Assembly: GCA_016788285.1 (NCBI GenBank)
Contig: JAEUSW010000196.1
Coordinates: forward strand, 1 to 43,040
DNA length: 43,040 nucleotides
Origin: Flavobacteriales bacterium
GTDB taxonomy: Bacteria; Bacteroidota; Bacteroidia; Flavobacteriales_F; PHOS-HE28
Reading direction: 5' to 3'
Under the pieces are notes generated by a model. The model ran no database searches, was not told where the DNA came from, and saw only the letters and a list, made by a program, of their open reading frames with translations. This document shows, piece by piece, positions 1 to 43,040 of this stretch. The stretch's first letter is position 1; each line of letters begins with the position of its first letter. The position numbers and the translations under genes were made by a program.

Positions 1-1
1 A

Positions 2-469
2 GGCCCGTACAACGGCCAGTTGAACACCGCCACGCTCACGGCCTTCGCCTGCCTCGATACCGGCTGCTACACCTTCATCATGCACGATGCCTACGGCGAC
101 GGCATGTGCTGCGACGCGGGCAACGGCGGCTACACGGTGACAGGCGCGTTCACGGGTTTCATCGCCGATGGCGGCAGCTTCGGCGTGGAGGAGAGCACGC
201 CCTTCTGCGTGGACGCGTCGGTGGGCCTGCCCGCCCGTCCGACCCCGGCGTTGCGGCTGCGCAGCGACGGTGATGGCATGTACACGCTGCTCGGCGCTCC
301 GGCCGGCGAGCGATGGTGGGTGCTGGACGGGCTGGGGCGCGTGGTGCGCGACGGTCTGCTGACCCCGGCGGGTGGCGAGCTGCGCGTGGACCTGCGCGAT
401 GCCGCGGCGGGCACCTACACCCTGCGCGGAGCCGGCGGTGCGGGCGTGAAGCTCGTGCGCGGCTACTGA
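2..469 (+). CDS. T9SS type A sorting domain protein, C-terminal part (5' truncated by window edge)
   Basis: The reading frame is open from the first bases of the window, so only the last ~155 codons of a larger secreted protein are present. It begins with a Cys-rich module (CYTFIMHDAYGDGMCCDAGN) of the kind often repeated in Flavobacteriales surface proteins, then a linker rich in Pro/Leu, then about 75 residues ending in a LAAGTYTLR-like pattern and a short basic tail (KLVRGY). That layout matches a Por-secretion-system (T9SS) C-terminal sorting domain, which is cleaved as the cargo reaches the cell surface. The catalytic or binding domain lies outside the window, so the function is unknown. 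The stop overlaps the end of the convergent OmpA-family gene by 7 nt. Confidence 0.75.
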   Translation, partial: GPYNGQLNTATLTAFACLDTGCYTFIMHDAYGDGMCCDAGNGGYTVTGAFTGFIADGGSFGVEESTPFCVDASVGLPARPTPALRLRSDGDGMYTLLGAPAGERWWVLDGLGRVVRDGLLTPAGGELRVDLRDAAAGTYTLRGAGGAGVKLVRGY

Positions 470-2481
470 CCGAGGATGCGGATCTCCGTGCGGCGGTTGC
501 GCGCCTTGTTGGCGGCGCTGTCGTTCGGGGCCACGGGCTGCGTGGGGCCGTAACCCTTCACTTCCAGCCGGTCGGCGGCGATGCCCTGGGCCGTCAGGTG
601 ATCCACCACGGCCTGGGCCCGGGCCTGCGAGAGCTTCAGGTTGTGCTCGGCGCTGCCGTCGCTGTCGGTGTGGCCGCCCACCTCCAGGCGCAGGCCCGGA
701 TTCTCGGTCATCAGTTTCGTCAGCTGTGCCAGTTCCGCGTGCGAGCCCGGCTGCAGGTCGGCCTTGTCGCGGTCGAAGAACAGGTTGCGCATCACCTCCA
801 CCACGCCCACCTCCAGCGGCTTCATGCCCACCTCCAGGGCAAGTTCCACCGTGCCTTCCGCGCCCACCTCGATGTGCTGGCTGTGGAAGAGATAGCCGTT
901 GGCGCGCACGTGAAGGGCGTAGGCGCGGCCCGCCGGCACCGTGGCCATGAACTCACCCGTCTCGCGGTCGCTCTGGAAGCGCGCCACCAAGCTGGCGTCG
1001 GCCAGGTCCAGCAGGTCGATGTCGGCCTCCAGGCCCATGAGCGCGCGCAGGTCCTTCACCCAGCCCTTCACCAGCACGGTGGCCATGCTGTTCGCCGGTC
1101 CCGCATCCACGGCGGCCGCGGCGGTGGCGGTCTCCTGAACGGCGGGGTCGGGCAGGAACTCCACCTCGTAGATGTCGTCCTCACCCAGGCCGCCCGGACG
1201 CAGGGAGCTGAAGTAGCCCGTGCTGCCGCTGGCGTTCATCACGAAGAAGAGGTCGTCGTCCGCGCCGTTCACCGGCCAGCCCAGGTTCACCGGCCTCGAC
1301 CACTGGCCGCCCTCGAGCACGCTGCGGAAGATGTCGTAGCCGCCCATGCTGTTGTGGCCCTTGCTGCTGAAGTAGATCGTGCGCCCATCGGGGTGCACGA
1401 AGATCCCGTCCTCGTCGAAGCGCGTGTTGATGGTGGGGCCCAGGTTCTCGGCCGGCCCCCAGTCCTGCCGGCCGGCGTCCCACTTGCTGCGGTAGATGTC
1501 CTGCCCGCCGAGGCCTTCCTCGGGGCGGTCGCTCACGAAGTAGAGCCATTGCCGGTCGAAGCTGTACCACGCACTGCTCTCGTGGTAGCGCGTGTTCACG
1601 TTCGGGCCCAGGGGACGCGGATCGCTCCACGCCTTTCCCGTCCGCTTGGTCTCGAACAGGTCGCCCGTGCCTTTCACATCGCGGTAGATCAGCATGGTGC
1701 GGCCGTCGTTGAACAGGCCCACGGAGGCGTCGTTGATGGCCGTGTTCACCGGCTCGGGCAGCGGCGCGGGGTCGCTCCAGCCCTGATCGCCGTGCGTGCT
1801 CACGTACACGTCCTCGAAGTACTCGTTGGTGGCCTTGTTCACCTTGCCGCCGGTGGTGTTCGCCCGTCGGGAGGTGTAGAAGAGCGTGCTCCCGTCGGCC
1901 GTCAGCAACACCCCGTAGTCGCTCTCCGGACTGTTGATGCGAGGCCCCAGGTTCGTCACCCGAACATGCGCGGGTGACGCGGCCAGCGCCTTGCCGTTGC
2001 GGCATTCGGCCAGGTGCTTGTCGGCCTGGTTGTAGGCCGGCTCCGGGTCGGGGTTGCGTGCGGTGCGCAGCTTGTGGTCCTCGTATTCCGCGATGGCCTC
2101 GTCCCATCGGCCGTTGAGCTGCAAGGCAAAGCCGCACAGGAAGTGCACGCGCGGCATGGCCGGATCGAGCGCCGCGGCCCGCAGGAACCAATCGACCGCC
2201 TGATGCCGCTGCTCACCGTTGAGGTGGCACAGCCCGATGCGCACGTTCAGCTCGGCGTTGTCCGGGTTGACGGCGTGGGCCTGCAGGTACAACGGCAGCG
2301 CCTCCGCATAGGCCGCACCGCCGGTCTCGGCCAGCTTGTCCGCCTGCCCCATCGCCCGCAGGGCATTGTCCAGCGCCTCCTTGTCCGCGATGTGGTCGCG
2401 GTCGAAGGGGATGTTGCCCTGCGCCCGCACCAGGCCGGTGATGAGCGTCAGCAGCAGGAGGGTGGGGGTCCGCATGCACAT
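463..2481 (-). CDS. OmpA family protein with TPR and PD40 propeller
   Basis: 672 aa. A signal peptide (MRTPTLLLLTLITGLVRAQ) is followed by TPR-like helices (about residues 50-140), a run of PD40/WD40-like beta-propeller repeats (about 185-440, with SDRPEEGLGGQDIYRS and FSSKGHNSMGGYDIF blades), a carboxypeptidase-regulatory-like segment (about 470-550) and a C-terminal OmpA domain (last ~115 residues: GGHTDSDGSAEHNLKLSQAR, KGYGP, NRRTEI). OmpA domains bind peptidoglycan, so the protein probably sits in the outer membrane/periplasm. This architecture is typical of Bacteroidota and includes the T9SS component PorE and many paralogues; I cannot tell which it is. Two ATGs (2481 and 2475) are possible starts; the second begins directly at the signal peptide. 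Confidence 0.93.
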   Translation of the reverse strand: MCMRTPTLLLLTLITGLVRAQGNIPFDRDHIADKEALDNALRAMGQADKLAETGGAAYAEALPLYLQAHAVNPDNAELNVRIGLCHLNGEQRHQAVDWFLRAAALDPAMPRVHFLCGFALQLNGRWDEAIAEYEDHKLRTARNPDPEPAYNQADKHLAECRNGKALAASPAHVRVTNLGPRINSPESDYGVLLTADGSTLFYTSRRANTTGGKVNKATNEYFEDVYVSTHGDQGWSDPAPLPEPVNTAINDASVGLFNDGRTMLIYRDVKGTGDLFETKRTGKAWSDPRPLGPNVNTRYHESSAWYSFDRQWLYFVSDRPEEGLGGQDIYRSKWDAGRQDWGPAENLGPTINTRFDEDGIFVHPDGRTIYFSSKGHNSMGGYDIFRSVLEGGQWSRPVNLGWPVNGADDDLFFVMNASGSTGYFSSLRPGGLGEDDIYEVEFLPDPAVQETATAAAAVDAGPANSMATVLVKGWVKDLRALMGLEADIDLLDLADASLVARFQSDRETGEFMATVPAGRAYALHVRANGYLFHSQHIEVGAEGTVELALEVGMKPLEVGVVEVMRNLFFDRDKADLQPGSHAELAQLTKLMTENPGLRLEVGGHTDSDGSAEHNLKLSQARAQAVVDHLTAQGIAADRLEVKGYGPTQPVAPNDSAANKARNRRTEIRILGQ

Positions 2482-2553
2482 GGCCGGTGGTTTTCGCCGA
2501 AGCGCTGTTCATACGAAGGTCGGACAGGAATGTTCATCCGACCGGGGTGCGGC

Positions 2554-2561
2554 TACTTTCG
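2554..2561 (+). promoter_or_regulatory. Putative -7 element TACTTTCG of the M42 peptidase gene
   Basis: It resembles the Bacteroidota -7 consensus TAnnTTTG with one T-to-C change and lies 33 nt before the ATG at 2595. No convincing -33 TTTG is visible. Confidence 0.4.
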
Positions 2562-2594
2562 CCCCGCCGCGCCAGTTGCGGCCTTTCCCCACCC

Positions 2595-3725
2595 ATGGCC
2601 AAGCGGACCGCACGCCCCACCCGTCCTTCCCATCCCTCCCGACCCGCCAGCATCCTCGGACCCGCGTCGATGGAGTTCCTGGAGACCTACCTCAACAACG
2701 CCAGCCCCACGGGCTTCGAGAGCAGCGGCCAGCGCCTCTGGCTCGACTACCTCCGCCCCTATGTGGACGACCACTTCACCGATGCCTATGGCACCGCCGT
2801 CGGCGTGGTGAACCCCGATGCCAAGTTCAAGGTGGTGATCGAGGCCCATGCCGACGAGATCAGCTGGTTCGTCCACTACATCACCAAGGAGGGCTTCATC
2901 TACGTGCGCCGCAACGGGGGCAGCGATCACCTCATCGCACCCAGCAAGCGGGTGAACATCCACACCGAGAAGGGGATCGTGAAGGCCGTGTTCGGCTGGC
3001 CCGCCATCCACGTGCGCAACGGCAAGAACGACCCCGTGCCCGCGCTGGACAACATCTTCCTGGACTGCGGCTGCAGCAGCAAGGAGGAGGTGGAGAAGCT
3101 CGGCGTGCACGTGGGCTGTGTGATCACGTACGAGGACGAGTTCATGGTGCTGAACGGACGCCACTTCGTGGGCCGCGCCCTTGACAACCGCATCGGGGGC
3201 TTCATGATCGCCGAAGTGGCCCGCCTGTTGCACGCCGAGCGCAAGCGGCTGCCCTTCGGGCTCTACATCACCAACAGTGTGCAGGAGGAGGTGGGCCTGC
3301 GCGGCGCCGAGATGATCGTGGAGCGCATCCGCCCCCACGTGGCCATCGTCACCGACGTGACGCACGACACGCAGACTCCGCTGATGAACAAGGTGCAGAA
3401 CGGCGACATCGCCTGCGGACAGGGTCCGGTGCTGAGCTATGCGCCGGCGGTGCACAACAACCTGCTGAAGCTGATCGTGGACACGGCCAACCGGAGCAAG
3501 ATCCCCTTCCAGCGCCTGGCCGCCAGCCGGGCCACGGGCACCGACACCGATGCGTTCGCGTACGGGGCCGCCGGCGTGCCCAGCGCGCTCATCAGCCTGC
3601 CCTTGCGCTACATGCACACCACCGTGGAAAGCGTGCACCGCCACGACGTGGAGGCCGTGATCAAGCTGATCCACGCCAGCCTGCGCGCGCTGCGCAACGA
3701 CCACGACCTGCGTTACATCCGCTGA
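2595..3725 (+). CDS. M42 family metallopeptidase (aminopeptidase/endoglucanase-M type)
   Basis: 376 aa from ATG 2595. M42 enzymes are dinuclear-metal cytosolic aminopeptidases that form large oligomers and trim peptides. The metal-site signatures are all present: AHADE (His85), RALDNRIGG (Asp197), NSVQEEVGLRGA (catalytic Glu231, ligand Glu232), VTDVTHDTQ (Asp254) and RYMHTTVE (His341). Length and gapless conservation along the fold match the family. The start is uncertain: the open frame runs back to 2487, and ATG 2670 (MEFLETYLNN) is where homology usually becomes strong. I prefer 2595 because it is the first ATG after the putative -7 element and family members often carry a short N-terminal tail. 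The gene is divergent from the OmpA-family gene. Confidence 0.93.
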   Translation: MAKRTARPTRPSHPSRPASILGPASMEFLETYLNNASPTGFESSGQRLWLDYLRPYVDDHFTDAYGTAVGVVNPDAKFKVVIEAHADEISWFVHYITKEGFIYVRRNGGSDHLIAPSKRVNIHTEKGIVKAVFGWPAIHVRNGKNDPVPALDNIFLDCGCSSKEEVEKLGVHVGCVITYEDEFMVLNGRHFVGRALDNRIGGFMIAEVARLLHAERKRLPFGLYITNSVQEEVGLRGAEMIVERIRPHVAIVTDVTHDTQTPLMNKVQNGDIACGQGPVLSYAPAVHNNLLKLIVDTANRSKIPFQRLAASRATGTDTDAFAYGAAGVPSALISLPLRYMHTTVESVHRHDVEAVIKLIHASLRALRNDHDLRYIR

Positions 3726-3738
3726 CCGCCCTGCGCAG

Positions 3739-4377
3739 ATGAGGCCCTCGCTGGACGAGAACACGCGTTCGGCGCTACACTTCACGCTGCTGGGCCTGGG
3801 CCTGGTGGGCGGTGCCCGGCTGGCCTACTGGTGGATCGGGCATCTTCTGCTGGACGGGCATCCGGGTGCGGCTTTCCTGCTGCCGTGGCGCGCGGGCTAC
3901 CTGCTGGCCGATCCCTGGGCCGTGGTGGGCGAGGCCCCGGCCCTGCCCTTGCGCCTGGCCGTGGCGGTGGGCTACGCGCTGCTGGCCGGCGTGCTCGTGG
4001 CCGTGGCCGCCCGTTCGCTCCGTGCCGCCGCCTGGGTGGCCGTCGGTCGTGCCGCCGGGGTGGCCGTCCTGGTCCTCGCCCTCGTCTCCGCCCTGGCCTT
4101 CCCGCCCCACATCACCACCCCCGATGCGTCCACCGGCACCTGGCGGTCGTGCACCCGGCTCGCCCTGCCCGGAGGCATCGCCCTGCCCGGCACCGCCGTC
4201 CGCATCACCCTTGATCAGGGCAGGGTCCGCGTGGACCACCGGCCCGATGCGGTGCGGCTCAGCCTGGGCGAGGTCGCACTGGCCGAGGCACCGCTGACCG
4301 GCGTGGCCACGATCGACAGCACGCGCGCGGCGCTGGCGGCCGACGTGCTCAATGACCGGATGGGGCTCGCCCGGTAG
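3739..4377 (+). CDS. Hypothetical integral membrane protein
   Basis: 212 aa. Not recognised. The N-terminal two thirds hold about three or four hydrophobic segments (around residues 13-37, 65-88 and 100-123) separated by short loops. The last ~85 residues are soluble, with a beta-rich look (GTAVRITLDQGRVRVDHRP, VRLSLGEVALAEAPLTG). It starts 13 nt after the M42 peptidase stop on the same strand, so co-transcription is likely. No catalytic motif is visible. Confidence 0.7.
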   Translation: MRPSLDENTRSALHFTLLGLGLVGGARLAYWWIGHLLLDGHPGAAFLLPWRAGYLLADPWAVVGEAPALPLRLAVAVGYALLAGVLVAVAARSLRAAAWVAVGRAAGVAVLVLALVSALAFPPHITTPDASTGTWRSCTRLALPGGIALPGTAVRITLDQGRVRVDHRPDAVRLSLGEVALAEAPLTGVATIDSTRAALAADVLNDRMGLAR

Positions 4378-4416
4378 CGGCCGTGGACACGCGCAACGAC
4401 ACCCGCTGCTCGTCAC

Positions 4417-4435
4417 CGATCACGATCCGTGATCG
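4417..4435. terminator. Short symmetric hairpin between convergent genes
   Basis: CGATCACG, loop ATC, CGTGATCG: eight perfect base pairs in the 76-bp gap between two convergent genes. There is no T-run, so it could end either transcript only weakly. Confidence 0.4.
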
Positions 4436-4453
4436 TTCGGGCCATGCGGTGGT

Positions 4454-5446
4454 CTACTGGACGACCACCGTGCTCCGACGCTCGGTGCCGTGCTCGTTGA
4501 CCACATGCAGGACGTAGGTGCCCGGTGCCAGGCCCCCGAGCTCAAGGGTCCGCTGACCACCGGATGCGGCGGTGGCGAGCACGACCCGTCCCGCACCGTC
4601 ATGGACCGTGACCTGCGACCGCCCGTCCGCGGGCAGGTTCATCGTGAGCCGATCGTGCGCCGGGTTGGGATAGGCCAGTGGGCTTTCCAACGAGCCCGCG
4701 AACTCCTCACCACCCGTGAAGACCGCGTTCAGGATCTCGCCGTTGGCGATGTTCTGGTCGAGCACCCCATTGACGTAGGTGCGGCTCTCGGTGATCATGG
4801 CCACCCACCACGGCGTTCCCTGCCGCCAGAACCGGTCGATGATCAGTTCGTTCAGGATGGCCTCACCGTTGCCGTTGATCCAGTTTGTGGAATGTGTGGA
4901 ACGGACCTTCAATACGTCAGTGAAGGTCCCCAGGTCCGTGATCAAGGTCCCGTACCCATCTGCGGTATAGGCGACGGGCCCACCGGTTTCGACCAGAGCC
5001 CCACCTTCGTCCACCAGTACATAAGTGTCGCTCCATGCGGTACCGTAGGTGCACGGGTAGATGAGCAGGTCGATGGGATCGGTGTAGTAGTTCGGAGCGT
5101 CGCCGGCCGTATGATACGTTGAGATGACCGCGTAACCGTCCTGGTCGGAACGGTAGTAGGTCATTTGAAACGGATGGGCCAGCATGACAGTGGCATCCTG
5201 TGTGTCGATCCCTCCGGAGAATCCGTTGGGTGCGGCGAACTCGCAGTTACCCGGACCATAGGGGTTGCCCGTGATGTCCCAGGTCTGGCTCGCTCCCGAG
5301 GGAAGGGAAGGAGCTTGTTGGAACGCCACCCAGAACCGTTGCAAGGCGCAATCCGGCGGTGGCAATGAACCGAGGTCGATGACCGGTTGTGCGAAGTGCG
5401 CACCATGCAACAGGAGAAGTCCAAGAAGGGTCATGTTCGTTCTCAT
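4454..5446 (-). CDS. T9SS type A sorting domain-containing secreted protein
   Basis: 330 aa from ATG 5446. The start is chosen because MRTNMTLLGLLLLHGAHFAQ forms a clear signal peptide; the open frame extends upstream to 5566 but that part is charged and lies across the putative promoter. The mature part (about 20-250) is unrecognised, with aromatic-rich beta-like sequence (FQMTYYRSDQDGYAVISTYH, YGTAWSDTYVLVDEGG). The last ~75 residues (LAYPNPAHDRLTMNLP, QVTVHDGAGRVV, LAPGTYVLHVV, STVVVQ) are a classic T9SS type A C-terminal signal. It is therefore probably surface-exposed or released; ligand or activity is unknown. Confidence 0.88.
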   Translation of the reverse strand: MRTNMTLLGLLLLHGAHFAQPVIDLGSLPPPDCALQRFWVAFQQAPSLPSGASQTWDITGNPYGPGNCEFAAPNGFSGGIDTQDATVMLAHPFQMTYYRSDQDGYAVISTYHTAGDAPNYYTDPIDLLIYPCTYGTAWSDTYVLVDEGGALVETGGPVAYTADGYGTLITDLGTFTDVLKVRSTHSTNWINGNGEAILNELIIDRFWRQGTPWWVAMITESRTYVNGVLDQNIANGEILNAVFTGGEEFAGSLESPLAYPNPAHDRLTMNLPADGRSQVTVHDGAGRVVLATAASGGQRTLELGGLAPGTYVLHVVNEHGTERRSTVVVQ

Positions 5447-5484
5447 GGTGAAGCGGTGTTGGGGACGTCGTTCGTTCCGTCCAT

Positions 5485-5492
5485 CGAATGTA
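5485..5492 (-). promoter_or_regulatory. Putative -7 element TACATTCG (minus strand)
   Basis: TACATTCG lies 38 nt upstream of the T9SS-protein ATG at 5446. The identical octamer occurs before kynA (36120-36127) and before the PorV-like gene (41139-41146), which supports it being a real promoter element. Confidence 0.45.
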
Positions 5493-5682
5493 CCCGTTCC
5501 GAACGGACAAAGCCGCTCTCCTCGACGTGGACCTCCGCGCAGGGATCCGGTTGACCGTCGGGCCATCCCGGCCGAGCGTTACGTGCCCTGCGTGAAGCCG
5601 TACCTCGGTCCCAACGAAGGCAGAGGACCGGGAAGAGTCGGGCAGTGATGGACATTGCCGCACCGATGCCATCGCCGCGGCC

Positions 5683-5690
5683 TATTTTGC
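5683..5690 (+). promoter_or_regulatory. Putative -7 element TATTTTGC, 4 nt before the GNAT start codon
   Basis: It is AT-rich against a GC-rich background and resembles TAnnTTTG. The close spacing implies a leaderless or nearly leaderless transcript. Confidence 0.4.
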
Positions 5691-5694
5691 ACGC

Positions 5695-6129
5695 ATGCGC
5701 CTCACCCGGATCCCGGCACGCGCCACCTGGCCCCTGCGCCAGCTGGTGCTAAGGCCGGGCCTGCCCGTGGAGGCCTGCGCGTTCCCGCACGACGAGGACG
5801 AGGGCACCTTCCACCTGGGCGCCTGGGCCGATGATGCGCTCGTGGGCATCGCCTCGGTGTATGCCGAGGCCTGTGCACAGCTTCCTGCGGCGCGGCCGTT
5901 CCGCCTCCGCGGCATGGCCGTGCATCCCGATCGTCGCGGGCAGGGGGTGGGTGCGGTGCTGGTGGCCGAAGCGCTGAGCGGCGTGAAGGCCGCCGGTGGC
6001 GACCTGCTCTGGTGCAACGCACGGACGAGCGCCAGCGGGTTCTACGTCCGGCTCGGTTTCGCCGTGGTCGGGGAGGCCTTCGAACTGCCCGGCATCGGTC
6101 CGCACCACCTGATGCACCGCCCGCCATGA
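5695..6129 (+). CDS. GNAT family N-acetyltransferase
   Basis: 144 aa. The acetyl-CoA binding motif A is clear: RLRGMAVHPDRRGQGVGAVL, with the pyrophosphate loop at about residues 80-86 (RRGQGVG). Motif B follows (LLWCNARTSASGFYVRLGFAVVGEAFELPGIGPHHLM). GNAT enzymes transfer the acetyl group of acetyl-CoA to an amine; the substrate cannot be deduced here. The C-terminal pattern resembles the small single-domain GNATs common in Bacteroidota. The stop overlaps the next start codon (ATGA, 4 nt), so translation of the two is probably coupled. Confidence 0.92.
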   Translation: MRLTRIPARATWPLRQLVLRPGLPVEACAFPHDEDEGTFHLGAWADDALVGIASVYAEACAQLPAARPFRLRGMAVHPDRRGQGVGAVLVAEALSGVKAAGGDLLWCNARTSASGFYVRLGFAVVGEAFELPGIGPHHLMHRPP

Positions 6130-7535
6130 AGCGGCTGCCCGTCGATCCCCTGGTGATCGCCGCCTTGGTGGCCCTGGCCCTGGTGGTGCGCAGCCTGTTC
6201 GTGGGCCTCGTCGGGCTGACGCACGACGAGCCCTTCACCGTGTACTGGGCGCACCGGCCGCTGGCCGAGCTCTTCGCCCAGTTGCGGCACGAGAACAACC
6301 CGCCGCTCCATTTCCTGCTGGTGAAGGCCATCCTCCCGCTGGCGGACGGCGATGTGGCCTGGCTGCGGATGCCCAGTGTGGTGGCCTCGGGCCTCACCGC
6401 CTGGCCGCTCTTCCTGATCGGCCGTGCGCTCGGTGGGCGGCTGGCGGGTTTCGCCGCCGTGCTCCTCTTCGTCTGCAGCAGCTACCAACAGGGCTTCGCC
6501 CACGAGGTGCGCGCCTACCCGCTCTTCCAGTTGCTGGCCGTGACAGGCGTTTGGCAGCTGGTGCGCGTGGCCCGGGCCGCTCCCGAACGTCCGCGCGCCG
6601 CCCTTCCCGTGCTCGCCCTGCTCAATGTGGCCATGGTGTACACCCACTTCTTCGGTTGGTTGATGCTGGGCGTGCAGGCGCTGCTGGTGCTGCTGGTGCC
6701 GGACCTGCGGACGGCGCGGCGCACCGTGGCCCTGGCCGCAGGCGCGGCCGCGGTGGCCTACGTTCCCTACGGAGCGGTGCTGTTCGATCGCTTCAGCCGG
6801 TCCGTGGGGCAGGGCACCTGGCTCACCGTGCCGCCGCCCGAGGAGGTGTACAACATGCTGTGGCGATGGAGCAACGCACCGGTGCTGGTGCTGCTCTTCC
6901 TGGCGGCCATCGCGGCGGCCTCCGCCCGGCGCGAGGGGCGCGGGGCATTGTGGACCGTGGGTCTGCTGTGGGCGCTGGTCCCGCTGGTGGGCCTCTTCGT
7001 GCTGAGCCAGCGCGTGCCGGTGTTCCTGGACCGGTACCTCCTGTTCGCGGCGCCGGGCTGGTGCCTGCTGACGGCCCACGCCCTGCTCAACGCCCTCCCG
7101 TGGCGGCAGGTGGGCTTGGCGCTGGCGGCCGTGGGCGTCGGCGGAATGGCCCTCAGTTTCGAGCCCGGCCGCGGTCCCGAAGGCCGGCCCGAACGGGTGG
7201 TGGCCGTGGCGCAGGCCATGGGCAAGGGCCGCGCTCCCGTGCTGTTGATCCCCGGCTGGTACGCCCACACCTATGCCTGGCAGGTGGACCCCGCGTTGTT
7301 CGACCACACGGGCTCCTGGACCGACGCGCTGGCCGCCCGCGGCATCCATCCGGTGGACGACCCCTTGCACCCGCCCACCGTGGCCGCCCAGGCCGACACC
7401 CTGGTGCTGGTGGACGCCGGCGCCCGCCTGGTGGACCCGGAGCAGCAGCTGGAGGCCCGGCTGTCCGACCGCCTGGGGGTGCCCGATGCCGTGGAGGCCG
7501 ACCGGGGCGTCCGCGTCCTGCGCTTCCGGCACTGA
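6126..7535 (+). CDS. Glycosyltransferase family 39-type integral membrane protein
   Basis: 469 aa from ATG 6126, chosen because it overlaps the preceding stop and starts just before the first membrane helix (PLVIAALVALALVVRSLFVG). The first periplasmic loop carries the acidic pair LTHDEPFTVYWAH and the HENNPPLHFLLVKAIL stretch, typical of the PMT/GT39 superfamily that takes sugars from polyprenyl-phosphate donors. About nine or ten hydrophobic helices follow (to about residue 355), then a ~115-residue soluble C-terminus. Acceptor and sugar are unknown: it could modify lipids, polysaccharide or protein. Confidence 0.85.
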   Translation: MKRLPVDPLVIAALVALALVVRSLFVGLVGLTHDEPFTVYWAHRPLAELFAQLRHENNPPLHFLLVKAILPLADGDVAWLRMPSVVASGLTAWPLFLIGRALGGRLAGFAAVLLFVCSSYQQGFAHEVRAYPLFQLLAVTGVWQLVRVARAAPERPRAALPVLALLNVAMVYTHFFGWLMLGVQALLVLLVPDLRTARRTVALAAGAAAVAYVPYGAVLFDRFSRSVGQGTWLTVPPPEEVYNMLWRWSNAPVLVLLFLAAIAAASARREGRGALWTVGLLWALVPLVGLFVLSQRVPVFLDRYLLFAAPGWCLLTAHALLNALPWRQVGLALAAVGVGGMALSFEPGRGPEGRPERVVAVAQAMGKGRAPVLLIPGWYAHTYAWQVDPALFDHTGSWTDALAARGIHPVDDPLHPPTVAAQADTLVLVDAGARLVDPEQQLEARLSDRLGVPDAVEADRGVRVLRFRH

Positions 7536-7556
7536 CCGCCGTTCATCCGGCCGCTG

Positions 7557-7586
7557 AACGTTCCATCCCACCGGACAACGTTCCAT
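7557..7586. repeat. Direct repeat AACGTTCCAT, two copies 20 bp apart
   Basis: AACGTTCCAT occurs at 7557-7566 and again at 7577-7586, upstream of the S9 peptidase promoter candidate. Each copy contains the palindrome AACGTT. It could be a pair of regulator sites on the same helix face, but no partner is known. Confidence 0.35.
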
Positions 7587-7618
7587 GGATCACCCGGTGG
7601 TGGTGGGGGCACCACGGA

Positions 7619-7626
7619 GACCTTTG
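7619..7626 (+). promoter_or_regulatory. Putative -7 element GACCTTTG of the S9 peptidase gene
   Basis: It matches the TTTG part of TAnnTTTG and lies 22 nt before ATG 7649. The same octamer precedes the genes at 16879 and 34557. Confidence 0.4.
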
Positions 7627-7648
7627 CTCTCCACCAAAACCACCAACG

Positions 7649-9592
7649 ATGCGCAACCTCCTTCCGGCAGGCCTTTTCCTGGGCGTGCTGCTGGCCGCCT
7701 GTGGCGATGCCCAGCCGCCTTCCACCTCGACCGCTGCCGTGCAACCGCCCCCGGTGATCGACATGAAGCTGTTCTTCAAGAACCCCGAGAAGGCCGGCTT
7801 CCAGATCAGCCCGGACGGCAACCACTTCAGCTTCCGCGCCCCGTGGAAGAACCGCATGAACCTCTTCGTGCAACGCATCGGCGACAGCGTGGCCACGCAG
7901 GTGACCCGCGATACGGTGCGCGACATCGGCGGCTACTTCTGGAAGGGCGACCGCCTGGTGTACAGCCGCGACGTGAACGGCGATGAGAACTTCATCGTGT
8001 TCAGCGCCAGCATCGACGGCACCGACGCCAAGGCCCTGACCCCCGAGAAGGGCGTGCGGGCCGGCACCCTCGACCGCCTGCACAACGTGCCCGGCATGGA
8101 GACCAAGGTGATGCTGCAGATGAACCAGCGCAACCCGCAGGTCTTCGACCCCTACCTGTGCGACATCGCCACCGGGGAGCTCAAGCCGCTGTACGACAAC
8201 AGCAAGGAGAACTTCGAGGGCTGGATCACCGACCACAACGGGGTGATCCGCATGGCCACCAAGACCGACGGCACCGACCAGGTGGTGTACTACCGGGCCA
8301 CCGACAAGGAGCCCTTCACCGAGTACATGCGCACGGGCTTCAAGGACAGCTGGAACCCGCTCTTCTTCACCTTCGACAACGCCAACCTGTACGTGAGCCA
8401 CAACCTCAACGGCCGCGACAAGACCGCCGTGGTGGAGTGGGACCTGGCCAACAAGAAGGAGACGCGCCTCATCCACGAGGAGAAGGACTACGACGTGTCG
8501 AGCCTGAGCTACAGCGACAAGCGGAAGGTGCTGACCATGGTGACCTGGACCGGGTGGAAGGAGGAGCGCCGCATCCTCGATCCGCAGACCCAGGCGCTGT
8601 ACGACAAGCTGGCCCCCAAGTTCGAGGGCTACGACCACTGGATCTATGGTGAGAACGACGACGAGACCAAGTTCATGGTGTGGGCCGGCAGCGATCGCCA
8701 GCCGGGCCGCTACTACTTCTATGACGCCACGGCGGACAAGCTGGAGCTGATGGCCGAGCAGCGTCCCTGGATCGATGAGGACCAGATGGCCGAGATGAAG
8801 CCCATCAGCTACACCACCCGCGACGGCCTCACCGTGCACGGCTACCTCACCCTGCCCGTGGGGCGCGAGGCGAAGGGCCTGCCCGTGGTGATCAACCCGC
8901 ACGGCGGCCCCTGGGCCCGGGATGAGTGGGGCTTCAACCCCGAGGTGCAGATGCTGGCCAACCGCGGCTACGCCGTGCTGCAGATGAACTTCCGCGGAAG
9001 CACCGGCTATGGCCGCGCCTTCTGGGAGAAGAGCTTCAAGCAGTGGGGCAAGACCATGCAGAACGACATCACCGACGGGGTGGAATGGCTCAAGGACCAG
9101 GGCATCGCCGACAGCACCCGCATCGCCATCTATGGCGGCAGCTACGGCGGCTACGCCACCCTGGCCGGCATCACCTACACCCCCGACCTGTACGCCTGCG
9201 CGGTGGACTATGTGGGGGTGAGCAACATGTTCACCTTCATGAACACCGTGCCGCCGTATTGGGAGCCCTTCAAGAAGATGATGTACGAGATGGTGGGCGA
9301 TCCCCAGGCGGACAGCCTGCTGCTGCGGGACGCCAGCCCGGTGTTCTTCGTGGACCGCATCAAGTGCCCGCTCTTCATCGCCCAGGGTGCCACGGACCCG
9401 CGCGTGAACAAGGCCGAGAGCGACCAGGTGGTGGAAGCCTTGAAGGCCCGCGGCGTGGAGGTGCAGTACATGGTGAAGGACAACGAGGGCCACGGTTTCC
9501 GCAACGAGGAGAACCGCTTCGAGTTCTACGGCGCCATGGAGAAGTTCCTGGAGCAGCACATCGGCACCAAGCCCGCGCCCGTGAAGGGCTGA
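7649..9592 (+). CDS. S9 family peptidase (prolyl oligopeptidase/DPP-type), lipoprotein
   Basis: 647 aa. The start at 7649 gives a lipoprotein signal ([20 protein letters not shown]; lipobox LLAAC, Cys18), so the enzyme is probably anchored in the cell envelope; the frame is open far upstream but that part overlaps the glycosyltransferase gene. Residues about 40-370 form a beta-propeller domain, followed by an alpha/beta-hydrolase domain. The catalytic triad is visible: Ser498 in YGGSYGGYA, Asp583 in GATDPRVN and His615 in [12 protein letters not shown]. The oxyanion-type [12 protein letters not shown] is also present. S9 enzymes cleave after proline or in short peptides; exact specificity is unknown. 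It is followed by a strong intrinsic terminator. Confidence 0.95.
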
Positions 9593-9610
9593 GGCGAACG
9601 AGTTGAACGG

Positions 9611-9656
9611 GCCGCCCCGACCTCCCATCCGTGGGAGGTCGGGGCGGCTTTTTTTT
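9611..9656 (+). terminator. Intrinsic terminator after the S9 peptidase gene
   Basis: A perfect 17-bp GC-rich stem (9611-9627 with 9632-9648), 4-nt loop TCCG and eight consecutive T residues, 19 nt after the stop codon. This is the strongest terminator in the window. Confidence 0.95.
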
Positions 9657-9690
9657 CGGTTCCGGGCGTCGTGTTACCCCCAGGTCACGT

Positions 9691-9709
9691 CATGCCTCGT
9701 GGAGGCATG
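9691..9709. repeat. Small inverted repeat in the 9.6-9.8 kb intergenic region
   Basis: CATGCCTC, loop GTG, GAGGCATG. The 210-bp gap otherwise holds the terminator upstream and a possible -7 element (TAACTTGG, 9776-9783) before the CotH gene. Confidence 0.35.
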
Positions 9710-9802
9710 CGGCAGCCCTCCCCGAATGCCCCGAACCATGTGCCGCTCAGGATGTTCCCCTACGTAACGTTCGCTTAACTTGGTCGTCCCTGACCCAACC
9801 CC

Positions 9803-12562
9803 ATGGCCCTGAAGCCGTCCCGTCCGCTCGTTGTCGCCCTGCTGTGCACCGTTCCGTTCCTCGGCAAGGCCCAGGTGGTGCTCAATGAGGTGAGCGCCAG
9901 CAACCTGTCCACCTTCGCCGACAACAACGGCGAGTTCGAGGATTGGGTGGAGCTGTACAACACCACCGGCGCTCCGGTGGACATCAGCGGCTGGCACCTC
10001 AGCGACAACCCCAACAACCCCACGAAGTGGGCCTTCCCGGTGGGTACGCAGGTGCCGGCCAATGGCCGGTTGATGGTGTTCTGCTCGAGCCGGGACATGT
10101 TCACGCTGCCGTTGATCTTCCACACCAACTTCAAGCTCAGCCAGGGCACCAACGAGTGGATCCTGCTGGCCGATCCCGGCGGCAACGTCATGGACGATTT
10201 CCAGCTGTCGGCCCGCACCAAGGAGAACCACAGCCGCGGCCGCACCACCGATGGCGCCGCCACCTGGTCCCTCTTCCAGACCCCCACGCCCAACGCGGTC
10301 AACGCCGGAGCTTCCGCCGACTACGAGCCCAAGCCCCAGTTCAGCCTGCCCGCCGGAGTGTACGCCGGCGCGCAGAGCGTGGCGCTGAGCTCGCCTTCCG
10401 GGGCCACCATCCGCTACACGCTGGACGGCACCACCCCCACGGCCACCAGCACGCCCTATGCGGCCCCGATCAACATCGCCGCCACCACCGTGGTGCGCGC
10501 GGCCTGCTTCAGCGCCACCCCGGGCGTGCCGCCCAGCTTCATCGAGACCAACACCTACTTCATCGGCGTCACCCACACCGTCCCCATCCTGAGCGTGGCG
10601 GGGGATGAGGTGGACGACCTGCTGCTGGGCAACGGTGGTCTGGAGCCCGTCTCCTCCCTGGAGTACTTCGGCGCCAACGGGGTGCTGCGCGATGAGGCCG
10701 TAGGCACCTGCGACGAGCATGGCCAGGACAGCTGGGCCTACGACCAGCGAGGCTTCGATTGGGTGACGCGCGACCAGTACGGTTACAACGACGCCATCCA
10801 CTACCCGATCTTCCGCACCAAGGACCGCGATGAGTACCAGCGCCTGATCGTGAAGGCGGCCGCCGGGGACAACTTCCAGTTCGGGCCCGGCCAACCCGCC
10901 CACATCCGCGATGCGTACGTGCAGGCCCTGAGCCAGGTGGGCAACCTGCGTGTGGACGAGCGCAGCTACGAACCCTGTGTGGTGTACATCAACGGTCAGT
11001 ACTGGGGGGTGTACGACCTCCGCGAGAAGGTCGACGATTCGGACTTCACGCGGTACTACTACGACCAGGGCGAGTACGACATCCAGTTCATCAAGACCTG
11101 GGGCGGCACCTGGAGCGAATACGGCGGGGCCCAGGCCCAGGCCGATTGGGATGCCATGCGCACCTTCATCGCCACCAACAACATGGGCGACCCCACGGCC
11201 TTCGCCTATGTGGACAGCCTCTTCAATTGGAAGAGCCTGGTGGACTACTTCTGCTTGAACAGCTACACGGTGTGCGCCGACTGGCTGAACTGGAACACCG
11301 GCTGGTGGCGCGGACTGAACCCCAACGGCGACCACAAGAAGTGGGGCTACATCCTGTGGGACATGGACGCCACCTTCGGCCACTACGCCAACTTCACAGG
11401 CATCCCGGACCAAAGCCCGAACGCCGATCCGTGCACGGTGGAGGACCTGCCCGATCCCGGTGGACAGGGACACACGGAGATCATCGAGAAGCTGATCCAG
11501 GAGAACCCCATGGTGCACGACTACTACGTGAACCGCTACATCGACCTGGGCAACACGCTTTTCAGCTGCGACTTCATGATCCCCTTCCTGGACAGCCTGG
11601 TGGGCGCGATCGCCCCCGAGATGCCCGGGCAGATCGCCCGCTGGGGCGGTAGCCTGGCCGACTGGCAGAACAACGTGCAGGTGCTTCGGGACTACATCGA
11701 AACGCGCTGTGTCACCATCCAGGACGGCCTGGTCGACTGCTACGACCTCAGCGGTCCGTTCGACGTGCAGTTCGATGTGGACCCGCCGCTGAGCGGCAGC
11801 ATCCAGGTCAACTCGCAGGTGCTGCCCACGTATCCCTTCACGGGCACCTATTACGGTGGCATCACCACCACTCTGGCCCCGATCCCCGAGCCGGGCTGGG
11901 CCTTCAGCCACTGGACGATCCAGAACGACACCATCTGGCCCAGCCTCACCGACAGCCTGGTGACCCTCACCACCGACACCACGGACCGCATCGTGGCCCA
12001 TTTCATCCCGCCCATCGCCTACAGCGTGATGCTGGACGTGGAGCCGCGCAACAGCGCCCGCATCGAGTTCGACGGTGTGGTGTACGATGCCTTCCCCACC
12101 GTGGTGCAGGTGCCCGAGGGCGTGGCCAAGCCCATCAAGGTGCTGCCGGCGCTCTACTACGACTTCCTGAACTGGAGCATCAAGAACAACTATCCCAGCC
12201 CGGCGGACACCACCCTGCCGGAATTGAGCATCACCTTCTTCAGCCCGGACACCGTGGTGGCGCACCTGCAGCCGCAGGACTACGCCTACTGGATCCCCAA
12301 CTCGTTCACGCCGAACAACGACGGCATCAACGACGTGTGGCAGCCGTGGGGCAACGTGATCGACCTGGAGTCCTTCGACCTGAAGATCTTCGACCGCTGG
12401 GGCCAGCTCATGTTCCAGAGCAACGACCCCAACCTGCCGTGGGACGGCTCCGGTAGCGGTGGCCAGATCGGAGTGGGGGTGTACGCCTACCGTGCGTTCG
12501 TGATCGAGGGCATCACCAAGGAACGCCACGAGCTCTTCGGGCACGTGACCGTGGTGCGCTGA
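9803..12562 (+). CDS. CotH kinase family surface protein with LTD and gliding-type C-terminus
   Basis: 919 aa. Order of parts: signal peptide (to about residue 23, LGKAQ); lamin-tail domain (about 24-160: VLNEVSASNLSTF, DWVELYNTTGAPVDISGWHL); chitobiase-type beta-sandwich (about 175-255: GATIRYTLDGTTPT); CotH domain (about 275-640: YINGQYWGVYDLREKVD, GYILWDMDATFGHY); beta-rich repeats (about 650-825: GWAFSHWTIQNDTIWPSL); and a C-terminal T9SS type B/gliding-associated domain (IPNSFTPNNDGINDVWQPWG, LKIFDRWGQLMF). CotH proteins are atypical kinases; in CotH of Bacillus spores the metal-binding acidic residues are essential, and the WDMD motif here is consistent with activity. It is probably displayed on the cell surface by T9SS; the substrate is unknown. 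Confidence 0.93.
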   Translation: MALKPSRPLVVALLCTVPFLGKAQVVLNEVSASNLSTFADNNGEFEDWVELYNTTGAPVDISGWHLSDNPNNPTKWAFPVGTQVPANGRLMVFCSSRDMFTLPLIFHTNFKLSQGTNEWILLADPGGNVMDDFQLSARTKENHSRGRTTDGAATWSLFQTPTPNAVNAGASADYEPKPQFSLPAGVYAGAQSVALSSPSGATIRYTLDGTTPTATSTPYAAPINIAATTVVRAACFSATPGVPPSFIETNTYFIGVTHTVPILSVAGDEVDDLLLGNGGLEPVSSLEYFGANGVLRDEAVGTCDEHGQDSWAYDQRGFDWVTRDQYGYNDAIHYPIFRTKDRDEYQRLIVKAAAGDNFQFGPGQPAHIRDAYVQALSQVGNLRVDERSYEPCVVYINGQYWGVYDLREKVDDSDFTRYYYDQGEYDIQFIKTWGGTWSEYGGAQAQADWDAMRTFIATNNMGDPTAFAYVDSLFNWKSLVDYFCLNSYTVCADWLNWNTGWWRGLNPNGDHKKWGYILWDMDATFGHYANFTGIPDQSPNADPCTVEDLPDPGGQGHTEIIEKLIQENPMVHDYYVNRYIDLGNTLFSCDFMIPFLDSLVGAIAPEMPGQIARWGGSLADWQNNVQVLRDYIETRCVTIQDGLVDCYDLSGPFDVQFDVDPPLSGSIQVNSQVLPTYPFTGTYYGGITTTLAPIPEPGWAFSHWTIQNDTIWPSLTDSLVTLTTDTTDRIVAHFIPPIAYSVMLDVEPRNSARIEFDGVVYDAFPTVVQVPEGVAKPIKVLPALYYDFLNWSIKNNYPSPADTTLPELSITFFSPDTVVAHLQPQDYAYWIPNSFTPNNDGINDVWQPWGNVIDLESFDLKIFDRWGQLMFQSNDPNLPWDGSGSGGQIGVGVYAYRAFVIEGITKERHELFGHVTVVR

Positions 12563-12580
12563 CCCCCTTCGCCTGCATCG

Positions 12581-12614
12581 CGAAGCCCTCCGACCTGGAG
12601 GGCTTCGCCTTTTT
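12581..12614 (+). terminator. Intrinsic terminator after the CotH gene
   Basis: An 11-bp stem (CGAAGCCCTCC with GGAGGGCTTCG), 5-nt loop, then CCTTTTT. Confidence 0.85.
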
Positions 12615-12701
12615 GTCACGGAATGTTCAGCTTATTCTCCTCAAGCCTGAACAAAACGATCACCTTCGTGTTTCCTTGGCCGTACGACCAAACCCATCGT
12701 C

Positions 12702-15700
12702 ATGCTCACCAGAACAACCCTGATCGGAGCCGCCCTTGCGGCCGGGATCCCCGCAACGGCGCAGACCGCCCGCTTGCAGGTGATCCACAACTGTGCGGAC
12801 GCCGCGGCGTCCGTCGTGGACGTGTATGTGAACGGCAGCGTCCTCATCAACGACTTCGAGTTCCGCACCGCGTGGGGCTACAACGACGTGCCCGCGGGGG
12901 TCAACCTCCAGGTGGGCATCGCCCCGGGCGGCAGCACCAGCGCAGCGGACACCATCCCGGGCCTGGGTGCCACCTACAACCTGCCCGATGGCGGCACCTT
13001 CGTGCTGGTGGCCAACGGCATCGTGAGCGGTTCGGGCTACACCCCGGCTCCGGCGTTCCAGCTCTATGCCAACGCCGGTGAGGAGAGCACCACGGCCGGC
13101 AACACCGGTGTGCTGGTGTTCCACGGCGCCACGGACGCTCCCGCGGTGGACGTCTTCGAGAGCGCCGTGCTCGGCGTCAACGCCGTGAGCGACCTGTCCT
13201 ACGGCGAGTTCGCAGGCTACCTGAACCTGCCCACCGATGACTACGTGCTGGAGGTGCGTGCCGCCGGTGACCCCAACACCCTGGTGGCCTACAGCGCTCC
13301 GCTGCAGACCCTGGGGCTCGACGGGCTCAGCCTGGCCGTGGTGGCCAGCGGGTTCCTCGATCCGGCCCAGAACAGCAATGGTCCGGCCTTCGGCCTGTTC
13401 GCTGCCCCGCCCTTCACCGGGCCTCTCGTGGAGCTCCCGGTGTACACCGCGCCCGCTGCGCGCCTGCAGGTGATCCACAACAGCGCTGATGCGGCCGCCG
13501 CCGAGGTGGACGTGTACGTGAACGGCGCGTTGCTCATCGACGACTTCACCTTCCGCACGGCCTGGGGGTACAACAGCGTGCCCGCCGGCGTGGACCTTCA
13601 GATCGGCATCGCCCCGGGCACCAGCACCAGCGCGGCGGACACCATCCCCGGCCTCGGTGCCACCTACAACCTGCCTGATGGCGGCACCTTCATCCTGGTG
13701 GCCAACGGCATCGTGAGCGGTTCGGGGTACAACCCGGCGCCCGCCTTCCAGCTCTACGCCAATGCCGGCGCGGAGACCAGCACCCCGGGTTCGGCGAACG
13801 TGCTCGTGTTCCATGGTGCCACCGACGCTCCTGCGGTGGACGTGTTCGAGAGCGCCGTGCTCGGCGCCAACGCCGTGAGCAACCTGGCCTATGGCCAGTT
13901 CGCCGGTTACCTCAACCTGCCCACGGACGATTACGTGCTGGAGGTGCGCGCTGCCGGCGACCCCAACACGCTGGTGGCCTACAGCGCCCCGCTGCAGACC
14001 CTTGGTCTCGACGGTCTCGGCCTGGCCGTGGTGGCCAGCGGGTTCCTGGACCCTGCGCAGAACAGCAACGGCCCTGGCTTCGGCCTCTGGGCGGCGCTGC
14101 CCGCCGGCGGTGCCCTGGTGGAACTGCCCGTCTTCACCGCCCCGACCGCACGTCTTCAGGTGATCCACAACAGCGCTGACGCCGCCGCCGCCGAGGTGGA
14201 CGTGTATGTGAACGGCGCCCTGCTCATCGATGACTTCGGCTTCCGCACCGCGTGGGGCTTCGAGGATGTGCCCGCCGGCGTGGCCCTGCAAGTGGGGGTC
14301 GCCCTCGGCACCAGCACCAGCGCGGCCGACACCATCCCCGGGCTCGGTGCCACCTTCGTGCTGACCGAGGACGAGCGCTATGTGCTGATCGCCAACGGCA
14401 TCGTCAGCGGCTCGGGCTACAACCCTTCGCCGGCCTTCTCGCTCAACGCGTTCGCCCCGGCCCGTGAGGCCGCCGCCACGGCCGGCAACACCGACATCCT
14501 GGTCTTCCACGGAAGCACCGATGCGCCGGTGGTCGACGTGTATGAGAGCGCCGTGCTCGAGACCACGGCCGTCGAGGACCTCGCCTACGGTTCCTTCGCC
14601 GGTTACCTGGCCCTGCCCACCGCCAACTACACCATCCAGGTGCGCACCGCGGACAACAGCGCCATCGCGGCCGCCTTCAGCGCCCCGCTTCAGACCCTCT
14701 CCCTGCAGAACCTGGCCCTCACCGTGGTGGCCAGCGGCTTCCTCGACCCCGCGCAGAACAGCAACGGCCCGGCCTTCGGTCTGTGGGTGGCCCTGCCCAC
14801 CGGTGGTGCACTGGTGCAGCTGCCCGCGGCCCCCATCCCGACCGCGCGCGTGCAGGTGATCCACAACAGCGCCGACGCCGCCGCCGCCACCGTGGACGTG
14901 TGGTTGAACAACGCGCCTCTGCTGGACGACTTCGATTTCCGCACCGCCAGCCCCTTCGTGGACCTGCAGGCCGGCGTGGACCTGAACGTCGGCATCGCCC
15001 CGGCCAACAGCAATGACCCGAGCGACGCCCTCGCCAACTTCGGCTACACCCTGGAGGAAGGCGCGACCTACATCCTCGTGGCCAACGGCATCATCAGCAC
15101 CACGGGCTACACCCCCGCTACGCCGTTCGACATCTACGTGTATACGCCGGGCCGCGAAACGGCCACGTCGGGCGCCGGCAACACCGACATCCTGGTGTTC
15201 CATGGCAGCACGGACGCGCCCACGGTGGACGTGAACGAGACCGCCGTGCTCGGCGGGGCCACGCTCGTCAACGGCCTGTCCTATGGCGAGTTCAGCAACT
15301 ACCTGGAGCCGCCGACCAACGACTACGTGCTGGAGATCACCGCAGGCGGCACGCCGGTGGTGAGCTACCAGGCCCCGTTGGCCAGCCTCGGCCTGCAGGG
15401 TGATGCGATCACCGTGCTGGCCAGCGGCTTCCTCAATCCCGCGCAGAACAGCAACGGACCCGCCTTCGGGCTGTGGGTGGCCGACCAGGATGGTGGCCCG
15501 CTCGCCGAGCTGCCCATCTTCACGGGCGTCAACGAGAACGCGGGTGTACTGGCCGGCACCATGCTGTGGCCGAACCCCGCCAACGACCAGCTGAACATCC
15601 AGGTGCCCGCCTTGGGCGACCGCAGCCTGGAGGCCGACCTGCTGGATGCCAGCGGCCGCATCGTGCGTGCCCTGGGCAACAGTGCCCTGGTGCGCGCCAA

Positions 15701-15806
15701 CGATCGCGTGACGCTCGCCACCGGCGACCTTGCTGCCGGCACCTACGTGCTTCGTCTGCGCAGCCAGGACAACAGCGTGGCCCTGCCGGTGAGCATCGCC
15801 CGCTGA
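12702..15806 (+). CDS. DUF4397 repeat protein with T9SS sorting domain
   Basis: 1034 aa. Signal peptide (MLTRTTLIGAALAAGIPATAQ), then four tandem units of about 230 residues beginning at residues 23, 253, 483 and 715. Each unit has two related halves: one starting ARLQVIHNSADAAAAEVDVY, the other NVLVFHGATDAPAVDVFES. That is the DUF4397 duplicate pattern, so there are about eight DUF4397-like modules. The last ~80 residues (LWPNPANDQLNIQVP, LDASGRIVRAL, LAAGTYVLRLRS) are a T9SS type A sorting signal. DUF4397 has no established activity; by architecture this is an extended surface or extracellular protein, perhaps adhesive. Units 1 and 2 are very similar even at DNA level, suggesting recent duplication. 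Confidence 0.93.
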   Translation: MLTRTTLIGAALAAGIPATAQTARLQVIHNCADAAASVVDVYVNGSVLINDFEFRTAWGYNDVPAGVNLQVGIAPGGSTSAADTIPGLGATYNLPDGGTFVLVANGIVSGSGYTPAPAFQLYANAGEESTTAGNTGVLVFHGATDAPAVDVFESAVLGVNAVSDLSYGEFAGYLNLPTDDYVLEVRAAGDPNTLVAYSAPLQTLGLDGLSLAVVASGFLDPAQNSNGPAFGLFAAPPFTGPLVELPVYTAPAARLQVIHNSADAAAAEVDVYVNGALLIDDFTFRTAWGYNSVPAGVDLQIGIAPGTSTSAADTIPGLGATYNLPDGGTFILVANGIVSGSGYNPAPAFQLYANAGAETSTPGSANVLVFHGATDAPAVDVFESAVLGANAVSNLAYGQFAGYLNLPTDDYVLEVRAAGDPNTLVAYSAPLQTLGLDGLGLAVVASGFLDPAQNSNGPGFGLWAALPAGGALVELPVFTAPTARLQVIHNSADAAAAEVDVYVNGALLIDDFGFRTAWGFEDVPAGVALQVGVALGTSTSAADTIPGLGATFVLTEDERYVLIANGIVSGSGYNPSPAFSLNAFAPAREAAATAGNTDILVFHGSTDAPVVDVYESAVLETTAVEDLAYGSFAGYLALPTANYTIQVRTADNSAIAAAFSAPLQTLSLQNLALTVVASGFLDPAQNSNGPAFGLWVALPTGGALVQLPAAPIPTARVQVIHNSADAAAATVDVWLNNAPLLDDFDFRTASPFVDLQAGVDLNVGIAPANSNDPSDALANFGYTLEEGATYILVANGIISTTGYTPATPFDIYVYTPGRETATSGAGNTDILVFHGSTDAPTVDVNETAVLGGATLVNGLSYGEFSNYLEPPTNDYVLEITAGGTPVVSYQAPLASLGLQGDAITVLASGFLNPAQNSNGPAFGLWVADQDGGPLAELPIFTGVNENAGVLAGTMLWPNPANDQLNIQVPALGDRSLEADLLDASGRIVRALGNSALVRANDRVTLATGDLAAGTYVLRLRSQDNSVALPVSIAR
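12768..15530 (+). repeat. Four tandem ~690-bp coding repeats
   Basis: Unit starts are at 12768, 13458, 14148 and 14844, giving periods of 690, 690 and 696 bp. The units keep long near-identical stretches, for example around the GGGTTCCT..GCCCAGAACAGCAA segment in each. Copy number could vary by recombination. Confidence 0.9.
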
Positions 15807-15826
15807 GCCCCATCGCTCTCGAACGG

Positions 15827-15854
15827 GAAGCCCCTGCCGACCGGCAGGGGCTTC
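15827..15854 (+). terminator. Terminator-like hairpin after the DUF4397 gene
   Basis: GAAGCCCCTGCC pairs with GGCAGGGGCTTC (12 bp, loop GACC). It is followed only by TTCGTT, so the U-tract is weak. Confidence 0.7.
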
Positions 15855-15923
15855 TTCGTTCCCTGAACGAACCTCTTCGACCCGACGGTGTTGTTCAACA
15901 TCCTGCCATGCCCGCTGAACAGC

Positions 15924-15931
15924 TAGTTTCG
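15924..15931 (+). promoter_or_regulatory. Putative -7 element TAGTTTCG of the MerR gene
   Basis: It lies 9 nt before ATG 15941. This position argues for 15941 over the in-frame ATG at 15908, which would lie upstream of the element. Confidence 0.45.
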
Positions 15932-15940
15932 CCCGCGCCC

Positions 15941-16858
15941 ATGTCCGCCAGCCCCTATCAGTGGCGTTTCCAGATCCGCGACCTGGAGGAGTTCTCCGGC
16001 GTGAAGGCGCACACCATCCGCATCTGGGAGAAGCGCTACGGCCTGCTCCGTCCGGAACGCACGGACACCAACATCCGCACCTACGGCCTGGAGGAACTGA
16101 AGGCCCTGCTGAACGTCGCCTACCTCAACCAGCACGGTCAGAAGATCTCCAACATCGCCAAGCTGAGCCTCACCGAGCGGGAACAGATGGTGCGCGACCT
16201 GAGCGCCGCCCAAAAGGACCTCGACGGTGCCCTGAACACCCTGAAGATGGCCATGCTCTCGTTCGACGAGGCCCTCTTCGACGGCACCTGCGCACGCTTC
16301 CGGGCCAAGGAAGGGTTCCGGGCCCTGGTGGAGCGGCTTTTCCTTCCTCTGCTGGAGCACATCGGCATGCTGTGGCAGACCAATTCGATCTGTCCGAGCC
16401 ACGAGCATTTCGTGAGCAACCTGGTTCGGCAGAAGCTCTGTGCGGAGGTGGACGCGATCCCTCCACCCTCGATCGGCCAGGGACCGCTCACGGTGCTCTA
16501 TCTCCCGGAGAACGAGATCCACGAGCTGGGCCTGCTCTACGTGCTGTACCTGCTGCGCGCGTCCGGGAAGCCCACCGTCTACCTGGGGCAGAGCGTCCCG
16601 ATGGACGACCTGGCCCAACTGGCCGCCCTCACCGGTGGTCCGCTGCGCTACATCAGTTTCATCACCGCCTTCCCGACGGCCGAGCAGCTCCCGTTGTACG
16701 CCAAAGGGCTGACGAACCTGCTGCCGATGGACCGCACCTCCATCTGGTTCTGCGGTTCGCAGGTGGGGCGCGCGGGAGAGGTGGAATGGCCGGCCGGTGT
16801 GCATGCGTTCCGCCATGTGCGCGACCTGCTCGCCCGGTTGGACGCCCCCTCGGCCTGA
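15941..16858 (+). CDS. MerR family regulator with cobalamin-binding domain (CarH-like)
   Basis: 305 aa. An N-terminal MerR helix-turn-helix (about residues 5-75: RIRDLEEFSGVKAHTIRIWE KRYGLL, TNIRTYG) is followed by a helical-bundle cap and a B12-binding Rossmann-like domain (about 180-300). Two hallmarks of the CarH/LitR photoreceptor group are visible: W145-x9-E155-H156 (W at MLWQTNSICPSHEHF) and the E192-x-H194-x-x-G lower-ligand motif (NEIHELGLLYVLYLL). In CarH these bind adenosylcobalamin, and light breaks the repressing tetramer. Targets are usually carotenoid or photoprotection genes, none of which is next to it here. It stands alone between a T9SS cargo gene and a MORN lipoprotein gene. 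Confidence 0.9.
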   Translation: MSASPYQWRFQIRDLEEFSGVKAHTIRIWEKRYGLLRPERTDTNIRTYGLEELKALLNVAYLNQHGQKISNIAKLSLTEREQMVRDLSAAQKDLDGALNTLKMAMLSFDEALFDGTCARFRAKEGFRALVERLFLPLLEHIGMLWQTNSICPSHEHFVSNLVRQKLCAEVDAIPPPSIGQGPLTVLYLPENEIHELGLLYVLYLLRASGKPTVYLGQSVPMDDLAQLAALTGGPLRYISFITAFPTAEQLPLYAKGLTNLLPMDRTSIWFCGSQVGRAGEVEWPAGVHAFRHVRDLLARLDAPSA

Positions 16859-16866
16859 TCCCTCGC

Positions 16867-16874
16867 GACCTTTG
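16867..16874 (+). promoter_or_regulatory. Putative -7 element GACCTTTG, 4 nt before the start codon
   Basis: Only CGGG separates it from ATG 16879. Identical octamer and spacing occur at 34545-34552. Confidence 0.4.
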
Positions 16875-16878
16875 CGGG

Positions 16879-17571
16879 ATGATCACCCCGCGCACCGGGA
16901 TCCTCCGGTGCTTCCTCGGCATGCTGTGCTGCGCATGCGGCCCGGGATCCCGGGAGCCCGCAGGTGGGGGACGGACCGGCGAAGTGCGCTCCGTCCCGCT
17001 CGCGGAGGTGGCCTTCGTGGACGGCGCCAAGCATGGCATGGCCCGCATCCGCGATGCCGAAGGCCGTGTGCGCAAGCACGGCCGGTACGATCATGATCGG
17101 AAGACCGGGCCCTGGGCCGCGTTCGACCCCGCCGGGGATACCCTGGCCGTGGTGAACTACCGCGACGGCCTGCTCGATGGCGAGAGCCGGGCCTATGGAC
17201 CTGGCGGCATTCTGTTGCGGCGGGTCACGTACCGGCGCGGTCGCATGCATGGCCCGTATGCCGATCACTTCCCCGACGGCGCCTTGCACGAACAGGTCGG
17301 TTACCGCGACGGCCTGCGCGAAGGTCCCTATCTGCGCTTCACCCGTACGGACACGGTGGACAATGGGCCCCGGCTGGAGGGGCAGTACCATCGGGGGAAC
17401 CGCACCGGCATCTGGAGGCGGTACTACGGCAACGGGGTGCAGAGCGAGGAAGGGCCGCTCGTGGAGGATGTCCTCGATGGTCGTTGGACCTATTGGGACC
17501 GTGAAGGCCGCCTTGTCCTGGAGCGCGTGTTCGTGCGCGGTGCGCTTGTGTACGAAGGGCCACCGCGCTAG
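16879..17571 (+). CDS. MORN-repeat (YwqK-like) protein, probable lipoprotein
   Basis: 230 aa. The N-terminus (ILRCFLGMLCCACGPGS) is a short hydrophobic segment ending in Cys, consistent with a lipoprotein although the lipobox is not canonical. The rest consists of MORN_2-type repeats of about 22 residues with alternating G-x-W/Y and DG patterns (RKTGPWAAFDPAGDTLAVVN, RGRMHGPYADHFPDGALHEQ, GNRTGIWRRYYGNGVQSEEG, DGRWTYWDREGRLVLERVFV). Automated pipelines often name these 'YwqK family antitoxin', but nothing toxin-like lies nearby, so that role is doubtful. Its stop overlaps the convergent FAD-oxidase stop within CTAG. Confidence 0.85.
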   Translation: MITPRTGILRCFLGMLCCACGPGSREPAGGGRTGEVRSVPLAEVAFVDGAKHGMARIRDAEGRVRKHGRYDHDRKTGPWAAFDPAGDTLAVVNYRDGLLDGESRAYGPGGILLRRVTYRRGRMHGPYADHFPDGALHEQVGYRDGLREGPYLRFTRTDTVDNGPRLEGQYHRGNRTGIWRRYYGNGVQSEEGPLVEDVLDGRWTYWDREGRLVLERVFVRGALVYEGPPR

Positions 17572-18959
17572 GGCAGCACCTTCCCCGGGTTCAGGATCCC
17601 CTTGGGGTCGAACAGGCGTTTCAGCCCGCGCATCAGTTCCAGTTGCGCCGTGTTGAACGCGATGTCCATGTACGGTCGCTGCACGAGCCCGATGCCATGC
17701 TCGCCGCTGAGAGTGCCTCCCAGCGAGACCGTGAGCGCGAAGATCTCGCGGATGGCCTTGGGCAGTTCCTTTTCCCAGAAGGTGTCGCCGAGGTCGCCCT
17801 TGATGATGTTGACGTGCAGGTTGCCGTCGCCGGCATGCCCGTAGCACACGCTGCTGAACCCATGGCGTGCACCGATGGCCTTGACACCGGCCAGGAGCCG
17901 TGGCAGCGCGAACCGCGGCACCACGGTGTCCTCCTCCTTGTACACGCTGTGGGCCTTCACGCTCACCGGGACGCTGCGGCGCATGTGCCACAGGGCGGCC
18001 TTCTCCGAGGGGCTCTCCGCGAACAGCACCTCGCCGCATCCATGCGCCTCCATCACGCCCAGGATGGTCTCGCAATCGCGCATCAAGGCCTCGCCATGGT
18101 CACCGTCCACCTCGATGAGGAGGTAGGCGCCCGGTGTGGTCGACAGCTGGGCCGGAAGGCCTTCGGTGTGCTTCATCGTCCAGGCGATGGCGTCGCGTTC
18201 GATGAACTCCATCGCGCTGGGCGTGACACCGGCACGGAAGGTGGCGCTCACCGCGGTGCAGGCGTCCTCGGCGCTGTTGAAGGGCACGAGCATGAGCCTG
18301 GTCTCGCGCGGCATCGGCACGAGCTTCAGCACCGCCTTGGTGATCACCGCCAGGGTGCCCTCGCTGCCCACGATGAGCCGGGTGAGGTCGTAGCCGGTGG
18401 CGTTCTTCAAGGTGTTGGCACCGGTCCACATCACCGTGCCATCGGCCAGCACCACCTCCAGGTTCAGGACGAAGTCGCGCGTGACGCCGTACTTCACGGC
18501 CCGGGGTCCCCCGGCGTTCTCGGCGAGGTTGCCTCCGATGGTGCAGCTCCCGCGGCTGCTCGGGTCGGGTGGATAGTAAAGCCCCTTGGCGGCCACGGCC
18601 TCCTGCAGCACCTGGGTGATCACGCCCGGCTCCACGGTCACCTGCAGGTTGCCTTCGTCGATCGTCACGATGCGGTCCATCCGGTCCAGGGCGAGGCCCA
18701 CGCCCCCGTGCACGCACAGGGCGCCGCCGCTCAGCCCCGTCCGTCCCCCGATCGGGGTCACCGGGATCTCCCGCGCATGGCAGATGCGGAGCACCGCCGC
18801 CACCTCCTCCGTGTTCCGCGGCCGCACCACCACGTCCGGCGGATGGCTCAGGTCCTCGGTCTCGTCATGCCCGTACGCCTGGCGGTGCTCCTCGTCGGTG
18901 AGGACGGCATCGTGGGGCAGGGCGGCGCGGAGGGCGTCGAGCAGGTCCTTGGCCATCAT
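17568..18959 (-). CDS. FAD-binding oxidase, GlcD/D-lactate dehydrogenase type
   Basis: 463 aa from ATG 18959 (a second ATG follows at 18956). The N-terminal PCMH/VAO FAD-binding domain shows PDVVVRPRNTEEVAAVLRIC, PIGGRTGLSGGA, CTIGGNLAENAGGPRAVKYG and VGSEGTLAVIT. The C-terminal substrate/FAD-linked oxidase domain has the signature CYGHAGDGNLHVNI, SGEHGIGLVQ and DPKGILNPGKVLP. Such enzymes oxidise D-2-hydroxy acids (glycolate, D-lactate, D-2-hydroxyglutarate) and pass electrons to quinone or another acceptor. No Fe-S partner (GlcE/GlcF) is adjacent, favouring a single-subunit D-lactate or hydroxyglutarate dehydrogenase; the substrate cannot be fixed from sequence alone. Confidence 0.93.
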   Translation of the reverse strand: MMAKDLLDALRAALPHDAVLTDEEHRQAYGHDETEDLSHPPDVVVRPRNTEEVAAVLRICHAREIPVTPIGGRTGLSGGALCVHGGVGLALDRMDRIVTIDEGNLQVTVEPGVITQVLQEAVAAKGLYYPPDPSSRGSCTIGGNLAENAGGPRAVKYGVTRDFVLNLEVVLADGTVMWTGANTLKNATGYDLTRLIVGSEGTLAVITKAVLKLVPMPRETRLMLVPFNSAEDACTAVSATFRAGVTPSAMEFIERDAIAWTMKHTEGLPAQLSTTPGAYLLIEVDGDHGEALMRDCETILGVMEAHGCGEVLFAESPSEKAALWHMRRSVPVSVKAHSVYKEEDTVVPRFALPRLLAGVKAIGARHGFSSVCYGHAGDGNLHVNIIKGDLGDTFWEKELPKAIREIFALTVSLGGTLSGEHGIGLVQRPYMDIAFNTAQLELMRGLKRLFDPKGILNPGKVLP

Positions 18960-18972
18960 GGGAACGGGAGGC

Positions 18973-18991
18973 GAAAGTTCGGCTAACTTTC
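18973..18991. promoter_or_regulatory. Divergent -7 elements forming a perfect inverted repeat
   Basis: GAAAGTT, 5-nt spacer, AACTTTC. On the minus strand it reads GAACTTTC 13 nt before the FAD-oxidase ATG; on the plus strand TAACTTTC (18984-18991) lies 50 nt before ATG 19042. It can be read as two back-to-back promoters or as one dimeric operator. Confidence 0.45.
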
Positions 18992-19041
18992 CAAGGCCAC
19001 CATCGCCGAAGGCGGATCGTCTTTCCCCAAAGCCCCATGCC

Positions 19042-21000
19042 ATGCGTCACGCAACGCTTCTTGTCCTGGGCTCCATCGCCCTGCAGGTCCACGCTCAGAA
19101 CGTCGCCATCAACGCCAGTGGTGCCGCGCCCGACGGGAGTGCGTTGCTGGACCTCGACGCCGCGGCGCATCCGGCGAATGACAAGAAGGGCCTGCTCGTG
19201 CCCCGCATCGCGCTGACCGCAGCGAACGTGGCGGCCCCGGTGGTGGCGCCGGCGACCTCGCTCCTGGTGTACAACACGGCCACCGCCGGCGTCGTGCCCA
19301 ACAACGTCACCCCCGGGTTCTATTTCTGGGGCGGCGCCAGTTGGGTCCGGTTCGGCCAGGCCGGTGACGATTGGACGCTTGTGGGGAATGCCGGCACCAA
19401 TCCCGCCGTGAACTTCATCGGTACCACGGATGCGCAGCCGTTCGTCGTGAAGACCGGGGGCGGCGCGGCGGGGAACGAACGAGCGCGGGTGCTTGCGGCC
19501 GGGCAGGTGGTGGTCAACAATGTCGGCCTGGGCGCCAATGTGAACGATGTCTTCAGCGTATACGCCAACGGGACCACGAACGGCACCACCGGGAACACGG
19601 CCGCATTGGGCACACGGGCCATCAGCGGGTACACCAGCTCCGGTTTCGGGGTCCTGGGGTCCACCACAGGGAACGTGGGCACGACCTTCGGCGTGGTCGG
19701 GCTGGCCACCTCGACCACCGGGCCTACGAACGCGATCCGTGGAGAGGCGGCCTCGGTGAACGGCACAGCGATCATCGGGATCGGCAACACGTCCGCAGGA
19801 GCGGTGCCCACGGCGACCGGTGCCCGGGGCGTGCTGGGCCAGGTGAACGGCACGCTGTCCGGCACCGCCCAGGCCATCGGCGTGCAGGGCTTGGTGAACA
19901 ACACCATGACCACGGGTGACGCCCGCGGCGTGAACGGCTCATCTCCCTCGGACAACGGCCTGGGGGTCATCGGTTTCCAGACCAGCACGGCAACGACCGG
20001 GTTCCCGGCCGGGGTTTGGGGTCAGGCGGCGAGCGCGGCCGGTGTGGGCGTCGTGGGTGTCAACACCCAGGCCGCGGTCAGCGCGTTCAACCCCACCGGT
20101 GTGTTCGGGCAGGTCAACAACGCGAACGGGTTCGCGGTGGACGGATTCAACCTGAGCGCCACGGGGACCGGGGTCCTTGGCGAAGGCAACGGGGCTCTTG
20201 GAACGTTCCTGCTGAACGGTGGTGGAGGCGCCTTCACCGGTACGGTCAACGGGGCGCTCGCGGTGGCCACCGGCGGGGCCAACGGCACGGGCCTCATCGC
20301 ATCGGGCAACAATGCGGGCCTCAACACCCTGGTCAATGGATCGGGGGTCGCGGGAACGGGGGCCAACTTCGGTGTGTACGGCGTGGCCACGAGCAATGCC
20401 AATGGCGCTGCAGGCGCCCCGGCCCGTGCAGGTGGGTACTTCGTCAGTGGCACGGGCGGCACACAGACCTTCACCTATGTGGCGTGCTACGAAGGAGGGG
20501 GCACCCCGCGCAAGGTCATGGGCAACGGTACCGTGAACACCGTGGTCCAGAACGACGCCGGTGAGCACGTGCTGCTATCCGCGCCGGAAGCACCGGAGAA
20601 CCTGTTCCAGGACCACGGCACGGGCGTGTTGGTGAACGGTCGCGCGCACATCACCCTGGACCCCACCTTCAGCCGGAACATCCTGGTGAACGAGGCCCAT
20701 CCGCTCCGCGCCTATGTGCAGTTGGCCGGTGACTGCAAAGGGGTGTACGTGACGAACGGGACCGCGGAGGGCTTCGATGTCATCGAGCTTCAAGGCGGCG
20801 CCAGTGACGCACCGTTCTTCTGGACGGTGGTGGCGAACCGGGCGAACCAGGTGTTCCCCGATGGCACGGTATGGCCGTTCGCCGAGGAGCGATTCGCCCG
20901 TACCGAGGGCCCGCAGCGCACGGCCGCTCCGGAGACCGTGGTCCGCACCGGTCGGCCCGCCCGCGAACTGATGGACGCGCCTGCGTTGAAGGGGGAATGA
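19042..21000 (+). CDS. Large repetitive secreted surface protein
   Basis: 652 aa. A signal peptide (MRHATLLVLGSIALQVHAQN) is followed by an N-terminal module common in Bacteroidota surface proteins (NVAINASGAAPDGSALLDLD, KKGLLVPRIALTAANV, PATSLLVYNTAT, PGFYFWGGASWVRF). Residues about 170-475 are Gly/Ala/Thr/Asn/Val-rich with many short degenerate repeats (GVLGSTTGN, GVIGFQTST, GVVGVNTQA, GVFGQVNNANG, GVLGEGNGA), resembling a beta-helical or fibre stalk. The last ~180 residues form a separate domain (HITLDPTFSRNILVNEAHPL, CKGVYVTNG, FFWTVVANRAN). No T9SS signal is seen. It is possibly a trimeric fibre or tail-fibre-like adhesin; function unknown. Confidence 0.82.
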   Translation: MRHATLLVLGSIALQVHAQNVAINASGAAPDGSALLDLDAAAHPANDKKGLLVPRIALTAANVAAPVVAPATSLLVYNTATAGVVPNNVTPGFYFWGGASWVRFGQAGDDWTLVGNAGTNPAVNFIGTTDAQPFVVKTGGGAAGNERARVLAAGQVVVNNVGLGANVNDVFSVYANGTTNGTTGNTAALGTRAISGYTSSGFGVLGSTTGNVGTTFGVVGLATSTTGPTNAIRGEAASVNGTAIIGIGNTSAGAVPTATGARGVLGQVNGTLSGTAQAIGVQGLVNNTMTTGDARGVNGSSPSDNGLGVIGFQTSTATTGFPAGVWGQAASAAGVGVVGVNTQAAVSAFNPTGVFGQVNNANGFAVDGFNLSATGTGVLGEGNGALGTFLLNGGGGAFTGTVNGALAVATGGANGTGLIASGNNAGLNTLVNGSGVAGTGANFGVYGVATSNANGAAGAPARAGGYFVSGTGGTQTFTYVACYEGGGTPRKVMGNGTVNTVVQNDAGEHVLLSAPEAPENLFQDHGTGVLVNGRAHITLDPTFSRNILVNEAHPLRAYVQLAGDCKGVYVTNGTAEGFDVIELQGGASDAPFFWTVVANRANQVFPDGTVWPFAEERFARTEGPQRTAAPETVVRTGRPARELMDAPALKGE

Positions 21001-21036
21001 CCGCCGCCGTCGGTCGGATCCCGTTCCTTCGCGCTG

Positions 21037-21921
21037 ATGATCGCGCACGACCCGCGTGACTGGTTCAGGCCGGTCTTCCACTTCCACCGCAGCGACACGT
21101 TCCGCAAGCTGCTTCCCTTGATCCTGCTCATGGGCGCGATCACCGCGGGCGTGGCGTGGCTGGAGAACTCGTGGCTGCACCTGGCGCAGGACCACAGCGT
21201 GAAGAACATCACGCTGATGCACAGCCTGCTGGGGTTCGCCATCAGCATGCTGCTGGTGTTCCGCACCAACACCGCATACGACCGGTGGTGGGAAGGGCGC
21301 AAGCTGTGGGGTTCGCTGGTGAACGTGAGCCGCAACCTGGCCGTGAAGATGGGCGCGTGGCTGCCGCCGGAGGACCAGGAGGAACGGACGCACTTCGCCC
21401 GCCTCATCGGATCGTTCGCGGCCGAGCTGGGCCGCCACCTGCTGCGCGAGGAAACACGCCTGGGGCTTGACGAGGAGCCTCATCCCGTGCTCCGCCTCGA
21501 CCGCGACCGGCATGTGCCAGCACAGGTGGTGGCGCTCATGCACGCACGGACGGCGCGCCTGCTGCGCGAGGGCCGGATCTCCAACGAGCAGCTGATCGTA
21601 CTGGCCACGGACATCAACACCTTCCTCGACATCTGCGGGGCCTGTGAGCGCATCAAGAACACGCCGATCCCCTTCTCCTACAGCACCTTCATCAAGAAGT
21701 TCATCGTGGTCTACACGGTGACCCTGCCGTTCGGCTTCGCCCTGGTGATGGGCTGGATGGCGGTGCCCGTGGTGATGTTCATCTTCTACGTCCTGGCCAG
21801 CCTGGAGCTGATCGCCGAGGAGATCGAGGACCCCTTCGGCAGGGATTCCAATGACCTGCCGATGGAGCGCCTGGCCGCCACCATCGCGGACAACGTGAAC
21901 GCCCTGCTCGATCGACGATGA
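21037..21921 (+). CDS. Bestrophin family ion channel
   Basis: 294 aa. Bestrophins form pentameric anion (in some bacteria cation) channels in the inner membrane. The family signature is clear: LLGFAISMLLVFRTNTAYDR and WWEGRKLWGSLVNVSRNL in the first third, and PFSYSTFIKKFIVVYTVTLP plus ELIAEEIEDPFGRDSNDLP in the last third. Four or so hydrophobic segments (about 24-45, 67-85, 225-245, 248-268) fit the fold. Its stop codon overlaps the start of the K+ channel gene (ATGA), so the two are almost certainly co-transcribed and translationally coupled. Confidence 0.93.
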   Translation: MIAHDPRDWFRPVFHFHRSDTFRKLLPLILLMGAITAGVAWLENSWLHLAQDHSVKNITLMHSLLGFAISMLLVFRTNTAYDRWWEGRKLWGSLVNVSRNLAVKMGAWLPPEDQEERTHFARLIGSFAAELGRHLLREETRLGLDEEPHPVLRLDRDRHVPAQVVALMHARTARLLREGRISNEQLIVLATDINTFLDICGACERIKNTPIPFSYSTFIKKFIVVYTVTLPFGFALVMGWMAVPVVMFIFYVLASLELIAEEIEDPFGRDSNDLPMERLAATIADNVNALLDRR

Positions 21922-22733
21922 AGGGACGCAGCGACTTGCAGCAACGCCTGGAGCGCATCGTGTTCGGCACGGACACCCGTGCCGGGCGGTTGTTCGACGT
22001 GGTGCTGTTGTGGACCATCCTGTTGAGCGTGGCCCTGGTGCTGCTGGAGAGCGTGCATGAGGTACGCGTCCGATACGGTCCATGGCTGATGGCGGCGGAA
22101 TGGACCGTCACCGTCCTGTTCACCATCGAATATGCAGTGCGCGTGTGGGTGAGCCGCGATCGCCGGCGCTACGTGCTGAGCTTCTATGGCCTGGTGGACC
22201 TGCTGGCCGCACTGCCCACGTACGTCAGCCTGCTCGCTCCCGGCACCCAGGCGCTGAGCATCATCAGGGCCATCCGCCTGACGCGGGTGTTCCGCATCCT
22301 GCGCCTGACCACCTACACGCGGGAGGCCTCGCATCTGCTGCTGGCGTTGTATGCAAGCCGACACCGGATCATCGTGTTCACCCTGGCGGTGCTGGCCCTT
22401 GTCACCGTGTTCGGCACCGTGATGTATCTCGTGGAAGGCCCGTCCCATGGGTTCACCAGCATCCCGCGCAGCATCTACTGGGCCATCGTCACCTTGACCA
22501 CGGTGGGCTATGGCGACATCGCCCCGCGAACGGCGCTGGGCCAGGCCCTGGCCTCTGCGATCATGATCCTGGGCTATGCGATCATCGCCATCCCCACCGG
22601 CATCGTCAGTGCGGAGATCGCCCGGCAGGAACGCCAGCGCCGGGTGCTGACCTGCACGACCTGCGGAGCGGGCGATGTGCAGGACGATGCGCGGTACTGT
22701 CCGCAGTGCGGCGCACCGATGAAGGGTGCTTGA
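21918..22733 (+). CDS. Voltage-gated-type potassium channel with C-terminal zinc ribbon
   Basis: 271 aa. Six-helix Kv-like topology: S1 (LLWTILLSVALVLLESV), S4-like helix with spaced arginines (IIRAIRLTRVFRILRLTTYT, about 113-135), and a pore loop with the K+ selectivity filter TTVGYGD (about 194-200) before S6 (AIMILGYAIIAIPTGIVSAE). The C-terminus is unusual: CTTC (Cys246, Cys249) and CPQC (Cys261, Cys264) form a small zinc-ribbon, which may sense metal or redox state or aid assembly. Coupled to the bestrophin gene by a 4-nt overlap. Confidence 0.93.
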   Translation: MKGRSDLQQRLERIVFGTDTRAGRLFDVVLLWTILLSVALVLLESVHEVRVRYGPWLMAAEWTVTVLFTIEYAVRVWVSRDRRRYVLSFYGLVDLLAALPTYVSLLAPGTQALSIIRAIRLTRVFRILRLTTYTREASHLLLALYASRHRIIVFTLAVLALVTVFGTVMYLVEGPSHGFTSIPRSIYWAIVTLTTVGYGDIAPRTALGQALASAIMILGYAIIAIPTGIVSAEIARQERQRRVLTCTTCGAGDVQDDARYCPQCGAPMKGA

Positions 22734-22735
22734 GC

Positions 22736-23620
22736 TCACTCCCGGACCTGCATGGGGAAGCGCGCGATCACCGGTGTGCGCCCCTGGCCCTCGCTGCTGA
22801 GCACAAGCTCGCCATCGGGCAGAAAGGTGATCCCCTCCGGCTTGGGGAGAACGTCCGCATCGAGCACGGCGAGGTCCACCAGGCGGCCCTCCCGGTCCAC
22901 GACGGTCAATGTCCTGTCGACCGCACTGAGCAGGTAGAAATGACCGCTCCGAGGGTGGGCCGCCACCGAGGAGAGGCGTAGTTTGAGCGCAGGCACGGTA
23001 CGCCCCTGCTGCGTGACCCGCTCCGGGATGGGGAGGCCAAGGGCCAGGGCCTGCCGGACCAGGGCAGCCACCGAGAGCTCCACCATCGGCACGCAGCGGT
23101 GCAAGGGGTCGTCGGGGTCGAAGGCATGCACCACGCGAACATCCCGGACATCCGGCCCGCCCTTGGCGATGTCCTTCGGAGCCACGAGCACCATGCCGGT
23201 GCTGTCATCGAACCCGAGGCCTTCGATGTTGCGGTGGGGCAGGTCCAGCCGGAAGGTGTCCACACTGCTCCATCGTCCGCCCAGCAGGCGCAACCGGTGG
23301 ATGAGCCCATCGCTGCGCAAGGCCAGATAGCAGTCGCGCACACGGGTCAGTCCTTCCATGTCCCCGGGGCCGTCGAACACCTCGGTCCGAAGTACGCGGC
23401 CTTCCTTCAGTCCGATGAAATACAGGGTCGCCGCCTCATCCTGCACGCAGGCCACGGTGCCCTGGTCCACATCGGTCAGCGCGCTCACTTCCATGAGCCG
23501 GTCGGGCAGGGTGATCACCTGGGCCGGATGCCGCAGGTCATACGGCATGGGCATCGCTGCCCGTTGCCCGGGCATCGCGAACGGGAGGAGCAAGGCCGTC
23601 AGGGTCAGGACGCAGCGCAT
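22736..23620 (-). CDS. SdiA-regulated-like secreted beta-propeller protein
   Basis: 294 aa with a signal peptide (MRCVLTLTALLLPFAMPGQ). The mature part resembles the SdiA-regulated/YjiK-type propeller: PDRLMEVSALTDVDQGTVAC, VFDGPGDMEGLTRVRDCYLA, RNIEGLGFDDSTGMVLVAPK, PKPEGITFLPDGELVLSSEG. These regularly spaced E-G-L/I patterns are characteristic. Function of the family is unclear; it may bind a ligand or hydrolyse a phosphoester in the periplasm. It is convergent with the K+ channel gene (2-nt gap). A GACCTTCG element lies only 3 nt before its start codon. Confidence 0.82.
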   Translation of the reverse strand: MRCVLTLTALLLPFAMPGQRAAMPMPYDLRHPAQVITLPDRLMEVSALTDVDQGTVACVQDEAATLYFIGLKEGRVLRTEVFDGPGDMEGLTRVRDCYLALRSDGLIHRLRLLGGRWSSVDTFRLDLPHRNIEGLGFDDSTGMVLVAPKDIAKGGPDVRDVRVVHAFDPDDPLHRCVPMVELSVAALVRQALALGLPIPERVTQQGRTVPALKLRLSSVAAHPRSGHFYLLSAVDRTLTVVDREGRLVDLAVLDADVLPKPEGITFLPDGELVLSSEGQGRTPVIARFPMQVRE

Positions 23621-23623
23621 GCG

Positions 23624-23631
23624 CGAAGGTC
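23624..23631 (-). promoter_or_regulatory. Putative -7 element GACCTTCG, 3 nt before the start codon
   Basis: On the minus strand it sits directly before ATG 23620. Together with the plus-strand TTCCTTCG at 23671-23678 (9 nt before ATG 23688) it would give divergent, nearly leaderless transcripts. Confidence 0.35.
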
Positions 23632-23687
23632 GTTCATGTCATGCGGCTTGCACCGTGCGCTGCGTTCCGTTTCCTTCGCCCCGACGC

Positions 23688-24989
23688 ATGAAGCACATCT
23701 TTCCCGGTCGCTCGCTCCTGCTGGTCGTGGTGGCCGCGCTGGGCTACTTCGTGGACATCTACGACCTGGTGCTCTTCAACGTGGTGAAGCGGGAGAGCCT
23801 GGAGTTCATCCTCGGCGCCGGGGACCCGCGCATCAAGGACGTGGGCATCGACCTGTTCAACTGGCAGATGCTGGGCATGCTGGTAGGCGGCATCCTGTGG
23901 GGCGTGTGGGGCGACCGCAAGGGCCGGATCACCGTGCTCTTCGGCAGCATCCTGCTGTACAGTGCCGCGAACATCGCCAACGCCTTCACCTACGACCTCA
24001 CCGTGTACGCCATCGTGCGCTTCATCGCCGGTGTGGGGCTGGCCGGTGAGCTGGGCGCCGGCATCACGCTGATCACCGAGACCCTGCCGCGTGACAAACG
24101 CGGCTACGGCACGCTCATCGTGGTGACCTTCGGCGCGCTGGGGGCGGTGTTCGCCGCCGAAGTGGCCGACAAGGGCGCCTGGTTCGGGCGCATCTGGACG
24201 TCGATGACGGGCCGGGAACTGATGAGCTGGCAGATCACCTACCTCGTGGGCGGCCTGATGGGCCTGGTGCTGCTGGTGATGCGCGTGGGCACCTTCGAGA
24301 GCGGGCTGTTCCAGGAGGTGCGCGGACGTGCGGTCCGCAAAGGCGACCTGCGCCTGCTGTTCAACGACCGGGGCCGCTTTGTGCGCTACATCGGCTGCAT
24401 CCTCATCGGCGTGCCCGTGTGGTACGTCATCGGGGTGCTCGTCAGCCTCAGTCAGGACGTGTTCGTGCCTGAGCTGGGCATCGACACCAGTGCCTTGGAC
24501 GCCGAGGGGTTGAAGCGCATCAACGGCGAGGCGATCAAGTACGCGTACATCGGCCTCAGCATCGGTGACCTGTTGAGCGGGCTGCTCAGCCAACTGATGC
24601 GGAGCCGGCGCAAGGTGATCCTCATCTACCTGACCGCCAACCTGGTGCTGACCCTGCTGTTCCTGTTCGGCATGCGCGGCGCCTCGATCGCGGCCTACAA
24701 CTGGATGTGCCTGGCCCTGGGCACGGCCACCGGCTACTGGGTGATCTTCGTCACCGTGGCCGGTGAGCAGTTCGGCACCAACATCCGGAGCACGGTGGCC
24801 ACCACCACGCCGAACTTCGTGCGCGGCGCCGTGCTGCCCGTCACCAACACCTTCAAGTACATGGCGCTGCCGCTGGGCAACATCACCGGTGCGCTCGTAG
24901 TGGGCCTGGTGTGCATCGGCGCGGCCTTCTGGGCCACCTTCCGTGTGCGGGAGACCTTCCACACGGATATGGACTTCCTGGAGGAGTAA
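23688..24989 (+). CDS. MFS transporter
   Basis: 433 aa from ATG 23688; the open frame upstream is not hydrophobic and overlaps the divergent gene. About twelve hydrophobic helices are seen. Between TM2 and TM3 lies the MFS signature GGILWGVWGDRKGRIT; Asp residues in the first helix (YFVDIYDLVLF) and Glu in GELGAGITLITETLPRDKRG are typical of proton-coupled sugar or metabolite symporters of the sugar-porter/MHS type. It ends 2 nt from the convergent murQ stop. An amino sugar such as MurNAc is a conceivable substrate because of murQ next door, but this is only context. Confidence 0.9.
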   Translation: MKHIFPGRSLLLVVVAALGYFVDIYDLVLFNVVKRESLEFILGAGDPRIKDVGIDLFNWQMLGMLVGGILWGVWGDRKGRITVLFGSILLYSAANIANAFTYDLTVYAIVRFIAGVGLAGELGAGITLITETLPRDKRGYGTLIVVTFGALGAVFAAEVADKGAWFGRIWTSMTGRELMSWQITYLVGGLMGLVLLVMRVGTFESGLFQEVRGRAVRKGDLRLLFNDRGRFVRYIGCILIGVPVWYVIGVLVSLSQDVFVPELGIDTSALDAEGLKRINGEAIKYAYIGLSIGDLLSGLLSQLMRSRRKVILIYLTANLVLTLLFLFGMRGASIAAYNWMCLALGTATGYWVIFVTVAGEQFGTNIRSTVATTTPNFVRGAVLPVTNTFKYMALPLGNITGALVVGLVCIGAAFWATFRVRETFHTDMDFLEE

Positions 24990-24991
24990 CG

Positions 24992-25798
24992 CTACCGTCT
25001 GCCGGCGTCGATCGCCCGGCGCACGCTGCCGTGCTGCTTGAGCAGGGCGTTGGCCTCGTCATAGCCGATGCCGAGGCCCTCCATCACCATGCGCGTGCCG
25101 CGGTCGATGAGCTTCACGTTGCTGAGCTGCATGTCCACCATGCGGTTGCCCTTCACGCGTCCAAGCCGGATCATGACGGCGGTGCTGATCATGTTCAGCA
25201 CGAGCTTCTGCGCGGTGCCGCTCTTCATCCGGGTGCTGCCCGTGACGAACTCGGGCCCCACCACCACCACGATCGGGTGGTCGCTGACCACGGTGATCGG
25301 AGCGCCCGGGTTGCAGGTGATGCAGGCCGTGAGGATGCCATGTCGCCGACAGCTCTCCAAGGCGCCCACCACATAGGGCGTGCCTCCGCTGGCCGCGATG
25401 CCGACCACCGTATCGTCCGCACCGATGGCGTGCTCCTGGAGGTCTTTCCAGCCCTGTTCGCGGTCGTCCTCGGCGAATTCCACCGCTTTGCGGATCGCCC
25501 GGTCGCCACCCGCGATGAGCCCCACGACCAGGCCATGCGGCACCCCGAAGGTGGGCGGGCATTCGCTGGCGTCCACGATGCCGAGCCGTCCGCTGGTGCC
25601 CGCACCGAGGTAGAAGAGGCGCCCACCGCGGTGCATGCGTACGGCGATGGCCTCCACCAGGGTCGCGATCTCCCGAACCACACGTCCCACGGCCTCGGGC
25701 ACGCGGCGGTCCTCCGTGTTGATGTGGCCGAGCAGCTCGGTGGTGCTCATGCGCTCGAGGTCGTTGTAGAGCGATGGGCTTTCGGTGATCTTCTCCAT
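24992..25798 (-). CDS. murQ: N-acetylmuramic acid 6-phosphate etherase
   Basis: 268 aa. MurQ cleaves the D-lactyl ether of MurNAc-6-phosphate to give GlcNAc-6-phosphate and D-lactate in cell-wall recycling. The protein is collinear with the family: TESPSLYNDLERMSTTELLG, FYLGAGTSGRLGIVDASECP (SIS domain), IAGGDRAIRKAVEFAEDD with the catalytic Glu region, GIAASGGTPYVVGAL, PEFVTGSTRMKSGTAQKLVL and KGNRMVDMQLSNVKL. It is the short (~270 aa) version usual in Bacteroidota. No murK kinase is visible in the window. The FAD oxidase 6 kb away could use the D-lactate released, but the genes are not linked as an operon. Confidence 0.96.
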   Translation of the reverse strand: MEKITESPSLYNDLERMSTTELLGHINTEDRRVPEAVGRVVREIATLVEAIAVRMHRGGRLFYLGAGTSGRLGIVDASECPPTFGVPHGLVVGLIAGGDRAIRKAVEFAEDDREQGWKDLQEHAIGADDTVVGIAASGGTPYVVGALESCRRHGILTACITCNPGAPITVVSDHPIVVVVGPEFVTGSTRMKSGTAQKLVLNMISTAVMIRLGRVKGNRMVDMQLSNVKLIDRGTRMVMEGLGIGYDEANALLKQHGSVRRAIDAGRR

Positions 25799-25806
25799 GG
25801 CGTCGA

Positions 25807-25814
25807 CAAAGGTG
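25807..25814 (-). promoter_or_regulatory. Putative -7 element CACCTTTG of murQ
   Basis: It lies 8 nt upstream of the murQ ATG on the minus strand and matches the TTTG half of the Bacteroidota -7 consensus. Confidence 0.35.
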
Positions 25815-25858
25815 GGGGATGAGGCCGGACCTGATCGGGCGCTCGGGCAGGAACGGAG

Positions 25859-25884
25859 AAGGGCCGCCCCGGAGGACGGCCCTT
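25859..25884 (-). terminator. Terminator hairpin after the T9SS esterase-like gene
   Basis: On the minus strand AAGGGCCG pairs with CGGCCCTT (8 bp, 10-nt loop) 23 nt after the stop, followed by a TTCTCCGTT tract. Confidence 0.6.
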
Positions 25885-25906
25885 CCCAACACGGTCGGGT
25901 GATGGA

Positions 25907-27679
25907 TCAGTTGAACGCGATGCGGCGCACGGCGCGACCTTCTGCGAACTCGAGGGTGAGGAAGTACGCCCCCCCGTCCAGTTCACTGCGCTGAAGGACG
26001 ATGACGTCGGCGTTCACCGTGCTGTTGCGCACCAAACGGCCATCCGGCGTATGGAGGGTGTAGCTCAACACCTTGCCTGCAGGGCTGCTGATGCGCACGG
26101 CATCGATGGCCGGGTTGGGGGCGATCACCAGAGCCGCCGCCGCTGCGGGTTCGGCGATGCCGACCGGCTGTCCCACGCAATCGCAATTGGCGGTCCAAGC
26201 ATCGTTGATGGTGTTGGCGTTGCCATCATCGCAAGGTTGCCCCGGCTGGTCGGGGCCGTCGATCACGCCCAGGCAGTCCGGTGTCCCCAGCGCGCACGGG
26301 CCGAGCTGAAGGGCGCAGACGATGCGGGGGTTCATGTAGCCCATCACCGTGTCCAGGTAGGCGCGGCCCTTGGCCCCGCTCATGTCGGGGTTGCTGGCCA
26401 GGCTGGCCTGGTGGGTGGTGATGCCCAGGCCCGGGATCACGGCCGTCGCAGCCGCGCTGTTGGGGTCCCACCACTGCCAGGGGCTGGCCTCATCGCTGGC
26501 CGGGGGGGTCCAACGGGGACGGAGAACGGGGAACAGACCTTCCGCGCCGGTGGAAATGGTGACCCCATCGATCGTCTGTCCGTAGAGCGACCGCGCACGC
26601 GCGGTGAACGGATCATTGGACAGGTTGGCAAAGCTCGTCTGGTTGCCGAGGTCGTTCACCCACGGGATGAAGTAGTTGCTGCCGGGCACGTCCACCACCG
26701 GCCCGCCGGTGGTCGGCACGATCACGATGCCGTAAGTGAAGGGGGCGAAGGGGTCGAAGACCGTATGGAAGGCCACCATCGGAGCATCACCCGCCTCAGC
26801 CCAGGTGGTGTCGGCGAGCGCGCCGCCCATGTTCACACAGAAGTGCGTTTCATGATCGAACCCGTTCGGACGATAGAGGGTGAGCTGGCCGTTCAGGCCG
26901 GCCAGGTTCCCGACGGCATTGGTGTCGACATAGCTGACGTTCGGGTTGAAGGGGTCGGGTCGGAACTTCTCCACGAAGAGCTCGCTGCCCTTGTCCAGCG
27001 TGGTGTGCGCCAGCGCGATGTAGCCACCGGTGCCCTCACCGAGCACGATGATCTTGTCGGCATCAATGCCGTACGTGTTGGCCGCGGCCGCTTCGGCCTT
27101 GTGCGTGCGCACGCACTGACGCACGTCGTGGATGGCCCGGTAGATGGCGTTGAGCAGCTGCCCGCGACGCTCCTCCTCGGTGGCGGCCAGGGGGTTCCAT
27201 CCCAGGCGGTAGCTCATGCTCACGGCCACGTAGCCGCGGCGCGCCATGCGTTTGCAGACCTCCACGGCGCAGCTGTCCGTGCGCGTGCCCACCGGGCTGC
27301 CGTTCTGCGGCGGAGGCAGCGCGTTGCCCGTGTGGATGTAGAGGACCATCGGCCGCTCGGTCACGGCATCCACGTTCTGGTCGGGTTCGTAGATGTCCAT
27401 GCGCAGCGTGCGCACTTTCACCGCCGTGCTGCCGTCCGTGGGGTCGAAGAAGGGAGCCGGAATCGGCTGCTGGGTGCTCACCAGGGTCTGCAGTTGCGTG
27501 ACCTCTGAAGGCACGTTCGGGCTGGCCAGGTTGCTGGTGAGGAAGTCGATGTTGGTGCCGAAGGGCACGTTGGGTGTGATGACCACCTGTGCGTCGGTGA
27601 ACACCTCGTCGATGTAGCGCTGCTGGGCCGCGGCCAACGTCGGCAGTCCGAGCAGAAGCAAGGGTAGGGCTCGTTTCAT
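25907..27679 (-). CDS. Secreted alpha/beta-hydrolase-like protein with T9SS sorting domain; nucleophile Ser replaced
   Basis: 590 aa. Signal peptide (MKRALPLLLLGLPTLAAAQ), then a carboxylesterase/BD-FAE-like alpha/beta-hydrolase fold (about 65-450): DIYEPDQN, PMVLYIHTGNALPPPQ (oxyanion region), CKRMARRGYVAVSMSYRLGW, AIYRAIHDVRQCVRTHK, IIVLGEGTGGYIALAH. The nucleophile elbow, normally G-x-S-x-G, reads G-E-G-T-G: the Ser position is Gly (codon 27032-27034). A Cys-rich bridge (PCDDGNANTINDAWTANCDC) and a T9SS type A sorting domain (IAPNPAIDAVRISSPAG, ELDGGAYFLTLEF) follow. It is probably a surface protein without classical esterase activity, perhaps a binding protein. Confidence 0.9.
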   Translation of the reverse strand: MKRALPLLLLGLPTLAAAQQRYIDEVFTDAQVVITPNVPFGTNIDFLTSNLASPNVPSEVTQLQTLVSTQQPIPAPFFDPTDGSTAVKVRTLRMDIYEPDQNVDAVTERPMVLYIHTGNALPPPQNGSPVGTRTDSCAVEVCKRMARRGYVAVSMSYRLGWNPLAATEEERRGQLLNAIYRAIHDVRQCVRTHKAEAAAANTYGIDADKIIVLGEGTGGYIALAHTTLDKGSELFVEKFRPDPFNPNVSYVDTNAVGNLAGLNGQLTLYRPNGFDHETHFCVNMGGALADTTWAEAGDAPMVAFHTVFDPFAPFTYGIVIVPTTGGPVVDVPGSNYFIPWVNDLGNQTSFANLSNDPFTARARSLYGQTIDGVTISTGAEGLFPVLRPRWTPPASDEASPWQWWDPNSAAATAVIPGLGITTHQASLASNPDMSGAKGRAYLDTVMGYMNPRIVCALQLGPCALGTPDCLGVIDGPDQPGQPCDDGNANTINDAWTANCDCVGQPVGIAEPAAAAALVIAPNPAIDAVRISSPAGKVLSYTLHTPDGRLVRNSTVNADVIVLQRSELDGGAYFLTLEFAEGRAVRRIAFN

Positions 27680-27702
27680 GGATCCTGGGTTTGATCAGGT
27701 TC

Positions 27703-27710
27703 CGAAGATA
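27703..27710 (-). promoter_or_regulatory. Putative -7 element TATCTTCG of the esterase-like gene
   Basis: TATCTTCG lies 23 nt upstream of ATG 27679 on the minus strand. The nearest palindrome of the array is centred about 50 bp further upstream, a plausible activator distance. Confidence 0.5.
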
Positions 27711-27745
27711 GGGATGGACCTGTGTTGCTGGGGAGGCAGGGCACG

Positions 27746-28195
27746 GAAGTATGTATGGCCATACATACTTCGGATCGACGACCGCGACAACCCACCACCT
27801 CGTTCGGCACTTGGTCGCTGTTCGACTGGTGCTTCCCAGAGGTATCCGCCGCAGCGTGGGTGTTCTGTGAGCGGATGGGTCTGCGCTGGTGCTCGGGTCG
27901 ATGAGAGGGCCGGAGCGCTTCGAGCCATTGGTGGATCATCCATGACGTATGTATGGCCATACATACGTTGGCTGATGACCGGAAACCGGCTGATCCAGGT
28001 CTGAACCCCGCTATTGGTGCGGATCGGTGCGTGTCAGGCCTGCGCGATGACCGTTGTCGAACGTATGTATGGCCATACATATATCCAGGGGGCCAGAGCA
28101 GCCTCTCAGACAACATGCGCCCCCATTGCGCGCGGCTTTCAGTGGTTCGAGCAGCCCTGTTGAATGCCGGAGGGAAGTATGTATGGCCATACATA
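27746..28195. repeat. Array of four perfect AT-rich palindromes
   Basis: The 552-bp gap 27680-28231 holds no convincing gene. It contains four copies of the core TATGTATGGCCATACATA. The first is a 26-bp perfect palindrome (27746-27771), the second 24 bp (27945-27968), the third and fourth 18 bp (28064-28081 and 28178-28195). The stretches between them are 173, 95 and 96 bp, unrelated to each other by eye and GC-rich like the rest of the genome. Centres are 198, 116 and 114 bp apart. Flanks suggest two subtypes: copies 1 and 4 share GGAAG to the left, copies 2 and 3 share ACG. No further copy was found in the window. The role is unknown: operators, hairpin RNA elements or mobile palindromes are possible. 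Confidence 0.95.
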
Positions 28196-28231
28196 TGTTC
28201 GGGAGCGGCCCGGTTCCACCTCCGCCCCCCG

Positions 28232-31180
28232 TCACCGCCGGTCCAGCTCGTAGATGAGCTGCAGGTACCCCAACCGGCCCACTGCCGGTCCGCCGTACAC
28301 CAGGTACACATCGTTCGTCCACATCCGCTCCAGCCGCTCGTCATCCGGTACACGTTCGTCGAACAAGGGGACGATCCCGAACAGGTTGCTGCAACCCACC
28401 TTCACGGTCAGTCCGGGCTTCGGGAACTTCACGTTCACCTGGGCGTCCACCATGTCGTAGCTCGGAATGGCGCCGGTGAACTGCGGCGAGCCCTCGAAGG
28501 TGAAGCCCTCCACGAACTTGTAGTTGATGCCGAAGCCCAGGTCACGGCGGTCGGTCCAGGGGATCCGCAGGTCATGTCCCGTGAAGCCCACATTGAACTT
28601 GTTCAGCGGGGTGTTGAAGGCCGGGATGATCGGGTCGTCCTCGCCGGCGATCAAGCGGTTGTAGCTGTAGTTCACGCTGTAGGTCATCCGCTTGCGGTAG
28701 TAGTTCACCCCCAGGTTGCCGCCCAACGTCCGCACTGTGCTCGTGCTGTTCGCCGCCACGCGGTACACCTGGAGCTCTTGTGGGAAGCCGGTCACCTGAT
28801 CGAAGCTGCCATCGATGCCGATCAGGTAGCCGATGAAGTCCGTGTACCAGCTCGTATAGCCGCTGGCGTCCACGTAGAACTTCTCCTTCAGCGTGCCCCG
28901 ATAACCCGCCTCCACGGTCAGCACCTTCTCCGGGCGGATCCGGTCCACATTGAAGTACTCCAGCTGTTCCAGCCCCTCCAGCAGGGTGGGCGAGCTGCGG
29001 TAATCATTGAAGCTTTCGATGGTGATCAGGCTGTCGCGGCCTTCCTCGAACTGGCCTTCGATGTTGCCCAGCAGGATGGCGCGGCCCACATTGTAGTAGA
29101 GGTACTGGTCGGCCAGCGTTGGATTGCGCACCCCGCGGCTCACGCTCACCCGGACCACATGATCGGGGTTCGGCGTGTACACCGCGCTCAGGGCCGGGGA
29201 GACCTGTGGCTCGAAGTTCTGGTTCTTGTCCACCCGCACCGTCAGGGCCAGGCGCAGTTTGTCCTGGACGATCTTCTTCTCCAGGCCCGCATATCCCCCC
29301 ACTTCCCAGTTGGTGATCACGATGTCCGCCGTGTCCTTGAAGATGGTGCCCGCACTGTTGGGCCGGTACAACCGACCGTTGCCGCCCACGGTGATCTCCG
29401 CGAACCGTGGCTTGAACCGGTACTCGCCCATGGCATGGTACAGGGCCGACCGGTCGAAGAACCGCGAGCCCCCTTCGGTGAAGCGCCGTGAGCGGATCTC
29501 GTCCAGCTTGTCGTCGAACCGATCGGTGCCCACCTGGTAGGCGGGGTCGAGCTCCGTGTTGTCCGTGCGGTCGATGCTGTCGGCGACCAGCTGATGGTAC
29601 CCGCTGAACAGGGCGGTGTTGTCCGCCACGAACTGTGTCAGGTAGGCATCATAGGCCTCCTGCGTGGTGATGCCTTGTGCGATGGCCTCCGAAGGGGTCA
29701 GATATCCCGGCTGTGTGGCGTTCAGCAACGGCTTGATCCAGGTCTCCCACAGGGTGAAGTAGCGGATGTTCCATTCCGTGGTGACGCCGCTCGCCTCCTG
29801 AAGGCGAAGGCCGGTGGTGTAGATGTCGTACGTGTCACCGGCATCCTCATGGGTCACATAGCTCCGGAAGAACCAGCGCCCTTCCTGGCGGAGCTCAAGG
29901 CGGTGCTGAAAGAACTGCACGCCTTCCAGCCGGTACCGGTTGTCGCCTTGGTACACCGTGCTCCCGCGGCTGTAGTTGGTCGCGACCTGCACTTCCACGC
30001 TGTCGGTTATCCGGTAATGCAGGCTCAGGCCCGCCTTCAGGTTGTTCGTGCCATAGTCCACCAGGTCCACTTCGCGATAGCCGGGTCGAAGGAAGAGCCC
30101 GAGTCCCGGATACTGTCGTCGGCTGAACAGGGAGACGCTGAAATCATTGTTCGCGGTCACCCACTCATCACCGTAGCTGTTCACCGCGTCGTAGCGACCC
30201 GGGTTGCCCACCCCCGTCGGGCTGTTGCTGGTGGGGTCGTAGTTCTCGGCATACCAGTCCTCGGCCCGCATGGCGAAGAGGTTCAGCTTGTACGCGAAGC
30301 GGTCGCGACCCTCCTTGTTCTTGAAGACCTGGGCCCAGCGCACGGCTCCTTCAAGCAGGTCACGCTCCCCGGCCTTCGCGCTCACGCTCAACCCTGGGAA
30401 GGCCCACGGGCTCTTGGTGGTCATGTTGATCACCCCGTTGAAGGCGCCCGGACCGTAGAACGCGCTGCTCGCCCCGGCGATCACGTCCACCTTCATCACG
30501 TCCAGGTCGCTTGCCCCCAGGAAGTTGCCCAGGCTGAAGTTCAGGCCCGGGCTCTGGTTGTCCACCCCATCGATCAGCTGCAGGCTGCGCACCGGGCTGG
30601 TGCTGTTGAAACCGCGCGTGTTGATCACCTTGAAGCCGAAGCTCGCGGCCGTCATGTCCACTCCCTTCAAGGTGCCCAGGCTCTCGTAGAAATCGCCGCT
30701 CGGCGCCTCTCGGATGGCGATGATGTCCATGCTCTCCACCGTGAGCGGAGCCTGCTTCTGCTTCTCACTGATGCGGCTGCCCACCACCTCGGCCTCCTGC
30801 AGAAGCACTTGGTCCGCGCTCAGCTTGAACTTCAGCTCCTGATCGGGGCTCTTCACCTCCACCTCCAGGTCGGTGAAGCCCACGTAGCTGATCACCAGCA
30901 CGTAAGGCGGCAGCTCGTTCACCAGCAGCTCGAACCGTCCGTCAAGGTCCGTCTGGGTCACGGCCTTCGTGCCCTTCAGGGCCACGGTGGCACCGATGAG
31001 CGTCTCGCCACTGCCGGCATCGCTCACCACGCCGCGCAGCTTGAACTGCTGCGCCAGCGCGGTCAGTGGCAGCAGCAACGCCAGAAGAAGGAGCGGGCGG
31101 ACGCGCGTTGCGGTCGGTCGGAGCGGGGGCAACGGTGAACGTTCCGTTGACCGGTCGAAGCGGTGTCGGGGGAGGCGCAT
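28232..31180 (-). CDS. TonB-dependent receptor (SusC/FepA-like) with carboxypeptidase-regulatory-like N-terminus
   Basis: 982 aa from ATG 31180 (the frame upstream has only a TTG). After a rather long basic n-region comes a signal-peptide core (PLLLLALLLPLTALAQ), a carboxypeptidase-regulatory-like domain (VVSDAGSGETLIGATVALKG, DLDGRFELLVNELPPYVLVI), a plug domain (LGTLKGVDMTAASFGFKVIN, TRGFNSTSPVRSLQLIDGVD, GASSAFYGPGAFNGVINM) and a 22-strand-type barrel that ends in an aromatic/basic strand (YLQLIYELDRR). It imports a ligand across the outer membrane using TonB/ExbBD energy. No SusD partner is adjacent, so a siderophore, cofactor or peptide ligand is as likely as a glycan. Confidence 0.94.
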   Translation of the reverse strand: MRLPRHRFDRSTERSPLPPLRPTATRVRPLLLLALLLPLTALAQQFKLRGVVSDAGSGETLIGATVALKGTKAVTQTDLDGRFELLVNELPPYVLVISYVGFTDLEVEVKSPDQELKFKLSADQVLLQEAEVVGSRISEKQKQAPLTVESMDIIAIREAPSGDFYESLGTLKGVDMTAASFGFKVINTRGFNSTSPVRSLQLIDGVDNQSPGLNFSLGNFLGASDLDVMKVDVIAGASSAFYGPGAFNGVINMTTKSPWAFPGLSVSAKAGERDLLEGAVRWAQVFKNKEGRDRFAYKLNLFAMRAEDWYAENYDPTSNSPTGVGNPGRYDAVNSYGDEWVTANNDFSVSLFSRRQYPGLGLFLRPGYREVDLVDYGTNNLKAGLSLHYRITDSVEVQVATNYSRGSTVYQGDNRYRLEGVQFFQHRLELRQEGRWFFRSYVTHEDAGDTYDIYTTGLRLQEASGVTTEWNIRYFTLWETWIKPLLNATQPGYLTPSEAIAQGITTQEAYDAYLTQFVADNTALFSGYHQLVADSIDRTDNTELDPAYQVGTDRFDDKLDEIRSRRFTEGGSRFFDRSALYHAMGEYRFKPRFAEITVGGNGRLYRPNSAGTIFKDTADIVITNWEVGGYAGLEKKIVQDKLRLALTVRVDKNQNFEPQVSPALSAVYTPNPDHVVRVSVSRGVRNPTLADQYLYYNVGRAILLGNIEGQFEEGRDSLITIESFNDYRSSPTLLEGLEQLEYFNVDRIRPEKVLTVEAGYRGTLKEKFYVDASGYTSWYTDFIGYLIGIDGSFDQVTGFPQELQVYRVAANSTSTVRTLGGNLGVNYYRKRMTYSVNYSYNRLIAGEDDPIIPAFNTPLNKFNVGFTGHDLRIPWTDRRDLGFGINYKFVEGFTFEGSPQFTGAIPSYDMVDAQVNVKFPKPGLTVKVGCSNLFGIVPLFDERVPDDERLERMWTNDVYLVYGGPAVGRLGYLQLIYELDRR

Positions 31181-31194
31181 CGGTCGGGATGCGC

Positions 31195-31202
31195 ACAAGA
31201 TA
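31195..31202 (-). promoter_or_regulatory. Putative -7 element TATCTTGT of the TonB-receptor gene
   Basis: It lies 14 nt before ATG 31180 on the minus strand and supports that start over the upstream TTG at 31198. Confidence 0.4.
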
Positions 31203-31287
31203 GGAGGCGCTTCCGGTCACCTTCGCGCCGCACGGACCATGAACCGGTGTGGCCGCCCGAGCGTTCCTTCGGACCTTCGCCACCATC

Positions 31288-32388
31288 ATGCGCCGACTCA
31301 TGCTCCTGCTGGCCGCCTCGGCGGCCCACACGCTCTGCCAGGCGCAGCTGCGGCCCGGCTTCGACAAGGCCGAGTACACGGAGCTGCTCCGGGTGTTCGC
31401 CGCCCAGGCGGATACGACCATGGAAGGCTTCAACCTGCCGAAGCCCGAACGGTTCACCCTGGCCTGGAAGAGCCCGGTGGTGGGATTGGAGAACCGATGG
31501 GACCTGTACACGGACGGCGCCGGCACCGCGGCCGTGGTGGTGCGGGGCACCACCGCCCAACTGGCCAGCTGGATGGAGAACTTCCACGCGGTGCTCGTGC
31601 CCGCCCAGGGCGAACTGGACCTCGACGGTGGCGAGCCCTTCCGCTATTCCCTGAGCGACGACCCCGCTGCGCGCGTGCACCTGGGCTGGCTCATCGGTCT
31701 GGGTCATCTGCAGCGCAGCATCCTGCCGGCCATCGATTCGCTGGTCGCCTCGGGCACACGCCAGCTCATTCTCTGCGGCCACAGCCAGGGCGGGGCCATC
31801 ACGTATCTCCTCACCGCGCACCTGTGGCACCTGCGGGCCGTGGGGCGCCTGTCCGCCGACCTGGTGATGAAGACCTACTGCAGCGCCGCGCCCAAACCTG
31901 GCAACCTGCCCTTCGCCTACGGTTATGAGGCCACCCACCGCGATGGATGGGCCATGAACGTTGTGAACAGCGCCGATTGGGTGCCCGAAGTGCCCGTCAC
32001 CGTGCAGACGGTGGACGACTTCAACCCGGTGAACCCCTTCCGCAACGCCCGCAAGGCCATCCGGTCGCTGCCGTTCCCGCAGGACCTCGGTCTGCGCATC
32101 CTGTTCAACCGCCTGGACCGGCCCACCCGCAAGGCGCGCCGCAACTACCACCGCGTGCTCGGCCGCACCATTGGCCGCATGGCCGCCAAGGAACTGCCGG
32201 GCTACACCCCCCCCGAACTGCCCGAGGGCACCCACTTCGTGCGCACGGGCCCCTTCGTGGTGCTGCGGCCCGATGCCGCCTACCGGGCGCGCTTCGTGGA
32301 CGACCCGAACAAGGTCTTCATGCACCACCTGATGGAGCCGTACTACGACCTGATGTCGCGCTTCCCCGAGCGGCCGGGCATCCCCTGA
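31288..32388 (+). CDS. Secreted lipase family (class 3) protein
   Basis: 366 aa from ATG 31288, which starts a signal peptide (MRRLMLLLAASAAHTLCQAQ). The lipase class 3 core is present: AAVVVRGTTAQLASWMENFH (oxyanion and first strand), LILCGHSQGGAITYLLTAHL with nucleophile Ser166 in GHSQGG, then KTYCSAAPKPGNLPFAYGYE and NVVNSADWVPEVP, where the catalytic Asp is expected. The C-terminal ~130 residues (RKARRNYHRVLGRTIGRM, DDPNKVFMHHLMEPYYDLM) contain the likely catalytic His. It is predicted to hydrolyse acylglycerol-type esters in the periplasm or outside the cell. A GACCTTCG element lies 8 nt before the start. Confidence 0.88.
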   Translation: MRRLMLLLAASAAHTLCQAQLRPGFDKAEYTELLRVFAAQADTTMEGFNLPKPERFTLAWKSPVVGLENRWDLYTDGAGTAAVVVRGTTAQLASWMENFHAVLVPAQGELDLDGGEPFRYSLSDDPAARVHLGWLIGLGHLQRSILPAIDSLVASGTRQLILCGHSQGGAITYLLTAHLWHLRAVGRLSADLVMKTYCSAAPKPGNLPFAYGYEATHRDGWAMNVVNSADWVPEVPVTVQTVDDFNPVNPFRNARKAIRSLPFPQDLGLRILFNRLDRPTRKARRNYHRVLGRTIGRMAAKELPGYTPPELPEGTHFVRTGPFVVLRPDAAYRARFVDDPNKVFMHHLMEPYYDLMSRFPERPGIP

Positions 32389-32420
32389 TGCCGGCGAGCA
32401 TCGCGCATGCGTGGGCTGTG

Positions 32421-32428
32421 TAGCTTGC
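32421..32428 (+). promoter_or_regulatory. Putative -7 element TAGCTTGC, 4 nt before the start codon
   Basis: Just ACCC separates it from ATG 32433, a nearly leaderless arrangement. Confidence 0.35.
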
Positions 32429-32432
32429 ACCC

Positions 32433-33863
32433 ATGGCCGTTTCCCTCTCCTTCCACGGGGCCGCCGGCACGGTGACCGGGAGCAAGCACCTGCTGGAGGT
32501 GCAGCATCGCGATGGCGCTGTTCACCGTGTGCTCCTGGACTGCGGCATGTTCCAAGGCGAGGCCGTGGGCCGGTCGAAGGGCGACCCCAACCGGCATTTC
32601 GGTTTCGACCCCGGCGGGGTGGACGCGGTGGTGCTCAGCCACGCCCACATCGATCACAGCGGGCTGCTGCCGCGCCTGGTGGTCGAGGGGTTCCACGGGC
32701 CCATCCACAGCACCCCGGCCACGCGCGACCTCTGCGCCATCATGTTGGAGGACAGTGCGCGGATCCAGGAGGCCGACCATGCCTATGACCTCAAGCGCGC
32801 CAAGCGTCAGGGACGCACGCTCGACGAGCCGGGCCCGCTGTACACGGTGGACGAGGTGCCGCCGGCCCTGCAGCGCTTCGAGGCGCATGACCTCAACAGG
32901 GCGTTCCCGGTGGTGCCGGGCATCACCTGCACCTTCACGGAGGCGGGCCACATCCTCGGCAGTGCCGCGGTGCACCTCACCATCGACGATGGCGACCGGG
33001 TCCTGCGCCTCGCCTTCACCGGTGATGTGGGCCGTTACGTGGACCGCCTGCTCCCCGAGCCCGCACCGTTCCCGCAGGCCGATGTCATCGTGTGCGAGAG
33101 CACCTATGGCGACCGCGACCACCCCGGCATCGCGGAGGCCGAGGAGGAACTGCTGCGCCACGTCACCGAGGCCTGCGTGGAGCGCCGCGGCAAGCTGCTC
33201 ATCCCCGCGTTCAGCATCGGCAAGACGCAGGAGATCCTCTACACGCTCAACGGGCTCAGCAACCAGGGCCGCCTGCCCCGCATCCCGGTCTTCGTGGACA
33301 GCCCGCTGGCGATCAGCGCCACGGGGATCGTGCGCCAGCACAGCGCTTCCTTCCGACCTGAGGTGCGGGCCGAGCTGGAGCACGACGCCGACCTGTTCAG
33401 CTTCCCCGGGGTGGAGTTCGTGCGCAACCCCGAGCGCAGCAAGCAGCTCAACGCCCGGCAGGAGCCCTGCATCGTCATCGCGGCCAGCGGCATGATGGAG
33501 GCCGGTCGCATCCGCCACCACCTGCGCCACAGCCTGCCCAACCCGCGCAACACCGTGCTGGCCGTCGGCTTCTGCGCACCCGGTACCCTGGGGCACGACA
33601 TCCTCAGCGGTCATCAGGTGGTGCACATCTTCGGTGAGCCCGTGACCGTGAAGGCCGCCGTGCTGCGCATGGAGTTCTACAGTGCCCATGCCGACCGTGG
33701 CGAGCTGGTGCGCTACCTCGGCTGCCAGGACCCCGCCCGAGTGCGCCAGCTCTTCCTGGTGCACGGCATCACCGCAAGCCTCAACGGGCTTCAGGAGCGG
33801 CTCGCGGCGGCGGGCCACCACAACATCGCGATCCCGCACAAGGGCCAGCGCTTCGTGCTCTAA
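32433..33863 (+). CDS. MBL-fold beta-CASP metallo-hydrolase (CPSF/RNase-like)
   Basis: 476 aa. The metallo-beta-lactamase fold is visible from the N-terminus: FHGAAGTVTGSKHLLE, LDCGMFQGE, and the zinc motif SHAHIDHSG (His70, His72, Asp74, His75). Further signatures are FTEAGHILGSAAVHL, FTGDVGRY, and CESTYGDRDH before the beta-CASP insertion (IPAFSIGKTQEILYTLNGL, VFVDSPLAI). The C-terminal zinc/RNA-specificity part (IVIAASGMMEAGRIRHHL, FYSAHADRGELV, FLVHG) completes it. Related enzymes are RNA endo/exonucleases of the CPSF-73/YSH1 type; it acts in the cytoplasm, but bacterial targets are largely unknown. Confidence 0.93.
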   Translation: MAVSLSFHGAAGTVTGSKHLLEVQHRDGAVHRVLLDCGMFQGEAVGRSKGDPNRHFGFDPGGVDAVVLSHAHIDHSGLLPRLVVEGFHGPIHSTPATRDLCAIMLEDSARIQEADHAYDLKRAKRQGRTLDEPGPLYTVDEVPPALQRFEAHDLNRAFPVVPGITCTFTEAGHILGSAAVHLTIDDGDRVLRLAFTGDVGRYVDRLLPEPAPFPQADVIVCESTYGDRDHPGIAEAEEELLRHVTEACVERRGKLLIPAFSIGKTQEILYTLNGLSNQGRLPRIPVFVDSPLAISATGIVRQHSASFRPEVRAELEHDADLFSFPGVEFVRNPERSKQLNARQEPCIVIAASGMMEAGRIRHHLRHSLPNPRNTVLAVGFCAPGTLGHDILSGHQVVHIFGEPVTVKAAVLRMEFYSAHADRGELVRYLGCQDPARVRQLFLVHGITASLNGLQERLAAAGHHNIAIPHKGQRFVL

Positions 33864-33865
33864 GC

Positions 33866-34498
33866 TCAACGCATGCTGCGGCCCAGCACGATGCCCGCCG
33901 AAGCGTACCACGTCAGGTTCCGCGGGTCGTCATAGAGGTCGTTCAACCCGCCGTCAGCGAGCACCTTGCTCAGTCCCGCGCTCACGCCCCCCTCCACGGT
34001 GACGAACCAGATGTCCAGGCCGAGACCCGCGTCCAGGTTGAACGAACCGGCCGTCAGGTCGTCCCTGTTCCACGCGATGTCCTCGTTGCTGTTGTCCACG
34101 CTCAAGAGCAGGTCATAGCTGGGGCCTGCGTTCAATCGCAGCTTGAAACCGTCCTTGTGCACCAGGTTGAAGCCCACGAGCGCCTTGGCCTTCAACACGG
34201 TGCGCACCAGGTCGTTCTCCACCAGGAAGGTGTCCAGGAGCAGGGGCACCTGCATCTGCACGACCGTCGCCTGACGGCCGATGTGCAGCCCGGGCTGGAA
34301 GTACAGCCGCCGCCCCAGTCGCACATCCAGCCCGGCCTGCCAGCCCGCGTTGCCCTTGTAGTCCCCGTTGTTCGGATCGCCCTGCAGGGTCTGGGACAGC
34401 AGGCCCACCTGCGGGTTCACCTGCACTTGGGCAAGGGCCGTCCTCACCGTGGTGAACAGGATGAGGGTGATGGGAAGGAGATGGCGGATCGGGCGCAT
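33866..34498 (-). CDS. Outer-membrane beta-barrel protein, PorT-like
   Basis: 210 aa from ATG 34498, chosen because it opens a signal peptide (MRPIRHLLPITLILFTTVRT plus ALA); the open frame further upstream is Arg-rich and overlaps the divergent gene. The mature part alternates hydrophobic and polar residues as in a small eight-strand-type barrel: LDVRLGRRLYFQPGLHIGRQ, ALVGFNLVHKDGFKLRLNAG, NLDAGLGLDIWFVTVEGGVS, WYASAGIVLGR. Such PorT/OmpW-like barrels are abundant in Bacteroidota. A TAGCTTCA element (34517-34524) lies 18 nt upstream. Its specific function is unknown. Confidence 0.82.
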   Translation of the reverse strand: MRPIRHLLPITLILFTTVRTALAQVQVNPQVGLLSQTLQGDPNNGDYKGNAGWQAGLDVRLGRRLYFQPGLHIGRQATVVQMQVPLLLDTFLVENDLVRTVLKAKALVGFNLVHKDGFKLRLNAGPSYDLLLSVDNSNEDIAWNRDDLTAGSFNLDAGLGLDIWFVTVEGGVSAGLSKVLADGGLNDLYDDPRNLTWYASAGIVLGRSMR

Positions 34499-34544
34499 GG
34501 CGTGGGTGCTGTACCGTGAAGCTACGACCATCGCGGCCGCGTGC

Positions 34545-34552
34545 GACCTTTG
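34545..34552 (+). promoter_or_regulatory. Putative -7 element GACCTTTG, 4 nt before the start codon
   Basis: Followed by CCCC and ATG 34557; same motif and spacing as at 16867-16874. Confidence 0.4.
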
Positions 34553-34556
34553 CCCC

Positions 34557-35060
34557 ATGCCCGCCGTCACCGTCCGCGACCTGCGCCGCCGGCGCACCAC
34601 CGTGGCCACCCTGGTCTTCCTGGCGGTGGCCTTCGGCATCCTGTGGTGGGGGCAGGTGATGGGCGACCTCGACGGCACCATCGCGCTGGGCATGATCGGC
34701 GCGTGCGCCACGGTGTACATCGGCCTGCTCAACTATTGGCTGCAGCGCGACAAGGTGATGCAGGACCTGTTCACCGCGTTCAACGCCCGCTACGACCGTC
34801 TGAACGGCGATCTGCTCGCGATCCAGAAGGGCAGCTTCGGCGACGGCGATCCGGACCGCGTGATCCTGGATTACCTCAACCTCTGCGCCGAAGAGTACTT
34901 CTGGTACACCCGGGGCCGCATCGACACCGCCATCTGGCTGGCCTGGCGCAACGGCATGGAGAACTGGCTGCAGGTGCCGGCCGTGCGCGAGGTGGCGCGG
35001 CGTGAAGCCGCCCAGCGCGACAGCTACTACGGCCTGTTCGACGCGGTGCCCGTGGACTGA
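34557..35060 (+). CDS. Small membrane protein of unknown function
   Basis: 167 aa. Two N-terminal transmembrane helices (ATLVFLAVAFGILWWGQVM, about 16-35; IALGMIGACATVYIGLLNYW, about 41-61) precede a ~100-residue cytoplasmic part. A conserved-looking block, LDYLNLCAEEYFWYTRGRID followed by WLAWRNGMENWL, is reminiscent of small Bacteroidota proteins of unknown function (DUF4760-like), but I cannot assign it. Its TGA directly abuts the convergent kynA stop (TGATCA). Confidence 0.75.
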   Translation: MPAVTVRDLRRRRTTVATLVFLAVAFGILWWGQVMGDLDGTIALGMIGACATVYIGLLNYWLQRDKVMQDLFTAFNARYDRLNGDLLAIQKGSFGDGDPDRVILDYLNLCAEEYFWYTRGRIDTAIWLAWRNGMENWLQVPAVREVARREAAQRDSYYGLFDAVPVD

Positions 35061-36065
35061 TCAGGCCTTGAAGCGCAGCACGTCCTTCACCTGCGCCGGC
35101 AGGGGTGGCAGTTTGCGCCGCTCGAAGAGGAAGCTGCTCAGGTCCGCCACCTCGCTGAAGATGTAGTGGCTGTCCATGGCACCGCGCAGGTAGGCCTTCC
35201 CCGTGCTGCCCCCGGTGCCCACGCGCAGGCCGATCATGCGGTGCACCATGTTGAGGTGCCTGCCCCTCCACGCCGCCATGGCCTCGTCGATGTCGAGCAA
35301 CGCCTCCAGGAACCGGAACGGCTGCTGGAAGATGGGCTCGTCGCGGTAGAGCATGATGAAGAGGGCGCTTCGGCACGCTTTCGCGCTCAGCTTCCGCTCC
35401 GGCGATCCCTCGACGAAGATCTTCCGCCACAACGCCGCGTTGCCCTCCTCGCCCTGCACCAGGCTCGCATCGTAGATCCGCTCCAGCTGGTCGAAGAACC
35501 CGGTCCCGCCCTGGGGCCAGTACCGCTCCTCCAGGAAGGGCATCCGCTCCAACCAGGCGTTCACCAGTTCCAGCAGGGTCGGCAGTCGCTCCAACGCCTC
35601 GATCTCCGCCTTGTGCTCGGGCTTCAGTTGGCTGGTGTAGTACTGCTTCCCGAACCGCGCCTCCATGCGCAGGCCGAGCCGTGCCTCGAGCACCTTGAAC
35701 TGCATGCTCTGGAAGCCGCTCGCCGGACGGAGCATGTCGCGAAAGTCCAGGAAGTCCAGCGGCGTCATCGTTTCCATGATGTCCATCTGGTGCACCAGCA
35801 CATCGAGGATGGTCTTCACGCGCTGCAGGCGGTGCACGGCGATGTTCAGCTCGCCATTGTTGTCGTCCACATGGTGGTCGGCGAACAGGGTGATCACGCT
35901 GCCCACCTCATGCAGCACCTGCTTGAACCAGAGCTCGTAGGCCTGGTGGATCACGATGAAGAGCATCTCATCGTGCGCGTGCTGCCCGCGTTTGTCGCTC
36001 TCCAGGGCCTGCGCGCCGAGGATCTTGTCAAGCTGGAGGTAGTCGGGATAGTAGACGTTGGACAT
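35061..36065 (-). CDS. kynA: Tryptophan 2,3-dioxygenase
   Basis: 334 aa. TDO is a heme enzyme that opens the indole ring of L-tryptophan to N-formylkynurenine, the first step of kynurenine-type degradation or NAD synthesis. Signatures: VYYPDYLQLDKILGAQ, HDEMLFIVIHQAYELWFKQV (substrate-site His and Phe/Tyr), LRPASGFQSMQFKVLE, RHLNMVHRMIG (probable heme-ligand His) and GTGGSTGKAYLRGAM (substrate carboxylate loop), SHYIFSEVADLSSFL. ATG 36065 is taken as start; an in-frame ATG at 36089 would extend it through an octamer repeat array. No other kynurenine-pathway gene is near. Confidence 0.96.
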   Translation of the reverse strand: MSNVYYPDYLQLDKILGAQALESDKRGQHAHDEMLFIVIHQAYELWFKQVLHEVGSVITLFADHHVDDNNGELNIAVHRLQRVKTILDVLVHQMDIMETMTPLDFLDFRDMLRPASGFQSMQFKVLEARLGLRMEARFGKQYYTSQLKPEHKAEIEALERLPTLLELVNAWLERMPFLEERYWPQGGTGFFDQLERIYDASLVQGEEGNAALWRKIFVEGSPERKLSAKACRSALFIMLYRDEPIFQQPFRFLEALLDIDEAMAAWRGRHLNMVHRMIGLRVGTGGSTGKAYLRGAMDSHYIFSEVADLSSFLFERRKLPPLPAQVKDVLRFKA

Positions 36066-36111
36066 GGACCGATGTGCCCGTGGGGGCATGTGCTCATGTG
36101 CACATGGTCCG
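36064..36111. repeat. Octamer array A (ATGTGCNC-like) in the kynA leader
   Basis: Read on the plus strand, six 8-bp units run ATGGACCG, ATGTGCCC, GTGGGGGC, ATGTGCTC, ATGTGCAC, ATGGTCCG. The array reaches the kynA start codon and lies between it and its putative -7 element. The same octamer is repeated at 42375-42446. Confidence 0.7.
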
Positions 36112-36119
36112 GGCCGTGG

Positions 36120-36157
36120 CGAATGTAGCTGGCTCCGTGCGGGGCGGGCTAACTTTG
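36120..36157. promoter_or_regulatory. Divergent promoter region kynA / TonB-like gene
   Basis: Minus-strand TACATTCG (36120-36127) serves kynA; plus-strand TAACTTTG (36150-36157), a perfect TAnnTTTG, lies 7 nt before ATG 36165. The two are 22 bp apart. Confidence 0.5.
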
Positions 36158-36164
36158 ATCGACC

Positions 36165-36659
36165 ATGCGCGCACCGCACCTGTTGATGGTCCTCTGGGGC
36201 CCCTTGATCCTGGCGGCGCAGGAGGGTGCCGTCCCCGTGCGTTCCGATGCGGATGCCGGACAGGCGCTGTTCGAGCGGGGTTTCCGCAAGGACAGCACGG
36301 TGATGACCCCGGTCGAGGTGATGCCGGCCTTCCCCGGTGGCGAGGCGGAGCTGTACCGGAGGGTCCGGCACGAGACCGACTATCCGAAGGAAGCGCTCAG
36401 GGAGGGCATCACCGGCCGCGTGATGGTGCACTTCGTGGTGGAGAAGGACGGCCGGGTGGACAGCGTGTGGGTGCCCCGTCCCGTGCACCCCCTCCTGGAC
36501 GCCGAGGCCGTCCGCGTGGTGCGCAGCCTTCCCCCCTGGACGCCGGCCACCATGGACGGACGGCCCGTCCGCGTCCTGTTCCGGTTGCCGATCACCTTCA
36601 CGTTGGACCCGGCCGTGGCGGAGAAGCGCAGGAAGAAGGCCGCCCGTCGAGGCGGGTGA
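36165..36659 (+). CDS. TonB C-terminal domain protein (energy transducer-like)
   Basis: 164 aa. A short signal peptide (MRAPHLLMVLWGPLILAAQ) is followed by ~35 variable residues, then PVEVMPAFPGGEAELYRRVR, a motif common to Bacteroidota TonB-like proteins, and a TonB C-terminal domain (YPKEALREGITGRVMVHFVV, KDGRVDSVWV, AVRVVRSLPPWTPATMDGRP, LPITFTL). Unlike a canonical TonB it seems to have a cleavable signal rather than a membrane anchor with a proline-rich spacer, so it may be a periplasmic TonB-like adaptor. It does not sit beside the TonB-dependent receptor. Confidence 0.88.
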   Translation: MRAPHLLMVLWGPLILAAQEGAVPVRSDADAGQALFERGFRKDSTVMTPVEVMPAFPGGEAELYRRVRHETDYPKEALREGITGRVMVHFVVEKDGRVDSVWVPRPVHPLLDAEAVRVVRSLPPWTPATMDGRPVRVLFRLPITFTLDPAVAEKRRKKAARRGG

Positions 36660-36669
36660 ACCTGTCCGG

Positions 36670-37113
36670 TCAGGCCACGCGGACCTTCAGCACATCACCG
36701 GCCACCTCGACCGGGTAGGTCTTCAGCCCTTGCTGCGAAGGGCCCTTGGTCACCTGTCCGTCCATGTCGAAGGCGCTGCCGTGCCAACCGCACACCAGTT
36801 TGTCGCCATCGGGCTTCACGGGTCCGCCCTTGTGCGGGCAGCTCAGTACAAGAGCCTTGTATGCGCCGTCAGCGCTCTTGCTGATGTACAGTTTGTCCCC
36901 AAGCCCCTTGGCGCTCACCATGCCCACACCGTCGGACAGGCTGGACATCGGGATCGAGAGCACGCCGTTCTCCACGGCCAGGGCGGCGGAGGCGGAGGAG
37001 CCCGCTGCGGCGGTCTTGCCGGAGGAACAGCTTTCGAGGGAGGCGAGGGCGGGCACGGCGGCCAGGGCGGCGCAGGCCTTGCAGCCCGCGAGCAGGAAGT
37101 TGCGACGGTCCAT
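36670..37113 (-). CDS. Rieske [2Fe-2S] protein, exported
   Basis: 147 aa from ATG 37113. The N-terminus MDRRNFLLAGCKACAALAAV has a twin-arginine-like RRNFLLAG motif and a hydrophobic core, suggesting Tat export of a prefolded Fe-S protein. The Rieske ligands are Cys92-Pro-His94 (SCPHKGG) and Cys108-Gly-Trp-His111 (CGWHGSAFD), followed by the usual FDMDGQVTKGPSQQGLKTY ending. It is a small stand-alone electron-transfer protein of the arsenite-oxidase/QcrA-like type; its partner is unknown. A TATCTTTC -7 element (37135-37142) lies 21 nt upstream. Confidence 0.92.
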   Translation of the reverse strand: MDRRNFLLAGCKACAALAAVPALASLESCSSGKTAAAGSSASAALAVENGVLSIPMSSLSDGVGMVSAKGLGDKLYISKSADGAYKALVLSCPHKGGPVKPDGDKLVCGWHGSAFDMDGQVTKGPSQQGLKTYPVEVAGDVLKVRVA

Positions 37114-37134
37114 GGGTGGAGGATTGGTCGAGCG

Positions 37135-37142
37135 GAAAGATA
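37135..37142 (-). promoter_or_regulatory. Putative -7 element TATCTTTC of the Rieske gene
   Basis: Seven of eight positions fit TAnnTTTG, 21 nt before ATG 37113. Confidence 0.5.
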
Positions 37143-37225
37143 GACGCTCCCTCCGGAACACGGGTGCAGGCCTCATGGTTCACAAGCCTTAACAGGCGAC
37201 CGGGCCTTCTGGCATGGGAATGGCT

Positions 37226-37233
37226 TACCTTGC
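37226..37233 (+). promoter_or_regulatory. Putative -7 element TACCTTGC of the Cys/His-rich protein gene
   Basis: 21 nt before ATG 37255 in an otherwise GC-rich divergent region. Confidence 0.35.
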
Positions 37234-37254
37234 GTTCAAATCAGACCCCATCCC

Positions 37255-37680
37255 ATGCGCATCCTCTTGAGCGTTGCCGCCGCCCTGGCCTTCCTGGCCA
37301 CGGCCACCGCACAAAGCACCACCACCGAGAAGGTGGCCACCGAGAAGGCCACGGCCGTGGCCCCGGAGAGCCCTGAAAAGGCCACCGCCGTCGCGCCTGC
37401 GACCACCATCGCGCCTTCCGGTGAGACGAAGGCCGCGTCATGCGCCGGTGGCGCGAAGGCCGCTGGTGCGGCCTGCTGCGCCGGCAAGGCCGGAGCAAGC
37501 GCCGATGCCAAGGCCGCCAGCGCCGGTCACGATCACAAGGCCCATGGTGAGGCCCATGGCGAGCACGGCGCCCATGGCGATGCCAAGGCCGCCGGTTGCT
37601 CCGGTGCCGCCAAGGCCGGCTGCTGCGCCGGCAAGGCCGGAGCGAAGGCCGAGGCCACGCCCGCGCCTGAGCCGAAGTAA
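37255..37680 (+). CDS. Ala/Lys-rich secreted protein with Cys and His clusters
   Basis: 141 aa. Signal peptide (MRILLSVAAALAFLATATAQ), then a low-complexity Ala/Thr/Glu/Lys part. Two related Cys modules (CAGGAKAAGAACCAGKAGA and CSGAAKAGCCAGKAGAKAEA, three Cys each) flank a His-rich stretch (HDHKAHGEAHGEHGAHGD, six His). It ends with a Pro-rich tail. This looks like a periplasmic metal-binding protein, but no family is recognised; structure is probably disordered. It is divergent from the Rieske gene and followed by a hairpin terminator. Confidence 0.8.
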   Translation: MRILLSVAAALAFLATATAQSTTTEKVATEKATAVAPESPEKATAVAPATTIAPSGETKAASCAGGAKAAGAACCAGKAGASADAKAASAGHDHKAHGEAHGEHGAHGDAKAAGCSGAAKAGCCAGKAGAKAEATPAPEPK

Positions 37681-37700
37681 GTTCCGACTCACGGCGTCAT

Positions 37701-37732
37701 CGAAGCCCTCCGACCGGTGTCGGGGGGCTTCG
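37701..37732. terminator. Hairpin between convergent genes at 37.7 kb
   Basis: A 14-bp stem (37701-37714 with 37719-37732, one G-T pair), loop CGGT. It lacks a long T-run and could act on both strands. It resembles the stem after the CotH gene (CGAAGCCCTCCGAC start). Confidence 0.7.
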
Positions 37733-37736
37733 TGCT

Positions 37737-38129
37737 TCACCCAAGGAACACCACCTCCATCCGCTCGTCCGGGCCCAGCCGCAGGTCGCGCAACCGAAGT
37801 TCCATCAACCAGCCCATCACCGGCGGGGCGTCCGCGCGCAGCTCCACCGGCACGTAGGTCCAGTTGCGGATGTTGCGGAACAGCGGATCGGGCCAGGTGG
37901 GATTGAACAACACGCTGAAGCGGAACACCTGGTGGTCCGCCACCAGCTCCCGCCCACGGTCGTCATAGGCCCGGGTGGTGACGATCAGCGCGGCCCGGTT
38001 CAAACGCCGTTGCCAGCCGGGGTCGGTGGTGGCGAAGAAGGCCTGCCGCAACACGATCCGCGGACGTTCCGTGGCGCTGAAGCGCGCTTCGGGATGCCCG
38101 GTGTCCAGGGTGATGTGCCGTGCGCCCAT
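37737..38129 (-). CDS. Small protein of unknown function, end of three-gene operon
   Basis: 130 aa from ATG 38129, which lies 5 nt after the stop of the HHH/barrel gene on the same strand. No signal peptide. Beta-rich sequence with several aromatic and basic residues (RIVLRQAFFATTDPGWQRRL, LIVTTRAYDDRGRELVADHQ, FRFSVLFNPTWPDPLFRNIR, MELRLRDLRLGPDERMEVVF). No family recognised. Tight spacing suggests a functional link to the upstream envelope proteins. Confidence 0.7.
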   Translation of the reverse strand: MGARHITLDTGHPEARFSATERPRIVLRQAFFATTDPGWQRRLNRAALIVTTRAYDDRGRELVADHQVFRFSVLFNPTWPDPLFRNIRNWTYVPVELRADAPPVMGWLMELRLRDLRLGPDERMEVVFLG

Positions 38130-38134
38130 CGCGT

Positions 38135-40324
38135 TCAGAAGCGGACCCGGACCTGCACCTTCACGTCGCTCCGCGTGTCGCCCGCGATCTCCTGCAGGCC
38201 GGAACTGATGCGGTCGGTCTCCTGGAAGATGAAGGCCCCGTAGCGCAGCCATACGTCCACACGGCGCAGCGGGGTGAGGCGCAGCATGCCGTACCAGCGC
38301 ATGCCGCGACCGTAGTAGGGCGGGATGCTGAACACGCCGATGAGGTCGTTCTCATAGGCGTAGAGCCGGGCATCGTAGCCGTCGGTGTCGAAGAGCGCGA
38401 AGCGCAGGGAGAGCTCCCACCAGCTGCGCAAGGGCCGGTGCACCAGGTCCTGGTACACGATGAAGCCATGCTCCACCGGGCTGTCGCCGCGTTGCACGTC
38501 CACCACCTCCACCCGCGTGCGCAGGCTCACCGAGGGGCTCACCCGGTAGGTGGCGTTCAGCCGCCAGTTGGTCTGTCGCCGGCGCACCAGCGGATCGATG
38601 CCGTCCACCGGGGCGTCGCTGTTGTAGCCCTTCTGTTCGTGCCGGCCGCGCAGATAGACCTCCACTTGTTTGCTCGGTCGCCACGTCACCTGGGCCAGCA
38701 CATCGTGCCCATCGCTCGGACCGTTCACCTGATAGCGCAGCCACGGGAACCGGTACTGGTCGAAGTAGGCGTTGATCGTCCACCGCCGGTCGGGCCGCAC
38801 CTCGATGCCCGTGTACAGCCCTCGTTCGTTCCACGGGTTGCCGCCCTCGGCGAAGCCCACGCTGTAAAGCCCGTGGAAATCGCGCTGGTAGTCGCGGTAC
38901 AGCAGGGCCAGGGTCACGCGCCGGTCCAGCGCCACCAGGGTGCCGAGGTTCAGCGCCCAACCGGTGTTGCCATCGGCCTGCGGCAGGCTGGCGGCCACCT
39001 CGCCGAAGAAGCTCGCATTGCGGAACAGCCAGCTGAAGTCGCTGCCCACCGTGGTGTTCTCCTGCCCGTTGAACTCGAAGCGGTTGTAGGGCCGTAGCGT
39101 CCGGGTCAGCGGTACGTCGTAGCCCACGTGCGCTCCGGTGAGCCCCCAGCTGAAGGTGCGGCGCCGGTAGCGCAGGTGCCCTCCGTAGGCCTGCTCCAGG
39201 ATCGCGTCCTTCTTCTCCAGCTCGTTGAAGGTGCGGTGGTAGCCGTCCTCCTGGAAGCTGCTGAAGCTCACCTGCGCATCGTCCACGTCGCTGGTGTCCA
39301 CCTCCTGCTGCACGTTGGCATCGAGCCCTTTCCGGCTGTAGAACACGGTGAGGTCGAGCGCGCGGTGCAGTTCGATGGTGGCCGCCACACCGCGGTTGAA
39401 GAGGTTCTCGTTCACGCTGGTGTACGGGGCGAGCCCGGCCGCGTTCCGCTTCACGTTGAGGCTGAAGGACGACTTGCTGGCGAACGCGAGGCCCGTCCAG
39501 TAGGTGAGGCCCAGCCCGAACTGCGCCTGGTAGTCGCCCACGGCCAGCGCCTTCAGCCGCCCGAAGTGGCGCAGGAAGAGGTGTGCGCTGTAGAAATCGA
39601 AGCCCTGCCGCTGCGTGCCGCGGAAGAACTCCTCGCCCTCGTCCTTCTCGGCGGTGATGCCCACGCTGATGTTGTTGCGGTAGCGGAAACGGTAGCGGGC
39701 GTAGAGCTTGTACGGGTCGCCCAGGTAGAGGCGGCTCTCGCGGCGCAGGCTGTCGCGCACGACCTCGTCACCCGTGTCCGGAAGGTCATCGCCGTCGGGG
39801 TCGGTGTAGCGCCCGCCGAAGAGACCGGTGCGGTCCAGGCCACCCCGACGCGCCTCGACGTTCACGATCGTGCGCAGCATCACCTCGTGCTCGCCGTTGC
39901 GCAAGATCTCCTTCAGCCCGGCCCGCGAACGCAAGGGGTCCTCGCGCACCGTGATGAAGGGGCGCACCAGCGCCAGCGTACGGGCGTCCCACGCGTCGAT
40001 CGTCTGCACCTCGTACAGGCTCAGCAGCTTGCCGTTCTTCCGGATGTGCGCGAACAGGGCGCCGATCTGCACGTCGGTGAGCAGCGCCAGGCTATTGAGC
40101 TCCTCGGCGTCCGTGTGGTTGAGGTCGATGGGATCGCGGTAGCGGTCCGTGAGCACATCGAACAGGTTGGTGAGGTCCAGGTCGCTGTCGTCCCCCAGTT
40201 GTTCGGTGGCGGCCTCGATGCGCTGCTCGATGAGGTCGCGCGGCACGCCCTGGTCGTCCTCCTGCGCCCACGCCGTGGTGAGCGCGCCCGCATACAGGAG
40301 GAGCGCAACGGCCGTGCGCCTCAT
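38135..40324 (-). CDS. Helix-hairpin-helix/outer-membrane barrel protein
   Basis: 729 aa from ATG 40324, which overlaps the upstream stop (ATGA) and opens a signal peptide (MRRTAVALLLYAGALTTAWA). Residues about 60-130 carry ComEA-like helix-hairpin-helix repeats (PIDLNHTDAEELNSLALLTD, ALFAHIRKNGKLLSLYEVQT). The remaining ~580 residues alternate polar and aromatic residues as in a large beta-barrel (YRFRYRNNISVGITAEKDEG, FYSAHLFLRHFGRLKALAVG) and end in a typical last strand (VKVQVRVRF). This exact combination is widespread in Bacteroidota but not functionally defined; the HHH part probably mediates protein interaction rather than DNA binding. Confidence 0.85.
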   Translation of the reverse strand: MRRTAVALLLYAGALTTAWAQEDDQGVPRDLIEQRIEAATEQLGDDSDLDLTNLFDVLTDRYRDPIDLNHTDAEELNSLALLTDVQIGALFAHIRKNGKLLSLYEVQTIDAWDARTLALVRPFITVREDPLRSRAGLKEILRNGEHEVMLRTIVNVEARRGGLDRTGLFGGRYTDPDGDDLPDTGDEVVRDSLRRESRLYLGDPYKLYARYRFRYRNNISVGITAEKDEGEEFFRGTQRQGFDFYSAHLFLRHFGRLKALAVGDYQAQFGLGLTYWTGLAFASKSSFSLNVKRNAAGLAPYTSVNENLFNRGVAATIELHRALDLTVFYSRKGLDANVQQEVDTSDVDDAQVSFSSFQEDGYHRTFNELEKKDAILEQAYGGHLRYRRRTFSWGLTGAHVGYDVPLTRTLRPYNRFEFNGQENTTVGSDFSWLFRNASFFGEVAASLPQADGNTGWALNLGTLVALDRRVTLALLYRDYQRDFHGLYSVGFAEGGNPWNERGLYTGIEVRPDRRWTINAYFDQYRFPWLRYQVNGPSDGHDVLAQVTWRPSKQVEVYLRGRHEQKGYNSDAPVDGIDPLVRRRQTNWRLNATYRVSPSVSLRTRVEVVDVQRGDSPVEHGFIVYQDLVHRPLRSWWELSLRFALFDTDGYDARLYAYENDLIGVFSIPPYYGRGMRWYGMLRLTPLRRVDVWLRYGAFIFQETDRISSGLQEIAGDTRSDVKVQVRVRF

Positions 40325-41133
40325 GGGAACCGGTAGCTGAGGCCCAGTTGCGGGGTGGGACCGAGCAGGCTGCGGAAGGCCACCGCCAGGTCCAGGTCGA
40401 AGCCCTTCAGCCGCACGCCCACTCCGAAGTGGCCCTGCGTGGGCCCGGTGCTCACCCCGGTGCGCAGGAACAGTGCGTTCACCGGGTGGTACTCGATCCC
40501 CGCATGGAAGCGTTCGGCCTCGTCGATGTCCTTCACCACCTCGCCGGTCACGATCAGCTTGTCGCTGAAGGTGTAGCCGAGACCCGCCTTCAGCACCGTG
40601 GGCACGCGCTCGTCGTAGGGGCCGCCGAGCTCGGCGCGCGAGGGGTTGTAGAGGTGTGCACCGGCCCACAGCCGCTCGGTGAGGCGCGCCTGCACGCCCA
40701 CCTCGCCGGTGACCATGGCGCGGCTGCCGTAGCCTTCGCCGAGGCGCACGCTGAGGTAGTCCAGCTGCACGCCGATCCGGAGCCCTTCGCCGAAGCGCAT
40801 GGCGTAGGCCAGGCCCACCTTCATCTCGCGGTAAAGGTCGTAGCCCAGCGTGTTGGCGTTCACCGCGATGGTGCCCTTGCCCAGCGGAAGGGCCACGGCG
40901 AGGGCCTGATGGTCCAGCGCCTCGCTCAGCCAGTGCCGCTGCATGAACACGCCCGCGGCAGGCCTCGTCAGTCCCGCCAGCCCGGCCTGGTTGTGCTGCA
41001 CGCTCCACAGGTCGATCAGCGTGAGGCCCGCCTGGCCCATGCCCGTGATGCGCGCGCCCACGGGCAGGTTGTCGCCGCCCGCGTGCACGGAGCAGGCGAG
41101 GACCAGGGCGAGGGCGGACAGCGCGCGGCGCAT
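40321..41133 (-). CDS. PorV/PorQ-like outer-membrane protein
   Basis: 270 aa from ATG 41133. Signal peptide (MRRALSALALVLACSVHAGG), then the N-terminal motif GARITGMGQAGLTLIDLWSV with HNQAGLAGL, equivalent to the GARA-x-MG...NPAGLA motif of PorV/PorQ/UPF0164 proteins. A barrel of about 14 strands with FadL-like features follows (VGVQARLTERLWAGAHLYNP, GLGYTFSDKLIVTGEVVKDI, FGVGVRLKGFDLDLAVAFRS) and a final LGLSYRFP strand. PorV is a T9SS outer-membrane component that carries cargo; this paralogue may do similar work with the co-transcribed HHH/barrel protein. The putative -7 element TACATTCG (41139-41146) is 5 nt upstream. Confidence 0.82.
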   Translation of the reverse strand: MRRALSALALVLACSVHAGGDNLPVGARITGMGQAGLTLIDLWSVQHNQAGLAGLTRPAAGVFMQRHWLSEALDHQALAVALPLGKGTIAVNANTLGYDLYREMKVGLAYAMRFGEGLRIGVQLDYLSVRLGEGYGSRAMVTGEVGVQARLTERLWAGAHLYNPSRAELGGPYDERVPTVLKAGLGYTFSDKLIVTGEVVKDIDEAERFHAGIEYHPVNALFLRTGVSTGPTQGHFGVGVRLKGFDLDLAVAFRSLLGPTPQLGLSYRFP

Positions 41134-41138
41134 TGCGC

Positions 41139-41146
41139 CGAATGTA
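41139..41146 (-). promoter_or_regulatory. Putative -7 element TACATTCG of the PorV-like operon
   Basis: Identical to the elements before kynA and the gene at 4454-5446; only 5 nt from the start codon. Confidence 0.45.
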
Positions 41147-41225
41147 TGCGGAAAGGCCGTGGCCGCCTCCATGTCCGGCCCCGCCCGGTTGCCTACCTTC
41201 GCATCCCTTCCGCCGCGCCCACCGC

Positions 41226-41789
41226 ATGCCCGAGCCCGCCACCGCCGCACGCGTCCGCCTGCACGACAAGGAGTTCGTGCCTTACATCCCGGCGGCCGAC
41301 CTGCATGCCGCCATCGACCGTGTGGCCGCCGCGCTCCAGGAACGCTACGCCGGCAAGCGGCCCCTCTTCCTCGGGGTGCTCAACGGCGCCTTCTTCTTCG
41401 CCGCCGAACTGATGAAGCGGCTGGAGATGGAGTGCGAGATCACCTTCATCAAGGTGGCCAGCTACCACGGCACCAGCAGCACCGGCACCGTCACCCAGCT
41501 CATCGGCCTCAGCGAACGTCTGGACGGTCGTCATGTGGTGGTGGTGGAGGACATCGTGGACACCGGCGGCACCATCGCCCACATCATGGACGCGCTCTCC
41601 GGGCTCCATCCGGCCAGCGTGAGCGTGGCGGCCCTGCTCTTCAAGCCCGAGGCCTACACGCGCCCCTGGCCCATCGAGCACGTGGCCCTGCGCATCCCCA
41701 ACGCCTTCGTGGTGGGCTCCGGCCTCGACCATGACGGGCTGGGCCGCAACCTGCCAGGCATCTGGCGCATCACCGAACCCACCCCATGA
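41226..41789 (+). CDS. hpt: Hypoxanthine phosphoribosyltransferase
   Basis: 187 aa from ATG 41226; TACCTTCG at 41194-41201 lies 24 nt upstream and fits this start. HPRT salvages hypoxanthine (and guanine) with PRPP to IMP/GMP. The PRPP-binding motif VVVVEDIVDTGGTIAHIM, the FLGVLNGAFFFAAELM loop, the ITFIKVASYHGTSSTGTV flexible loop and FVVGSGLDHDGLGRNLP are all present. The stop overlaps the adk start (ATGA), an hpt-adk coupling known from other Bacteroidota. Confidence 0.96.
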   Translation: MPEPATAARVRLHDKEFVPYIPAADLHAAIDRVAAALQERYAGKRPLFLGVLNGAFFFAAELMKRLEMECEITFIKVASYHGTSSTGTVTQLIGLSERLDGRHVVVVEDIVDTGGTIAHIMDALSGLHPASVSVAALLFKPEAYTRPWPIEHVALRIPNAFVVGSGLDHDGLGRNLPGIWRITEPTP

Positions 41790-42358
41790 GCAAGCTCAAC
41801 CTCGTGCTCTTCGGCCCGCCCGGCGCCGGCAAAGGCACCCAGAGCTCCTTCCTCATCGACCGGTACCAGCTGGTGCACCTCAGCACCGGCGACCTGCTCC
41901 GCGCCGAGATCAAGGCCGAGAGCGAGCTCGGGGTGCAGGCCAAGGAGCTCATGGACCGCGGGGATCTCGTGGCCGACCACATCGTCATCGGCATGATCCG
42001 CAACGCCATGGAGGACAACCTCCACGCGCGCGGCTTCATCTTCGACGGCTTCCCCCGCACCAAGGCCCAGGCCGTCGCCCTCGACGAGATGCTCGCTTCC
42101 AAGAACGAGCCCATCACCCGCATGCTCGCCCTCGAAGTGCCCGAGGCCGAGCTCGTGCAGCGCCTCCTGGGGCGCGGCGCCACCAGCGGACGCAGCGACG
42201 ACCGCGACGAGAGCGTCATCCGCAACCGCATCCGCGAGTACGAGCAGAAGACCGCCCCCCTCAAGGACCACTACGCCGCACAAGGCAAGTTCACCGCCAT
42301 CGATGGCGTGGGCTCCGTGGCCGACATCACCGCGCGGCTGGTGAAGGCGATCGGCTAA
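41786..42358 (+). CDS. adk: Adenylate kinase
   Basis: 190 aa. Catalyses ATP + AMP to 2 ADP in the cytoplasm. P-loop GPPGAGKGTQ (residues 10-19), AMP-site HLSTGDLLRAEI, FIFDGFPRTKAQAVAL, LID region RGATSGRSDDRDESVIRNRI without the zinc Cys residues and with the short LID. Length fits the short bacterial type. The usual downstream obg gene is not here; instead a repeat array and a convergent T9SS cargo gene follow. Confidence 0.97.
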   Translation: MSKLNLVLFGPPGAGKGTQSSFLIDRYQLVHLSTGDLLRAEIKAESELGVQAKELMDRGDLVADHIVIGMIRNAMEDNLHARGFIFDGFPRTKAQAVALDEMLASKNEPITRMLALEVPEAELVQRLLGRGATSGRSDDRDESVIRNRIREYEQKTAPLKDHYAAQGKFTAIDGVGSVADITARLVKAIG

Positions 42359-42374
42359 GGTCGATGCCGGGCAG

Positions 42375-42446
42375 ATGCCCACATGCCCACATGTGCACAT
42401 GTGCACATGTGCTCATGTGCTCATGTGACCATGTGCTCCTGTGCAC
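42375..42446. repeat. Octamer array B, nine units of ATGTGCNC
   Basis: Nine contiguous 8-bp units: ATGCCCAC twice, ATGTGCAC twice, ATGTGCTC twice, ATGTGACC, ATGTGCTC, CTGTGCAC. Positions 42388-42412 are 25 bp of strictly alternating pyrimidine and purine, which can favour Z-DNA or cruciforms. It fills half of the 136-bp gap after adk; the rest shows nothing clear. Confidence 0.92.
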
Positions 42447-42494
42447 AGGGGTGCGCCGTACCCAGGATCTGGTCCACCTCCAGGCGCCGCGACC

Positions 42495-43040
42495 TCACTC
42501 CTTCACAAAGCGCACCGAGCCGATGGCCTCCGGGGTGCGCAGCTCCAACAGGTAGGTGCCGGTGGCCAGGTCGCCCACGTCCAGCAGGGCCGGAGCGTTC
42601 ACGCGAAGGGTGCGCAGCAGGCGACCGCTGAGGTCCAGCAGGCGCACGGTGGCCGCGCCGGTGAGGCCGGAGATCAAGAGGCGGTCGCGCGTGGGGTTGG
42701 GCACCACCGTGAAGGCGGCTGCCGCCGGATGTTCCACAGCGGTGCTCACGTCCACGCGGAAGGTGGCCGGCGGGGTGACGATGGGCGTGTTGAAGTCGAA
42801 GACGATGTGGGCGATGTTGTCCACCTGGTCGCCGTTGTTGAGCTGCGTGGAGGGGCGCATGCGGAAGCGCACGAAGCCGTGGCTGGCGGGCTCGCTGCTG
42901 CCGCTGTCGGGCAGCAGGATGGGGTCGAACAGGAAGTGGAGCACGCCGTCGACCATATACCACTGGCAGGGATGGCTGCTGGAGAGGAGCTCGAAGCTGT
43001 TCCACTGCAGGTCGTCGCTGAGGGTGTCGAGGATCAGCAC
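42495..43040 (-). CDS. T9SS type A sorting domain protein, C-terminal part (5' truncated by window edge)
   Basis: About 181 codons in the window. The N-terminal portion is the end of a conserved repeat-type domain seen in Bacteroidota surface proteins (DUF7619-like: LQWNSFELLSSSHPCQWYMV, LLPDSGSSEPASHGFVRFRM, DNIAHIVFDFNTPIVT). It is followed by a T9SS sorting domain (FTVVPNPTRDRLLISGL, VRLLDLSGRLLRTLRV, LATGTYLLELRT, VRFVKE). It is therefore a large secreted surface protein whose main part lies beyond 43040. Confidence 0.9.
   Translation of the reverse strand: MLILDTLSDDLQWNSFELLSSSHPCQWYMVDGVLHFLFDPILLPDSGSSEPASHGFVRFRMRPSTQLNNGDQVDNIAHIVFDFNTPIVTPPATFRVDVSTAVEHPAAAAFTVVPNPTRDRLLISGLTGAATVRLLDLSGRLLRTLRVNAPALLDVGDLATGTYLLELRTPEAIGSVRFVKE

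Follow-up and report, generated by a model that had tools for sequence, protein, structure and literature searches.

The four-copy palindrome array in the window (the whole 43,040-nt stretch of DNA analyzed here) probably is one of many dispersed binding arrays of an autoregulated, stand-alone MarR protein, and marR gene and arrays together would form a system that is patchily distributed within the genus. MarR proteins are usually seen as local repressors acting on one or few promoter operators. Sequence comparison reveals that, in this one genus, proteins and sites form at least five matched pairs, with nearly all sites located outside promoters. A more far-reaching model is offered tentatively, at somewhat less than even chances: a lineage gains an orphan MarR, many gaps outside promoters, frequently where genes converge, are seeded with arrays of its lineage-specific palindrome, and purifying selection then keeps these as local nucleoprotein elements. 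If true, this two-part system would be a MarR-based counterpart of SlmA-type dispersed-site chromosome proteins, showing rapid protein/site co-evolution.

In the window, TATGTATGGCCATACATA is present in four exact copies (starts at 27750, 27948, 28064, and 28178; span 27750-28195). No further match with up to three mismatches is found in the window, the chance expectation from shuffled sequence being 0.01, so the array reported in the first-pass annotation is real. All four copies are perfect palindromes, as claimed there, with the length of perfect symmetry decreasing from 26 bp (copy 1) and 24 bp (copy 2) to 18 bp (copies 3 and 4). The reported centre distances of 198, 116, and 114 bp are exact; the inter-copy lengths of 173, 95, and 96 bp are approximate, with core-to-core gaps of 180, 98, and 96 bp. 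Taken as 26-bp units, the sites lie at 27746-27771 (site 1, GAAGTATGTATGGCCATACATACTTC, a perfect 26-bp palindrome), 27944-27969 (site 2, GACGTATGTATGGCCATACATACGTT), 28060-28085 (site 3, AACGTATGTATGGCCATACATATATC), and 28174-28199 (site 4, GAAGTATGTATGGCCATACATATGTT), the whole array thus covering 27746-28199. It is intergenic (27680-28231), bordered on one side by the start of a gene for a BD-FAE/esterase-like protein (PF20434; 25907-27679, minus strand) and on the other by the end of a TonB-dependent receptor gene (Plug, beta-barrel, CarbopepD_reg_2; 28232-31198, minus strand). Nothing was found when the window was scanned for Rfam families and tRNAs. An assembly artefact, raised as a caveat at first pass, is ruled out because orthologous arrays are present in the independently assembled MAGs G026 and G008.

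When the core is searched genome-wide, as had been proposed, the window's own genome (G000; 3.6 Mb in 360 contigs) yields 35 sites with up to three mismatches, organized in 12 arrays of at least two sites each, with no lone sites; a reversed control pattern has 0 matches in this genome. Random scattering of copies without conserved context, named earlier as an argument against a regulatory array, does not apply, as G000, G026, and G008 have arrays at conserved positions. Per species, the number of sites ranges from 2 to 38. The conserved unit is a 26-bp dyad, RAHRTATGTATGG-CCATACATAYDTY (119 copies from four species), and type-A sites share no motif beyond these 26 bp. Across 36 ortholog site pairs, identity is 100% at ±1-4 and ±6-8, 97% at ±12, and about 30-55% beyond ±16; since sites were found by core similarity, conservation of the core is partly circular, ±12 being outside the search core. 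Within the 119 copies, the two halves are independent at ±13 and ±5, pairing at ±10 and ±11 shows only a weak excess with A-C combinations common, and no compensatory pairing exceeds the weak excess at ±10, 11, and 13. Outer positions likewise vary nearly independently per half-site, so that the flank subtypes suggested for copies 1/4 and 2/3 are not supported.

Such near-independence of half-sites indicates a site for a protein dimer rather than an RNA hairpin. Folding as RNA is conceivable for a perfect palindrome, and a hairpin RNA array had been among the first-pass proposals; this reading, or that of small-RNA genes, is nevertheless highly improbable given the pairing pattern, the spacers devoid of RNA structure (mean fold z-score 0.05 in G000), the missing Rfam match, and the absence of promoters beside array sites.

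The dimer binding these palindromes is very probably an orphan MarR-family protein, because of the autoregulatory placement of sites at its gene, the co-variation of operator and recognition helix, and the co-occurrence of gene and arrays. In G028, G006, G020, and G009, a gene about 145 codons long lies within an array and encodes a MarR-family regulator (PF01047). A genus-wide search places its homologue in the window's own genome at C41:15835-16242 (minus strand), beside a four-site array. The C41 protein contains a PF01047/PF12802 winged-helix domain (47.3 bits, cut-off 24.6), and its AlphaFold2 model (monomer, pLDDT 86.8) is MarR-like, with Foldseek matches to DNA-bound MarR (5h3r_A, TM 0.79) and SlyA (3q5f, TM 0.79). 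A marR homologue adjoins an array in all 14 array-bearing genomes in which marR was found, many of them with sites on both sides of the gene, and marR is the only gene found inside arrays. In 12 of the 14 homologues, among them the one in the own genome, the distance from the end of a palindrome to the ATG is about 5-20 bp. In most of these 12, again including the own genome, a -7-like box (Bacteroidetes -7 consensus TANNTTTG; PMC6847099) lies just downstream of the promoter palindrome, and MarR would repress its own gene from there. The site footprint fits the contact geometry of MarR-DNA structures, where the recognition helices enter successive major grooves and the wing reaches the flanking minor groove (PMC3737563). 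In G002 and G023, the marR promoter itself yielded no cognate site; in the upstream region of G023 marR (L078), a different perfect palindrome, GGATCGCTCGACGAGCGATCC, replaces the array palindrome.

Five palindrome types are present in the genus, although arrays of unrelated palindromes could be missed since the non-A types were first found beside marR genes. The types are largely exclusive to genomes with the matching MarR type, and diverged marR homologues have different palindromes around them. ATTCATGG-CCATGAAT occurs in 24 copies in G018, with a single hit in each of two other genomes; TTGCATGG-CCATGCAA in 4-18 copies in G002, G004, G013, and G023, five further genomes giving one or two hits; TTTGCTTGT-ACAAGCAAA six times in G066 and twice in G030; and TATGCATGG-CCATGCATA in G020. 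The recognition helix QSTVTK pairs with the ATGTATGG/ATGCATGG type, QSTITK with TTCATGG, xSTISR with TTGCATGG, and PSTITR with TTGCTTGT; the recognition-helix residues thus change in step with the operator. In the TTGCATGG lineages (arrays of G013, G002, and G023; L105-L109, L114-L119), many sites have on one side an additional conserved motif, TTGTTAAAA plus some 4-6 bp after it, which may be a second binding element or the end of an element; this motif is absent from type-A arrays.

The MarR clade and the arrays co-occur (14/1/2/28, Fisher p = 1e-8). Exceptions are G064, with marR-like genes and no arrays, and two array genomes without a detected marR, G030 (72% complete) and G027. The single array of G027 resides in a segment that is 86.7% identical to G008, the adjacent segment reaching about 77%, from which acquisition by recombination can be deduced. 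This segment (L064:4530-10001) comprises the array and a TonB gene from a G008-like donor, gained by homologous recombination in a genome where no marR was detected; the imported array is a natural test of site decay. Outside the genus set, the palindrome was met once in IMG/VR, as a lone site on one contig, and a MarR relative was not met there. Clear relatives among GTDB-representative contigs are restricted to Flavobacteriales/Bacteroidota MAGs, apparently the same genomes as in the genus set, and no description of MarR arrays of this sort was found in the literature searched.

At most arrays, the sites are likely to have a non-promoter role. A fixed distance to promoter elements is seen at marR only: a TANNTTNG box lies within 14 nt of a site at 8 of 462 flanks, seven of these eight being marR promoters. 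Fourteen of 33 non-marR array loci (automatic gene calls, orthologous loci collapsed by hand) lie between convergent genes, compared to a background of 11% in the same loci (p about 3e-6 to 5e-6); about 8 of the 33 are divergent and 11 tandem. Array neighbours are unrelated housekeeping genes, e.g. those for IF-2, gcvP, DHODH, shikimate dehydrogenase, and thiolase, and the nearly closed carrier genomes G004 and G066 harbor only 2-3 arrays.

These data bear on a classical multi-site operator, by which MarR would control the genes beside the arrays, in the window the esterase gene, via promoter occlusion or looping. The divergent and tandem loci are compatible with such control, as are the array positions conserved among the three species and the location of site 1, which ends just upstream of the esterase -33 region. 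This reading is still quite unlikely, as the neighbours are functionally unrelated, many loci are convergent, and array sites are not followed by a -7 box. The esterase gene does have a -7-like box, TATCTTCG (27703-27710, minus strand; read from sequence against the PMC6847099 consensus), outside the array, but the box is also present as TAACTTCG at the same place in the array-less G024 and G027. Helical phasing, noted at first pass, holds for the window array (18.9, 11.0, and 10.9 turns) but is weak as a rule over 142 spacings of the family (R = 0.15, p ~0.05). Of the looping regulator proposed earlier, the regulator element is retained, with MarR as the putative regulator, but a role as looping operator of the neighbouring gene is not supported as a rule.

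Relative to sister species that lack marR, the arrays are net insertions. In the tree, G024 and G027 are sisters of G000/G026/G008; their esterase/TonB gap measures about 103-106 bp, and the same gap in G000 minus the array measures 106 bp. When the window locus is aligned, the net difference comes to 451-453 bp, the array itself being 446 bp long. All 11 loci compared are empty sites in G024, as are 10 of 11 in G027, where DHODH is the sole exception; at some loci, the net gap is larger than the array itself. In the gcvP/mlaF gap, G004 and G020 have arrays that differ in palindrome type, and their sisters G033 and G029 have none. Close relatives without marR have empty array loci, and marR and arrays are patchy on the tree, which tentatively indicates the direction of change (gain versus loss). 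In G018, array units have spread by copying to unlinked loci, and copying also took place between the IF-2 and trk loci; arrays grow longer through tandem duplication (C292 of G000, C175 of G026, and G004). In one G018 array (L097:3685-4546), 83-bp spacers are present in both orientations with up to 100% identity, pointing to a recent inversion or inverted duplication between palindromes.

The clean gaps in sister species, the copying of units, and the one array moved by recombination agree with the mobile palindromes considered at first pass; that idea loses ground in that neither a transposase nor a target duplication was found at the arrays. A related explanation regards the arrays as selfish, REP/REPIN-like palindromic repeats with MarR in place of RAYT, or as a relic. 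It accounts for the net insertions and empty sites, for the copied units, and for marR genes with flanking sites on both sides, and REPs, too, favour convergent and unidirectional gaps (PMC3733652). It is judged unlikely, since, apart from the missing mobility features, half-sites lack hairpin-type covariation, sites stay near-invariant long after insertion, and no shared sequence could be detected among G000 spacers from different loci.

The mechanism considered here has a MarR homodimer, encoded at C41:15835-16242 in the window's own genome, bind the 26-bp sites and repress its own leader-poor promoter; at the remaining loci, by coating or bridging arrays, it would form local nucleoprotein elements in gaps that are not promoters and often are convergent. 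A local architectural or transcription-roadblock role of this kind has somewhat less than even chances; it is considered somewhat likelier than decoys or purely selfish elements because all loci examined have retained the contact positions. Decoy arrays would act as surplus sites that titrate the autorepressed MarR and so set a threshold or expression level, with location being irrelevant. An autoregulatory site combined with many non-promoter sites is what titration would look like, an auto-repressed gene in E. coli is expressed more strongly when decoys are present (PMC7505660), convergent gaps would be the least harmful places, and site number differs widely among species. Titration is yet rather doubtful here: the loss of one site out of about 36 should hardly matter, and contact positions are intact at all loci compared.

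The predicted MarR resembles MarR, SlyA, and SCO3205 in fold, Pfam match, and the dimer-sized palindrome in the regulator's own promoter, and the footprint is consistent with major-groove recognition helices plus a distal minor-groove wing contact (PMC3737563). In contrast to these regulators, most sites belong to intergenic arrays of 2-11 copies outside promoters, which often have convergent genes on either side and occupy loci differing by lineage. SlmA, which has 24-52 sites per nucleoid (PMC3573117), and Noc offer another parallel: a regulator-family protein (TetR-like in SlmA) with dispersed chromosomal sites (SBS and NBS, respectively) outside promoters, although binding in the present case is deduced from sequence. 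The system differs from SlmA and Noc by its protein family, its clustered sites, a number of arrays that can be as low as two or three in a genome, its patchiness, and the lack of a known partner such as FtsZ. With REP/REPIN and RAYT, it shares palindromic extragenic repeats, a repeat-flanked marker gene, the preference for gene 3' ends, and patchiness (PMC3733652); it deviates in showing neither hairpin covariation nor an evident GTAG/CGTC tag, and the flanked gene encodes a MarR regulator instead of a transposase. Transcription-factor decoy sites are similar in being non-promoter sites of an autorepressed factor (PMC7505660), whereas the arrays described here are natural, inserted as arrays, and strongly conserved per locus. 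The sister genomes provide a natural with/without comparison. This makes it testable how a transcription factor family gains a dispersed, possibly architectural, repertoire of sites, how arrays originate in one branch, and how a recognition helix and dozens of sites change jointly.

Spacers behave differently from the sites they separate. Between species, most are near random-sequence identity, below fourfold sites and control intergenic DNA, and the array spacers of G000, G026, and G008 have diverged beyond both of these references. In most two-site arrays, spacer length differs by just 0-2 bp; no special spacing constraint follows from this, because control intergenic gaps keep their length about as well. 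The window spacers are absent from G024 and G027 and, the palindromes aside, match nothing else in five genomes, nor in phage or plasmid records, so they are not seen as copies from elsewhere or as phage or plasmid DNA. Inversion between palindromes was discarded as the cause of spacer divergence, reverse-complement alignments being no better. A CRISPR-like array was rejected likewise: spacers match no phage or plasmid, some are tandem duplicates, and marR alone was found inside arrays. Unlike other spacers, those of roughly 200 bp at the IF-2 and trk loci (L025:4462-4897, L038:4452-4887) show homology, with about 73-86% identity from species to species, and the homology extends about 100 bp past one end; these spacers may hold further function.
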